Of a stretch of 64,000 nucleotides of DNA, positions 1 through 64,000 are shown piece after piece. Where the stretch lies: contig JABSSW010000030.1 of NCBI GenBank assembly GCA_018902385.1, forward strand, positions 62,001-126,000, written 5' to 3'. A program made the translations under genes and the position numbers. The notes beneath the pieces are model-generated. The model saw nothing but the letters and a program-made list of their open reading frames with translations. It was not told where the DNA came from and searched no databases. Source of the DNA: Physcia stellaris (lineage: Eukaryota > Ascomycota > Lecanoromycetes > Caliciales > Physciaceae). Numbering within the stretch: position 1 is the first letter of the stretch; every line of letters begins with the position of its first letter.

Positions 1-1540
1 GACTCAACATTTTGCAAAAAATTCAACAATTCAATCATTTTGATTTCAAAAAAATGTCAACAATTTATCATTCAATCGCGATCGATATCAAATCATTGAA
101 CGTCATTTGAACGTTGAATCTAATCAACAGATGTCATACAATGCATCATGATTTTGAAAGATCGAAAACGCTTTGAACGTTTTCAGATTTCAATTATATT
201 CGTTTATTCGTTCTGAAAATCATTTTGCAATTGACGAGTTCGCAATCGAGTTTTACGATCGTATGAATAACAAATTTCGTTTATCACACAAATCAGCGAA
301 AAAAATTTCGTTTTATACGTTTTGATCGATGATAGAGACATTTTACACGATTTTATGATGTGAAAGTCTCGCGATGATTTCGAATATCACAAAAACGATA
401 TCACGATCGATATATTTTCAAAAACGATTCGAAAACGTAAAAAAAACATTACTGAAATCATTGTTATGAAAATTAATCTTTCATTTACGAAAAAGCAATA
501 TATATTTTTTGCGAACGAATTACACGCAATTTACGTCATCATCATTTCGTCTGTTTTATCGACAATTTTTTCACGAATCTTCATCTCGTCAAAATTCTTT
601 TGATTTTCAATGTTAATATCTGTGACATCGTACGAAACAATGCAATAAATATATCACAAAAATTGAAAAAATAACTGTTGCAAAGAAGTCACAATTGAAT
701 TTAAAACAATGAATATATCGAATTATGAATGAATTGATCAATTGTTTCGTGTGAAAAAAATTTCGAACGAAATCACGTGATTTCATTTGTTATTATTGCA
801 TATATTTCACAAACAAACGAGCAAACATCACGAAAAATTCGATTCACGATCGATATGTTTTTCGTGACGATTTCAATAAAGTCGTCGTCAAACAACTCAT
901 TATTGCAATGCAATACAATTTTCATATGAATCATGAATCGTGCAAATCAATTTCGAAATGAATTGATGATATCACGATTTGAACAATTCAAATGAACGAA
1001 ACGAATAATCGAATACATAATGAATTCGATCAATACGAATGCATACATCGTTTGAAATCATTATCAATCACAGACGAATTTTGATCATCGAAATCGACGT
1101 GTATTTATTCAAAAATTGATTGATGAACTTTTACGAAATTCAGATATCATACATCAATCGTCAAAATGTGTCAAATCGACGTATTGTAAATGAAATAATT
1201 GTTCGATCAATTTTCACACGAAATTTCGAAAACGTCAAGCATTCAATTTCAAAAATGTCAATATACAACATCGTTCGAATCGTAAAACGTTTGATTATTG
1301 TATGACATGTAAAATGAATTTATGCGTGTCGTTTGAATGCTTCAAAATTTATCATGATTTGAAAAAATGATCATACGAATGCTTTGATCAATAAAAAGTT
1401 TGAAAATGTTTCGAAACATTTGAAAATGATTTAATGATCTGAAACGAACTTCGAATGTAATCATATTTCAATTATTGAATGTTTATATACTATCGAACTC
1501 CTTCACTGAATTATACACATATACACGTAAATTTGATGAA
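1..1540. other. AT-rich RIP-like mutated block (left part off window)
   Basis: Strongly AT-rich sequence in which GG and CC are almost absent, AG and CT are scarce, but CG, CA and TG remain common. No convincing coding frame survives; the only open frame of note (1120-1305) is low complexity. Normal composition returns abruptly at about 1550. I read this as the end of a transposon or repeat mutated by the same process as the blocks at 6.1-12.7 kb and 18.2-22.7 kb. The left limit lies outside the window, so no element ends can be named. Confidence 0.75.
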
Positions 1541-1699
1541 GTAATGGTGATTGAAGTGGGGAAAAAAGATCGCGTGAAAACACGCTAAATTTCACTAATT
1601 GGATGCGGAGGGGATCGGAGATTTAGATTTGACTGCGGAGGACCGGCTACCAGATTCAGGGTCCAGCTTTGCTTGGCGCTGCCACTCTGGGGCTAAATC

Positions 1700-1707
1700 T
1701 ATAAATA
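1700..1707 (+). promoter_or_regulatory. TATA box upstream of F-box gene
   Basis: A clean TATAAATA about 128 bases before the chosen start codon at 1835. It supports transcription of the F-box gene from the first normal-composition DNA after the AT-rich block. Confidence 0.5.
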
Positions 1708-1834
1708 GCGCTGCACCCTATTTACCAACTGAGTGAAGGTAGCCTTCTACTCCGCATCGTGACTGCACTTCTTTTACGCTGCAATTACAATTACTTGCAT
1801 TTCAATCCGTGCCTTGACGATTTCAACAGCGCAA

Positions 1835-2734
1835 ATGAGCACCTTTCAGGATGCTGACTCCATTACGCGCTTTCCCGTCGAGCTTGTGACGGTTGTATTC
1901 TGCCATCTTCCTTCTTTCCAAGACGTCTTTAGCCTTGCTTCGACTTGCCACCGGGTGCGAGACGTCTGGTTGGAAAACCTGGCGACAATCTACAAATGTG
2001 TTGCGAGAGCCAGTATCACTTGCGAACATCATGCGCGTATTCTGCTCGCCGACCAAGGCGGACCCGCGCCGGATTCAGAAATTACTTCAGTCAGACATGT
2101 TTCTCAGATGTTGAAAAACCAGAATGCGATATTTAAGGCCATTCGTGAATTTGAATCCCAAATTGTGAGCAGGGTCAAAGCCCGCGGGCACAGGACAGAG
2201 GATTACTATGGCCCTGGCGCCCAACGACACCCACCTTACCTAACACGTACCGAACGACCACGCTTCATTCGTTCCTACTATCACCTTTGGGGACTACTGA
2301 TGATCAAGGACCCTGTCAAACGGCAAGCAAGGATGCATTCCATGTCGCTGAAGCAACTCCTCTACCTCTGTGAGATATCCTGGCTCCCAGATGGAATGGG
2401 ACCTGGCGAGGAAGTAACGTCATCCACTCGAGATCGAGCTGTTGATCCGGAATCAAAGACTGAAGCCTATCAAGAGCGGATTCAAGCGCGTGAGGCGTTG
2501 AGCAAGGAGATCTTGGAGCTGACTAAGCTGACGTATCAACACATACATGGACAAGATATGGAGTTGATTTGGGTGATTGCTATGGACGAAGGCTACAGTG
2601 ACTTCCTCGTTATGTGGGATCACTGGCGAAGCTCCTTGCAGGACGTTGTGTGTGGTAGGCGGTCCAAAGAGCCGCCTTACAAGAAATATTTTCACTGGGA
2701 ACTCTGGGAGGAAAGTTCGGACGAGGAAGTATAA
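1835..2734 (+). CDS. F-box domain protein
   Basis: Single-exon protein of 299 residues. Near the N-terminus (about residues 12-50) is an F-box-like segment starting FPVELVTVVFCHLPS and continuing FSLASTCHRVRDVW, the usual pattern in fungal F-box proteins, which link substrates to SCF ubiquitin ligases through Skp1. The remainder has no motif I recognise; it is mostly helical, with an acidic C-terminal end (ESSDEEV). The frame extends seven codons upstream only through a TTG codon, so the ATG at 1835 is the likely start. The gene begins only about 300 bp from an AT-rich mutated block. Its own sequence shows no such mutation. Such short F-box proteins are numerous in Dothideomycetes; the substrate is unknown. 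Confidence 0.75.
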   Translation: MSTFQDADSITRFPVELVTVVFCHLPSFQDVFSLASTCHRVRDVWLENLATIYKCVARASITCEHHARILLADQGGPAPDSEITSVRHVSQMLKNQNAIFKAIREFESQIVSRVKARGHRTEDYYGPGAQRHPPYLTRTERPRFIRSYYHLWGLLMIKDPVKRQARMHSMSLKQLLYLCEISWLPDGMGPGEEVTSSTRDRAVDPESKTEAYQERIQAREALSKEILELTKLTYQHIHGQDMELIWVIAMDEGYSDFLVMWDHWRSSLQDVVCGRRSKEPPYKKYFHWELWEESSDEEV

Positions 2735-3502
2735 CAGAGAGCTAGTGGATAGACGGTCGTGAATCAGAATCTCACTTTATCTCAACGAAAGATGATCAGA
2801 CACTGTGGCTAGGAGCATTAGCGACACCCAGGCTGTGAATCCCAATGCATTCATGGCCACTTGAATTTTACCACTTGAGACAATTTCTCATTTTTTGGTT
2901 TCTGGATCAATAGAATTGGGTTGGTCTTTTCGAGCTAGACTCACTAATAGTAACAAGCACCCCATCAAAACAACCCGACAACGCCCTTCGTTTCACACAA
3001 CAGTGCCCTTTTCGATGCGAAGATGTTTCAAGAATAAGGTGCCGTAGCAAATTCAGGCACTTCATCGGGAATTCGAATTATTCGATGGTGTTGTTGATGT
3101 GTTCACTTGTGGTGCCGCTGGCCTGGAAAGCCTAGTCAATTGGGGCTCGAGTTGGTACCTTAGATATCATCCTTGGGAGCATCTCTATCAAAGTCCAAGC
3201 AGCGAAATGCGGAGAGAATCTCTGCGCCTCGCTTAGAAGTCAGCCCCACAGTCGCGACCAGTCGATTGCTCGGCATTCTGTTTCTGTCCAATCGTCGCTC
3301 GTACTACGCTCGAGTGCCGTGAACCGTCCCAACTTTTCAGCTCTTGGCTAATATCCATCAACCAAGGATGGCGCGCTGATTAAAAGCTTGAAGCTAAAAA
3401 CACGAACATCACCCTCCTACCGTGTATTGCCTGGATGACTCTTTTCAGTCAGTCCTGGCACCTTTCAGGCAATTTTTCGGCTCTTAATTGACATCCACTG
3501 CT
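2735..3502. other. Intergenic region
   Basis: About 770 bases of normal composition between two genes on the same strand. It should contain the terminator of the F-box gene and the promoter of the membrane protein gene. No repeat, RNA gene or credible open frame seen. Confidence 0.6.
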
Positions 3503-4660
3503 ATGAAGATATTGTCGTGGGTAGGCTTAAACCTCCTCATCTCCAGCTCGCAAGCTGCTTACGAAGAATATGACTACTCCAACGAACACTCTCCCACTGG
3601 ATCTAGGCGAGGGAATGATTCTATCAACCAATCCGTACGCTGGCCGCTAAAGTTCGACGACTGGTACAGCGAGTACCAAGTGGAGCTCAACACCGTCTCA
3701 ACCACAGTATGCAATCTCAGTCTAAAAGCCTACCAAGGCGACATGGCAGCGCGAGTAGCCTTGGGCCCCGTCGAAGATTATTGCTGGGCGCATATGAATT
3801 GCATGATGTCCACCATCTCGGAGCACATCAAGGCGAGCTTCAGCGGAACAAGTATCCTCCTCGGCTTAGCACCTACAACCCTCTCCCTCCTCGGTCCCTC
3901 GGTCGGCGAAATGGCTCTCATTTCTATTCATCGACCTGTATTCGCACTCCTTCTCTCGCTAGGTGCACCGGCTATATTTCCCGGACGCTTTCTCCTTTGG
4001 GATGATCCTCTCCGGGCCAAGGAGCCTCTGACCGGCTCGTTCCTCATAACGCCATTCTCTCCTATGAATGCTGTGTTTATCTCACTCATCCAGTACATTT
4101 TTGCCGCTGGCGCTGGCGTTAACATCCTGCACGCTGCTTATCGAATAGGGGTCAAAGCTGTGGTATCTTGGAGCTGTCCCAACTCCTTCTGGCCTCTGGT
4201 CTGGGTGGTCTCGTCACTGGTGATTCACTTCATCGCCAGCATCTCTTTACGAACAGCCATCCGTCGTAAGAAGGGTCTCGCCAAGAAGGACGACTACGCA
4301 GAGAAAATTGCGCGCTCTCGCCTACTCTCCATTCTGTACAACGAGGTTACGCTGTCCTCGAATTGCCGCAGGCAAGTCAGCGACCAGTTCGACGTCAGGC
4401 TCGGCCCAGTAGCCGTAACACTGCAGTATATGGGCGCATTTCTAGCACTGATTCACCTGCTCTTCGGTACTATGGTGTTCTCGGGTCTTTTGTTGATTGG
4501 TGTAAAAGAAGCGTTTTACCTGATCCTAAGGTTCATCGGAAGTGCCACAGTTTGCAGGCTTTTGCTGCAATTTGAGGTTGGCGGTATGATTAAAGTGGGC
4601 AATCGAAGGAGAGTGTATAGGGGCGTTGTGCAGGGTGAAGATGATGTTGAAGAAGACTGA
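3503..4660 (+). CDS. Uncharacterised membrane protein with signal peptide
   Basis: Single-exon protein of 385 residues. The ATG at 3503 gives a good signal peptide (MKILSWVGLNLLISSSQA, then acidic AYEEYDY); the longer frame to 3488 starts at TTG. After a soluble region of about 100 residues with several cysteines (TTVCNLS, EDYCWAHMNCMM), there are about five hydrophobic segments, including FALLLSLGAPAIF, FISLIQYIFAAGAGV, WPLVWVVSSLVIHFIASI and MGAFLALIHLLFGTMVFSG. The tail is basic then acidic (GEDDVEED). This layout matches a family of fungal multi-pass proteins of unknown role. The protein probably sits in the plasma membrane or secretory pathway; I cannot assign a function. Confidence 0.75.
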   Translation: MKILSWVGLNLLISSSQAAYEEYDYSNEHSPTGSRRGNDSINQSVRWPLKFDDWYSEYQVELNTVSTTVCNLSLKAYQGDMAARVALGPVEDYCWAHMNCMMSTISEHIKASFSGTSILLGLAPTTLSLLGPSVGEMALISIHRPVFALLLSLGAPAIFPGRFLLWDDPLRAKEPLTGSFLITPFSPMNAVFISLIQYIFAAGAGVNILHAAYRIGVKAVVSWSCPNSFWPLVWVVSSLVIHFIASISLRTAIRRKKGLAKKDDYAEKIARSRLLSILYNEVTLSSNCRRQVSDQFDVRLGPVAVTLQYMGAFLALIHLLFGTMVFSGLLLIGVKEAFYLILRFIGSATVCRLLLQFEVGGMIKVGNRRRVYRGVVQGEDDVEED

Positions 4661-5429
4661 ATGATTCATACTACCACCGAGTACTTAGCTCCACAACAGC
4701 ACGTTCGATGTTTGACAATCGCCACCGCTGTTTAGCTCTTCTTCATCGCGTTCACCTCATAGTCGATATCAGGGTCGCCTTCTAACAACTCTGCATTTTC
4801 TCATACTTGCTGAGTTCTACTGCCATGAATTGTTGGGTCACGTTGAAATTTTTTGAGAGAAAATTTCGTCTGTTTCCTTTCTGGTGTTTTTCTTCCCAAC
4901 ATTCTCTGGCGCCCGCACCACTCATCAACAACAAGGAAACTCAATAACCACGAAATAAAACAAAGTCAAAATCTCTGATGTAGATGCATAGATATTCAGG
5001 AAAAAGAAAAGTCTTCATTTGAAACCCTTGATAATTATCAAATTCGCCGGCTCCAGAGTCATGAGTAAATTTAACAGCAAATTTGACAATTCTAGAGCGC
5101 AAACCTCTCCAGACTTGGTCGAACTGGGAAAATCAGGCTTGCCGAGGTCAAGCCGGCGTCGAAAACATGAGCAGAATTCATCTCATGAGGTTTCTTATCA
5201 AGTTCTGATCTTGACATACTATCGTAGACATCGAGATCGCGGGGTACTTTAAGGGCGCCTGAGAAATTTTCAAAGTGATCCTGCCAGGCTTGGCCAGAAG
5301 CTGATTGTACCGAGATTCTTTCAGAAACGTCAAGCATTTCTGTAGCATTTTCTATGAAAAAGTCTTTTTACGATCGAAATATCTCATTGAATTTTGTTGT
5401 TTCAACAAATCATACAGAAACAAATTTGC
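4661..5429. other. Intergenic region left of the LTR-element nest
   Basis: About 770 bases with no credible gene. Short open frames at 5019-5337 overlap on both strands and show no family resemblance. Composition stays near normal up to the first LTR. Confidence 0.55.
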
Positions 5430-5434
5430 AATTT

Positions 5435-5595
5435 TGTTACGATAAAACGTATTGGATAATAATGTGGTGGATAATGTAGTTGAATTCTTACTATCTAGAA
5501 GGCAGAATGCGAGATATGAGCCAGGCTGCCAAGGCGCTAGTCCGTTCTTGTCAAGATATCCTGACTCCAACCCTATGTGAAGATTTACCGTAACA
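5435..5595 (-). repeat. LTR of element B (left copy)
   Basis: 161-bp terminal repeat, near-normal composition, preceded by the target duplication AATTT. Given the minus-strand internal frames, this is the 3' LTR. The ends form a 12-base inverted repeat (TGTTACGATAAA / TTTACCGTAACA). Confidence 0.8.
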
Positions 5596-5719
5596 GATGC
5601 CATCAACGAAAAAGATCACAACGCTCTCGTTGTGTCGCGTGACGGGAACATGCGAGTCGTTCTTCGAGAACTCTATTAGTAATACATGAAAAGAAGTAAG
5701 GAAACGGTCTGTTTCTCCG

Positions 5720-6834
5720 TCAAGAAATCAAGAATCTCCAAGTCATGATATTGCGCTCGAGCGCATGCTTGTCAAATTCATGACGAGATGCATGACGGAA
5801 ATGAATTGCTCGTAGATGCCGATGCAAGCCATTGTTCGATCCGAAAGTATCGCTGCAGATACGGCAGGCGTGAGAAAGACTTGAGACGGCTCGAAGAATA
5901 AGTGAAACAGATAATCGGGCAGTGAATTTGCAAGATGCGATCATTGATTGAAAGCGTGAGATACTCGGCATTTTGTATGAAGAAACGTTTGATATCTCTG
6001 AGATAAATAGGCGGGAAAAGATCGATGTTTTGTATGATAAAATGGCCGATTTCTCAAATCACTTGCTGAGAGTAAATTTGATTTTGGCGAAATTCGATTC
6101 CGCAAACGTATGTTGCTGAAAACTTTTCGAATTCGGCGTTTTCGAGCTCTGAGTAATCAACTTGTTCTGATTGATTACAGACCTGAAATAAGACGTGATC
6201 TTGAACTGACGAGAAATTCTTGAAGAGAATTTGATCTTCTTGATGTGTAATTGATCTGATTTCGTGCGTTTTTCAGCAAACATCTCGAACAGATTTTCGA
6301 TAATAAAATAAGATTTTTGATGTTTCGATGTTGATTTCTGAGAAAAATAGACGACGAAATAAACGAACAAGAAATTGTTGCAATTTTCAATGTTTTTGAT
6401 TTGATTTTTGATGTAAAAATTGAAAAACGTGAAAACTTTGATGCAATGATTGAACGTGAAACTATTTCGACTCAAAATATTGATTTTCTTGATGTTGCTA
6501 TTGATGTTGCAAATAAAATCATTGAAAATAAATTATCGAAAATCGAATTTGATTGATTAATAAATGATGTGAACATCAATGCTAATTCATTCGTTAATGA
6601 AAATGTTGCAAAAAATGTAAATATCGTGATCATTATTTTCGATGTTGATTTTGAAATTGTAAATGTTGCGAGTTCGCTTGATATGATTTTTGCAAATTCG
6701 TTTGATGTAATTATTGCGAACTCGATTGCGACAAACTTTTCGATTTTTTTCTGATGATGATTTTGAATATGTTGATGAAATTTGATGTTGTTAAAAAATT
6801 TCGCTGAACAACGTTTGCATGCAAATATCGTCAA
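5720..6834 (-). pseudogene. Fossil gag-like C2H2 zinc-finger region of element B
   Basis: Minus-strand remnant inside element B. One frame (5720-5971) carries a C2H2 finger, CRICSDTFGSNNGLHRHLRA followed by the last histidine. A second frame (6472-6834) carries another, CKRCSAKFFNNIKFHQHIQN. The region between (6059-6475) shares short blocks such as QQHTFAES with frames in elements C and D. C2H2-bearing gag-like proteins of this look are recurrent in ascomycete LTR elements; that is from memory. Nothing resembling reverse transcriptase or integrase is visible. It is broken in several places. Confidence 0.5.
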
Positions 6835-7390
6835 ACGAATTTTTTTTGTTTTTTTGCAATACGAATTTGTTCGATTTTTTGTTTTTGTTTTTGTTGTTGT
6901 TTTAAACGATATAAAATTTTTTGTTCGTTAAAACGAATTTGATTTCGAACAATAATTTGTTAATATTTTTCATAAATAAAATCGAATTGAAAATGCAAAT
7001 GATTGCAAAACACGTTCAAATTATTGAATATTTTTCGTTTTTATGATAATTTCGAATTAATTTATATTTTGATCGATTCATATAAAAATTTTTGAACGTT
7101 TTCGTCATTGATAATGATGATGTTTAAATCGATTTTTTTTTGAAATGTTGCAAAAATGATTTGACGTTTCTATAAATTTTGTGATTTTTGACAATGACGA
7201 AATTTCTCGCATGATACGTCGAGTCGACTTGTAAATTTGAATAAAGACAGAAATATCGACTGATCATGTTGAAAAAACGCGAAAAACTCGTGATAAATAT
7301 TGTGATGTATTTGAGTTGCGAAGAATTCGTTGTTGAATAGATATGTTGACGTCGAATGACTGAATCTTGAAAGAGAACTCGTGATATTTC

Positions 7391-7465
7391 TGATGCAATA
7401 AATGCTGATGCAATAAATGCTGATGCAATAAATGTTGATGCAATAGATGTTGATGCAATAAATGT
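7391..7465. repeat. 15-bp minisatellite, five copies
   Basis: Five tandem copies of a 15-base unit (TGATGCAATAAATGC and close variants) in the internal part of element B. Read on the minus strand they give a five-residue repeat (ASTFI/ASAFI type), so the array once lay in or near the gag-like frame. Confidence 0.8.
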
Positions 7466-7681
7466 TGATTGTTGCAAAACAATTGAAATTGTTATCGTCA
7501 AATCGTGATTGATAGCGTTTATCGTTTGCTCGAATTGAATGTTGCAAAACAATTGATGCAATTATCGTTTGCGAATTGAATGTTTCACAGAAACTAATTA
7601 TTGCATTGCAATTGAATGTTGCTCATGCTAATAAAACAGCGATAAAAATTGTCAATCGTTACTCGATGATGCTATCATTTG

Positions 7682-7859
7682 TGTTACGAACATGTCTGAA
7701 ATCTCGATTGAGTTTTATCTTATCAGCGAAAGTTCTGATGTGAATTAGTGCTGATTTGACACACATTTCTACTTCTGATCTTCGGTCATCGTGTACATAT
7801 TTGTTTTCTAGATCAAATATTCTCGTTATGTTATTTGTTTTCTAGACATGCGTCTTACA
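7682..7859 (+). repeat. LTR of element C (left copy)
   Basis: 178-bp terminal repeat, less mutated than its partner at 9432-9610. Given the plus-strand internal frame this is the 5' LTR. Confidence 0.75.
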
Positions 7860-9431
7860 TTATATTTGATTTTTATCGTGACGAACGATGTAAATTTCAC
7901 ACTCGCTATCGCAAACGATCAGCGAGTAAAAAGAAACAAAATCGTTCAATTCGTGACGATTGCACATTTTTAACACGAATTTTCAATCAACAATGACGAT
8001 GACGAAATCATTTTCACGTTTTCAACACAACAAATCTCTCGTACAAAATTAACGAAATTAATTGTTATTCGATCAAATTTTGTTTTTGTGAATTGCTCGT
8101 CGAAATACGCGAATAATTAAATAAAATCGTCAAATATGCTCGTAAAAATACGCGAATAATTAAAAAAAATCGTTAATTGTTCGCATGAATACGCGAGTTG
8201 AAACAAAATTCAATCGTTTGTAAAAATACGCGAACGTTTAAAAAAAAATCGTCAAAATGTGAAATTTTTTTGAAAATGATCACGAAACATGACGTCTTCG
8301 TGAATTGAATGAAAAATTTACATAAAACATTTTCAAATCAACGAAACGATTCAATTGCAAATTTTTTCGAAATCAATTAATCAATGAATTTGTTTGAACG
8401 ACATTTCAATCAACAGTCGATTTTTTTGTTCGTCGAAATCAATCGACATTCAATCAATTGTCGATTTTTTTTTCGAATTTTCGACATTTAATCAATAAAC
8501 GATTTTCATGTTTTTTCGAATCAATCAATTCATTTATTTTCGAATGATTTTTACAATAATCATCTTTTTGAAGCGTTGAAACATCGCTTGATAAAAAAAA
8601 AAATAAAAATCACACACAACAACAAATTCACATCAAATCATCAAATCAACAAACAATTTCAAAACATCAAACAAAAAATTTTCGTTTGATTCGTTTCGTT
8701 TCGCTTCGTTTGTTTCAATGTCTGTTTGTTTCAACGACATTCAGTGAATTCGTTACAACGACTAATGAATTTGCTTCAATGAAATTTTTAATGAATCGAT
8801 TAAAACGATTTCAAAACGTATGCGTTCGATTTTTTACATTTTCGCAATCAACATCAAAAGAAAATGAATTTATTACATACAACGATACGAAAACAAATGA
8901 CATGACGAGAAAAAATGAAAAACAACAATCAATATGAATTTGTCACGCAATCAATTCAATTCGTTTTTTTTACAAATTTTTGTTTGTTTGTTTGTCGTCA
9001 ATTCGTCATATTTTCAATATTTGCAATCAATCAGAACGCGTCGATTAATAAAAATTCGAAAAATTCAAATTCGAAAAATTTGAAACAACATACGTTCGCG
9101 AAATCGATATCGTTTTGTTGTTTTTGTTTTTGTTCTGCTCGAGAAATCGATCGTTTCATCATATTAATTTGCAAATATCTTTCGCATCGATCGAAATCAA
9201 AATTTTCATTCAAGATTTTCATTTTCGTGATTTTATATTTTTTGTTTTCGCATTTCTTTTTTGATTTTGCATTTATTTTTTCACATTTGTCGCATTTGCT
9301 TTGAAATTTTTTGTTTCAACGATGATCAAATTGATATTTGAATCATAATCAACGAATTTTTTCGCAATGTCGATCGATAAAAAAAATGATATATTCGTTT
9401 CGAAACGAAGTTTGAAAAAAGAAAAAAATAA

Positions 9432-9610
9432 TGTTACGAACATGTTTGAAATTTCGATTGAAATTTTATTTTATCAGCGAAAATTCTGATGTGAATTAAT
9501 GTTGATTTGACACACATTTTTATTTTTGATTTTCGATCATCGTGTACATATTTGCTTTTTAAATCAAATATTCTCGTTATGTTATCTGTTTTCTAGGCAT
9601 GCGTCTTACA
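9432..9610 (+). repeat. LTR of element C (right copy)
   Basis: 179-bp terminal repeat, the more AT-shifted partner of 7682-7859. It is followed directly by the target duplication ATTTG and the right LTR of element B. Confidence 0.75.
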
Positions 9611-9613
9611 ATT

Positions 9614-9774
9614 TGTTACGATAAAACGTATTGAATAATAATGTGATAAATAATGTAGTTGAATTTTTATCATCTAAAAGACAGAATGCGAAATATGAAT
9701 CAAACTGTCAAAACGTTAATTCGTTCTTGTCAAGATATTTTGATTTCAGTTCTATGTGAAGATTTATCGTAACA
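9614..9774 (-). repeat. LTR of element B (right copy)
   Basis: 161 bp, identical in length to 5435-5595 and alignable without gaps, but strongly AT-shifted. Followed by the target duplication AATTT. Confidence 0.8.
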
Positions 9775-9779
9775 AATTT

Positions 9780-10471
9780 CGAGTTGTTATGATAAAATAT
9801 CTTTGTATTTCACAATATTTTCAAAAATATTTCAAATTAAACGAACATTCGAATAATTCGTTGTTCGATAATCATTCACGTCAATCAAAATTCGATTGCA
9901 AAATCGTGCGATTCGATCGATTTTCACGCGAAAATGACATTCAAAATATTGTGTGTTCATTGATACGTGCGCATGCGCAAAAAATACTATTTATGTTTGA
10001 TTTATGCGTTTCAATTCAAAAAATTTTTCAAAATTTAAAATTGAATTTAACAAAATTTAAAATTGATTTTTCGAAATTAACGTATTTTTTTTGAAAAAAT
10101 TCGTCAAAAAACAAATTTTTTTCGAAAGTTTTGTATATTTGACAGATTTCGAATGTTAAAATATTTCGATATTTTTTCGAAATACTTGATTAGAACAAAT
10201 ATGTTAACATAAAAAACATATTAATATTGTACAGAACGCATTCTGCAAACTTTTCAGTCGTTCTTAAAATAATGTGCAAAATAAAATAATTTTAGCGACT
10301 TGACATCAAGATTTGTGACTTGCTGTTGATGATTGAAACTTTGACTAAGAATGAAATTTGCAATTTTTGAACAAATATCGAACGAATCGAATTCATCATC
10401 ACGAACTGAATTGTTTGTTGATTGATTCAGAAATTAAATATTCAATCTGATTTGTTTTTATTTGATTCAAT
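9780..10471. other. AT-rich sequence between two LTR elements
   Basis: About 690 bases of mutated AT-rich DNA between the target duplication of element B and that of element D. The frame at 9756-10094 overlaps an LTR and looks like chance. This may be a remnant of an older repeat into which both elements inserted. Confidence 0.5.
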
Positions 10472-10476
10472 TCTTT

Positions 10477-10628
10477 TGTAAAATTTCTGAATAAATAAAT
10501 CATTGATTGCATGATGTTCTATCTAATGTTAATTTACATGATTTCTAGCATTTAATGTCATTGAAATGCGTATTAATGATTAAATTCTTGACGATTTTTA
10601 ATTGATCATTCGATCATTCAATTTTACA
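10477..10628 (-). repeat. LTR of element D (left copy)
   Basis: 152-bp terminal repeat, AT-shifted, preceded by the target duplication TCTTT. Confidence 0.8.
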
Positions 10629-11162
10629 CATCTTTTTTAAAAAAATATTTGATATTTCATTCTATTTTTGATGTTGCATTTATGAATATGCGAATCGATC
10701 ATTTGATCGAATCATGCATTGATGCAAAAATCTCGTTTTCGACGTTTTCGCAATTTTTGTAATTCATGCGTTCTGATTGATCGAATTTCTTCGATGAAAA
10801 ATAAAAATGATGCGAATTTGTATGAAATCTCGTTGACGAATGTCAAAAATGTGCGAAAAAAAACGATGATTATGATGTTGTTGCAAATTTAATGATTTCG
10901 ATTTTTCAACAAACATGCGATGTAAATCATTCACAATCAAACAAAATTGCTTGATGAATTTTGACTGCATTTGAGCAAATTTCTGAAATGAAATAAATGA
11001 AAAAATAAACGAAACGTTCTTCAGCGTTTTTGATATAAATTTTGATGAAAATATCGAAAAACGTAAAAATTTTGATGAAACTATTGATCGTGAAACTATT
11101 TCTGTTCAAAATATCGATTTTCTTGATGTTGCTGCTGATGTAAACATTTTATTCTTGTTAAT

Positions 11163-11234
11163 AAATTTCATTTCTTCAGCGACAATAAACTTCATTTTTT
11201 CAACGACAATAAATTTCATTTCTTCAACGACAAT
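11163..11234. repeat. 24-bp tandem repeat, three copies
   Basis: Three tandem copies of a 24-base unit beginning AAATTTCATTTCTTCA. On the minus strand they read as an eight-residue repeat (IVVEEMKF type) within the gag-like frame of element D. Confidence 0.75.
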
Positions 11235-12687
11235 AGTTTCTTTTCGCACGATGATTGCGAAAATGCTCATTTTTTCAAATTTAAATTTATTATTTTCAAA
11301 AACGTAATGTGCATTTATTCTCGACACGAAAACAAAAAAATTTGTTAAATTTTTTTCGATATAAATGACGATATTTTGTATTGAAATGTACGTTTTTATT
11401 TTCAAAAATGTTGTTTGCAACGATATTGATCATGAAATCAAATACGTAACACACGTTCAATAATTTTATCGTGTTTTTGTTTGTAAAAATATTGACGTTG
11501 AAACGTATTCGATCATATGTTAAAATAAAATATAATTTCATGTTTGACATTATCGACAATTCGTTTGTACAATTTGATTTTTTTTAAAAACGTTGTTTTG
11601 TCGTTTTGTTAATTACGTGAATGTCGAAATTATAATTCAAAATTCATGAAAATCGAAAAAAATAATTTGATTTTATGACATCGACGTTGACGTGAAAAAC
11701 GACAAAAAATTTTACGATTTTTGTATTTTTGTTATCGTTTTTGTTTTGACGTTTTTTGTCAACAATAAATGTCGAATTGAATATCGTTTTTTTTTCGAGT
11801 TTTTTTCATGCGTATGTGTTGACGAAAAATTTCGATAAAAACGAAAAATTGTGTTTCGTGATTCGTTACGATGTTTAATTGAAATTGATATATTTCAACG
11901 AAAATAAATGCGATTTTGTCGATTGCGTGTAAAAAATCACGATACGCACGTTTGTTATCGATGATTTCAACTATTTTCGTTTGTTTAACGAAAATCAACA
12001 TTTTCAAATATTCGTTTAATCAAACATCGATGTTTTGACGATTGAATGAATTTTTGATCATGCGATTGTATTGTTGTTTCAATTTCAAATTTTTAATTAA
12101 ATCGATGAATGCAAAACGTGTTTTTAAAACGCGTAAAACGTTTCATGAATGAATTTCAACGAATTGAATAAAATTGAAATTTGTAATCGTTGTTGTATCA
12201 TAAATGTGATCGATTATTTTAGTCATGAATTGTTTCTGTTCTTTTCAATTTTGAAATTTCGTTTTGTATTTCGACGACGCGATTTTGTATCGAACATGTT
12301 TTTCGATAAAATTCGCATTTTGTTGTTCGTCAAAATTGAATTTTACGAATTCAAATTTGTTCGTTGATTTAATATTTTTGAATGAATCGATAAAATTTCA
12401 AATCGAATATTCGATAATTTTAATTCGTACGACTGATAATCACGCGTTTCAATTTTTGAAAAAATTCAATTTGAATTTTCGTTTCGTATTCGTCATCGTG
12501 CTGAACGAACGAATAAATAAAAAAATTCTTGATTGTTGTTGATTGTAAAAAATGTAAACACAAAAATGTTTTCGCGATGTTTTGATTTTTCGTGTTAATT
12601 TGTCGAAACAATCGAATGTTGAAAATATTGATAATCTAATAAATCACGTATTGAATGCAACAATTAAACGTGATTCGAATTCATAAT

Positions 12688-12839
12688 TGTAAAACTTCTG
12701 AATAAATAAATTATTGATTGCATGTTGTTCTATCGAGTGCTAATTTACATGATTTCTAGCTTCTGATGTCATTGGAGTGCGTATTAATGATTAAGCTCTT
12801 GGCGGCTTCTAATTGGTCACCCGGTCACCCAGTTCTACA
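12688..12839 (-). repeat. LTR of element D (right copy)
   Basis: 152-bp terminal repeat of near-normal composition, followed by the target duplication TCTTT and then host DNA. It marks the right limit of the AT-rich block. Confidence 0.8.
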
Positions 12840-12988
12840 TCTTTCTTTCAGCCTGCACAACGATCAAATTGATGCATTCAAGCATCCGCCTAGGCCTTCC
12901 GTCATAGGCAAACCGCATAATTACGCGTAATCAACCTAGCGATGAACGCAGATGACACAAAGAAGCGCGGATCTCATCTACTTACATT

Positions 12989-14932
12989 ATGCCTTTACCT
13001 GCCTACCTCTCACAGTACGATGTAACGAAGGAAAGAGCGCTTGGTTTCCCTTTCGTGAGTCCGGCATATGATCGTTTCTCGGTAAACGGCGCTCTGTGTC
13101 GCGACCTACTCGACAATATCATACGATTCTCGGAGACGTCTACTGCAGCATACTTTAGAGTTGTTGACGGTAGCGGATGTACGTCCTCAATTAGGAAGGC
13201 CGAGATAAGAGCATTTTTCATTGATTTCACGAGAAGGCTTGTACGAGAATTTGAACATTGATGACGGGAAAGTGGCGAGTGCTTTATACGTGAGCATCCA
13301 CCTACTCTCTGCCGATTTGGTGTTTGAAGGACGGTGCTAAAGTGGAAGTTGACCTCCACTTATAATTCTATATGTCGATCAATTCATCAAAGGCCCAGCA
13401 AGAAGGACATCTGGCTGATTTGAGTTCTATAAAAAAGGAACAAGTAGATGACCCAAATGTCTCGGCCCAAATCATGTAAGCGCTGTTGATGTCTACAATA
13501 TATCACCAGGTCAAATCACTCACCAGCATAGCTTCGTTCCACGACAGGAACGATCCCTTGTCCAAAGCGTTCATGCAGACCACAAGAAAGATTGGAGCTT
13601 TCCCATGAATCAGAACGAAAAGACCCGACGGAGAGCCTACCTAATAACTCGAGAAAGGTTTCAAGAGCTTCTCACCAAGCTCCTGGTCCCGATTAGATTT
13701 ATTGAGGTACTGGCCAATAACAATGGATGCTTCCAAACCAGGATTACATACACAGATAAAGGCGAGACCGAATCATTACGTGGGTAGTCTCGATCACACT
13801 GTCCGTTATCTATCTATCAATCTACTTACTTCACTTTCATCATTCAGACTTACTCGTAAACTTCCCGAGCAGCTCTCTAAATGCTGCAATCTACTTTAGA
13901 CACAACGTTACGCTAAATCGGAGCGTCTGTCTTCTCTTTGGGAACAGTCTAACAGGAATTCAATCAGCGCTAAAGCATACATACCCTACCCAAAGCTCGA
14001 CAAGTAATGATACAAGTCACCACTCAGACAGCCCTTTTCAGGCTCTGAACGTCATGGTCTCAGAGTACGTAGCTATGATGGAGCCTGAACGTCAGAGGCT
14101 CGATGTTCGCGTGCGAGAGCTGGAAGCAAAGACAGGCATGAGCGCCCACATCTACGAAGAAAGTCAGAGAGCTGCAGCAGAAGAGCACAACGACTTACTC
14201 AGAAATCTTCACATATGCGAGGGTCTACTGGCGTTCTTTGAAAGGACTACTCAGTTCCAAGTCGGTTGGATAGAATGGCTACAAATCCAACATGCGTTGT
14301 TGAACGAGCTCCGCTTCGGGACCTCCGAGATACGCAAGATAGCACCTACAGAGAGACAGACAGAGGAAATTGTTGCATCATCGCTAGAGTTATGCTCTAG
14401 TATGTCCAGGGAGCGACTGGAACAAGTAAAGACTCTGCGTAACCGTATTAGGATACAGTTGAGCGTGGTAAATATCCAACATGAAAGTTTCTATCAGAAA
14501 AAAGCAAATAGTAACGGTTAGAATCAGGTTGCAAATCTCATTGCACAAAACGATAACCGAACGAACATGGCTATCGCCGAGGCATCGCGAAAGATAGCCT
14601 TTGAAACAAAGCGTGATAGCGACGCTATGAAGACAATTGCAGCATTGACTATGATCTACTTGCCAGCAACATTCGTTGCCGTAAGTCAACCGTCTCTGCC
14701 CCTTGGTTGATGATTGATCTTAGCCTAGACGCTTTTCGGAATGGTGTTCTTTACTTCTGATACTGGATCTGCCTCTGGGCTCCGAGTGACTCCACTGTGG
14801 TGGATATATCTTGCTGTGACAGTTCCTCTGACCTTAATCACAGTCGGAGTGTGGCTAGGCTGGCTGAGATGGGTAAGAGTGGGCAAGATGCAGGACGAAG
14901 AGAGTAGGGGCCTGAAAGAGAAGTCTCCCTGA
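12989..14932 (+). pseudogene. CorA-like magnesium transporter family, 5' half decayed
   Basis: The 3' half is well preserved. Exons 13848-14467, 14528-14680 and 14729-14932, with introns 13781-13847, 14468-14527 and 14681-14728, encode a helical region (NLIAQNDNRTNMAIAEAS, KRDSDAMKTIAAL) and two membrane segments (MIYLPATFVATLFGMVFF and WWIYLAVTVPLTLITVGVWL). This is the layout of fungal CorA-like proteins. The asparagine of the classic GMN motif is absent (GMV), as is common in divergent fungal members. The 5' half starts well (MPLPAYLSQYDVTKERALGF) but loses frame near 13254, 13292 and 13326, each fitting a one-base loss. It also has at least two in-frame stops in 13380-13460 before the frame with NQNEKTRRRAYLITRERFQ resumes. 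A shorter product from an internal start such as 14054 cannot be excluded. It lies 145 bp from LTR element D. Confidence 0.65.
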
Positions 14933-16360
14933 CATACGAGAGCGAGAAGGGCATTGGTATGTACATGAATCAAGGGTTGTTGGAGAGCAAAGTATGGAAA
15001 TATCAAGGACTAATATTCGATACTAATGTTTGGTGCTAACTACATTTGCTACTCCAATCAAACCGGAGGCATACTAGACCCATAGGAGACCAAGATATGC
15101 CGTGAGATTAATCTCGGAAGATTGACGTGATAGCGTCGGAATGCTTCGAGGGAATTTTGCCAACTTTAGGCCTTTCTAGCGCCAGAGAGCCAGTCGATCT
15201 CCGCACTGTTTCTCTGCAACGAGGCTTTTTGATTAGGAAGCTCAATTCGAGTCTGGAGTAGGCGAAATTGCGAGTCCTCAAAAAAGAACACTCACCTGTC
15301 GGCCTAGTTGGAGAGGGAACCGTATTTGCTTACTAGGTGAACTCAATTTCTGTTGTAGTTCGAAAATTGACAGGGAAGCTCGATTACGAGATGCATCTGT
15401 GTGTGCGTGTGCATGCAACGAAACATCTCCCCTAACTGTCGTTGAGGTCGAGTCTCAGAACACTTCTCACTAAATCAATCTTACACATGGTTGAGCCACT
15501 GTATACTGGGCGTCTGTAAACGTCGACACTAACTCTCCTTTGGCTTTTCAGTCTTTATGTTGTGCGGTAGCTTCGGAACATTCAGGTGTTGGCGGCCGCT
15601 ACGACCGCTCCTGAAATCGCAGCTTCTCAGCATCGAATGCTACTGATTCAGTTTCTCACTATATCAGAGCCACAAGCTGCCAGATGACTTCATCAGAACA
15701 AAGAAGGGGCCCGAAAGCAGTAGCTTTTCAAACAAAGCAACGTCCAGCTGGGTTGCTGCATTACAGTCTGAGTCTGTGGCGCAATCCTTACGATTCCTCA
15801 TACTCCGTGAGAAACAAAAAACCCTCTGTTCTTCGTATTGTCTACTTCTACGGAAAATCCCTGAAGGTGGAATTATGCTTTCCAGTGCAGTTCAGGTCAT
15901 AAGAAAAGACCAATCCTGTAATCTTGTACGGAGGGTATGAGAGCACTAAGCAATTATTTCGCAATTGGAGGCGTCAGAGGGATTAGTAATGCCACTTGTC
16001 GATGTATGAACGGTAGTTGTATAACGGCCCAAATTGGGTTTTTTTCTTTGAGGCTATATCTAACAATAAAGGCTTCTTGGACTGGTTGGCCGCTTTCAGC
16101 CAGCCAAAGAAACCCTCCGTTTGCATCAAGAAGATCTCTCAAACCCCAGTATGTAAGACGTAAGTACGCGGTTACCTGCAGATGCTCTCTACATATCATC
16201 AAACACGTTGGAAAATCGATTAGTCAGCACATTCCTCTAAGACTTAACTCCATGCCGACGACACACCATTGCCAAGTTTGTCGCAAACCCGGGCTGTGCA
16301 ACAAACACATGGTCCGCTGCCACAACCATAAAAAGGTCTTTTATTACAAGCTTAATACAA
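14933..16360. other. Intergenic region, no gene recognised
   Basis: About 1.4 kb of normal composition. Open frames at 15684-15902 and 15937-16404 have no family resemblance, and the second overlaps the next gene in another frame. No repeat or RNA gene seen. Confidence 0.5.
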
Positions 16361-17461
16361 ATGGACAGCCTCAGAGATGTAAAGATTGCGATCGAGGACG
16401 TTGAGCAATCTATCCATGAAGACAGTGAAGCCAAGGGCGACTTCGAATTGCTCGCGAGCGGAGGTTATAATGACGTCTGGCTCATTAACCGACCGCTTGA
16501 AAGCGCGCAGCGATACGTGCTCCGCATTCCGAAAACCGAAGATGCGCTGCTACCAGATCAACTGCGGAATGAAGTGGCGTGGTTGACTTTTGTGAAGCAA
16601 AAGCTTAGTAACGTGCCAGTTCCCGAGGTCTACTACCACTCGTTGAAAGAAGACGGAGAAGCTTCGGGGACACTGTTCATGGCAGAAGAGTTCATCGAAG
16701 GTCAATGTTTGAGCTCGGTCTGGAAATCTTTCGACGAAGCTACGAAAATGAGTGTAGCTCGTCAAATCGCTGCAATCGTGGTGGAGATTGGTGGAACAAC
16801 CTTTGAGAGCATTGGTGGACTGATGCTGGACCATACCTTGGGGTCTACCGTTGAAGGAATGAAGATCTTCAAGGGTCGCGTAAGTTAGGACCTGAAGTTG
16901 CGGCCTGGCTGCTTACAAATTCAGGATAAATTCCACAGCTCGGCCTGTTACGATATCGGACCATACAAATCCACCAAAGACTATGTGCTCGCGTGTTACG
17001 ATAAGGAAATTTACTACTACTCTCACGCTTCGGAGGAAGATATCGATGAAGATTTCTTCGAAGAGGTCTCGGTGGAGGATTTCGTGGAGTCGCTGCAAGC
17101 CGAACGAAAAACAATCGCCGAAGATGACGTAGCCTTCTCCCCGGATGAGCCCTTTGTCTTGGTTCATGGTGATCTTCACGGTCGAAATATCATGGTGAAA
17201 GACGGTCGCGTTGTAGCTGTTCTGGACTGGGAGTTTGCTGGTGTCTATCCTCTGAGCGAGCTATTGGGTGGAGTTGGCGTCGATGTTCTGGAGATGGAGA
17301 CTGAGGAAGACGTTGATGAGAATAATAAGTGGAGTGATATTATCGTAAATCTCGCGGGAGAGATTGCAAAAAGCGAAGGTTGGGATGACGGACGAGTTGC
17401 TCTGCTGTTAAGCGAGGGGAACCCAGAATTGCAGAAAGCTAGGATAGAGATGGTGCCCTAA
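16361..17461 (+). CDS. Aminoglycoside-phosphotransferase (APH) family kinase-like protein
   Basis: Two exons (16361-16879 and 16925-17461, joined by a 45-bp GT-AG intron) encode 351 residues. The N-terminal lobe has a glycine-rich nucleotide-binding segment (ASGGYNDVWLI) and RYVLRIP with the likely ATP-binding basic residue. The C-terminal lobe has the catalytic HGDLHGRN (about residues 254-261, matching the HxDxxxxN loop) and the metal-binding LDWEFAG (aspartate about 274). All key residues are present, so it should be active as a small-molecule or protein phosphotransferase. These fungal APH homologues rarely have known substrates and are not evidence of drug resistance. An acidic stretch (EEDIDEDFFEE) precedes the catalytic lobe. 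The start is the ATG at 16361; length is normal for the family. Confidence 0.85.
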
Positions 17462-18025
17462 GAAAATTCCGTCAGCTGAGACACTACTGCCAAGTAGACA
17501 GGAGAGGTCAGTGACACATTGAATCAGTGAGATGCGGAAGGCAAGAGGAGGCTTATACTTATCAGCATGTATGAGCTAAGATTAGGTTGGAAGGGTTCCT
17601 TAGTCCTTTCTGCTGAATTTTGAACCAAAGTACCTCACTCGGAGTGCGGAGCTGGGCTGCATTGATCCTCTTCAGCTTATAAACCTACACTTATAAGCCA
17701 TTTGTATTCACATTAGTCTTATTCAAGTAAAGGCAAAGTGTTCTGTGTTTGGGCAAAGTATGTACTAATCTTCACATGAATTGTTCGCCATTTATATGGA
17801 TCGAGCAAGCTACTTCGAATTGGTTGCTAATGAGCTCATTATTTATCGTCTTATCACTGCGTGAAGCTTTGACTCTGATCATCTTGGGAAGGCTCGTGAT
17901 GTACGTAAATTACATTATGATTAGTGTATTGAGATTCCACTCTTGTAGCTGCTCCTGAAACCAATAACTCCGACAAACCCGTAGTATGAACATCTATTAA
18001 CCATGACCCCGCGACATTGATGGAT
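17462..18025. other. Intergenic region
   Basis: About 560 bases between the APH-family gene and the second AT-rich block, normal composition. The small frame at 17749-17958 starts at a non-ATG codon and has no recognisable content. Confidence 0.5.
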
Positions 18026-18152
18026 AGCTAATGCTTCGTACTTCCTTCATTGCTATGTACAAAAACCTTGGTGTTTTGGGCCTGGCCGGCCTGTAGACTT
18101 CCTGCATGAGCGAAACAGCTCAACAGAGCAGCTTTCAGAACCTGATTATTTT
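18026..18152 (+). repeat. Left fringe repeat B, unmutated copy
   Basis: 127 bp that align without gaps to 18399-18525 at an offset of 373. The outer copy has normal composition; the inner has 32 transitions and no other difference. It begins AGCTAATGC. Confidence 0.9.
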
Positions 18153-18272
18153 CTCTGTCTTTGCGACTGAATTAAAGAACGAAAGCAGAAAAATCTCGAA
18201 TAAAAATGACAAACAAAGTCTCATAAAAAGATGAAAACGTCGAAAAAAATCAAAAAATGAATGAGCGAAACA

Positions 18273-18525
18273 AAAAAAAAAAAAAAATGAAAAATGAAAA
18301 AAATGAAACATTGATTTTCTATTTAACTAAAAAATCAATTTTTTCAAATTTTTTTCATTTCGTCATTTTTGCATTAGCATTCACGTTTAATTTGAACGAA
18401 TTAATGTTTCGTATTTTTTTCATTGCTATGTACAAAAATTTTGATGTTTTGAATTTGATCGATTTGTAAATTTTTTGCATGAACGAAACAATTCAACAAA
18501 ACAATTTTCAAAATTTGATTATTTT
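18273..18525 (+). repeat. Joined A'B' repeat, mutated copy
   Basis: The first half aligns to the right fringe (22690-22818, offset 4417) and the second half to the left fringe (18026-18152). At the joint, arms GCATTAGC (18371-18378) and, in the unmutated copy, GCTAATGC (18027-18034, matching 18400-18407) would form an 8-bp stem around a 21-base loop. Confidence 0.85.
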
Positions 18526-21500
18526 TCACAATTTCAAAACACGTCGAGAAACGACGTCGTCGTCTAAACAAAACGAAAAAAAAAACAATTCAATCGTTTT
18601 GATGATGACGCGATATTCGAAAAACGTAATTTTTGTTGATTTCGATATACAGCAAAAACGTTTCGAATTTTCATTTTTTTAAAAATTGAATTAAATCGTT
18701 CGAAACGTTTGCATTGCGAATTTCGATTGTCGCATCACGTCGAAAAAAATGTTTCGAATAATTGTCATCGTGTTTCAGATTTTCGATCGTTTTGCGTAGT
18801 ATTTTGATAACGAATTGAGCATTGAAAGTTTTTGATTTTTCGATTTGAAACAAAAAAACGTATTTCGAAATCGAAAAATGCAAAAACAAATGACGAAATG
18901 AAATTATCGCACAAACAATATCGTTCGTGATTGCAATAAATATCGAAATTTTTTTGCGAAATGAATCGATTTTCGAAACAAAAAACGTTAAAACGAAATG
19001 ATCGTCAAAAAAAATCATCGAAAAACGAATAACAAATCAATTGTCGAAATTGAATGTGCGATCAACATTTGATCATATAAATTTATTTATACGCAAAAAA
19101 TTTGCAAAAATCAAACAAAATGCGACGTGCAATGTAACATTTTTTTTGATGCGAATATCGAAAAATTGCAAAATTTTTAACAAAATATCACGAATAATCG
19201 TTTTGCGTTTACGTTTTTCGTTTTCGTCATACATACGTTTAATGTCGTTGATTTCGCGTTGTAACAAAAATTCATTGAAAACGTTAAAATCAAAATATTT
19301 TCGATCGACGCAGACGAAACGTAAATCAATAATATATGTTTTGATAATTTTCGATTTGAATTTTCGAAATTTCAAATTGTTTATTCATTCGACAATGCAA
19401 AATCATGTAAATGAAAACGTTTGAAATTTGTCAAAAACGCAAAATTTCACGTATAAATTGACGACAAAATCGTGAATTTTTCGAATGTTCGAAATCAAAT
19501 TTCATCACAAGAAACGAACGATCGTTTTATTCAATGAAATTTGAACATATCAGTAATTCGATGCGTCGACAATGAACGAAAAATCGAATTTTAGAATTGA
19601 TCATGATGAATTTGCAATTGAAAATATTCGTCAACAATTGTATCGTGCTCATCACGTGAAAGCAAATCAGCGAAATGATTAGATTTCGAATTTAATCACA
19701 TCATTTCAATCAGAATATCATGAAAAACGAACAGCATGATCACGTCACGAAAAAATGTCATTGTTGAATCACGTATCGTGTTTTTGTCGAATTTCGCACA
19801 AACGATTTGATTGTCGCAATGAATGACGATTTTGTTATTTTCGAAATGAAATAATCATTGACGTAACGCGTGCAATATCGTTCGCATTTTTTAATTTGAA
19901 TATTCAATTGTCGATTGCGAAAACGCGTTAAATAATGTCAACTGAAATTCTCGAGTGATTCATCATTAAAAACACGAAGTCAGAAATCGTTTATGTTTCA
20001 ATTATTCGAAGCGTTTGTTCAAATATGACTTGACGATCGTGAAAATACTTTTCGCAACATTTTGATATCGTTTTATCGTGATAAAAACGTTTGTCATCAA
20101 CGTAAATTTGCTCGCATGATTTCGTTAAATTTGCATGATTTATTGACGTTTCGAATGTGATCGCGAATTCGATACAGAAAAATGAAAAAGAATCGTTCAG
20201 AAATCACGACTTTTGCACAAAAAAATAGAAAATTCACGAAAGAATCGATTTGACGATGTGTGAAAAAATTTTCGATAAGAATTTCGTTGACGAATTTCAT
20301 TGTTTTCGTCAATTTAATTGAAAAAAATCGAATTTTCATGATTTCGTTATCGAGTTCGATGTTCAGAAATTCGAACTTTGTGTCAAATTCTCTTTTTTTC
20401 GCGTTTGTTTCGAAATCGAATTTGTTGCAAATATTTCGTCAAATGATTTTATATGATTCAAAATCGATGTGAAATTTCATGATGATAAAAAAATCGTCTA
20501 AATAATGAAAAACGATACGAAAATGATTTATTTTAACGAGAATTCAATGCAACGTTTTAGCAAATAAATCAAAAAAAAATGAAACGATTCGAAAATCGAA
20601 AAATAAAAATAATTTCATGTAAAATTCGTCGTTTCAACAAAAATCGAATAATCAACGATTCAATATGATTACAAAAATGTGTTTGAACGCGTTTGCGAAA
20701 TTTTTTTTGAACATTATAATATTTCGTTTTTGAAATATGAATATTGCAATGATTTCATCGAACGTGACGTATTTCAAAATTTTTGCATCGAATATAATGT
20801 TTTCATTGATTGAATCGTTTTTGAAATATGATAAATCGTAAATACGTTTTCAATCGTCGTCGTGTTTCGAAATCAAATTTAACGACGAACAAACGTAATG
20901 AATAAAAAAAACGTCACGCAATTTAATCAATCGATGAACATTCATTTGTTTGACGAAATCGACAATAAATATATCGAAAATTTCGTTGATCGAATTGTGA
21001 TTGTTGAAAATGCGAAATTTTTTATTATCGATATATTCGATGTTCGCGTCACGTTTAATAATGTCAAGCAATTTGTTAACGAAATTTCGATCAAAATGAT
21101 TTTTTAATCGAATATTTCATTTCGTTGTTTTCAATGACATTTTGATATCGAAATTAAAAACGTTTTCGAAAACGACGTTATACAAAAAATTTTTCGACGA
21201 TCACTTTATCGAAATCGACATGATCATACGAAATGAATAATTCGAAAAAAAAAAAAAATGAAAAAAAAAAAATGAACGAAAAAAAAAAATGATTAATCAT
21301 TTTGTGATTTTGTTGATGCATTCGAATTTGTCGTGATTTTTTTGTTGACATTTTGTACAAATATGTTTGAATTTGCAATTTTTTTCGCATCGAATATTGT
21401 TGTTGAACGCAACACAAACGTCGATGCGAATTGTAATACGTTTATTTTTGAATTCACGAAAAATGAAAACTGATTGATATTCAAACGTTTTTTTGCTTGA

Positions 21501-22188
21501 TTCAACAACGATTATATTTTTGAATTTTCACTCGATAAAATCGATTTTGATCAATCAATTGACGAAAACGTTTTGATCGATGCGAATGATTCGAATCAAA
21601 TTTTTTCGTGTCATGTCACGATCGACGATCACGTTTTGTAAAAATACGTTTTCATGATGCGAATGCGATATGCGTTCATAACGAAATTCAATTGATGTTG
21701 AATATTCGAATAAATAAATTCGAAAACAACGTTGCAATACATTTTCATCGTCATCAAAAAAAAAATGTTTTTGAAAAATTTTGAACGCGTATCGACAACG
21801 ATTTCGAATGCAATTCAAAAAAAAATGAATTTGAAAAAATTTTTGACATTCAAACGACAATGATAAACGTTTTGCAAAAATCGAAACGACACGTTGACAA
21901 ATGTTCGTTTCATTTTGAAATATTTCGAATCATGAATTATGTGTAAAAAATTCGTGCGAATTTCGATCGTTTGAACAGCGAACGAAACGACGAAATACGA
22001 ACTTGAAAAATGTGAAAAAAAAAACAACGAAAATAACGTACGTTGAATGAAAATGAATTCATTCAATTTTTTTGATATTTTTTTATTTTTTTTTGAAAAA
22101 TTATTTTTCGACGAAAATTTTTTTTTTTTGAACGAAATTTTCGTTATTTGAAAATTTTTCGCGTGCGCGTGATCGTCGAATTTGAAAT

Positions 22189-22225
22189 TCGTCGTCGTCG
22201 AATGCGTCGTCGTCGTCGTCGTCGA
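22189..22225. repeat. TCG trinucleotide microsatellite
   Basis: Two runs of GTC/TCG repeats separated by a short AATG interruption inside the AT-rich block. The unit contains C only before G and G only after C. It is therefore immune to a process that hits C before a pyrimidine, which explains how a GC-rich array survives here. Confidence 0.75.
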
Positions 22226-22689
22226 AATCGATGATTATAACGTTAAAATCGTTTTCGTTTTCGTTTTCAATTTGATTTTCGAAATAATCAAACGAAAAAA
22301 AAAAAATTCGAAAACGAACGTTACGAGAAATATTTCGAAATGAACGCGTTGAAATGAAACGAAAACGTGAAACAAATTTTTCAATTCGATTACGATTTTT
22401 TACGTCGAAAATGACACGTTTGAAAATTGTAAACGATTTGAATTTGAATTTGAATGTTTCGTTATCATTTTTTTTCTTGACGACGACATCATGATTTTTG
22501 TCAAAAATGAAAATGAATTTGATGTCGACGAGCATTATTGCGACGACGAAAAGTTCAACGAAATCGAATTTTAATTAAGTCGAGCGAAATATTACAGCAA
22601 AAAGTGTGCGAAAATCGAAAAATTGAAATATGCAACATCAAAAGTTGATGTAAAAATTTCTACAATTGATTTTTGCAGATGATTTGCAA

Positions 22690-22818
22690 AAGAAAAGAGA
22701 AAAATGAAAAATGAAAGAAATGAGACATTGATCTCTTATTTAATTAAAAGGTCAATCTTTTCAAGTTTCTTTCATTTCGTCATCTCTGCATTAGCACTCA
22801 CGTTTAGTCTGGACGAGC
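22690..22818 (+). repeat. Right fringe repeat A, unmutated copy
   Basis: About 129 bp of normal composition ending GGACGAGC, aligning to 18273-18401. Contains the inverted pair TGAAAGAAA / TTTCTTTCA and ends 71 bp from the stop of the next gene, so it may serve as that gene's 3' flank. Confidence 0.8.
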
Positions 22819-22889
22819 CATAGCCGTCAGAGCCCACATTACTCCCAGATGCAAGCTCTCCCACTAACTCCGTCCGAACCGGTATGACC

Positions 22890-23882
22890 TTAATACACTC
22901 CACGATATCCACTTCCTCCGTAATGGTCACAGCATTCACAGTCCATATGGAGGCTATGCGCTGGATACGTGCTGGACCGCCGTGGTGGAGGCTGTGGGTA
23001 TTCGTTGCGGCTGCGACCTCCGCGGCTGTAAGGTTCACGGCTTCCGTAGGCTCCTGCATACTCATAATCATCTGGCATGGTACCAGGATACTGGGATTGA
23101 TGCTCGTAGCGTCTTCTGTCAGCGAATGAGTCTCTCGCAAATGGATCTGAGTCTTCAGGGTAACGGAGATCCGATCCTTCGGCAAACGTAGCACTCCTCA
23201 TTCCTCGCCCATGAGCCGGTCGATCTTCGTATCTGGAAGAGTGCTGGCCGCGGCGGGGAGCAGAATGAATGTTGTTGGGCATACCAGAATGGGCTCCTCC
23301 GAAGGCTCCGGCGTCGAAAGTTGGGTGGCTAGATCCAGAGGGGTATCCTCGCCCTCCGATGTAAGGTTCATCATCAGAGAATGTGCCGCCAGAGTAGTAA
23401 TCATCTTGATCAGTGGACTCAGGAGAATAGAAACCACGCCGATATGGATCGTCCAGTGAGTCATCCCTGGATCGGTGTAGCCGAGGATCATGTTGACCTC
23501 GCCTAGAGGAGTATCTTCTCCCTCGGATGTGAACATCATCATCAGAGAACGTGCCATCGGAGTAGTAATCCTCTTCATCGGAGAAACTAGAACCATAGAA
23601 ACTTTCATGGCGATATAGATCGTCCAGTGAATCATCTCTCGCTGGGTGTCGGCGAGGACCATGCTGACCTGGCATTGTCGATCGCCTTCCTCTTCCACGT
23701 TGTCCATTCTCGTCACGTTCCGGTTGGTTTCCGGTAGAACGACCTGTGTCTTTTGCAGGTTCGCTTTCGTTTGTGTCTACCGGGATTGGATTCCCATCAG
23801 GATCTTCGACCGTGTAGGGCTCATTGTCGCTCTTGTGGCGCGGATTGGCATAACTGCCGCGACCATGCCGAGAGCCATACAT
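22890..23882 (-). CDS. Intrinsically disordered Arg/Asp/Tyr-rich repeat protein
   Basis: Single-exon frame of 330 residues from the ATG at 23882. It is low complexity, rich in Arg, Asp, Ser, Gly and Tyr, with no globular domain or signal peptide. Two tandem repeats of about 55 residues (about residues 70-180) share RDDSLDD, then DYYSDGTFSDD or DYYSGGTFSDD, then a GRRYSS or GRGYPS tail. The C-terminus has a proline run (PQPPPRRSS) and cysteines (MDCECCDHYG). Such sequences suit RNA-binding or condensate scaffolds, but that is inference. The other minus-strand frame here (22772-23194) is a shadow. The gene ends next to the second AT-rich block. It is a real gene if the long open frame and the repeat-preserved reading are taken as evidence; it is not a family I recognise. 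Confidence 0.6.
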   Translation of the reverse strand: MYGSRHGRGSYANPRHKSDNEPYTVEDPDGNPIPVDTNESEPAKDTGRSTGNQPERDENGQRGRGRRSTMPGQHGPRRHPARDDSLDDLYRHESFYGSSFSDEEDYYSDGTFSDDDVHIRGRRYSSRRGQHDPRLHRSRDDSLDDPYRRGFYSPESTDQDDYYSGGTFSDDEPYIGGRGYPSGSSHPTFDAGAFGGAHSGMPNNIHSAPRRGQHSSRYEDRPAHGRGMRSATFAEGSDLRYPEDSDPFARDSFADRRRYEHQSQYPGTMPDDYEYAGAYGSREPYSRGGRSRNEYPQPPPRRSSTYPAHSLHMDCECCDHYGGSGYRGVY

Positions 23883-25559
23883 ATCTTGTACTCGAAATCG
23901 GCTTGGTGATGGCGATCTGTTGCTCTTAAGTTTAGAAAATCCTGGAGTAGAGGCTTTAGCAGTGCTTTTTGGGTGTATGACAAGAATTCAAGTTGCTCAA
24001 CTTAGTTGAATGTAGAAAAGATATGCCCGAGAAAAGCCGATTAAATAGTAACGATCGCACAATGCAGTTCGTGTTCCATTGTTGAACATCAGCGTGACAA
24101 GTGACGTTCGTACTCTGATACTTTCTGTGATATTGGAGGACAATGATATGCTATGGTCTGGTGTGATGCTATCTTGCTTCTCATGCATTGTCACTGACAT
24201 ACCCATTGTGACAAAGACACATCCCCATTGTTGACACAGAGCATTTGAACATAACATAATAAACACATCATCTTCTAATCCCATCGGTAATCGTAGGTCC
24301 GTCAGGGTTACAATAGAGAATATAACATTTGGGATAGAGCATCACATATAATTCATATGCGGCCAATACATTGAGTGGTAGACTGTGCCGCCACTTCCCG
24401 GGATTCTGAAAAGGATCAACATTTTCGCATACTTACTACCCTCGAGGAGTCCAGACCTGCAACATCAAAAAGTCCCTGTGCATTGTATAAGCGAAAAGCT
24501 GGTGATATTCTTGGGTGTTGCCCCATGGACGAACAAAGAGATATCACTCATTCTCTCAAAGAACCTCTTTGATTATTATTGTTGAAGATCCTGTAGAACC
24601 CCAGGTGGCAAGAGCCGAATTAAATGCTCAGATACAACGATCGAGGCCGTCGCCAGCGGTGTAAAGACAGATTTTCGCGAGATAATCGGTCACGGCGAAG
24701 ATGGTCTCCGAGTGAGCGTCTGAAGGTCGAGGCTTCGGCGTCTCCTTATGAGTTACCTTTGAGAGACATCACGAGTTCCAGGCTGGTGTAAATTTGACGT
24801 CAATGAACTTATAGCTGAAAAACTATTAATTGTCAGAGACCGTCATTTCTCAAATGACTTACGCACCTTGATGATGTACAGTCAGCAATAGTAACGGAAA
24901 TTTTGAGGATTCTTGACGAACGAAGCGATCATGCTTTCAGACTAATCATAACGTGCCATTACCACAGATGTTTTATCAGATATTAGACAAAAATGTCAGC
25001 TTTTGCATGGATACAGCATCAGATACAAATTAGTCGAATTCATGATGCTGTTGTTGAGAAGGTTAACAAGGAACTTTGTTTATTGAAGTCTCTCGGTAAA
25101 TATCTGGTTGCTGAATTTGGAATCTTTTCGTACTAATGTACTTTCGAATCTTCTATTATGGAAGAAACTCATTCCATGTTTTGAGACTTATCGAGCCGGA
25201 GTACATGTTCTAGTGCGTATTACTTCTCAGACGATCAATATCAATGTCAAGAAAATACGAGAGTTTGAGATTTGGTCGGACAAGCCTCAACATCGTTGCC
25301 TTGACTCCATAATGAGGCTTGTGTTTCACCAGTGACCAGAGATATGTTGCAATCCAGTTTCCCCGAGCCTTTGATTGGTTCGCTTTTATTGGATGATCGC
25401 GTGGTGCCTTGGCGTCTTGGCGTTGCTTCCGTGTGTAAACAAACTCTTCTCGCGCTTGTCATTTGCTTCATACGAGGCAGCATCAAATATAAGAGTCCTG
25501 CGATGAAAGCAGCACGATTACCTTACTGCTCTGTGTACTGCTTGGCTCACACTAGTAGG
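23883..25559. other. Intergenic region, no gene recognised
   Basis: About 1.7 kb of near-normal to slightly AT-rich DNA. Short frames on both strands (24375-24585, 25108-25486) have no recognisable content. No RNA gene or terminal repeats seen. Confidence 0.5.
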
Positions 25560-25561
25560 TA

Positions 25562-26062
25562 CCGCATTAATTGACCAATAAAACAGTAAGTTATAACCCA
25601 GAGGTATGTTTTGGCCTCGATTAGAACGGTGTTTTATAATCGAAGGTGTTTTACAAGCCAAGGTGCTTAATAGGTCAGTTAGTAGAGTGACTAAGCAATT
25701 TCTAGCCAATGGAATCGTTTACCGCCCGCAATTCTGAAGCGATTTTTGATGTTTTGACTGATTCTTATTTCTCGATACCCATTATTGACTGATCATAATT
25801 TAGGATTCGAGGCATGAAGTATCAGATTGATCAGTAGGTAAATCGAAATTGAATACAATCTCAATGACAATACGATGATACTTCTATTTCCTACGATTTC
25901 AAACCAAAAACAAGGTACCTTAATTGCAGGGTCCAGGGAGGTGAAAAAAACGTACCTTATAAACAAAAACCCCCCTACCGTTCGAAAACCTCATTTGGAA
26001 CCGTGTTTTATAACCCAGAGTGTCTTATAACCCGAAGGGGTCTTATTGGCCAATTAATGCGG
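25562..26062. mobile_element. MITE-like element with terminal inverted repeats
   Basis: About 501 bp. The left end reads CCGCATTAATTGACCAATAA and the right end, read inversely, CCGCATTAATTGGCCAATAA: 19 of 20 match. Both ends are bordered by TA (25560-25561 and 26063-26064), the target duplication used by Tc1/mariner-type elements. Subterminal copies of TATAACCCAGA-like motifs occur near both ends (about 25591-25603 and 26009-26032). No transposase frame, so non-autonomous. The right end lies 23 bp from the stop codon of the NtaA-type gene, so the element probably supplies that gene's 3' flank. Confidence 0.7.
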
Positions 26063-26086
26063 TAGTACAGTTCCTTCGCCAGCTCC

Positions 26087-27859
26087 TCACTTGGGGATTG
26101 CATGTTCGTCACGTGGCACACCAGCCTTCCACCTGTACGCTGAAGCAACGTGGTCATCCAGTGGCCCTTTCTGGCCTTGTCTTCGGTAGAAATTCTCACG
26201 ATAAGTCCCTCGCGGTACCGCATAGTCTTCCCAGAAAAGTTGCCTACTTCGCAATTCAGGGACAAGGAGCTCAATGATGTCTTTGAACGACTCAGGGAAG
26301 AGCGCGTAGGCCTACCAGATTAGCTCCATTGACGCGTAGCGGGAGAAAAGTGCTTACAAAGTTAAAGCCATCAACATCGGCCTCTTTGATCCATATTTCC
26401 AAGCCATCGGCAACCTGTGATGGGGTACCGACAAGGATCGGTCCGTTGCCACCAATGCTAACATGCTCAGCGATGGTATGTTTGGTCCATTTCGAAGTTC
26501 CTGGCGAAAACCTAGCATATGCTTCGACGGTGGATCTGTTACTATTCAGCCCCGAAACGAGTTTTTCCTGACCGATTAGCCTACTTGACCGCGTTACTCT
26601 CAACGTGTCTAAGCTCCTCTTCATCACCATATTTGCCAAGGTCAATGCCAGTCCAGCCACCGAACAATGCCAAGGCTCCTTCATGGGAGGCGTAACGCCT
26701 GAAGTCCTTCAACTTATCCTGAGCTTCCTCTTCGGTACGGCCCAGGATGGGGGTAACAAGTGCAAGAACTTTGAGGTTGGAAGGATCTCGCCCATACTTC
26801 GTCTTCGCCAACTCCCTGACTTCTGCAATGTTTTTTGCACACACGGCCGGCGCATGGGCCGATACGAAAATTGCTTCCGCATGCTGAGCCGCGAACTCTT
26901 TGCCCGCTTTTGAAGTACCTGCTTGTAACAGGAGTGGTGTTCTTTGGGGACTTGGCTGACAGATGTGAGGTCCTGGGACAGTGAAGAACTTGCCTTCGTG
27001 ATTTATCTGTCGGATTAATTCTGGAGAGGAGTATATTCCCTTCTCGCGGTCTAATCGAACAGCATCGTCCCTCCAAGACGACTCAAATAATTTATACATG
27101 ACTTTCATGTACTCCTCAGCCTGAGCATATCGATCATCGTGCTAATCGCATTAGACCCGACCCTCACTGGCAAAATGGACATACCTGCGGCTGTTCTACA
27201 CGACCCATGTTGCGTGCTGCCGAGTCCAAGTAGCTTGTAACGATCTTTCACGATTTAGCGACAGCCTCTGTTGTTTGAAAGCACTTACGTTCCAGCCAAG
27301 GCTACTGTCTATCAGTCAAGGATCGTTTGGGAAAGTGTCTGACTTACCGGCCTTTGGAAAGATGGTCAACCGTTGATAGCCTTCGAGCCAGATGGTAAGG
27401 CTGCTCATATGTCGTCGAAACTGTAACACCGAATCCAATGCTGTCGGTAGAAGCCGCCATTGCTGAGATCACAGCTAATGGCTCGTTGACGGGCCATTGG
27501 GCCCCAGAGAGAATAGCAGGATCCAGGGATGCATCGTACACGTCGTAACCACCTTTTACGCATTAGCCTGATGGGTTGGTAGCTCGATGGAATTATACCC
27601 AGAACATCGGCGATGAAAATGCCATGAAACTTGGCCTTTTCAAGTAGTTTGGCCAATTCTACCCAGTGGCCAACATCATTGAAAAGCGAGGATTCGTCTT
27701 TGGGATGTCTCCAAAGTCCTGGCGACTGATGCCCGCTGCCTGCAATGGGTGTGAGCAGGCCTGCGCTTCGCTAATTCTCACCGACGACTCACACATCTCG
27801 ACGAACGCATTGAGAATTAGGCTCTTTTTCGGATCAGCGACTCCATTCTGTGCCGCCAT
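26087..27859 (-). CDS. NtaA/SnaA/DszA-type FMN-dependent monooxygenase
   Basis: Eight exons, in gene order 27793-27859, 27599-27739, 27348-27552, 27289-27304, 27185-27244, 26585-27141, 26358-26535 and 26087-26311, give 482 residues with all phases consistent and GT-AG introns of 43-53 bp. Exon 4 is only 16 bp. Landmarks of the flavin-dependent, luciferase-like family include KKSLILNAFVEMC near the N-terminus, AKFHGIFIADVLG, QWPVNEPLAVISAMA, STTYEQPYHLARR, RNMGRVEQPQ, PLLLQAGTSKAGKEFAAQHA, PSQVADGLEIWIKEADVDGF and RQLFWEDYAVPRGTYRENFY. Members oxidise small molecules using reduced FMN from a partner reductase; substrates range from chelators to sulfur heterocycles, and this one is unknown. The start is the ATG at 27859; the longer frame begins GTG. 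It is divergent from the Baeyer-Villiger-type gene, with a shared 515-bp promoter region. Confidence 0.85.
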
Positions 27860-28374
27860 TATGAACACTCTCGATATCTCTCTACTCGTTGAATGTCGCA
27901 GATGCAGCTAAAGAGGGATCTATCAACTCAAATATTGGGTGAGGACGCAAAGAGGAGTAAAGATCTAGTGATGCTATACGAATAACACCATACACCAATT
28001 ACGTCAAGCTTAGACTGGCGTAGCAAGCGAAGCTGTAAGGACAAGGGGGCATCAACAAGGCAGGAGCGTTTTGATCGTTCGCGACGCCAATCAAGAAGCC
28101 CAAAGACTCGGTGCATTATCGGAAAGTTGTGCGATGGGCTTCCAAGATGGCGTGCTCTTGGCTAGTGGGAAACCCGAATACCTTATCCCTAAGGGAAACC
28201 CAATTCCCACCTACGAAAGCTCGCTGGTTTATCTTCCTGCACATGCACAATCCCAATCCCACATACTCCCTACCCCGCACCTCATTCTTATTAGCTTCTA
28301 CAACCACCCAAACAGATTCCCTATGCCCGGACTTCCCCAGCTCGGACCATCCTGATCCACCACCAAAAACAGTG
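27860..28374. promoter_or_regulatory. Shared divergent promoter region of two monooxygenase genes
   Basis: 515 bp between the starts of two flavin monooxygenase genes transcribed away from each other. A plus-strand frame crosses it but has no family content and joins the downstream gene only by read-through. I see no unambiguous TATA box or palindromic regulator site. Confidence 0.5.
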
Positions 28375-30185
28375 ATGGGCTCCACCTCCGACAAATCAGA
28401 CTCGCCACATCCTCCCACTCAATCTCACCACTATCCCAAGTCAAACATTACACTCAATGACCGTTACATTGATGAACCTCGCACATTGAGGGTAGCCGTT
28501 ATTGGGGGAGGACTGGCTGGCATTTTGGCTGGTATCTTGTTCCCCGCCAAGGTGCCACGAATTGAGTTAGTCATCTACGACAAGAATTCAGATCTTGTGA
28601 GTCAACCCAAGGTAAACACAACCGAAACATCTAATGGGCCAAGGGAGGTACTTGGTTCGAGAATGTTTATCCGGGAGTTCGGTGCGACATTCCAGCCCAT
28701 GTCTATCAGTCTACTTTCTCGCCCAACACTCAATGGTCGGAGCAGTTCGCTACAGGCTCCGAGATCCGGGAGTACTGGCAAAGCCTTGCCCGAAAATACA
28801 ATGTCTACGACAGATGCAAGCTGAGCACCAAGGTCGAAGAGCTAGCATGGGACGAGAAAGACTCGGTTTGGACATTACTGGTAAGAGACCTCAAAACTGA
28901 TGAAACAACTTCGGAGAAGGCGGATTTTGTCCTTCCAGCAATAGGACGGTTCAATGCTTGGAAACTCCCAGACATCCCTGGTATCTCCGAGTATAGAGGG
29001 CATCTTCGGCATGCCTCCAATTGGGATCCTTCACTTGATGTATCAGGTAAATCCGTAGCTGTAATTGGGAACGGAGCAAGTGGGATTCAGCTTGTCTCCA
29101 ATATTCAAAGGCTTGTCGGCCGTTTAGATCATTATGCAAGGAACAAGACTTGGATTGCAGCATCTTGGGCCGGGGACGAACGGACATTCGAGTCCCAACC
29201 GTTTACAGATGAACAAAAGCAATCGTTCGAGGATCCTCAGACTTACCTTGATTTCAGGAAGAAGCTAGAGGACAAATACTGGAGACGGTTTGGTGCGCTA
29301 TGGCGGGGATCAGCAGCCAACATGGAGGCCCAAAAAAGTTTCACCGAGAACATGAGGAAGCGGCTCAGCAAGAAGCCGGAGCTCTTAGATAAATTGATTC
29401 CTGACTTCTCTGCAAATTGCCGCCGGCCAACGCCAGGCCCAGGATATCTTGAGGCAATCACAGAAGATAACGTAAATTACATCCAAACGCCTATCAAGAG
29501 AATTACAGAAACTGGAATCGAGACAACGGATGGTACGACAAGAGCTGTAGATGCCATTCTCTGTGCCACTGGAGCGAATGTTGACATGGCACCTCCCTTT
29601 CCTATCCGCGCATATGGAGTTGACCTTGCAGCTGCTTGGAAATCTGACGGTGACTACACTTTTCCTTACACCTATTTTGGACTCGCCACACCGGGCTTTC
29701 CGAATCTCCTCTTTGTACACGGAGCTCACGGCACTGGCGCGTCGGGAACCGTCCCACAAGCTGTTGAGATCCAGTTGACCTATTACGCCAAAGTTTTACG
29801 CAAAGCTGCAAGGGAAGGAATCAGAACCATGACACCCTCGAAGAAGGCTGCCGATGATTTTCTGGATTACTCCGACGCCTTTTTCGCGAGGACCGTTCTG
29901 TCAGACAACTGTAGTTCATGGTATAACAGTGGACGGCCAGGTTCACGAATCCATGGGCTATGGCCGGGTAGTGGGATGCATATCACCGCGGTCCGTCGGG
30001 AGCCTCGCTGGGAAGACTGGGAATATGAGTATCTTTCGGAAAGCGGCAACAGGTTCGAATGGTTTCTAGGGAACGGCTGGACGAAGAAGGAGACAGACCC
30101 GAATTCGGAAGCAACATCATATCTAAAGCTACCGTCGCAAATTGACCTGCGCGACCTACACGAGAGCTGGTGGGACTTACCATGA
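28375..30185 (+). CDS. Baeyer-Villiger-type FAD/NADPH monooxygenase
   Basis: Two exons (28375-28596 and 28644-30185, 47-bp intron) encode 587 residues, normal for the family. FAD-binding VAVIGGGLAGI lies at about residues 41-50. NADPH-binding VIGNGASG is at about 214-221. The fingerprint YRGHLRHASNW (about 191-201) fits FxGxxxHxxxW with Tyr for Phe. GGTWFENVYPGVRCDIP follows the FAD site as expected. The C-terminal half continues with ILCATGANVD and the aromatic-rich WDWEYEYL-like region around 560. Such enzymes insert oxygen next to a carbonyl or oxidise heteroatoms. The frame extends upstream through a proline/histidine-rich stretch without family content, so the ATG at 28375 is preferred. 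It pairs head-to-head with the NtaA-type monooxygenase and is followed by a transporter, suggesting a small catabolic or secondary-metabolite unit. Confidence 0.88.
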
Positions 30186-30681
30186 CCGCTATCCTGCTAT
30201 ATGTGAGACAAAGCTCGCCACAAGCCTAGCTATTAAGCAGATTCGATCTCTTTTTCTGGCACGCTGATATTGGACTTTGGATAGATAAAATGGGAGTCCT
30301 GATACTTTGTCTTTGTGTGCTGATATTGCAGGCCATACATAGATGCCGTCTAGTGCCGCGCACCAGGTTCTCCTAGGGCCTATCAGCCCGCAAGAAACGC
30401 GCCTTACTCATTACCCGGATTGAGGAGAGATTGTCCCAGCTTTTCTAGCACGATACCTGTTTCGTCTGGTATCCCTCACATCATGAGCCCCGCGCCAGAA
30501 TTTGAGCTCTTACTGAATCGAGTTACGTGGGCTGCAGGTAGAGGATTGCGTGCTCATTCGACATCTACCCGAGAATGGTAACATAAGTAGTTCATGGGAC
30601 ACATCCCTCCTCTCATAAAGTAACCGGAAGTCGGGTACCTCATCTCATCCACTCGTCTTTTCTGGGGTTATATTGTCCACT
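30186..30681. promoter_or_regulatory. Intergenic promoter region of UNC93-like transporter gene
   Basis: About 500 bases between tandem genes, normal composition. It contains the end of the monooxygenase transcript and the transporter promoter. No clear core motif beyond a weak TTATATTG near 30668. Confidence 0.45.
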
Positions 30682-32351
30682 ATGGCAAAGGAACCCACCC
30701 TGGACCTGACAGAGACCCCTCCACCCGTACAGGAGCAGTATCCAGGTAAGTTCAAATCAATGCCATGTCATCTCTCCACTCATAAGCGAACACAGTGAAA
30801 TGGTACCGTTCGACGTTCTTCAACATTACCATTCTTGGGCTGTGTAATTTCGCAGCACCAGGAATATGGGGCGCCATGAACTCTCTGGGTGCTGGTGGAG
30901 CAGCATCGCCACGCCTTATTAACGCTGCTAATTCTCTGACTTTCTGCTTGATGGTCGTGTCATGCTATTTCTCAAGTGTGATTGTGCATTACATCGGCAT
31001 CAAGGGCGCGTTGATCTTCGGCACGTATGTTCAAATCCAGATACGCTCAGGCACGACGTCACTCACAATCTTCAAGTGTCGGCTATGCCCCATTTGCAGC
31101 AGGGCTGTACACAAATAATCGATTTGGTACTGAGTGGCTCACTCTCTTTGGTGCAGCGCTTTGCGGGATCTCCGCCGGCGTGTTCTGGATGGCTGAAGCT
31201 GCTATCGCAATCGCCTATCCGGAGCCTTGGAACAAAGGCAAAGCTCTGGGCTACTGGCTCACGTACCGATTAGGCGGCCAAATCTTGGGCGGCGCGATCA
31301 ACCTAGGTCTCAATGCAGACAGAGATCAAGCCGGGAAGGTCTCGTACACTGTTTTTCTCGTCTTCATTGCTCTCCAAGCAAGCGGGCCATTTGTTGCCCT
31401 GTTACTGAATCGACCGGAGAAGGTCCAACGGCGGGATGGTAGAAGAGTCAATCTAACGATCGCTCGGAACCCATGGTATGAGATCAAGGCGACGACTAGA
31501 CTGTTCTTCGGCAAGAATTTTCTCTTGATAGTCCTATTTATCGGTCAGGCTGTCTTCGCGGAAGCCGTCTTCTTTACGTACCTTGCGTGTAGGTGATACG
31601 AAATTCCCTCCCAGTGAAATTGGTGAGCTGACCTGCTCCAAGTGTGGTTCTCCGTGAGAGCTCGGGCACTGGGTTCTTTCCTATCTGGAATCGTGGCCGT
31701 AACGGCCGGCAACCTTCTGGGGGTATTTTCTCTCGCGGTCTCTCTACAGATGTTATGCTGATAGAGGTCTAGCTGTGGATCGATCGGACAAAAGTGTCGC
31801 TCATGACCCGAGCTCGATCTTCGTTCTGGCTCATTGTTACCTTCCAAGGAGGATGGTGGATCTGGGTCACGGTGCTGGCGACCAAATTCCACCAGTCTCC
31901 ACGAACCTATGACTGGTTGAGTCCAGGCTTTGGCCACGCCTTTGCCGTTTACATATTCCTAACCATCGGATTTCAGATTAATTACCTCTTTCTGTGCGTC
32001 GTGCCACTAATCACATTAGTACGATATTGGTATTGGGTCGCTAACGCATTCAGGTATTTCATAATCACCAATCTAGCTGAGACCGAAGATCAGGTGATTA
32101 GATATGCAGCGCTGCTGCGCGGAACGGAGTCGGCGTGGCAAGCTGTCAGCTATGGACTGACGTCCGTTCCCATCATGGGTGCCGTTGGTGCCATCTACAT
32201 CAACTTCGGTCTTTGGGCTATCGCTATTGCCCCAGCTTGGCTTTTGATTCGGCGCTTCGGGGCTGATCAGGAACACTATGGACACGATGGCAAGCCCGAA
32301 GTCGAGCATGGATCACGTGACGGGGCTAGCGATGACGGAAGAGTAAAGTAA
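30682..32351 (+). CDS. UNC93-like MFS transporter (first copy)
   Basis: Six exons (30682-30745, 30796-31024, 31077-31588, 31643-31722, 31773-31993, 32054-32351) with GT-AG introns of 50-60 bp give 467 residues, all phases consistent. Family landmarks are FNITILGLCNFAAPGIWGAM, MNSLGAGGAASP, FWMAEAAIAIAYPEPWNKGK and YAALLRGTESAWQAVSYGL. Between them are about eleven hydrophobic segments typical of the UNC93-like branch of the major facilitator superfamily. These are plasma-membrane proteins of poorly known substrate in fungi. The last intron (31994-32053) is 60 bp and open in frame, so its retention would add 20 residues; splicing restores the conserved FLYFIITNLAE join. Position behind two monooxygenase genes suggests it moves their substrate or product. 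It is distantly related to the gene at 40705-42383. Confidence 0.85.
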
Positions 32352-33216
32352 TTCTCGATATAATAATTTCGTTGTGGACAGGTTTCGATCCCCTGCGATG
32401 GGGAATCGATTACAGAGATGAACATACCTGTCTGGATAGAATCGATATTGCATGGCGGTCCTAGAACTCTGGCTCAAATATACCTCTCTTATCTAGACGC
32501 GCCAGGGATATCCATCCACTCTTCACACTAAGCATACCCGATAGCTTTGGACTTTCTTCGCGTCTTAGCGCGCAAGCCTTCGCCCAATCATTTCAGTAAG
32601 GCATTTTCCTCCTGGTGGCATATTTCCTCATATGCATTTGGTGTAGCACTTCTGTTCTTGGTGGATCTTAGCGAAGAGCCAGCGGAAGTCAGCCCCGGAA
32701 GAACCCCTACAGTTCCGCTGCCGGGATCCCCAAGCACAGCTTTCATTCATCCAAGTCTTCATGGAAAACTACGTTTAAACATCATGACACTTTTTAACAG
32801 GACAGTAAATTTATTCCGAGTCTTTAGATGGGCTATCGAGTCTGCTTTGCTAGTAGATATGAGGCTGTTGCAAGATCAGCAGGAAGGATGACCCGCACTT
32901 GTGAATCGTCACGTGTGCATATGATTCCAGATCGTCACGCCGATCAACCTTTGTCGTCGTCTCCTCTTTGGATCACAAGCCGTTTTGCTCGCTACTCTCA
33001 TATATCGAGTGTTCTCATGAGTACATTCCCGTGCGTCACGGTCCGAGGTTGCGCCTAGTCCTGTGAAGATCGCTTACACTGTATTGCGACCCTATGATTT
33101 TGCTCCTCGGCCAAAAGAGTTGGTAGAGGCGCCCATCGCATAATTTTCTCTCTCCACCCCCGAATGGCATCTTGCAGGCCCCTCTATCAATCACGCTGCT
33201 CATCTCACTTTCCACT
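32352..33216. other. Intergenic region
   Basis: About 865 bases. Frames at 32547-32891 and 32828-33058 start at or near TTG codons or lack family content. No repeats seen. Confidence 0.5.
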
Positions 33217-34341
33217 ATGGTATATTGGCTTTTACTGCACTGTATAATTGTGGGTCATGCTGCAGCCATTGCCCAAGCTTTCCCTTTTGCAAATGACTCT
33301 TCCATAGAACCGTCCAAGCTCTGGTTGGGGGAAGACGACGATCCTCGCTTTTCAATGAACATCGTCATGAGTGATACAACATTGCCTCCTACTGCCCTCC
33401 TGATGAACGCCGTCGAGTTGTCTGCTCGCTATGCCCAATTGGACTTTCTAGGCCGCACCCCCCAACGCTCCGGCATCGTGCTTCCCCAATTCCCGCAGGT
33501 CGAGATTGCCGTCGTACCAGCTGCCCATTCAAGATCGATAGAGGTCCGTTTGATCATATACACCATCTACGCTACAATGCTAGACATGATATACTTCAAA
33601 CGATTCTACGAAAGTGAAGTCGAGATCAGTTGGGAGGGTCGAATCAAGGGATACGTATACTTCACTCCATCCGAAAACGCCGCCTTCCGCCCCAATCTCC
33701 AACCCCAAAATCCGAATTCCTCTACGCCAGACAGCACCCCTCACCTCCAGAATCAGAAACTCAACAGCGCGCCCCAGCCCGTCAATGCCAACTTCGACTG
33801 GGCTCCGATCTACAAACCCGGCGGCGAAAACATCGCGCCCAACGACGTTTTCCTCCTCGCCCTCGGCGCCATCAAAGTCGTCGCCCCCTTCCCCACAACC
33901 GACAAAGTGCCCGGGCCGTTCCACATCGGCTCCGCAGGGGTCAACGCAAACCTCCAGATCATCATGCAGCACGGGCGCATGCCGAGACCGGTGCCGCCCT
34001 TCTTCCGGTATTCGCACATTGTGGAGGCGGTGAGGAGGATTCCGGGGTGGATGCTGGGGCGGAGGAGGTTTGCGGAGTTTTTTTGCTCGGTTGAGGTTGG
34101 GGGGCGGTCGGTGGGGGTTTTGCTTATGGAGAAGGGGCCGTTTAATCCGGATCTTGAGGAGGGGGGAGGGTGTCTGCTGCTTGAGCTTTTGGCTGCGGGT
34201 TGGGCTCTGTACGATTGCGTCTTGAAGATCAGACTTACTGGAAGAGATTTTTTAAGCGCTATCGGAATGAGAGCAAGAAGCGCGATCATTGTCTTGGAAG
34301 ATTGTCTGTACAACTCTCTAAGGGTGATATTGTTCGATTGA
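33217..34341 (+). CDS. Uncharacterised secreted or membrane-anchored fungal protein
   Basis: Single-exon model of 374 residues from the ATG at 33217; the frame upstream starts at TTG. The N-terminus is a plausible signal peptide (MVYWLLLHCIIVGHAAAIAQ). The body follows a pattern I recall in hypothetical proteins of Dothideomycetes. An early block is TALLMNAVELSARYAQLDF. A middle block reads YATMLDMIYFKRFYESEVEI then WEGRIKGYVYF. A linker rich in Pro, Asn, Ser and Gln is followed by GENIAPNDVFLLALGAIKVV, PPFFRYSHIVEAVRRIPGWM and RRFAEFFCSVEVGG. Function is unknown. The coding part is GC-rich around 33700-34150, then the last 60 residues change composition and may be read-through past an unrecognised intron, so the 3' end is uncertain. 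Confidence 0.65.
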   Translation: MVYWLLLHCIIVGHAAAIAQAFPFANDSSIEPSKLWLGEDDDPRFSMNIVMSDTTLPPTALLMNAVELSARYAQLDFLGRTPQRSGIVLPQFPQVEIAVVPAAHSRSIEVRLIIYTIYATMLDMIYFKRFYESEVEISWEGRIKGYVYFTPSENAAFRPNLQPQNPNSSTPDSTPHLQNQKLNSAPQPVNANFDWAPIYKPGGENIAPNDVFLLALGAIKVVAPFPTTDKVPGPFHIGSAGVNANLQIIMQHGRMPRPVPPFFRYSHIVEAVRRIPGWMLGRRRFAEFFCSVEVGGRSVGVLLMEKGPFNPDLEEGGGCLLLELLAAGWALYDCVLKIRLTGRDFLSAIGMRARSAIIVLEDCLYNSLRVILFD

Positions 34342-34783
34342 TGGATTTGTTTTCTTATCTCATAGTTCAATGATATATCACAATTTAGAGGCCGCTGAAG
34401 GCTACAATACGATTGCAAGGCCAACTCTCATAACCTAGCCACATAAATCGGAGAACACTCCAGATCGGCTTACACAGCTCCTCTTGATCGATCTAGCTTG
34501 TAGGAAACGTGACAGGTCTTACACTTGTTCATAGCCGTATGCAGAAACTCAGAATTGCTTACGTAAGACATCTACGTATCCAGCGTTTACGTAATCGTGT
34601 TGATATCCTCATTCATCTGTCTCATTTTCTTTTCTTTCGAGAGTATCAACTTAAATCAAGATATACACGATTGATTTCAACAGGTCTGACAGAGTCTTGG
34701 TATTAACATTCATCACAATCTCGCCGTACTCATTAGCCATAGCCGAGACTCTTCAACTCCCTCGCTACCTCCATCGTGGCATC
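34342..34783. other. Intergenic region left of the piggyBac element
   Basis: About 440 bases, slightly AT-rich, without recognisable genes or repeats. Confidence 0.5.
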
Positions 34784-34850
34784 TATCCCATGCGCCGGCG
34801 TGGCACCTAGGGCTTGGCATTCGCGTACCCCATCAAAAACATCAGACGAC
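34784..34850 (+). repeat. Left terminal inverted repeat of piggyBac element
   Basis: Pairs inversely with about 36797-36857. After the exact outer 16 bases there is a small length difference, then 18 of 19 matches in TGGCACCTAGGGCTTGGCA, then a CCCC-ATCAAAA block. Confidence 0.75.
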
Positions 34851-34929
34851 GCGTTTCCTACCTACTTTACATTCACATTACATCTTCAATATCTCTTCAA
34901 TTCTCGTTATTTCACGTATTCAATACAAT

Positions 34930-36786
34930 ATGGGTCGAAATCGCGTATCAGACGACGCGGATCACGTAAATGACGTTTCTATTGTTATCAAAATATCAAA
35001 AGAATTCCTCTCCGAGTTCTGGTCAATGTCGAAATTTAAATCACTTCGTATCAAAGGCGGTTTAAGACACGGTTTGGGTACATTATCTCAGCATGTATCT
35101 CGTACATCATATGACATATTTAGTCTGTTTTTCACGTCTGAAATTCTTCAATATCTGATCGATTGTACGAATCAATACGGAGTCGACTTTCACGTCAATA
35201 AAGAAGACAAATCGTACGCTCGTATCTGGTTTTTTATCACTGTAATGGAGTTACGGATTTATATTGCTATCTGAATATACATGGGCTTACATTCTGAAAG
35301 TTGTATTGAGAATTTCTGAAACAGAAATCGTTCGAAATCTATTCATTTATTTGTATCAGAACACATTTCGTTGAAACGTTGAGAGCAAATCAATCGTTTT
35401 TTTCATTTGGTTTCGGTCGATACAGTACATCGAGACGTATTTGCAAAGATGAATCGTTTTAGCGAGCATTTTCGTGTATCTTTCAAGCTGTATTGGAGTA
35501 TCGGTATTCATTTGACGGTCGATGAAATCATACAACGCTTCATGAGTCGATTTGATGTCATCGTTCACATATCATCGAAATCAGAGCCCGAAGGTTACAA
35601 GATTTGAGTATTAGCAAACGATGGTTATGTATTGAATTGGCTGTATCATGTCAAAGGTGACAATAAAGATTTCGTGAATTTGAATCTTGTTTACACGAAA
35701 AAATGGGAGTTTTTCAAGACGCAGGTCGTTTGTTTCGATTTGTTACAACAAGAGAATATTTTTGACGATTACAGTTGCGTATTATGGATCGATAATCTGT
35801 TCACATCGGTCGATTGGATAGTACAATGCAAGGAAATTGGTTTTGAAGTCGCTGGTACAATACGTATTTTCAAGACGAAACGTGAAGAGTTAGAAGAAAA
35901 ACAAGGCACTAAAGCTCAAAAACAACGTAAAGAATACAATAGAGGTTTGAATTCGGATTTTGCAAATTTGAAATTGAAACATGGGGTTCAGATTGCATGG
36001 AATAATTTGTACGGAAAGGTTATTAACGATGTCAACGTATTACAATTCGCTTGAAAAAATTAACAAGTGATTTTTTTCATGACGTCAGTCGATACAGAAC
36101 GACAATACGTCGAAAGAAATCGTAGAAGATTTGCAAAAACGGTTACAAATGCGAAGACTTCGAGAGTCGTTTTCGGTAATGAATCGGTCAAAACGCTATT
36201 CATATCGAGATTTATTGATTTATACAATCATTACATGAACGGAGTGGACGTAACGAATCAGTTACGATGTTATTACAATACTCAACGAAGTCACAAAAAG
36301 ATTTGGTTTTCACTATGACATTGGTTATTGAATATCACGATCACAAATGCGTATAAAATAGTCAATACAATCGAAAAACGATCATACGCGGAGCTTAGTA
36401 ACGGTTTTGCTCACAAAGCGTTTCGGCATGATTTCGTTACAGATCTTTTTGAGCATTTTGAACGTCTGACTCGATCTAAAAGTTCGAAATCAGGTATTAA
36501 ATCATGTGGTTTAGCCGATTTGGTCAATAAAGCATCTATTTGGGAGCATGGAAGCATACAGAAGCTTGGTCAGGCCAAGTATTGCGTGGTATGCATACAA
36601 GCCGGGTGCAAAGACGTCAAAAAAAAACGAGTAATGAAATCGTTACAGGAGCTTTCTAACAACAGTTTGGTGGTCCAACAACGACGACGACGAGGTCCTA
36701 AGACGGTATTTGGATGTAAGCTTTGTGGCATACCGTTATGTAACAATGGGTTCTGTTTCAATGAGCATTTGAGTGTAATAATGTAG
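34930..36786 (+). pseudogene. piggyBac transposase (DDE_Tnp_1_7), disabled by seven in-frame stops
   Basis: One continuous frame of 619 codons without any frameshift, interrupted only by stop codons at 35272, 35317, 35380, 35605, 36052, 36061 and 36316. Six are TGA at places where the family has tryptophan (for example KI-stop-VLANDGYVLNW and SL-stop-HWLLNITITNAYK); one is TAA. Recognisable parts are the N-terminal YDIFSLFFTSEILQYLI, SIGIHLTVDEIIQRFMSRF, the core VLWIDNLFTSVDWIVQCKEI and GFEVAGTIR, DLYNHYMNGVDVTNQLRCYY (the late catalytic region), and a C-terminal cysteine-rich zinc-binding domain (CVVCIQAGC then GCKLCGIPLCNNGFC). It is full length and recently disabled, since only transition-type damage is visible. 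Several other tryptophan codons are intact, so mutation was partial. Confidence 0.88.
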
Positions 36787-36857
36787 ATATTCGATATCAG
36801 ATGATTTTGATAGGGGTGCCAAGCCCTAGATGCCATATTTTGCCGGCGCATGGGATA

Positions 36858-37689
36858 CACCCATCTGGCCACGGCGCCCTCTGTAGAAATCCATGCATCA
36901 ATTACGGATAATGATGCCGCGAAACCTCTATCTGGGCTTCCTGCAACTTCGAGCCGTCCTCGACGCCAACATCTCTGAGGCGATCAAATCCACAAGTGAA
37001 CAGTGCTTCCGTTGGCTGGTTTTGAGATACTCCACACTTGGCATTCCCGGACTCACGTACTTGAAACTTGGAGGGTATGTCTTTTTAGGCGATTTGGGTA
37101 AGAAGCGATCTGGAAAACTGCAGATGCCGTTACACTCAACATAGAGCCATGAGTTGTTCTCAGTAGCAGCAGGCGTGTCGAATGGGATCCTGGATTCTGG
37201 GTGCAAAAAAAGTTGGCAGGCTAGGGCTTTCTTGCCTTCGTCTCGTCGGTGCAGGACGATGGCCCTCGTCATTTTCCATTTTGACTTGGATGCAATGAGA
37301 CGCAGAAGATTAGATCGGCACCCACCAAATTGACGTCGAAACGCTGCCGGATTACTGGACACTGCTGCGAGGTATTTGTCTAAGGTTCAAGCTCCCGCAT
37401 TGAGCTGGATGCCCTTGATGCCTTGTTCATCGCAATTGCCTATCCTTATGTAACCGGTGATGTGTGAATACAAGTGAAACTCACTTGTGTGCTTTGAATC
37501 ATTTACCGCATCGATAAGCTTCAAGAAGCCAACGTACATGGTTGTTCTTTGCAAGGTATTACAGACTCTATGTTCAATTCTGCTAGACTTTCGACGGGTA
37601 CAGCACAGAATAGAGATACAAAACGAAGATACCAGTCCATCTATTGTTCTTCAAGTAAAAATCATCGATCAGGCCCATTTCAGCTCTTT
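36858..37689. other. Intergenic region right of the piggyBac element
   Basis: About 830 bases. A minus-strand frame at 36928-37362 begins at GTG and has no recognised content. No repeats beyond the transposon end. Confidence 0.45.
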
Positions 37690-38874
37690 CTAGGTCCACC
37701 CCCGTTTGACTTGTCCTATCTGGGACTCCAAGGTTCTTGGTCTATTGCTCATGATAGATGCAAACATGCTCTTCTTTTCCGTCCCTTTATGATCTAGCTG
37801 CTCCGTGTTCGCATAGGTATATTGAGCGTTGTGATCATTGTATCTCAGATACTCTTGGCCATTTTGGTAGCAACAGAACTCCTCCTTCTCTATGTCCCAA
37901 TACCAATTCATTACATGAGCGAGATCTGGGCCATATCGATCATCATCTACTTTACGAGATGATTCCCCACCAAACCTTGTGATATCGAACTCAAAGTCAG
38001 GCCCAAACTGCTGCAGCACCGGCACTGGATTGGAGGGATCTTTTGGCTCAATCCTACCGACAGGGGTCCGCTCTCTATCTCCTGGTAATATACCCACCTC
38101 TGATATCCCATCATTAGAGAAGAGATCATTAGATAAAGATAGTCGTGCTGGAACATGTATCCAGTAGCCTCCATCTTCTTGTTCCTCGAAGGTTGCGACT
38201 GCTGAAGAAAGGACGAACCATGGATGGCGGTCTCTTCCTTGGTCCATATCCATCACGAGGACATGGCCAGTTTCTTCCCACCGGCCTGTGCGACTTTTGC
38301 TCAAGACACAGCCGAGACAGATGAAACGGCGTAATGTGCTGTCTTCCGAGGCTCTGACCTTGAAGCTAGGCTCAGATGGGTGGCCGTCTGGGTAGCGAAT
38401 ACCCCGAAACCAGGTCTTTACATAACGCATCTTATTCAAAGTTGACGAATCGGTCGTGAGATCATTCGCGACGTACATCCTGTTACTGAGAGCAAGAGTA
38501 GTGCTCCCCCGGAGCTTACCCAGAGGAATGACGCCCACGTGATAACGATTCATATTCTTTTTATCGGTATCGACATCAAGACTACCCGAAGAACCTAAAT
38601 CATAGGCGGCCTTCCAGAATTGTTCAGGGGTTCGCTTTCTCTTCTCGAACTCCAGTCGTTCTAATATCATGTTCTCCGACCAGTAAACTAGGAAGAACTT
38701 GCGATAGTCTTCCACGGTTACCTCTTTCATGAATGAGTATGCCGGACGATATTTTTCGAGGCCTCTTTCTATGAAGGCATCATATTTATCATGATCCCTG
38801 AGCTCCGCGCGATTATCTAGGGCAGATTGATAGATGATGTAGAAAACCTCGAACTTGTTCAGACGCTCAGACAT
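37690..38874 (-). CDS. Uncharacterised 394-residue protein
   Basis: Single-exon frame from the ATG at 38874, no signal peptide or membrane segment. Composition and codon use look like a genuine soluble protein rich in charged residues and tryptophan. Notable stretches are NKFEVFYIIYQSALDNRAEL at the N-terminus, FICLGCVLSKSRTGRWEE in the middle, GHVLVMDMDQGRDRHPWFVL and VMNWYWDIEKEEFCCYQNGQ near the end. I do not recognise the family. Typical of fungal lineage-specific cytosolic or nuclear proteins. It lies alone, with 0.8-1.8 kb of empty DNA on either side. Confidence 0.7.
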   Translation of the reverse strand: MSERLNKFEVFYIIYQSALDNRAELRDHDKYDAFIERGLEKYRPAYSFMKEVTVEDYRKFFLVYWSENMILERLEFEKRKRTPEQFWKAAYDLGSSGSLDVDTDKKNMNRYHVGVIPLGKLRGSTTLALSNRMYVANDLTTDSSTLNKMRYVKTWFRGIRYPDGHPSEPSFKVRASEDSTLRRFICLGCVLSKSRTGRWEETGHVLVMDMDQGRDRHPWFVLSSAVATFEEQEDGGYWIHVPARLSLSNDLFSNDGISEVGILPGDRERTPVGRIEPKDPSNPVPVLQQFGPDFEFDITRFGGESSRKVDDDRYGPDLAHVMNWYWDIEKEEFCCYQNGQEYLRYNDHNAQYTYANTEQLDHKGTEKKSMFASIMSNRPRTLESQIGQVKRGWT

Positions 38875-40704
38875 GACGGCTGTGAGTTCCAGGAAGCGTG
38901 GAGCACGACAAGCCCCCGATCCGATGTTGTAAAGAAAGAGAGCTCAGGTAGAATCTTGATGCATATCAGCCGATTAGGAAGCTGCATGAATATCAGGGTT
39001 TTAGTAGAGGAAATAGAGGGTATTCCATTTTGCCCGTGAGTCATTCGCGCCTTTTTAAGGTTTGCTGTGGTGCTCAACGTCCTTCAACGTAAATCAAACA
39101 CTCACTTAGCGCAGCCTGATGATCACCTCTTATACAGTGTCGTTTCCTCGACTAGAGAACCCCTAGCTGTTCCACGATGCATGTTCGTCAGTGCTTTTTG
39201 AAACTCTCTTAGTGTCAAGCTGCATAAGTCGGATATGCATTTCCCTCAAAGAACAGAGCTTGCGTCGAAATAGAAACTTGCAGATGTACGTTCGCCTTTG
39301 GTAAGGAGATGTTTCAACAATTAGACGCTATTAGGTTTGTGGCGTGCAGTACCCTCAACAGCTCGCTCAACAATTACTGGTTGACTACACATAAATTAAT
39401 TATAAACGTATCGAACAGAAGTGGAAACGATTGTCCTAGTCCATGAGCAAGTCTGTGAAACGAAAAAGAAGAGAACGAGCGGCTGTGTATCATGTGAAAA
39501 AGCGAATTACTCGCTTTTGAATTGAAATGGAATGATTCGACCTAAAGAAGTTCATCAGATTCTTTTACCAAGATATGTCGTATCTCGTCGGACTGACAAT
39601 AATGAGATCACGGGATTGCTACGATTTCCGTCAATGATCCAGTGACGTCCTGACGAACCCTACCGTACAGCTGTCGGTGTAGCTAGTGATAAACGTTTAA
39701 TGAACCAGGCATTAGGCGACTAGTGTAGCTTGTTAATCAAGCGAGTGCCCTGTTTCGCTTGCGACGATCAGTAAAAGACCTAAGTCTGTGACATCTAGAT
39801 CGCCGTGTCGGTTATCTCCTGGAACCTGACATTGACCTTTTTTTTTTTTTTTGATATTAATTTCCCCCATGAACACTGGAAAACCTATCCCTTAATAACT
39901 TTACAGCGTCCTCGAGATCAGGAACTCAGGTCGCTCTCGAAGCCGCTTATGAACATCTCACCATTTCATCTCATTAACAGCCAAGCATCCGCTCGTCAGC
40001 CAACGACTTCCACTCTCCGTAGGCCAAGCTTATATGCCCTTCTTTCTTCTAAGCGGGTAAACACTCCACAGCACGCTTCAACCCAACAAAGGCCAGAAAT
40101 CCGCGACATCATCGTGCATTATATTTTTCGTCCTGAGTCCGTAACAATTTTGGTTTGCGTCAAATTCTTCGACTGCTTTGTTTCATGTGTCTATGAATGC
40201 TTGGTCGCTACGGGAACACGCAATAGAGGTGATACTGCAATGCGAGGATGCAGAGGGTCGTAGATGAAACCTCGTCTTGGCGGATGGATAGTCCTTTCTT
40301 CAGGAAACCACTGATGTCAAAACAAAATTCGTCTGGAGTCTTGAAACATACAAGGACAGCCGCAAGAATGTGATAATCTAGCCTTGCGGCTGTCGATTGG
40401 TGCATGACGACCATGGGCACGAGAGCCAATGGACGGCGATGTTGAGAAGGTGATGAGAGCTAAGAAGGTTCAAGAGCACAATGTTTGATTGGCCATGCCC
40501 GTAAGAACGAATTGATTACAGTCGGAATTAGTATCTTAGGGTGAAGGGACATCGACCGTAAGGTATGACGTCATTTCTCTAGGAGATAATCTTATTCACG
40601 TGATTGTTCTTGGCACTTCCAAGATTTCATCTCCAGCCCAATCTGCGAAGGTAACACTTACAGAATTCTTCACAATCTGCATGGACGACGCAAAGAAATG
40701 TTAT
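38875..40704. other. Long intergenic region
   Basis: About 1.8 kb without a credible gene. It includes a run of fifteen T (39838-39852). The frame at 39805-40263 crosses this run and looks like chance. Confidence 0.5.
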
Positions 40705-42383
40705 TTACACTTTCTCCTGCTCAACGAGGGTGTATGTGGCTTTGTGACCAATAACATCCTCGATAGTTTCGTCAGTGAACTTGAGATCTTCCTCAAGCGG
40801 CACAGTGTCTTTAATCTTCAGGATCATGACAGGGAGCGCAATGATCAAGCTGCCTGCAAGCAGGACCCAACATGAAGCAAACAGATTCATGTATGGTGGA
40901 GGGTTCTTCAATCCATCCAAACGCCAGATGATAGCTGCACCAGCTGACTGGATTCCCTTGTAGAAGCCAGCGAAATTGGCGAGCTTACGACTGTTGTTGG
41001 TAATGGCGCCCATAAACCTAGCTTGGGTTAGTCAAGTCTACTGACCATGAAGAGTCGAAATTACACACCAATAGACGCAGGTCTGCCACGCTGCGTCGTA
41101 GAAGCCGTAGAATATGTATAAGAACATCGGTCCAATATAGCCGCTGTCGCTCCAGTCATATCCAACGTAGCCATCCAGGGCAGTATCTGCGCGGGTGTAC
41201 TCCATCTGAAAAGCGTACCCCCCGCCCCAGATGGCGAAAGTGAGGAAAAACATAACAACCCAAGCGACCTTTGCTCGTATAGTCCTTTTGATGTTTGGGA
41301 AGTCCAGCGCAAGTCCGAAGATAAGAGCCCCAAACATCTGGGCCAGCCAGTAGAGGGTGCTATTCAGTGCACGAGTGCGCGTGTTGAACCGAGCAAGATT
41401 GACATCTTGGAATTGATAGGTATAGAACCAATTCGAAGCGAAGAACATTGGAAAGAGAAGCAATATGTAGGGATCAGTACAAAGTGTTTCCCAAAGGCCG
41501 AGGACTTCCGTCTTCCAAGTCGGGTGTTTCATCAAAATAATCTTAGACCCGTCACGACGCACAACATGCTTCGCATCAACCAATGTCCAGGAGAGGCAGG
41601 CCCCGAGAAATGTGAGAACCAAGAAGCCGATGTAAGTACCGTTGCTGACTGTGGCGTTGTCTGTCTGGTGGATATTCAGGCCAAGCTCCACCTGGCGTCC
41701 CAATTAGCTTACTCTGTTTAACTTTGATTTAGACGGCTTTAGCAGCCTCAGCTCACCAGACTACCGATGACGGCGCCCAAGTTGAAAATGATCCAGAACC
41801 AGGAGATAAACCGGCCTTTCTTTTTCTCCGGCGGATAGGACATCATAATGGCGCCTTGTGCGGACCAAAGAATCCCTGCACAGGACCCAAGCAAGAGACC
41901 AGCGAAAACAATGTAGCCAAAATTATGGGTGTGATTGTAGCAAAGATATGAGCTGACGTACACACAGTATCCAAGACCTCCGAATGACAGCGCAATCCTG
42001 ATGCCGAGGGCATTGACAACTGTGCCGGCAAAGAAACCAACAACAGCGAAAGTAGCGTATAGTGCGGAATTCGAGGCATCGCTTGCGTGAGCATCGACTT
42101 GTCCTGCACCTCCCAGTCCATTGAGAGCATTGAACATGCCTTCATGCTGTCAGTGTGTGGCCCATACAAAGAGATTGTGCTAGACGGTCTTACCTGGACA
42201 CAGGAAACATACAAATGATACCAAGATCAACTGAGACTCAGGCGAAGCATACCAAGGAAAGGCAATTGGCCCGACACGCAAGCGTTTGTATTTCCATCCT
42301 GTGAGCCTTTCCGGAGCACTTTCCGCCGAGTAAGCTGGCGATCGTGTGTGCCTGACGTTGGGACCTTTGCTAGCTTCTGCCAT
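40705..42383 (-). CDS. UNC93-like MFS transporter (second copy)
   Basis: Four exons, in gene order 42194-42383, 41757-42139, 41069-41691 and 40705-41017, with GT-AG introns of 51-65 bp and consistent phases, give 502 residues. Typical UNC93-like blocks are LILVSFVCFLCPGMFNALNG, NGLGGAGQVD, CAGILWSAQGAIMMSYPPEK, KGRFISWFWIIFNLGAVIG, GLNI-(9)-NGTYIGFLVLTFLGA, YILLLFPMFFASNWFYTYQF and ANFAGFYKGIQSAGAAIIW. The N-terminal tail of about 55 residues is polar and cytosolic. The start is the ATG at 42383; a longer frame to 42476 has weaker content. It is more typical of the family than the gene at 30682. The two are not recent duplicates, because intron positions and sequence differ. Confidence 0.88.
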
Positions 42384-43203
42384 CGTGCTGAAGCTGTGCG
42401 AAAACTTGTCTCTTGGGTGACAGGACGTTCGGTACTGATGAATGTATAGCGTATAACTGACGTACAAGTATCTCAACTAGGAGCGCCTTCAACTAACAAC
42501 AGCGAAGAATAGAGTCAGAGGACAAAGAGAAATGCAAGTCTAGAGCGGAGGCTGAGCTTTATGGTCTGATCAGCACAATCGTACCCGAGATACTCTCGTA
42601 CCTTACCTAGCCTAAGCGGGAAGCCAGCCTCTTGTGGGACAGAATAGGTGGGGTTTCCTCACCAACTTTCTTGGCAACATTCAGCCTTGCCAAAGCACTT
42701 TGGGACCTTCGAATAGCCACCCAATGCTTTCTCGAGCCTGGTCAAATTTGGTACCATCTGAATCCTCAGAAGGTGGCAAGTCTTACTGTCATACTATGAG
42801 CCAGTCGTTTTGGGGCAGTTGTGGAAAAACATCGACTTGAAGTTCACAGCAAGACGATAATCTGGCTTCGCGGCAATATGCATAAGCTCGAGCGCCACAT
42901 TTCAATTGTGTATTTAGCGTTATGACAAGCTACTGAAGCTGGAGAGCTGTCTGAGAGACTGCTTGCTTATCTCTCGTGTTCGAAAGAATCCGGGGTGGGT
43001 CCGGATTGATTTGTCCATTCCCCGATGCACATAAGGCTGCGGTGCATATTACTTCGTGGAGCACGGGTTCTCTCTAGCAGAGCCCCTCCTTCGCAGCCAC
43101 TGGTTTCTATTCTCTGCACCGCGGGTCATTTCATTGTACGCTGCGGTGTTTATAGCCCTAGCGCATCCACCTCTGAACATAACGTGCTCATTGTTGAGAC
43201 ATT
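42384..43203. other. Divergent intergenic region
   Basis: About 820 bases between the start of the second UNC93-like gene and the start of the helical/TPR/ankyrin gene. Probable promoters for both; no TATA box or repeats that I trust. Confidence 0.5.
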
Positions 43204-45903
43204 ATGGTTGTGGCTTCGCTCACAGCTGTAAGTATGGCCTCGGCCATTCTTGCGTTGAGCAAGGCATCTTGGAGACAGGGGAGTATCCTCTCGAACCTTG
43301 ATCAGGAGACTAGTATTGTCAACTCCACGGTCAGAGAGTTAGCAGAAGAGCTGAAATCTCTTGGAAACGCCTGTGACATACTGTACGCGGATTTGGAAGA
43401 GCTTGTAACCAGAAGTGAGACAGCATCATCTTTGCCTTACGATCCGGATGGTCAATTATGGGCCTGCCTCGCAACGCAAATGGAAGAGACAAGTCAAGCC
43501 ATACAAAGGCTAGAACATGTCCTCAGAAGTTTCCGAGGAAATGATGTCAACTGCACTAGCCAGGCCCAGTATCAAAGAAATGCCGACCTCAATCAGCACC
43601 AGACTGCAAGTATAAGCACTCAAATATGTAGAAATACCGAAAACTTACAGATCACGCATTTGCTGATTAAGACGTGAGCCTTGGTTCTAATTGACAATTC
43701 GCGACGCTAATCACATTCACAGGATATTGACGCATATTGCGCCATGTCATGTCGATCAAGAGCTTGCTAAGGCGTTGGACCAGCTGCAAGTCCTAGTTGA
43801 GAGGCTACAGAGATCTTCAAAATCCATTTCCTGGTCCAAGCATCCCTACACCGAAGCTACTCTAATACGATGTGCGCGTGGAATCATCGCAAAAGGTTGG
43901 TCGATGTATGAGCAAAGCCTAGCTGTTGATTCCGTCGCCAGAGGCTTTGGAGCAGGAGAAAGTAGCAGCATTCGCGTCACAGAGTGGGTCAGTACCTTGG
44001 ACTCCATTCGTCGGGATCAGGGACTCTCCGATCCCTCAGAAATGGTCTCCAACTTGCCACCTGTTTGCCCCGGAGATGAAAGACCTACAGTCGTGACATG
44101 CTCGAGTCCCACACAAAATCATGAGCAAAAGCAAGTGGCTATTGATGCTACAGGAGCCGACTCTGAAGATGATCTGAAACCGATCTTGCCAAGGCGGCAC
44201 TCGAAAATGGTACGAAAGCTTTTGAGAAGCAAGACTGGGAGGAAGCCAACTCTTTTCTACATGAAGCTTTGCAACTACTGCAGAACCTTTCAAAGCAACA
44301 ACGAGAATTCTGCGACATCTTTGGTCTACAATATAAACTCGCTATTTGCGCATATCATACCCAACCGCCTACGGATGCGGAAGAAGCGTTCACAAGTCTG
44401 ATCCAGCAGCAAGCGAGCTCCGCTGAACAGCGAGGGTACATGTATCATGCGCAGCACTTGCTATCGTGTTTATACATACGTACAAGCCAGTTCGACCGTG
44501 CGCGATCCGAATGTGAGAAAGCTTTGCAGGCCCGAAGACGGTTACTGGGCAAGCGGAGTGACGCCTCGTTAGAGTCAACGGCGCTCATGGGGCACATATA
44601 TACTTTGCTCAACAATAGGACTCGTGCCAAGTCGTACCTCTCCATGATACCAGAAGAATGCAGAGATGCCATCCTGAGCACTATCGAAGAGTCTCTGGGT
44701 ACAAAGGTGGAGCATCTTGATTCTCCTGCATTACTGAGTCGGTCGATCTCGGAAGAGTCAGATTTGGAAGTTAAGAGTATCCAGAGCAGACTTTCCGCAT
44801 CTTCGATTACGCAACCCATGGTAGATCGATGTTATGGCCCAGTATCTGCACGGTTCTCGCAAGCGCCAGCTGCTGGTCCTCGGCAACCACAATACCACGT
44901 GCCACCAGCAAAAGAAAACTTCGAGAATGTCCAGTCAGTGTCTCTGGCATCTCTCTCTACTTCGAACGATAAAAGTGAATCGAGGGGCACGGACCGGCAG
45001 AGCCAACGTGAAGATTACTCATATTTCTCAAAAGCACCAACTGTCATACCTCTGAGCCCCAGCGAACCTCCAGAGGAAGAGGACATTTTCAGGGGCAGGA
45101 GGCTAACACGGAAGGAGATAATCGACAAAGTTGGATGCCAGCCCAAGGATCGAATCGAAGAAGCGGTCTGCAATGGTGATTCTTTAGCTCTTGTAACTCT
45201 TCTTAACAAGAAGAAAGATTCTTGGCGCTCAAAGTTCCGCAAGCATGTCCGTCCAGAAAGAGTGACGGCGCTTCACTTCGCAGCACTCTTTGGCGAGGTT
45301 GATATTGCACGCCGCCTCCTGGGCTCTGGATTCAATATCAACGAGGTACCCTTCGGATATTCAACAAGCCTTTCGCCTTTGAAATTTGCTGTTGGCGCTC
45401 GACAAGTAGACATGGTGAGTTTCCTGGTTCAGAATGGGGCCAAGCCGTCTGAACCAGATACATGGTCTACTTTAGCTGCGCAGTTGATGAATCGCTCATG
45501 GTTAATGAAAACCATGTCGGAGAGTGAGAAGGGTTCTACTCCAGACCGGATCATTGGAGTTCTGAAGGTTTTACTTGAAAATGGGTGGGACATCAATATT
45601 CCTTTCGAGACGTCCGGCGGAACGGTGCTCCACCAGGCTGTCACTTTCTGGACTGGTTCATACAAATGGGATCTGGATGTTCGCGCTACCGTAACATCCT
45701 TCCTATGTGAAATGGGTGCGGATCCTTGTCAAGCGAATAAGCAAGGGAAGACACCCTACGAGATAGCTTTGGCATCCGGGCACGAAGAACTCTTGCTGGT
45801 TCTCGATCGAAGAGGCAAACACAAAGACCTTGATCATAGGCCGGCGCAAATCTTCGAACTTCCCAGCCGTCCCAAAAGTCCGAGTGAACTTAGTGGCCTA
45901 TGA
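43204..45903 (+). CDS. Fungal helical N-terminal domain, TPR-like and ankyrin repeat protein
   Basis: Three exons (43204-43673, 43723-44134, 44194-45903) give 863 residues; the first intron is well supported, the second (GTGGCT donor, 59 bp) is chosen because it restores frame. The N-terminal 200 residues resemble the helical domain that opens many fungal STAND and ankyrin proteins (LTAVSMASAILALSK, NSTVRELAEELKSLGNACDI, LEELVTRSE). Residues about 370-460 look like TPR helices (YMYHAQHLLSCLYIRTSQFD, RARSECEKALQARRRLLGKR). A disordered serine-rich linker follows. Residues about 650-840 carry ankyrin repeats (VTALHFAALFGEVDIARRLL, GGTVLHQAV, KTPYEIALASGHEELLLVL). There is no NACHT or NB-ARC core, so it is not a full STAND receptor. 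A signalling or recognition scaffold is a fair guess. Confidence 0.7.
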
Positions 45904-46456
45904 ACGGGTATTAATCAGATATTATCGTGGTGTTAGCGTCGGTTAATGTTATAGCGCATGACTAAGCGTGCCAATGGTGGAAGTCCAAGCGCTACCCCAT
46001 TCTCAACTGACCATGTGCAATATGAGTACTGAATTTTTCTAGCTGAGAAAAAGCTGACTCTCGAAGAGTGGCTGATTGCGATTGAGGAACGGACATGTTG
46101 TTCAACTATTCGATCCGATAAGGCGACCGGCGGCGCGGTGAGCGAGGAATAAGTGATGTGAGAATACCTAGCTTATACTTACTGTTGCAGTATTTGGTAG
46201 ATACTGGTTATCATGTGTAATGTGTAAGGATGACCGTTTCGTGTACAGAAACTCTATTTATATAGGGCTGTTCGTGTCATGTGACGTATTACGTGACTCG
46301 CTCATTGAATTTCCATATATTAGCGTCAGCCCATGAATTATATACTGCAAAATCTACCGTACCTTACACAAATGCCTTTAGCCCTTACCTTGAATCATTT
46401 CGAATCAGATTTGCTACATAGTCTACATACCTTACTACTTTACACTTTACAGCACC
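45904..46456. other. Intergenic region
   Basis: About 550 bases with several TATA-like stretches near 46252-46262 (CTATTTATATAG), about 200 bases before the next small frame. Otherwise nothing recognised. Confidence 0.45.
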
Positions 46457-46732
46457 ATGACCTCCCAACGTAGATCACTCAGTGATGCCATGCGTCCAGA
46501 GAAAGGGTTGAGATCGCCGGCTGTGTCCCCTAAGAGGGCTCTACCTTCATCCCCGCGCACACGACGCAAGTTCCTGAGAGAGTCGGAAGACGACAGTGGA
46601 GTGCTACTCATAGAGCAATACATCTATCGACGGGACCGTTTTCGATCTACCAGCTTAGATTTTCCTTTCCCAGCTCCAATGATTCTGTCTGAGCTTCAGC
46701 AAGAAGAACGTGGTCTTCCAGTCATTAGCTGA
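46457..46732 (+). CDS. Possible small basic protein, 91 residues
   Basis: ATG in a good context (CACCATGAC) opens 91 codons. The N-terminal half is basic with several SP motifs (SPAVSPKRALPSSPRTRRKF), as in phosphorylated nuclear peptides; the C-terminal half is mixed (IEQYIYRRDRF, FPFPAPMI). Not recognised. TATA-like sequence lies upstream. Could be chance, or the first exon of a longer gene. Confidence 0.35.
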   Translation: MTSQRRSLSDAMRPEKGLRSPAVSPKRALPSSPRTRRKFLRESEDDSGVLLIEQYIYRRDRFRSTSLDFPFPAPMILSELQQEERGLPVIS

Positions 46733-48558
46733 CGCACTTGTGTCATTTCTTGCGCTATTTCAAGCTCTGGTGTGGTGTGCTTTTGTCTTCCATACATACA
46801 TTGTCTCTAATGCACTCAAAATGACAAGACGCGTACCCGTGTTTGGCACAGGGCATATGAATTTTTTTGCCAATTTCTTCCTATCTTGGGTAATTGTAAA
46901 GTTGTCGGTGTATCCTAAAACATAGCGCCAATTACTACCAGACCATGGGATATGAAAATGCTGGCTCGGAGGTCATCAACAGAACACCGCGCGCTGGGAT
47001 TCACTCACGCAAATCATGAGCGCGATCGGCGAAGTCTTGCGCGATCACGACATCACAGTATCCCTTTGTCCGCTGATCGGGCAGCCATCCTTTTCTTCCG
47101 TTATATCTACCCTAATCCTACCCGCAGTATAACCAAGATTTTGGTGCAAATCCGAGGTGGCTGCCCGATCAGCGGACAAAGGGAACGAAAAGTGCAACGG
47201 GATGCTTCCATGCATCGCCACTGAAACACTCGTCAGGACAAGCCGTGGACCCGCCTTCGGCAGAAAGCATATAGACATCACATGAACTAAACATCATCTT
47301 CTGATTCCGTCCCAAAACGGGTAACCGCAGCTTTGTCAGTACATTGTCAAAACATCGCTACCAGACCATAGGATACAGGACCCACGACCTCCGTGAGCTA
47401 ATGCCTCTGAAGACTTTTGTATAGAGACTTTGGTGGTTGGACTGGCCAGCGAGTACCGCCTATGCAAAAACAACACCCAAAAGGGCTTTGCTGGGCGGTA
47501 TCATCGCGGGCTAACGCCCCATACCTAGCGGTCGAGCTATGGAAACGAACCCCAAGAAGCGGGGGAGCGAAAAACAAAAACTCCTGATGAATGGAAACAG
47601 AAGAGGGGAAACAGTCAACGACCACCTGCAATATAACTAACAGAAGGTCCGAGCAATTTCCCTCACGATTAACACATATGCGCCTTCCCTGCATCAGCAC
47701 CTCTGTCCAGCAGGCCGATTATATTCAGGTCGGGGTTTAGAATAGCGATGGTAGACGGCATGTACAGAAGAGTAATGCAGAATTCAGAGAACTGGGAATC
47801 GTGACTTTCTATCCAGAGGCGTGGCATTTGACCCGCACAATGACTTCACATTCTCGTATACGCATTTGAGGTTACTCCTGACTGTTGATAGATAAACGCA
47901 AATGATGGAAATTGAAGTTTCTGACTCGATCCAGCTGGAGATTTCTGTTGCATCATCGCTCTCTGAAGGGGAGGAGGTTAGTATCTCCGCGGAGCCTCGT
48001 CTGGGTTAGACTTGACAATTATGTTTGCCATCACATGGGCAATACTCATTGCGACATTTACCGTAGGAGGATCAATTTGTATCAAGCTGATCACTGAAAA
48101 CCCCTGATCAACGGAATGCCCGGTCTGATCTTCCGCTTGACACCCTCTGTAGTGTGTTGATATCCTGGTTGGTAAAATCGAAGAAGAAAAGTCTGCGAAT
48201 GTGCTTACAATGTCTGTCGTCGACAGCGACACAGCCATGTCAATCGAGCTTTGGATGCCAGTTGGACAACTTCATTCATTTGGATCATGTCAGAATTTCA
48301 AGAGACTGTGAATGCCATTGAACTTAGAAACAATGGCAGGAAAGGAAACTAGCTTAGTCTGATCACTGATGGAATATGACATCTTCAATGCCGAAAACGT
48401 CTTTATTGGTAATTTCGCTTCTGCAAGATTCAACGACTGTATTTGGTCTCGCTTACATATCAATTGAAGGGAAGTTGGGATCATGCATCTACCTTACCTT
48501 TCCATGCTTCGCTCCGCACCAACTTACTTCAGCTACTACAATCTCATTCCTTCCGCTT
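46733..48558. other. Gene-poor region with small repeats
   Basis: About 1.8 kb without a convincing gene. It contains a 124-bp MITE (47061-47184) and a pair of similar direct repeats around CTACCAGACCAT (46935-46952 and 47358-47375). Frames at 47398-47700 and 47912-48238 have no family resemblance. Confidence 0.5.
47061..47184. mobile_element. Short MITE with perfect 27-bp inverted repeats
   Basis: 124 bp. The left 27 bases (from TCCCTTTGTCCGCTGATCGG) are the exact reverse complement of the right 27 bases (47158-47184). The 70-bp interior has no coding capacity. Flanking bases (TA on the left, AC on the right) do not give a clear target duplication. Perfect ends imply recent movement. Confidence 0.75.
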
Positions 48559-49461
48559 TCATGTCGCAGTCACGGCAATATTATTCGCACATGGACCTCT
48601 CCCACCCAAATTGTTTGGCACACTACTCGTAGCAACCTTGATGCCGGCATTTCCAGAGCCAGCCCTGCAATTATCTTTCGGGAAAATGTTCGCAACCAGC
48701 AAATTGCAGCTCACGCCCGGTACGTTGAAGTACGCCAAGCACGCGCCGAAGACGTAGTTGATGCAATGGAAGCAGCAATCGTAGGCATTACTGAGACCAA
48801 CGGCAGTGGTTGACACGGCCTGGTTGGTGGAGCTGGTGACGAAAGCATAGGCGCCTGGATATTGGATGGCTGTTGCGCAAGTGCCAGAGAGGGTGGAGGT
48901 GGAGGTGATTATCACGGTTGAGGTCTAGGAATCGAGAGATTAGTGGATGCGAGCAGGCTGTGGATGTAGCGGGGGTTTATCAGCTTACATCTGTTGGCCC
49001 CGTGGCAGTCCGGGTGGTTGTTGGCTTCGGGCCAAGTAGACATGAACATCCACTTGAGACTCGTGGTGCAGGATACTGGCTAACGAATGTAGGGAAGGGT
49101 AGCTGCTCCAGAGTTAAACTGTTGGGGTAGACTGTGCGAGAGATAGTGGAGGTCGTTGTCACGATACTTGTGCAAGCCAGCGGTTAAAAATTGGATCTGT
49201 TGAGGTGGACTCGGTCTCAACTCACACTGGCGCTGGAGTCACTCCTGCTGTGATCAGAGTTGTAGTCGGAACACCTTGAAGAATCAGGGAGTAGCAGAAC
49301 CCAGAGGCAGATACACTGTTTTGTGGTGCCTGAAGGGCTCGGAGTACGTTGTCGGCATTGCAGACTGCCCTTTCTTCAAGCAAAGACTCCTTGCCTGGCG
49401 CTGCCGCTGCAAGTAGGGAGAAAGAGATGAAGAATGACGTAATCTGGAGATTGAAATGCAT
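48559..49461 (-). CDS. Secreted cysteine-rich protein with Thr-rich linkers and apple-like C-terminus
   Basis: Three exons, in gene order 49226-49461, 48989-49166 and 48559-48924, with introns of 59 and 64 bp and consistent phases, give 259 residues. The signal peptide is MHFNLQITSFFISFSLLAAA, then a likely processing site (KESLLEERA). A block of a known hypothetical fungal type follows (VCNADNVLRALQAP, GFCYSLILQGVPTTT), then a Thr/Ser/Pro-rich stretch with QYPAPRVSSGCSCLL. The C-terminal region has regularly spaced cysteines (CCFHCINYVFGACLAYF, VSCNLL, KDNC), reminiscent of PAN/apple domains. It is probably cell-wall associated or secreted; a role in host interaction is possible but unproven. 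A TATA-like box (TATAAAG on the minus strand, 49516-49522) sits 55 bp before the start. Confidence 0.78.
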
Positions 49462-49515
49462 GGCTGCTGTTTTCTTGGAGGAAATTACTGCTGGCGAGAC
49501 GACGAGCATCGAACT

Positions 49516-49522
49516 CTTTATA
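49516..49522 (-). promoter_or_regulatory. TATA box of the secreted-protein gene
   Basis: TATAAAG on the minus strand, 55 bases upstream of the start codon at 49461. Confidence 0.45.
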
Positions 49523-50798
49523 CAAGTTCCGATCCACGCGTGTGTGCCAAATTTTCTGGCCGTTTCTCGAGTATACTTCCTGATTTCATGCTGAGACAAG
49601 CTTCATATGCATGTATGGTCTGATGATTCCCACTGTCAATTGTCCGATGTTCTCAGGTTTCCGACCATTCACGGGGGTCACACGGCGAGTGCCCAGACGC
49701 TACCAAAAAGCTAGTCGACCATGCCAGCAGTATTTCCCGAAATGGACCGTCTAGCCAGCGCCTCTCGAACCATCATGGCTTTCAAGGCTACCTCACACCG
49801 TGAGAAAAAGAAAAGTGAAACAGCATAGCCTTTTCTTACTTGCGATAGTAAATTTCACAGGTAGCTCATCGAGACGACCCTCAGAGCTCTACATTAGAGG
49901 CATAAAATATTTCGGAAAGTCTCTCCATGGGGTTACAAAATACGAAATAAATGTTTCATCAACATGTATCAGTATCGCACCTTTTTCCTGTTTAGTGAAA
50001 CCTTCGGGTGGGCTAATCCACTGCTCTCTCCTACTCGAGTACTACGAGGCTCTCGGGCGCTAGCTTCTAGACTAACTCTAGGGGGCCTGCTGCTCGTGAG
50101 GTAGTTTTACTCGATGAGGAATGGGTGGTTTTAGGTAGAGACGCTACAAACGGCGTGGACGCCTAGGAAAGGCTGAAGTTCTTATTTGTGTCGCTGAGTT
50201 AGCGCCTCTATGCTATATGGTGAGATGTCAGAATTTAGCTTCGCTAAAGGGTCGAGTCAGTAGCCCCTAGACGACCGCCATCATGCAGAATAGAATCGGC
50301 ACCTAAGTCGCTGCTATATTGCCACTAGATCAGCGTTGTGTAACGTCTTTAAAGCTTGCCCGTCCTCTATGCTTACTTAGCGAATCGTATGGCTAGCACT
50401 GTCGTCTGACATGATGCCCTACGGCCCACTTCGTCACGATCCGTACTTAGAGTAATGCTGGTAGTGAACTGCGATTGTCTTTGAGCGATGTCCCCTCTTC
50501 GGCGATGCTTTACGCACATCATGCGATTCAAATTCGCTTGCTTTGAAGTCTGTGGGGTGCAGAAACGTTGAATTACAAGGATAAGGGAAGCATCACCCTG
50601 GTAGTCCGAGGCAGCAGTTGACTACTTGCCTGGATCTTCGGAATCTTTGAGAAGAACCGGCAATAGACCCGTAGAGCGAATTATGCACAATCACAGCCTA
50701 TCGTCCGCCAAGAACGCCTATATTAGAGCGCAGGCTGACAAGTCCTCTATGAGGATAAAGCAAACGGCTCTTAGGTGATTCGCTGCTTGTCTGAAGGC
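49523..50798. other. Gene-poor decayed sequence
   Basis: About 1.3 kb without a coding frame. Between about 50040 and 50400 TA is common and CA is rare on the plus strand while TG stays common, an asymmetry unlike the AT-rich blocks. It may be an old decayed gene or repeat; I could not identify it. Confidence 0.4.
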
Positions 50799-51182
50799 GT
50801 TTTTTTCTATTTATTCAAACTTGCCAACAGTCTGCATGCGAGTGGACACTTTACCATTGGAGATTCAGGCAGTGACTCTTATGTCGGCGCAGGCAATCTC
50901 ATCTTCTCTCTGCATCACGGGCAGGTTGATCGCATGTGAGCACTTGGCAAGCGCTGGATCCGGAGGATAGGTTTGGCAGAGTATTCGGGACGCGCACTCC
51001 GTTCAATAGTTTGTAGTCCTGCCTTAAAGTCAGATCGTAGTTGATCCCGACCAGAAATACCAGAGTCGCCAAGCCCTAATGTAACCTTGATTTTCGAGCT
51101 ACATTTCAACGTCCTCACAAAACCACAGATCATGAAATCTGTGGACTCGAAGATTAATGGTCCTTTCTGCTACGTACACTCG
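50799..51182 (+). pseudogene. Tyrosinase-family relic (second copper site and C-terminal end)
   Basis: Plus-strand frame reading SLHASGHFTIGDS, then GSDSYVGAGNLIFSLHHGQV and DRM, followed by a TGA where tyrosinases have tryptophan. The pattern of one histidine in GHF and two in LHHGQVDR matches the CuB site of the tyrosinase central domain. About 75 codons later the same frame has MKSVDSKINGPFCYV, resembling the end of fungal tyrosinases. A second in-frame stop lies near 51045. No first copper site is found upstream. This is a truncated, inactive remnant. Confidence 0.55.
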
Positions 51183-52505
51183 CCTCGGACAAGAATGAGT
51201 GTGGTTGCACTGTCGATGATAAAATATGAACATGAATGTTGCTTTGGAAGTAATGTTTTTTCCCAACTCGGCCAACCATGTGTCCATCGGGTTTCCACAT
51301 TCAGTTATGTCCAGGGCGACTAATATATTTGTAGCGTGGCTCGAAAGCTCCTTCTCGTGACTTGAGACGGCGATGCGTCTGCTATCGAAACATTGCAAGC
51401 TCTGAAAGCAGAAAATTGTATCTGCTATGCAATGTCTTGTGTGAAGGCATGGTTCATTCGAGGTGATCATTCACGGATCTAGCCCATTGATTCTAACCAT
51501 ATGCGTAAAGACACATGCGCCAAGATACTGTGCTGTTCAAATCTCGGAGACTTGGTACACATTTCTTCTTCTATCCGATAGCAGTCTTAGGCACAGCTGC
51601 GTTCCTCTGGCGCTCAGAATTGCTCAACCATGTGTATGCGCTTCGATGGTCAAACCAGAGCCCTATGCAATTTGCGTGAAGACTCGTCTCCGGAATATCG
51701 ACCACCGAACATCCAGTTTTACCCCTTCTCTTATCGTACTTGTTCTGAAACCGTCGGCAGCTCGACGGCCGCATTCCATAGAGGCGCGACTGCGATGTCA
51801 GGAGCGCACATCATATTACTCCATTCTTAAGCCTGAGGCATCCTGTCAGCGAATTCGAATAGCTTGGAGGTATCTAGCTGCGTCTTTTCTCAGCGGAGGC
51901 GTAGCTTCGGAGCGGTAGTTGTAAGAATCCGCCATGGTAGGCATGTAGACCGTTGGGTTGTATCATGGTCTCAATGCAGTATACTTTTGCACACTTGTCC
52001 TTGTAATATTTACATTAGCTTTGGCTGACGGCGAGCATGGGAACAGGACTGACGATGGGGTTGAAGTACTGGGAGGGCGATAGAAGTGGTGGAGAAGCAC
52101 ATTCATCGAGGGAAAACGTTGTTCCGAAGCGAGCCGTGAGCACGTGAGATTTAAATTTTCATTGGCTGACTCATCTGATGCTCCGCCCGACAGAGCTTCT
52201 AATCTCTACCATTACTATCGTACACATTGACTCCATGTTATGTTACCTTGCATCGCACTTTAACTATCAAGACTCTCTCTAGCGGTCTTCTGGCCGTATG
52301 AGTTCTATGGAGAAATCGCGTGGCAATCAGACATCGAGCTCTGGGTGCCTTCACGGCATCTATGATGTGTGATGTGGTGCTACTCTATGTCAGGCACTGC
52401 TCTTCGAGAAACATTAGGTACAAATATCCTCAGCTCTGGGACCGGAATAGCTTACGGCTCAAACGAAAATCCGAAGTTTTCAACACCTGAATCTATTGCT
52501 CCCAG
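51183..52505. other. Gene-poor region
   Basis: About 1.3 kb. Overlapping frames on both strands at 51099-51470 and 51463-51918 give no recognisable protein. No repeats seen. Confidence 0.45.
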
Positions 52506-54257
52506 TCAAAAATCCGGCTCTGGATGTAGGAAATAGGATAACCCATATCCGTGAGAAATGAAATCCTCGGTCAAACTTAAAGCCATTGCTTTCTCCCCGT
52601 CTTCTTTCGGATTCCTGGACAGCATTGTCATGTACTGCTGCAGCCATTGCTTCTGGCTACGAGGTATACAATATATCTGGGAGCTTACAATGAGAGAAGG
52701 CAGGAGCTGAGACATGCTGGCAATGAGGTCAGGCTCTGAGACATGGTTAAAGTCTGCATCCCCGGGCGCGTGAGGATAGTAAGGCAGCTCTTCCTCGGTA
52801 TTTCTCGGGTTGATAATGAATGGGATACTTGCACAAAAGTCGTCTACCAGTCCTTGAATTGTCCTTTCGGCCTGCTCCTTCAGAAACCACAGATTTCCTG
52901 CTTCTCTATAGTAAATAGACTTTGAAGCTAGGAAGCCTGCAGTTTGTGCTATGATAGCAAAGATGCCGACTCGTCCAAGACGCCAGCCGTTACATGTAGC
53001 GGCATGGGTCCCGTGGCGGTATACATCTATTCGTTTTGGGTATAAATCTTCGGATGTATGATGCCTGCCCAATTTGAGAGGAAGCGAGGCGTAAGGGGTT
53101 CGATGCTCCTTTTGGTCCGGCCAAACTGCGAATGTTTGGTCCTTGCGCATAGCATCCTGAAGAAGAGCGCGAACGTCGTCCAAGAGTACACGTCCGCCTG
53201 CTTGATCCACGCATAGCTTCCGAAACCTTGCCCGAAGTTTCGGTATATCTGTAGCTATAAACGGCAGTGTGAAAAAGTCGGGTTGTGCTTGCATGTCGTC
53301 CTGTACAATCTCTCTGGGCAAATGGTCGCATAAAAGTGTCGACGAACAATCTAGCGAATCAGGGTCGACCTGCGCAACGCAACTATACACCTAACTATCC
53401 CGTCAATCTCTAAAACAGCACATATATGGGGACTGCTCTTACGACTTCAGCATTCACGTGTAGAAGTAACTTCTGCGCCATTGGTGATCGAAACGAATGC
53501 CGAGGACGACTTTTCACTATTGCTAAGGCGCCTGGTAAATGAGGGTATGTTATGGGTGATTCCAGGGCGAGTGACCTCGATAGCTTCGTGGTATTAGAAC
53601 TTTGAGCCTAAAGATGGAGCATTAACAGTGCATACCTCGAAGGTACCGAGCAGGATTACCGCAGCCAGTGTCTCATCCGCTGTTGCGCTATCTGGATTCT
53701 TGAGAGCACTGATAACAAGCTTCAAGCATTCACCATATTTGCCCACGGCCAGTGGTCTCACGTGATGGAAACGAGGATGGAGAGAAGTAATGCTGCAGGT
53801 AAAGGCAGCCACAGCCTTTGTCAATAGCGAGGAAGGACTGGCTTTGATATACAGCTGGGCCAGCTCGTCAGTCCAATACCCCGTCAAGCGTGGCTGCAAC
53901 TGGCCAAAGTAGAAGAAGAGTGCTTGCTGCTCTCGACATTGAGCCAATTCGTAACTAGGAGCCTCTTCAGGGTAGTTTTGATTCACTGTTGGGGCTTGGC
54001 ATTTGCTTCTCTTGCGGCGACAGCTTTGCTTCTCAATGCACGACATGTTCCCAGCTTTCCATATGACTTCGCGTTGCTCCCTGAAGATATCATAGCCAGT
54101 ACATTCTATCCGGCATTTCCTGCAACGCTGGCACTGTGGCGTGCTTCCGTCACACTGATGAATTAGCGTTAGATTCGGGTCATGGATTGGTGCTATCTAC
54201 CTTGAGTTTCCGAGCTCGACACTCCCTGCAGCCTGTGCTTGGTCCTCGATTCACCAT
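52506..54257 (-). CDS. Zn(II)2Cys6 transcription factor
   Basis: Four exons, in gene order 54201-54257, 53636-54154, 53443-53583 and 52506-53390, with GT-AG introns of 46-52 bp and consistent phases, give 533 residues. Residues 10-37 form the binuclear zinc cluster with spacing C-x2-C-x6-C-x6-C-x2-C-x6-C (GCRECRARKLK across the first intron, then CDGSTPQCQRCRKCRIEC); an extra cysteine lies between the fifth and sixth. The middle part (ALFFYFGQLQPRLTGYWTDE, LLTKAVAAFTCSITSLHPRF, AVILLGTFE) matches the fungal-specific regulatory domain. The first exon is only 57 bp, so a model starting at the second exon would miss half the zinc cluster. It is divergent from the sugar porter gene across 1.56 kb and may control it. 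Confidence 0.85.
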
Positions 54258-55820
54258 GATCGATATTCTGAACAAAGATTTTACCAGTCTGACTACAATT
54301 GATGGCATGAAAAGGTTTGAAGATGTCCAACGTCATCGTCTTCACAGGCACCCATATTCCTGACATAAGAAAATCAGGTCTAAAGACGCAACTAACCAGA
54401 CAGTCACAAGGGCATGGGGCTCGCGCACTGCTGGATGCGCCTGGATTATCATTGGTGCCCATAAGTCCCACTTCCTTCATCGACCCGCAACAACGCATTG
54501 CGAATTCGGCTTTGGGTGAGCTAGGATTGTACCGTAGTCGAGATGAATGCTGAGATCTACTCTACACGCTGTTGGTATGACGCTTTATCCAGCTCGCTAT
54601 GTCATTGTGCGCCGGCAGCAGAAGCGCGTAGACATATACCAATCGCTTAAGTACCGCTGACATGTTGCGCAAACCGCAAAATTCGATGAATTCGGTTAGT
54701 TCGAGCTGAACTTGTGCATGTGTTAGGAGCTATCAGGCTACATCGTTGATAACAGAATTCAGATGCCCATTGTAGCTTTTCTCAAGCCGCGGGGTGTACT
54801 CTGTCTCTCATTCCGTCTTGCCGCATCCTTGCGGTGACTATATTGAAGCTCCCTGTTCAACTATGCAAGCACTTCCAGCGGGTTAGTAATTTCCTCCCTT
54901 CGCAGCCCCCGAGTCTCAGCTCAGCAGCTGCGCATCTCGCAGACTGCGCTGAAATTATGTTGACCACTAACGGCGACTAAGATGCTTGTTTCTAGACGCG
55001 ATGACTGATCCACTTATCGTTTCTTAGCTTGCAGCGGTAGATTCCTGTTGGTGGATTGTGTAGCCTCACTATGAGGAATGATCAGCCTATCACAGTTCAC
55101 TGCCACAAATCCTTCTGCACCGGAAGACCCGTTGAAGGCGCGAGACGCCTTGTTCCAGGGTCAATTAGAATGAAGACGATTATAACTCACCAGCTATGCC
55201 AATCTCTACCCCATCCAGCATGGATTGCATAAGAGACGGCTTGCAGGATGCATGGTGGTGGTCCACTCATTGGACAACCATATGATTGATGTCACACAGA
55301 TCCCACAGCACCTTCAGTTCTCGAAGATGCTTTGTGCCCTATCTTGCAGATCCGGAACTCACACACGTGCCTATTGGCACCTGAGCCCAATCGCACGAGT
55401 GCGGCTTTAGATTATATTGTACAGATGCTCCACAAGTTCGCTGGAAACTTCTTCGCGAATTCTAGTGGCCTTCTGTGAGCATCCGGCGGGTCTCGCAATA
55501 ATTTACTTCATCCAGGGTAATGGTCGTCTGATGTAGGACACACCCTGTGTGGGGATTTCGCGCCCCAAACGATATGACGAATCTAGGTATCACATATTTT
55601 CATTATGTGTTGTCTCAAGCTCCTTCCAATCTCATCTATAAATCGGGCACTGCCCCAAGTATATGTGTCGCACGGTGTTTAGCATCTTGTGTTCTAGCTT
55701 TAGCTTAGCCCAGGACTTATAATCATATAAAAGATCAAGCTACTCAGGATTCTTGCACTTTCTTTTACTCATACCGAAGACTTTTGATCATTCTCCAAGG
55801 CGCGCCTTGAACCAACAATC
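54258..55820. promoter_or_regulatory. Divergent region between regulator and sugar porter
   Basis: About 1.56 kb without a credible gene. It carries the promoters of two divergent genes. Small frames at 54317-54553 and 55225-55410 have no recognised content. Confidence 0.5.
55726..55733 (+). promoter_or_regulatory. TATA box of the sugar porter gene
   Basis: TATAAAAG 88 bases before the start codon at 55821. Confidence 0.55.
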
Positions 55821-57978
55821 ATGGATAAGATATCACGCTTCAATGTGGTGCACCGCTATGAGAAGCGGTCCCTCCTCGTCGCTATCAATGCCGTCGGCAG
55901 TTTGGCGATCTTCTTCTTCGGCTACGACCAGGGCATGATGGGCAGTGTCACCGTCTCCATCGACTGGGCAGTCAATGTCATGAAGCTTGGTCACGTGGAG
56001 CCTGGGACTACTCAAGTCATTACCGATAACACTTTACTCCAAGGCGGAATCGTACGCTCTCTCCTTTCAAAGGTCACACATGTGCTTACAGGTAACAGAT
56101 TGCTGTCTACTACCTTGGTTGTCTCTTGGGATGCTTGCTTGGCGGCTGGATAGCTGAGAAGCTTGGGCGAATCAAAGTCATTGCCCTTGGGTCTCTCTGG
56201 GCTATATTCGGTGCCGCTCTTCAGTGCTCGGCCCAAAACTCCGACTGGATGATCTGTGGTAAGCATGCTTCCTGCAACGAAACAGATCATACATCATTTC
56301 TAACACTTCTCAGCGCGATTGATCAACGGTATCGGCACCGGCATGCTCAATGTCATCGTCCCCGTTTGGGTAGGTCCCCTCCACTCTGCCATGAACGACT
56401 ATCTAACTTATTGTAACAGTCTACTGAAACGGCGCCTCATACATCTCGAGGCATGTTCGTCTCCATCGAGTTTTTCTTAAATATCTTCGGTGTTGTCGTT
56501 GCCTATTGGCTTGGCTTGTGAGTACCTTACTGTGGGCTTCAAGACTAGTACTAATCATGTCCAGCGCTTGTTCTTACGTCGGTGGTGGCTATAGTCCGTT
56601 TGTATGGCGGGTAAGCACCCTTTTCTCCTCGGTCAAGGGTCGTAGTGCACTTAAGTCTAGCGATGCTAACCCAGAACCGTATTTAGTTCCCTATCGCTTT
56701 CCAAATCATCCCACTCATCTTCCTCTTCATCGTAATCTGGCTCATGCCCGAATCGCCGCGCTGGCTTGTCAAAGTCGGTCGGGAAGACGAAGCACGGTAC
56801 ATCCTCGGTAGACTTCGAGGTGAAGAAGTCTCCGGCCTAGCCGAAGCCGAGTTCCAAGACATCCGAAACGTCGCAGAGCTTGAGAAGCGTGCCGGTCAGC
56901 TAAATAGCTACTTCCACATGTTCTGGGACGTCATGCCTAAATCCCTCGGTGGTCGCTCATCTGGACCTCTTCATATCGGTCGACGGGTCCAGCTTGTGGT
57001 CTGGCTTCAAATTCTTCAGGAGTGGATTGGTATTGCTGGGGTTACAATCTGTGAGCATTATTCCAATATACTCCTTATTTTTCTGGTATGCTTACATTGA
57101 TATACCAGATGCAAACGACATTTTCCGACAAGCTGGCTACTCCGGACAGAAAGCTCGCTGGCTGGCTGGTGTGAACGACATCACATACATGGTATGTCCC
57201 CCTCGTCACCGTCCGCTTTGGCGACTCCCACTAATCACTAGCAGTTCTCCACACTCTTCGCCATCTTCACCCTCGACCGCCTCGGTCGACGCAAATCCCT
57301 CTATCTAGGCTCTATCGTAATGGGAATTTCCATGTTCCTCTCCGGCGGCTTCTCACGCGCTGCGATCACCCACAAAGACAAAGCAGCAGAGTACGGTGCA
57401 GCAGCAGCAACTTTCACCTTCGTTTTCAGCGCCGGCTTCGGAGCAACCTGGCTCACCATCCCCTGGCTCTATCCCGCCGAGATCTTCCCCCTGCAGGTGC
57501 GCGCAAAGGGTAATGCCTGGGGCGTGGTAGGCTGGAGTGTCGGCAACGGATGGACAGTAAGCACCCTCCGCTCCCCTCCCCACCCGTCTCCCAGAATTTC
57601 TTCCCACTAACGAGAGCACAGACATTACTGCTCCCGATAATGTTCCAACGCCTCAACGAAAAAGTCTTCTACATCTTCGGCGCCGTCAACGTCCTCACGC
57701 TCCCCATCGTCTGGGCCTTCTACCCCGAGTCCAACCAGCGCACGCTCGAAGAGATGGACTTGCTGTTCGCTACCAACTCGTGGTGGAACTGGGAAGCGGA
57801 GAGGACGTACAAGATGCTCAAGGAGCAGAACCCGGAGCTTGTGCAGGCTGCGCAGCATGGCGAGGGGGTTGTTGGGACTGAGGCGAGCTTGAAGCGGGGA
57901 GGGGGCCGCGGGTTGAGTCTTGTGCCTCATGGGGATGGCGAGGTGCATGAGAAGGTGGTGGATCATGAGAGTGACTAA
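55821..57978 (+). CDS. MFS sugar porter
   Basis: Nine exons (55821-56051, 56099-56258, 56314-56369, 56420-56517, 56565-56610, 56687-57050, 57109-57191, 57245-57556, 57622-57978) with GT-AG introns of 47-76 bp give 568 residues; every phase fits. Sugar-porter signatures are FFFGYDQGMMGSV in the first membrane helix, GGWIAEKLGR in the first cytosolic loop, the central loop motif MPESPRWLV, TLDRLGRRKSLY in the repeated loop, and WLYPAEIFPLQVRAKGNA followed by FYPESNQRTLEEMDLLFA. Twelve hydrophobic segments are expected. It should import a hexose, pentose or related polyol into the cell by proton symport; the substrate cannot be read from sequence. The C-terminal tail is charged and cytosolic. 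A Zn2Cys6 regulator gene is divergent from it, a common arrangement for inducible sugar uptake. Confidence 0.9.
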
Positions 57979-60201
57979 GGGGTCTTGGCGATAGATTCGC
58001 TGGAATTGAATTCTGTGGAAGGGTGGTGAGGATCTGGACTTGTGGTTACGTGCTTGTCTTTGGTTTGTGCTTGCTGCATTTAACATGATGATGACTGGAC
58101 ATTCTAGCTACCATTGAGAACCCTTATGAACGAAGCATATTTCACCCTCAAGCTTGAGTTTCCAACACTTGAAAAAGGTTACATTTCATTACTCTCTTCG
58201 CCCAATTCGTGCGCGTGGTCTCCACAGGATCCTTCCAACATTATATCAATTATAATAACCTTCCCTAACCGACTGGCTGGACCATCGGTTGAGACGATAT
58301 CTCGGGGCCTTGGCATTAATAGAGTAACAGACGATCAACTCCTTTCTTGGTCCTTGCATCTTTGGTCCTGTTTTACTAAATCACATACTTACGCCTGCCC
58401 TTCCAATCAACGTCTGTCTTCAGAGCCATTATGTGTTTTGGCCATCGCTGATGTCGTCTATGGAATTTCCTTCCGGTGATTGAAATTTTGGGTTAAGAAT
58501 TTTAGCTTGGCGGGACGATGACTGTGAATTTTGATTATCTGGATTTTTCAGTGAGATATTGTCTGTTAAAGACTATTCCTTTTACTCTATCCGTATATGA
58601 TATCTCGCTCTAACAATGAGGCGATTAAGGTTTTGGTCCCAAATTAGATGCCCAAGGAGACCGCCAAGATGTATCACTAGAACTCCCATCTGGTTATCGT
58701 GCACGGTAAACCAACGTACCAAAACCCTTTCGCTATCCTTTCTTCCCCAGCCATCTCCAACCCAGTCTACCGAACAACATACCGGTCCAGCCACAGGAAA
58801 ACAAACCACAGGATCCACCTCGCCTTCTAACCACTGGCTCCGCCTACGATACCCCAAGCCTCCAAAAGTTCGCTCTGCCAGACAGAATATCACCTGCCAA
58901 TCTACACGCAAGGCAAGGGCATGATCGTCTGTTTCGCGTGCTGACAAAGTTGATTAGCTATCTATATCAGGGATACAACAATTGTCGACGCTGAAACTGT
59001 CTTGGAACCAAGAGCTGGAGATTCCATCTGGGCAAACGGTTGCAGTTCCAAGCATCTTTATTCTGGGCGTGCTTTGGGCGGATACGTACCTGATATAGAG
59101 ACTAACGTCAACTTTGTTTACCGAGTGGTAAGCCTACGGCGCCCACGGTATCTACAGCTGCTTTAGCTGAGCACAAGGGATTCGAATGATTTTTATTATT
59201 GTTGATTTTTTGGACTTGGGAATCAATTTTCGCCGTCCTACCCCCAAGAGAGACCAAAAGCACCATCTTTCACACTTAGGACGGAGGAGCCACTCACATA
59301 GCCCATAAAGCCCCTGCATCAATGTCATCAGCCCTCCAGCGTAGCCAGTCCTATTACTAATCGGCTTCGCCACCACTTCACTCCTCGCATTAGAAGCCCT
59401 GCGAAAGTATCGCTCCAATGAAATTGGTTTTCGATCATATCCTTCGAGATACCTTAAACTAGGCCTTGTGTAAGTTAAAGAGGAGATCAAGAGGATAGTA
59501 GGATCCTCAGATGTATTTTGCAAGACTTGAGGAGTAGAAAGAAAGAGGGGATCTTGCTACGAGGATCATCGATCTCCGGGCGTGATATCGGCGATTCCTA
59601 CTTCTGACATGTACCCTGATTGGAGAGTTTTTTGGGACTTTGCTTCAAGTGGGGACAGATTGGTTTTCCGAAAAGGGTTCGTGCGCTGGATTTATCTGTG
59701 CAGGCTCCAGTTTGACATTGCATTGGCTCGGAAGAAGAGTGTGATAAGTTGTATTAAAGATTATTGAGGTTATTCCGTTCTTACTATGGCGAGATTCCAC
59801 TGAGAAGAGAACTCGTTGAAAATGTGATAATTTGTTAGTGCCTCGATCATCCGGTTGCTCGGGTGAATAGGGTTCTTCAAGTCTGCTCAGGTGGAATGGT
59901 GGGATGAAAGCTGAACGAGCTTAGAGAAATCTAAAATCTAGAAGGATATATGAGGAGGAGGTTGTAAGGGCTATAAGTCTCCGCCAAAGAAAATACAATT
60001 TCCAAGGGGCAGCTCGATCTGACAGGATTCTCTGGAAGAATACAGAAGATGATTATGGTTGTTAGACTGTTGAACTCATGTTAGGGGTCATGTCATCACA
60101 GCTTAACATCATAGTAGATAGTATTGCAAAAGGTAATATGACCTATGTGTGTATGTAAAAATCGAGAACGTTTGCTCCTCAGACAACCCGGCTCAAGCCG
60201 T
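57979..60201. other. Convergent intergenic region
   Basis: About 2.2 kb between two convergently transcribed genes. Frames at 58114-58479, 58582-58947 and 59152-59523 overlap on both strands or lack an ATG start and have no recognised content. No terminal repeats or RNA genes seen. Confidence 0.5.
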
Positions 60202-63200
60202 CTAATCTTTGCGATACTCTCTCAGCATCCTTGCAATAACCGGATAGTGTTCATATTCGGCATATTCCGCAGCATCTTCGCAGCGGTCATAGAAACCCTC
60301 CATTTCATTGTCATTTTCGAGTAGGAGAGCTACAACATCCAAGCGACCATTTTCTGCAGCACCTTGCAAAGCTGTTCTGCCTTCAACATCCGATCCTGGG
60401 CTATTGATATCCGCTCCTGCGTCAAGGAGATATATAGCAACAGCTAAATGACCTTTAATTGAAGCTGCTTGTAGCGCTGTGACGCCTCCCTTTTCGCAAG
60501 GGGGTGCGTTGACGTCGGCCCCCTTTTGTAGCAGCATTCGAACGTGACGAAGGCTTCCCATGACTGCTGCTTGCTGGAGCGCAGTCATGCCACGAAATGG
60601 GGAAGCCGGAGCGTTAATGTCCGCACCAGCCTCTAGAATCAAATGGATGATCTCTTCGTTTCCCGATCTTATAGCAGCTTGGAGCGCTGTGACACCAATG
60701 ATTTCATTCGTCCTATAATGAGCATGTTGAACAGGGGGCGCATTGACATTGGCACCTCTGGCCAGCAGAAGTCGCACGTGGTCAGGATTTCCTGACATTG
60801 CAGCTAGCTGAAGGGGAGTGCGACAGTGATCGCCCGGAGAGAAGGTGTTGGTATCAGCACCAGCATCTAGTATCATGTGCACGATCGCATCATTTCTGCC
60901 ATAGATCGCGCTCGCTAAGGCAGTCTCGTCGTCGAGACTAAACCGCCAATTAACATTAGCACCTGACGTGAGTAAGATCCCTACTACGTCTTGCAGTCTC
61001 TTTCCGGCGGCATAGCCTAGTAAACTCTTAGCACTAAAATCCGAGTAGATGCGACTGTCGACGTTGGCCCCATAATCTATAAGAAGTTGAATCAGATCTG
61101 TCGAAGATTTTGTAGAGTTGAACCCATATATCGCAATCGTTAATGCACTGGATCCATCAATGCATCCAGAATACTCAGTCTTCAACGACGGCAAATACCG
61201 ACGCAATACGTCTTCATCAATGTGAAGAGCATCGCTAGCTTCCTCGAGTGTGACTCTTCCTTCTGGATCGTCAATTTGCATGTATTCAAAGCCATATCGA
61301 TGCATCAGCGTGACTAGCTCGCTATTGATTGGAAGTATCTCCTCGCGGTTGAGGCATACATTAAGATCCGGCCAGGCAGCGAGGTTTGGAAATGCACCGG
61401 CCTGCAACAAGAGTTGGGTAGCTTTAAAGCGATTATGTCGAACTGCTGTGTGAAGAGCAGTCGCTTCTGAACCCTCCGACCAGCATGCGTTGACGTCAGC
61501 ACCTGCACCAATTAATCTTCGGAGATATACTGTTGATTTCTGCATAGCTGCTACTTGTAACGGTGAACGACCATACTTGTTTGGTGCAGAGTTGACATCT
61601 AAGCCATTTTGTAGTAACAATTCGAACATTGGCAGATTATCCTGGCTTACTGCAACGGTAAGCGCAGAGACAGTGCCGAGAGGGGTATTTGTGTCGGCGC
61701 CCGCGAGAAGGACGAGATTGGCTATGGTTAAGCTACCACTGATTGCCGCTGCTTGAAGAGTAGTAACGCCAAACCTTTCCGCTGGTACGCCGTTGACGTT
61801 GGCACCTAGCTCTAGAAGGAATACCAAAGCCTCAACTTGCCCTTTCTCGGCTGCTGCTTGCAGAGCAGTCCTTCCACCAATTCGGCTAGGCGGAGCATCT
61901 ATGGTTTGGAGACGCCAAATATTTGAGACACCATTCAACAGAAGCTCCAAGAGATCGATGTTGCCATTCGCCGAGGCTGCCTGCACCGCCGTTTTCCCAA
62001 ATGGCCAGTCCGCAGGAGCATCGATGTTTGCTCCATAAGCGATCAGTGATATTGCCAAAGTGATATCGTCAACTTTCGCAGCAATCTGTAGTGGGGAATC
62101 TCCGCACTCATGACCGTCAACGGAAGCACCAGCGCTCATTAGAACCTCCATGAGCTCATAGTTCTTCATAAACACCGCCGTCTGCAAGGCCGTGTCTGTA
62201 AAATTACAGACAGCTGTTCTGGAGTCCGGACTCAATGAAGCAAAGTCCTTTAGGAACGACTGGCGTCGTTTGCTGAGCCGTGGGTCGGGGTTTGCCCTAG
62301 CATCCAGCAGAGCCTTGACCATCAACACATTCCCGTTCCGCGTGGCATGTACAAGAGGGCTGATGTACGCATTGTCTGTATCATCATTTGGCGGAAACAT
62401 GTGTGTATCATAATTTGGTTCAATAGATGACCCCAAGGGTGCATCTACATGGCACCCATTTGCTAAGAGCATGTGGACAATATCCATGTTATCGTTTTCT
62501 GCCGCAGCTTGTAGTGCCGTTCCCTCTGTTGGACTCCATTGGTCTATTGAAGCTCCGGCTTTCAAAAGCATCTGTACCACAATCTTGCAACCCGACTTGG
62601 CCGCAAGACCCAGTAATGATAGCCATTCGCGGTCAAACGCTGTAGCACAGGCGTTGACGTCTGCACCTAGCTCAAGCAATGATTGCACTATTTCACCAGA
62701 CTTCGCTATGCTGACTGCCAACTCGAGTGGTGTAATTTCATAGATGTGTCTTAGTCTAGGGTTGATTTCGGCTCCTCTATCAATTAGAAGTCTGACAAGC
62801 CGAACGCTGCCACATCCTATTGCGTTTCGAAGCGCACATTCGGAAAAAGTTCGGACATTGGCATCAGCGCCTACGGTCAAGAGGAAGTGTACTAAATCAA
62901 TATCATCGACCGTACATGCGTGAAGCAGAAGATTCGTTGCGAGAATCTCCGTAGTTGGTGTCTTGTACGAGAAGATGCTCTTGAGCACCCATCGCCGGCT
63001 GCTATCGGCGACCCATTCTAGGAATTGGTCCAAAGACTTGCCAAATAACGAGTTGTTTGTAGATAAGTATATTAGCGCCTGAACAAGCTCAAAGCCAGTC
63101 GAAAGGTTGGAAAGTGCTGTGGTCTCCTGGCCCATAGATTTTTGGCTCCTGTCCAAATCAGTCGTCAACATTGCCATCATCGAAGGAAGGGTTGGAGCTC

Positions 63201-63939
63201 TTGGCAAAGTGCCGCATTTGACTTGGGAAACGAAAACGTCCCAGGGACAAGCTTTCAAGGAAGTGTAGGCCATATCTACGGATTTGGTGTGGATTGAGAT
63301 TCCTGGTGTCCATGTGTCGCTTTCAGGGACTGTGAGGGATAACGCTACCCACAGCAAGGGTAGCATCGACTTCCAGCTGCTTTTGAAACCTGAACCATGG
63401 GATGTTTTGGAGACTAATCCTGCATAAGCGTTGTTCCGCCGGAGTACAGATGGCAATGTCTGATGGCGTCGCCGGGCTGGCGGCTGTGGTAAATATTAAT
63501 CTGAATCGTTCAACCTACAAGGGGGACAAGAGAGCGATCACCTGTCTTAGAATACTCGTCCCATATCGACTGGGTGTACCGAGAGATCTCTTTTCTCACC
63601 TTTTTCTCCGGGATGATGGTGCCATTGATATAGATCGCACTATCCTTGCCATTCAATTTACGCTTTCGAACTTTGTGGGCAACAATTGCCCAATTCTTAC
63701 TAGTACTATTCTTTGATAGACCCCACTTCTTGAAGCGCCGGAAATACTGCTCCTTGCTGACACAATTCAGATAGTGTTTGGAAGACACCCAGACTGCATT
63801 ACCTTGCACGAAAACCATGACGGTTTGCCATCGCTGTCATGACATCCTCACGCTTTAGATCATCTTTGACATATAATCGTTCGATCTCCACTTTATGTCT
63901 CTCCCATTCGGCGTCAGATATTCTTTTGCCGGACGACAT
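60202..63939 (-). CDS. Clr5-domain ankyrin repeat protein, 1195 residues
   Basis: Four exons, in gene order 63803-63939, 63542-63756, 63349-63483 and 60202-63302, with GT-AG introns of 46, 58 and 46 bp give 1195 residues with consistent phases. The N-terminus is a Clr5 domain: ISDAEWERHKVEIERLYVKD, KREDVMTAMANRHGF, then across the first intron SKEQYFRRFKKWGLSKN. A linker (ATPSDIAICTPAEQ) and a helical segment follow. From about residue 270 to the end I count about 22 ankyrin repeats (TALQAAAENDNMDIVHMLL, TALQAAIRSGNEEIIHLIL, TALQQAAVMGSLRHVRMLL and similar). Clr5-ankyrin proteins are common in Pezizomycotina; the Clr5 part is thought to bind DNA or protein and the ankyrin part to recognise partners. 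The third intron removes an apparent frame change, and without it the protein would seem to start downstream. Confidence 0.88.
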
Positions 63940-64000
63940 GACTGTCAACTGGATGGTCACCGAGGTCAAAGTGTTCACTTTTGTATGGCGAGTTTTGTGT

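Follow-up and report, generated by a model that had tools for sequence, protein, structure and literature searches.

In the window, meaning the whole 64,000-nucleotide stretch of DNA analysed here (contig C30, positions 62001–126000, of the 44.0-Mb, 147-contig Physcia stellaris genome), two copies of a 127-bp sequence differ only by C-to-T changes, on one strand or the other, at CpC and CpT dinucleotides (CpY), CpA and CpG (CpR) being left intact. The pair raises the question of whether repeats in this genome are mutated by a RIP-like process with an unusual target rule. Physcia, a genus that forms lichens, belongs to the Physciaceae (Caliciales). According to the P. stellaris genome paper, the assembly comprises 184 scaffolds totalling 46.57 Mb, with an N50 of 594.86 kb at the scaffold level and 43.3% GC; a RIP analysis was not found in the available text of that paper (PMC7513301). 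The relevant parts of the window are the following (window positions, no strand assigned).

18026..18152: outer 127-bp copy at the repeat end, spared and used as the reference; it keeps all 33 CpY sites
18399..18525: inner 127-bp copy, in which CpC/CpT to TpC/TpT change is saturated on both strands
18283..18370: imperfect palindrome (about 88 bp) within the end of the repeat, matching its own reverse complement at 80% (query 258–345)
17600..18020: single-copy, unmutated flank directly outside the repeat; the genome search returned the self-match only
18200..22650: AT-rich island bearing the mutations, with a GC of about 0.28; CC 0.0%, CT 0.75%, CA 5.9%, CG 7.5% (dinucleotide counts over 18301–22700)
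6200..12750: second mutated AT-rich island, GC 0.27; CC 0.09%, CT 1.65%
1..1500: third mutated AT-rich island; CC 0.0%, CT 1.4% over 1–1000
28000..28600: control, normal single-copy DNA; self-match only in the genome search

A recount of the gapless 127-bp alignment between 18026–18152 and 18399–18525 reproduced the coordinates and the 32 differences given by the sequence-only reading that drew attention to the pair. Nineteen are C>T (12 at CpT, 7 at CpC) and 13 are G>A (8 at ApG, 5 at GpG), all of them at CpY on one strand or the other, and a single eligible site escaped (32/33 CpY changed, against 0/25 CpR and 0/69 A/T; Fisher P = 1.5 × 10−15). Of the TpY/RpA sites in the mutated copy, 36 have the same letters in the other copy, and 32 correspond to C or G. 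The reversed direction (T>C before Y) was rejected, since it would leave more than half of its sites untouched in the pair; the direction is therefore C>T. The contrast between a normal and a mutated copy held, but the two are not separate insertions: they are two 127-bp repeats within one element end, of which the outer was spared and the inner mutated. Complete matches of the family start at 18026 or a few bases away, and the repeat end is present at about 40 places among the matches listed (40 of 126 candidates scored). Many of the listed repeat copies also show opposite-strand matches. The repeat element is left without a name because a Pfam scan of the window's frames, with TGA read as Trp, gave no transposon domain (four frames at 0.001 and five with E values up to 1). 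The scan did give a weak match to DUF2603, below its cut-off, and an Rfam scan of the window yielded nothing reaching the gathering threshold. An open frame of 1084 codons at 60202–63456 encodes an ankyrin-repeat protein.

The three islands of the window carry the same signature. CC and CT make up 0.0–0.09% and 0.75–1.65% of their dinucleotides, compared with 5.3–6.3% and 6.5–6.7% in normal DNA, while CA (5.9–7.1% vs 6.8–7.1%) and CG (5.3–7.5% vs 5.0–5.4%) are retained. The observed/expected ratio of CpG in these islands is 2.8–3.7; among the loci examined, the bin of lowest GC, which holds two windows only, gives 5.8. Five segments were compared with the whole genome. All three taken from islands (200–800, 8300–8900 and 18026–18525) were multi-copy, and both taken from normal DNA (17600–18020 and 28000–28600) were single-copy. 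For segment 8300–8900, 40 of the 62 candidates were scored and at least 39 places besides its own matched, and segment 200–800 had many further matches, the full-length ones being 80–94% identical (40 of 47 scored). In the five segments, mutation was thus confined to repeated DNA, as it is in RIP.

At several element ends the edge of the repeat is spared. The density of CpY per 50 bp is 12–15 at 18050–18149, 8 at 18150, 3 at 18200 and 0–2 beyond, so that in the window the drop lies about 130–180 bp in from the end of the repeat. The outer copy was less mutated than the inner one at eight element ends that border on DNA of normal GC (GC profiles read by eye). Changed CpY in the outer and inner copies, respectively, numbered 0/33 and 30/31 in the window, 10/32 and 31/31 in L009, 11/33 and 30/30 in L010, 1/33 and 22/30 in L011, 10/33 and 31/31 in L012, 21/31 and 31/31 in L013, 2/33 and 20/30 in L016, and 22/31 and 30/31 in L021. 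Farther from normal DNA (L014, L015, L017, L018 and L019), 25–31 of 31 sites were mutated in the outer copies; in L023, 17/31 outer and 16/31 inner sites were changed. Some repeats show little or no mutation. In copy L022 just 5/33 CpY sites were changed, and two reverse-transcriptase copies of 3.5 kb (L040 and L041, on contigs C5 and C12; GC 0.52 and 0.53) are unmutated and retain open frames of 1024 and 1151 codons. When L040 and L041 were compared with each other, they showed ordinary substitutions and no CpY excess. Since these copies lack the signature, either the process is incomplete or they escape it.

To what extent the rule holds beyond the pair was assessed by tabulating dinucleotide changes in repeat pairs among the fetched loci. 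From an all-against-all comparison, 25 pairs were retained that had at least 250 columns, a query GC of at least 0.40 and a query GC 0.07 above that of the partner; these pairs are not independent. In 25/25 pairs, CpC and CpT were converted more often than CpA and CpG; the excess ranged from about 1.5-fold where the partners were divergent to over 15-fold where they were close. Over 47.6 kb of alignment, 4843/5523 CpC (88%), 4629/6111 CpT (76%), 694/5953 CpA (12%) and 539/5526 CpG (10%) were converted. These data support the earlier proposal of an enzyme preference close to the opposite of that of classical RIP; mainly CpA-to-TpA change, which would have spoken against it, was not what the other pairs displayed. 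In divergent pairs, CpA and CpG stood at 18–33% beside 14–20% transversions and the CpY excess fell to 1.5–3-fold, and where the partners did not differ in GC, as in L039/L041, there was no CpY excess. Twenty further loci on 18 contigs, picked for carrying this repeat end, contain AT-rich parts with almost no CpC, little CpT, and CpA and CpG kept. L022, a single 250-bp stretch, is off this trend (CC 1.8%, CT 6.4%), and L011, L016, L023 and L027 are intermediate (CT 2.1–3.3%). In segments of 30% GC or less, the density of CpC triplets was 0.001–0.006 of normal and that of CpT triplets 0.006–0.25, values to which changes of flanking bases also contribute.

A comparison with the spared reference copy gave a similar picture. 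In alignments of at least 90 columns (29 rows, one being the reference itself, from 14 of the 20 loci and the window), the 28 comparisons showed loss of 265/335 CpC, 361/538 CpT, 50/531 CpA and 7/168 CpG. L017, L019, L021 and L023 account for 41 of the 50 CpA losses, which may reflect a slower process at CpA or older decay. L019 with its surroundings has 21% GC. The islands sampled are a non-random set (the window, loci with this repeat, and reverse-transcriptase matches), and within this reach the hypermutation rule extends beyond the local 127-bp pair.

The cleanest evidence on the tempo of the process comes from L039 and L056, which lie on contigs C52 and C55 and belong to the same reverse-transcriptase family. 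In their alignment of 3477 columns, 437/439 CpC, 452/463 CpT, 26/442 CpA and 0/409 CpG were converted, that is, 98–99.5% of CpY; the 915 transitions (388 C>T and 527 G>A, on both strands) stand against 2 other substitutions. As in RIP, the changes are C:G to T:A transitions on both strands; the CpA preference of RIP is absent. Because this pair approached saturation before anything else changed, the process is acute hypermutation rather than slow decay. The alternative is that repeats carry ordinary CpY methylation, for example by DIM-2, and decay by slow spontaneous deamination without any active mutator. DIM-2 is indeed present in this genome, and most relics carry further substitutions, as expected if many copies are old. 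However, both L039/L056, with 2 other substitutions in 3.5 kb, and the 127-bp pair, with no change outside CpY, run counter to it, since slow deamination would leave time for background substitutions to build up. The near-absence of other substitutions in the youngest pair led us to reject slow decay as the main cause, and we consider it unlikely.

The sequence context of the converted sites was examined in nine of ten relics paired with L039 (L043 left out), sites that showed a third base being skipped. Reverse transitions relative to L039 amounted to 1.6–2.0% in 8 of the 10 relics and to 11.7% in L043. The 5′ base had little effect at CpC and CpT, where conversion ranged across 5′ bases from 0.958 to 0.983 and from 0.820 to 0.893, respectively; at CpG the range was from 0.009 to 0.066, and CCC (0.913) was slightly below other CpC. 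In L039/L056, the CpA conversions favored CpApY (21/185) over CpApR (5/256; P = 4.5 × 10−5, computed with 258), and pooling of nine related copies gave 177/1497 for CAY and 88/2037 for CAR, a preference hinting that the second base on the 3′ side is read by the enzyme as well. At CpC and CpT, it is the 3′ neighbor that decides, which fits a methyltransferase-type reader better than a deaminase of the AID/APOBEC type. AID/APOBEC enzymes read their context from the 5′ side. A search for deaminases, which the sequence-only reading had recommended together with a search for RID and DIM-2, was positive in part: three loci matched above the cut-off, and genome searches for NAD1 and SNAD4 gave no match, with weak controls (the NAD1 control was detected nowhere and the SNAD4 control only below the cut-off).

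C38:375945, C34:399643 and C17:41218 (L033–L035): matches to the OTT_1508-like deaminase family (PF14441)

These three loci favor the idea that a cytosine deaminase, either of the AID/APOBEC type or of a bacterial-toxin type such as OTT_1508-like proteins, attacks the repeats. The decisive 3′ base and the small influence of the 5′ base at CpC and CpT argue against it, and we judge it less probable still than slow deamination.

The rule also leaves a trace in coding sequence. A CpY rule can create just one kind of nonsense codon, TGA, which it makes from TGG. Stops in the reverse-transcriptase matches comprised 250 TGA, 33 TAA and 3 TAG (250/286 TGA; 150 of 527 candidates scored, ten of the scored matches having no stops), and a hand count in ten DDE_1 transposase matches gave 44 TGA and 3 TAA. 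When CpY saturation of normal DNA was simulated, GC fell to 0.244 and only TGA stops were produced, whereas a CpA rule gave a GC of 0.347 and TAA/TAG stops. In 4018 codons, the CpY rule generated 63 nonsense codons, from Trp codons only, against 207 for the CpA rule; such a process would therefore disable genes differently, with about a third of the stops. L056, with a GC of 0.24, lies near the simulated CpY floor. Of the 379 AT-rich windows of 250 bp, 17 had a GC below 20%, under the pure-CpY floor, and L019 holds 8 of these. Given these sub-20% windows and the concentration of CpA losses in four loci, the CpY process may be joined by another, slower one, or the starting DNA may have been AT-rich. 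As had been anticipated, standard RIP indices miss the signature: L056 and two window islands had a TpA/ApT of 0.35–0.42, a (CpA+TpG)/(ApC+GpT) of 1.27–1.56 and a composite index of about −1, none of these three mutated stretches being scored as RIP with thresholds of at least 0.89 for TpA/ApT and at most 1.03 for the substrate index (PMC2621366, where the available text prints the substrate criterion with other dinucleotides). Surveys that rely on such indices can consequently call heavily mutated DNA RIP-free.

The genome search for candidate enzymes showed that RID and DIM-2 are both encoded, along with a further gene of the RID class. The cytosine methylase family (PF00145) was matched at three loci, on contigs C3, C5 and C6. 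The C3 gene is DIM-2-like, with an ENV motif, a DUF7893 domain and a BAH match below the cut-off. The C5 gene, which has an EQT motif and falls inside the Lecanoromycete RIDs in the tree, is RID; a RID gene, expected of a RIP-competent genome, is thus encoded. The C6 gene is listed below.

C6:790900–792600 (L029): second class-I methyltransferase gene, 513 residues once two introns are removed, EET motif

In a tree made by a quick method from 75 hand-chosen rows (73 of them from 231 proteins), with several long branches and unsure deep forks, the C6 protein grouped with Heterodermia and unlabelled (metagenomic) proteins, Heterodermia being the only named organism of this clade among the best 120 of 2824 hits. 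At an unresolved fork with a support of 92, the clade joins the Eurotiomycete enzymes, Cirrosporium and Pyrenula. Six columns were flagged in which the C6 clade or RID departs from the rest: three near-uniform ones, named here, two mixed ones, and one that is a gap in the C6 clade. After the catalytic loop, the C6 clade has F instead of D in 9/10 rows (Y in one) and K instead of N in 8/10, and in the target-recognition part it has A instead of T in all 4 rows with a letter; in 55 other rows, D, N and T are 96, 98 and 91% conserved. The neighbor clade has the same substitutions. Because these residues are changed in the C6 clade and kept in the Physcia RID, which retains D, N and T, the C6 enzyme is, as a lead, the more likely bearer of the new rule. 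Tentatively, C6 might even be a dedicated repeat mutator in which the RIP rule was inverted to CpY, with RID either displaced or retained for some minor activity at CpA.

Alternatively, DIM-2, and not a class-I enzyme, could drive a RIP-like process with a CpY preference. DIM-2 is encoded here, and according to the available text of a Neurospora study, genomic repeats can mutate without RID, heterochromatic ones additionally needing DIM-2 (PMC11969663); we nevertheless place this option below the deaminase in probability. UV damage in the exposed lichen, for which CpC and CpT would both be suitable as dipyrimidines, can be set aside: UV causes C-to-T changes at dipyrimidines, with all of them mutated as its signature, but TCA (0.072) and TCG (0.033), dipyrimidines too, are spared compared with TCC (0.976) and TCT (0.893), which refutes it, and the adjoining single-copy DNA is untouched. 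An assembly or sequencing artefact is equally negligible, even though repeats are hard to assemble, given that the rule is seen in loci on 18 contigs and in several alignable reverse-transcriptase sets, that it predicts the type of stop codon in 150 scored reverse-transcriptase matches, and that, according to the available text of the genome paper, Nanopore and Illumina reads came from an axenic culture grown from ascospores (PMC7513301).

As a whole, this information favors, with a probability of about 0.72, a RIP-like defence driven by a class-I (RID/Masc1/DmtA-type) methyltransferase of this genome with a re-specified target rule. The process works like RIP, but by its treatment of CpA it is not canonical RIP. 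Long repeated DNA would be recognized by homology and hypermutated from C to T on both strands by an enzyme that presumably reads the 3′ neighbor as a pyrimidine, the order of conversion being CpC, then CpT, far ahead of CpA (mostly CpApY) and CpG. This rule may be set by the C6 paralog or by a RID with altered specificity; the enzyme assignment is inferred from the presence of the genes and from the residue differences. RIP depends on RID and takes place in the premeiotic dikaryotic stage. The Physcia process would likewise act in the sexual phase, as in Neurospora. On the re-specified class-I reading, the question of what sets the choice of RIP target becomes directly testable by swapping the recognition parts of class-I methyltransferases.

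How far this rule departs from known systems can be judged from the available text of several studies. A survey of 1,239 fungi describes a CpA preference as common to RIP-like defences (PMC12543289). CpT is a known target: RIPCAL found CpT overshadowing CpA in Neurospora Tad1, and CpT also in Stagonospora (PMC2621366), in another survey, CpT and ApG forms dominated the alignments of the control fungi (PMC7882544), and a study of rDNA saw CpA prevail, CpT being more frequent in Neurospora (PMC5555474). In Monilinia, CpC-to-TpT double changes accompany classical CpA changes (PMC8959702). In Botrytis, Sclerotinia and Magnaporthe, CpA is listed with CpT in every tabulated strain, and CpC is absent from the available text (PMC4352252); these fungi resemble Physcia in targeting CpT and in having a RID/Masc1-class enzyme, but differ in that in Physcia CpC is the most favored target and CpA is left nearly intact. 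A rule limited to CpC and CpT, with CpC preferred and CpA nearly spared, had no precedent in the literature searched. Targeting of CpT by itself is thus already known, and the CpC preference with CpA nearly spared is the part that appears to be new, as it was not found in print.

The lichen fungus Cladonia rangiformis, also a member of the Lecanoromycetes, shares AT-rich TE compartments and the presence of RID and DIM-2, but the GC distribution of its mutated windows has its peak near 16% (PMC12542154). Since this peak lies under the 24% CpY floor simulated on Physcia DNA, the rule in C. rangiformis is probably wider than CpY; the words "dinucleotide", "CpA" and "CpT" were not found in the available main text of that paper (PMC12542154). 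The Eurotiomycete DmtA/Masc1 branch, which the C6 gene joins with Cirrosporium and Pyrenula in the unresolved fork, differs at the named positions, where the C6 group carries F in place of D, mostly K in place of N, and A in place of T. The closest functional parallel is RIP of Neurospora crassa, with which the Physcia process has in common C-to-T change on both strands of repeats, near saturation, sharp tracts, and RID and DIM-2 genes. The order of targets is CpA>CpT>CpG>CpC in Neurospora, and in T. reesei CpA~CpG stands ahead of CpT>CpC (available text of PMC5496416). The Physcia order, CpC>CpT>>CpA>CpG, is nearly inverted with respect to Neurospora, and the RIP indices point the opposite way. 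Thus, CpC, the least used target in Neurospora, is the best one here and CpA is nearly spared, showing that a near-complete change of the target rule is possible.
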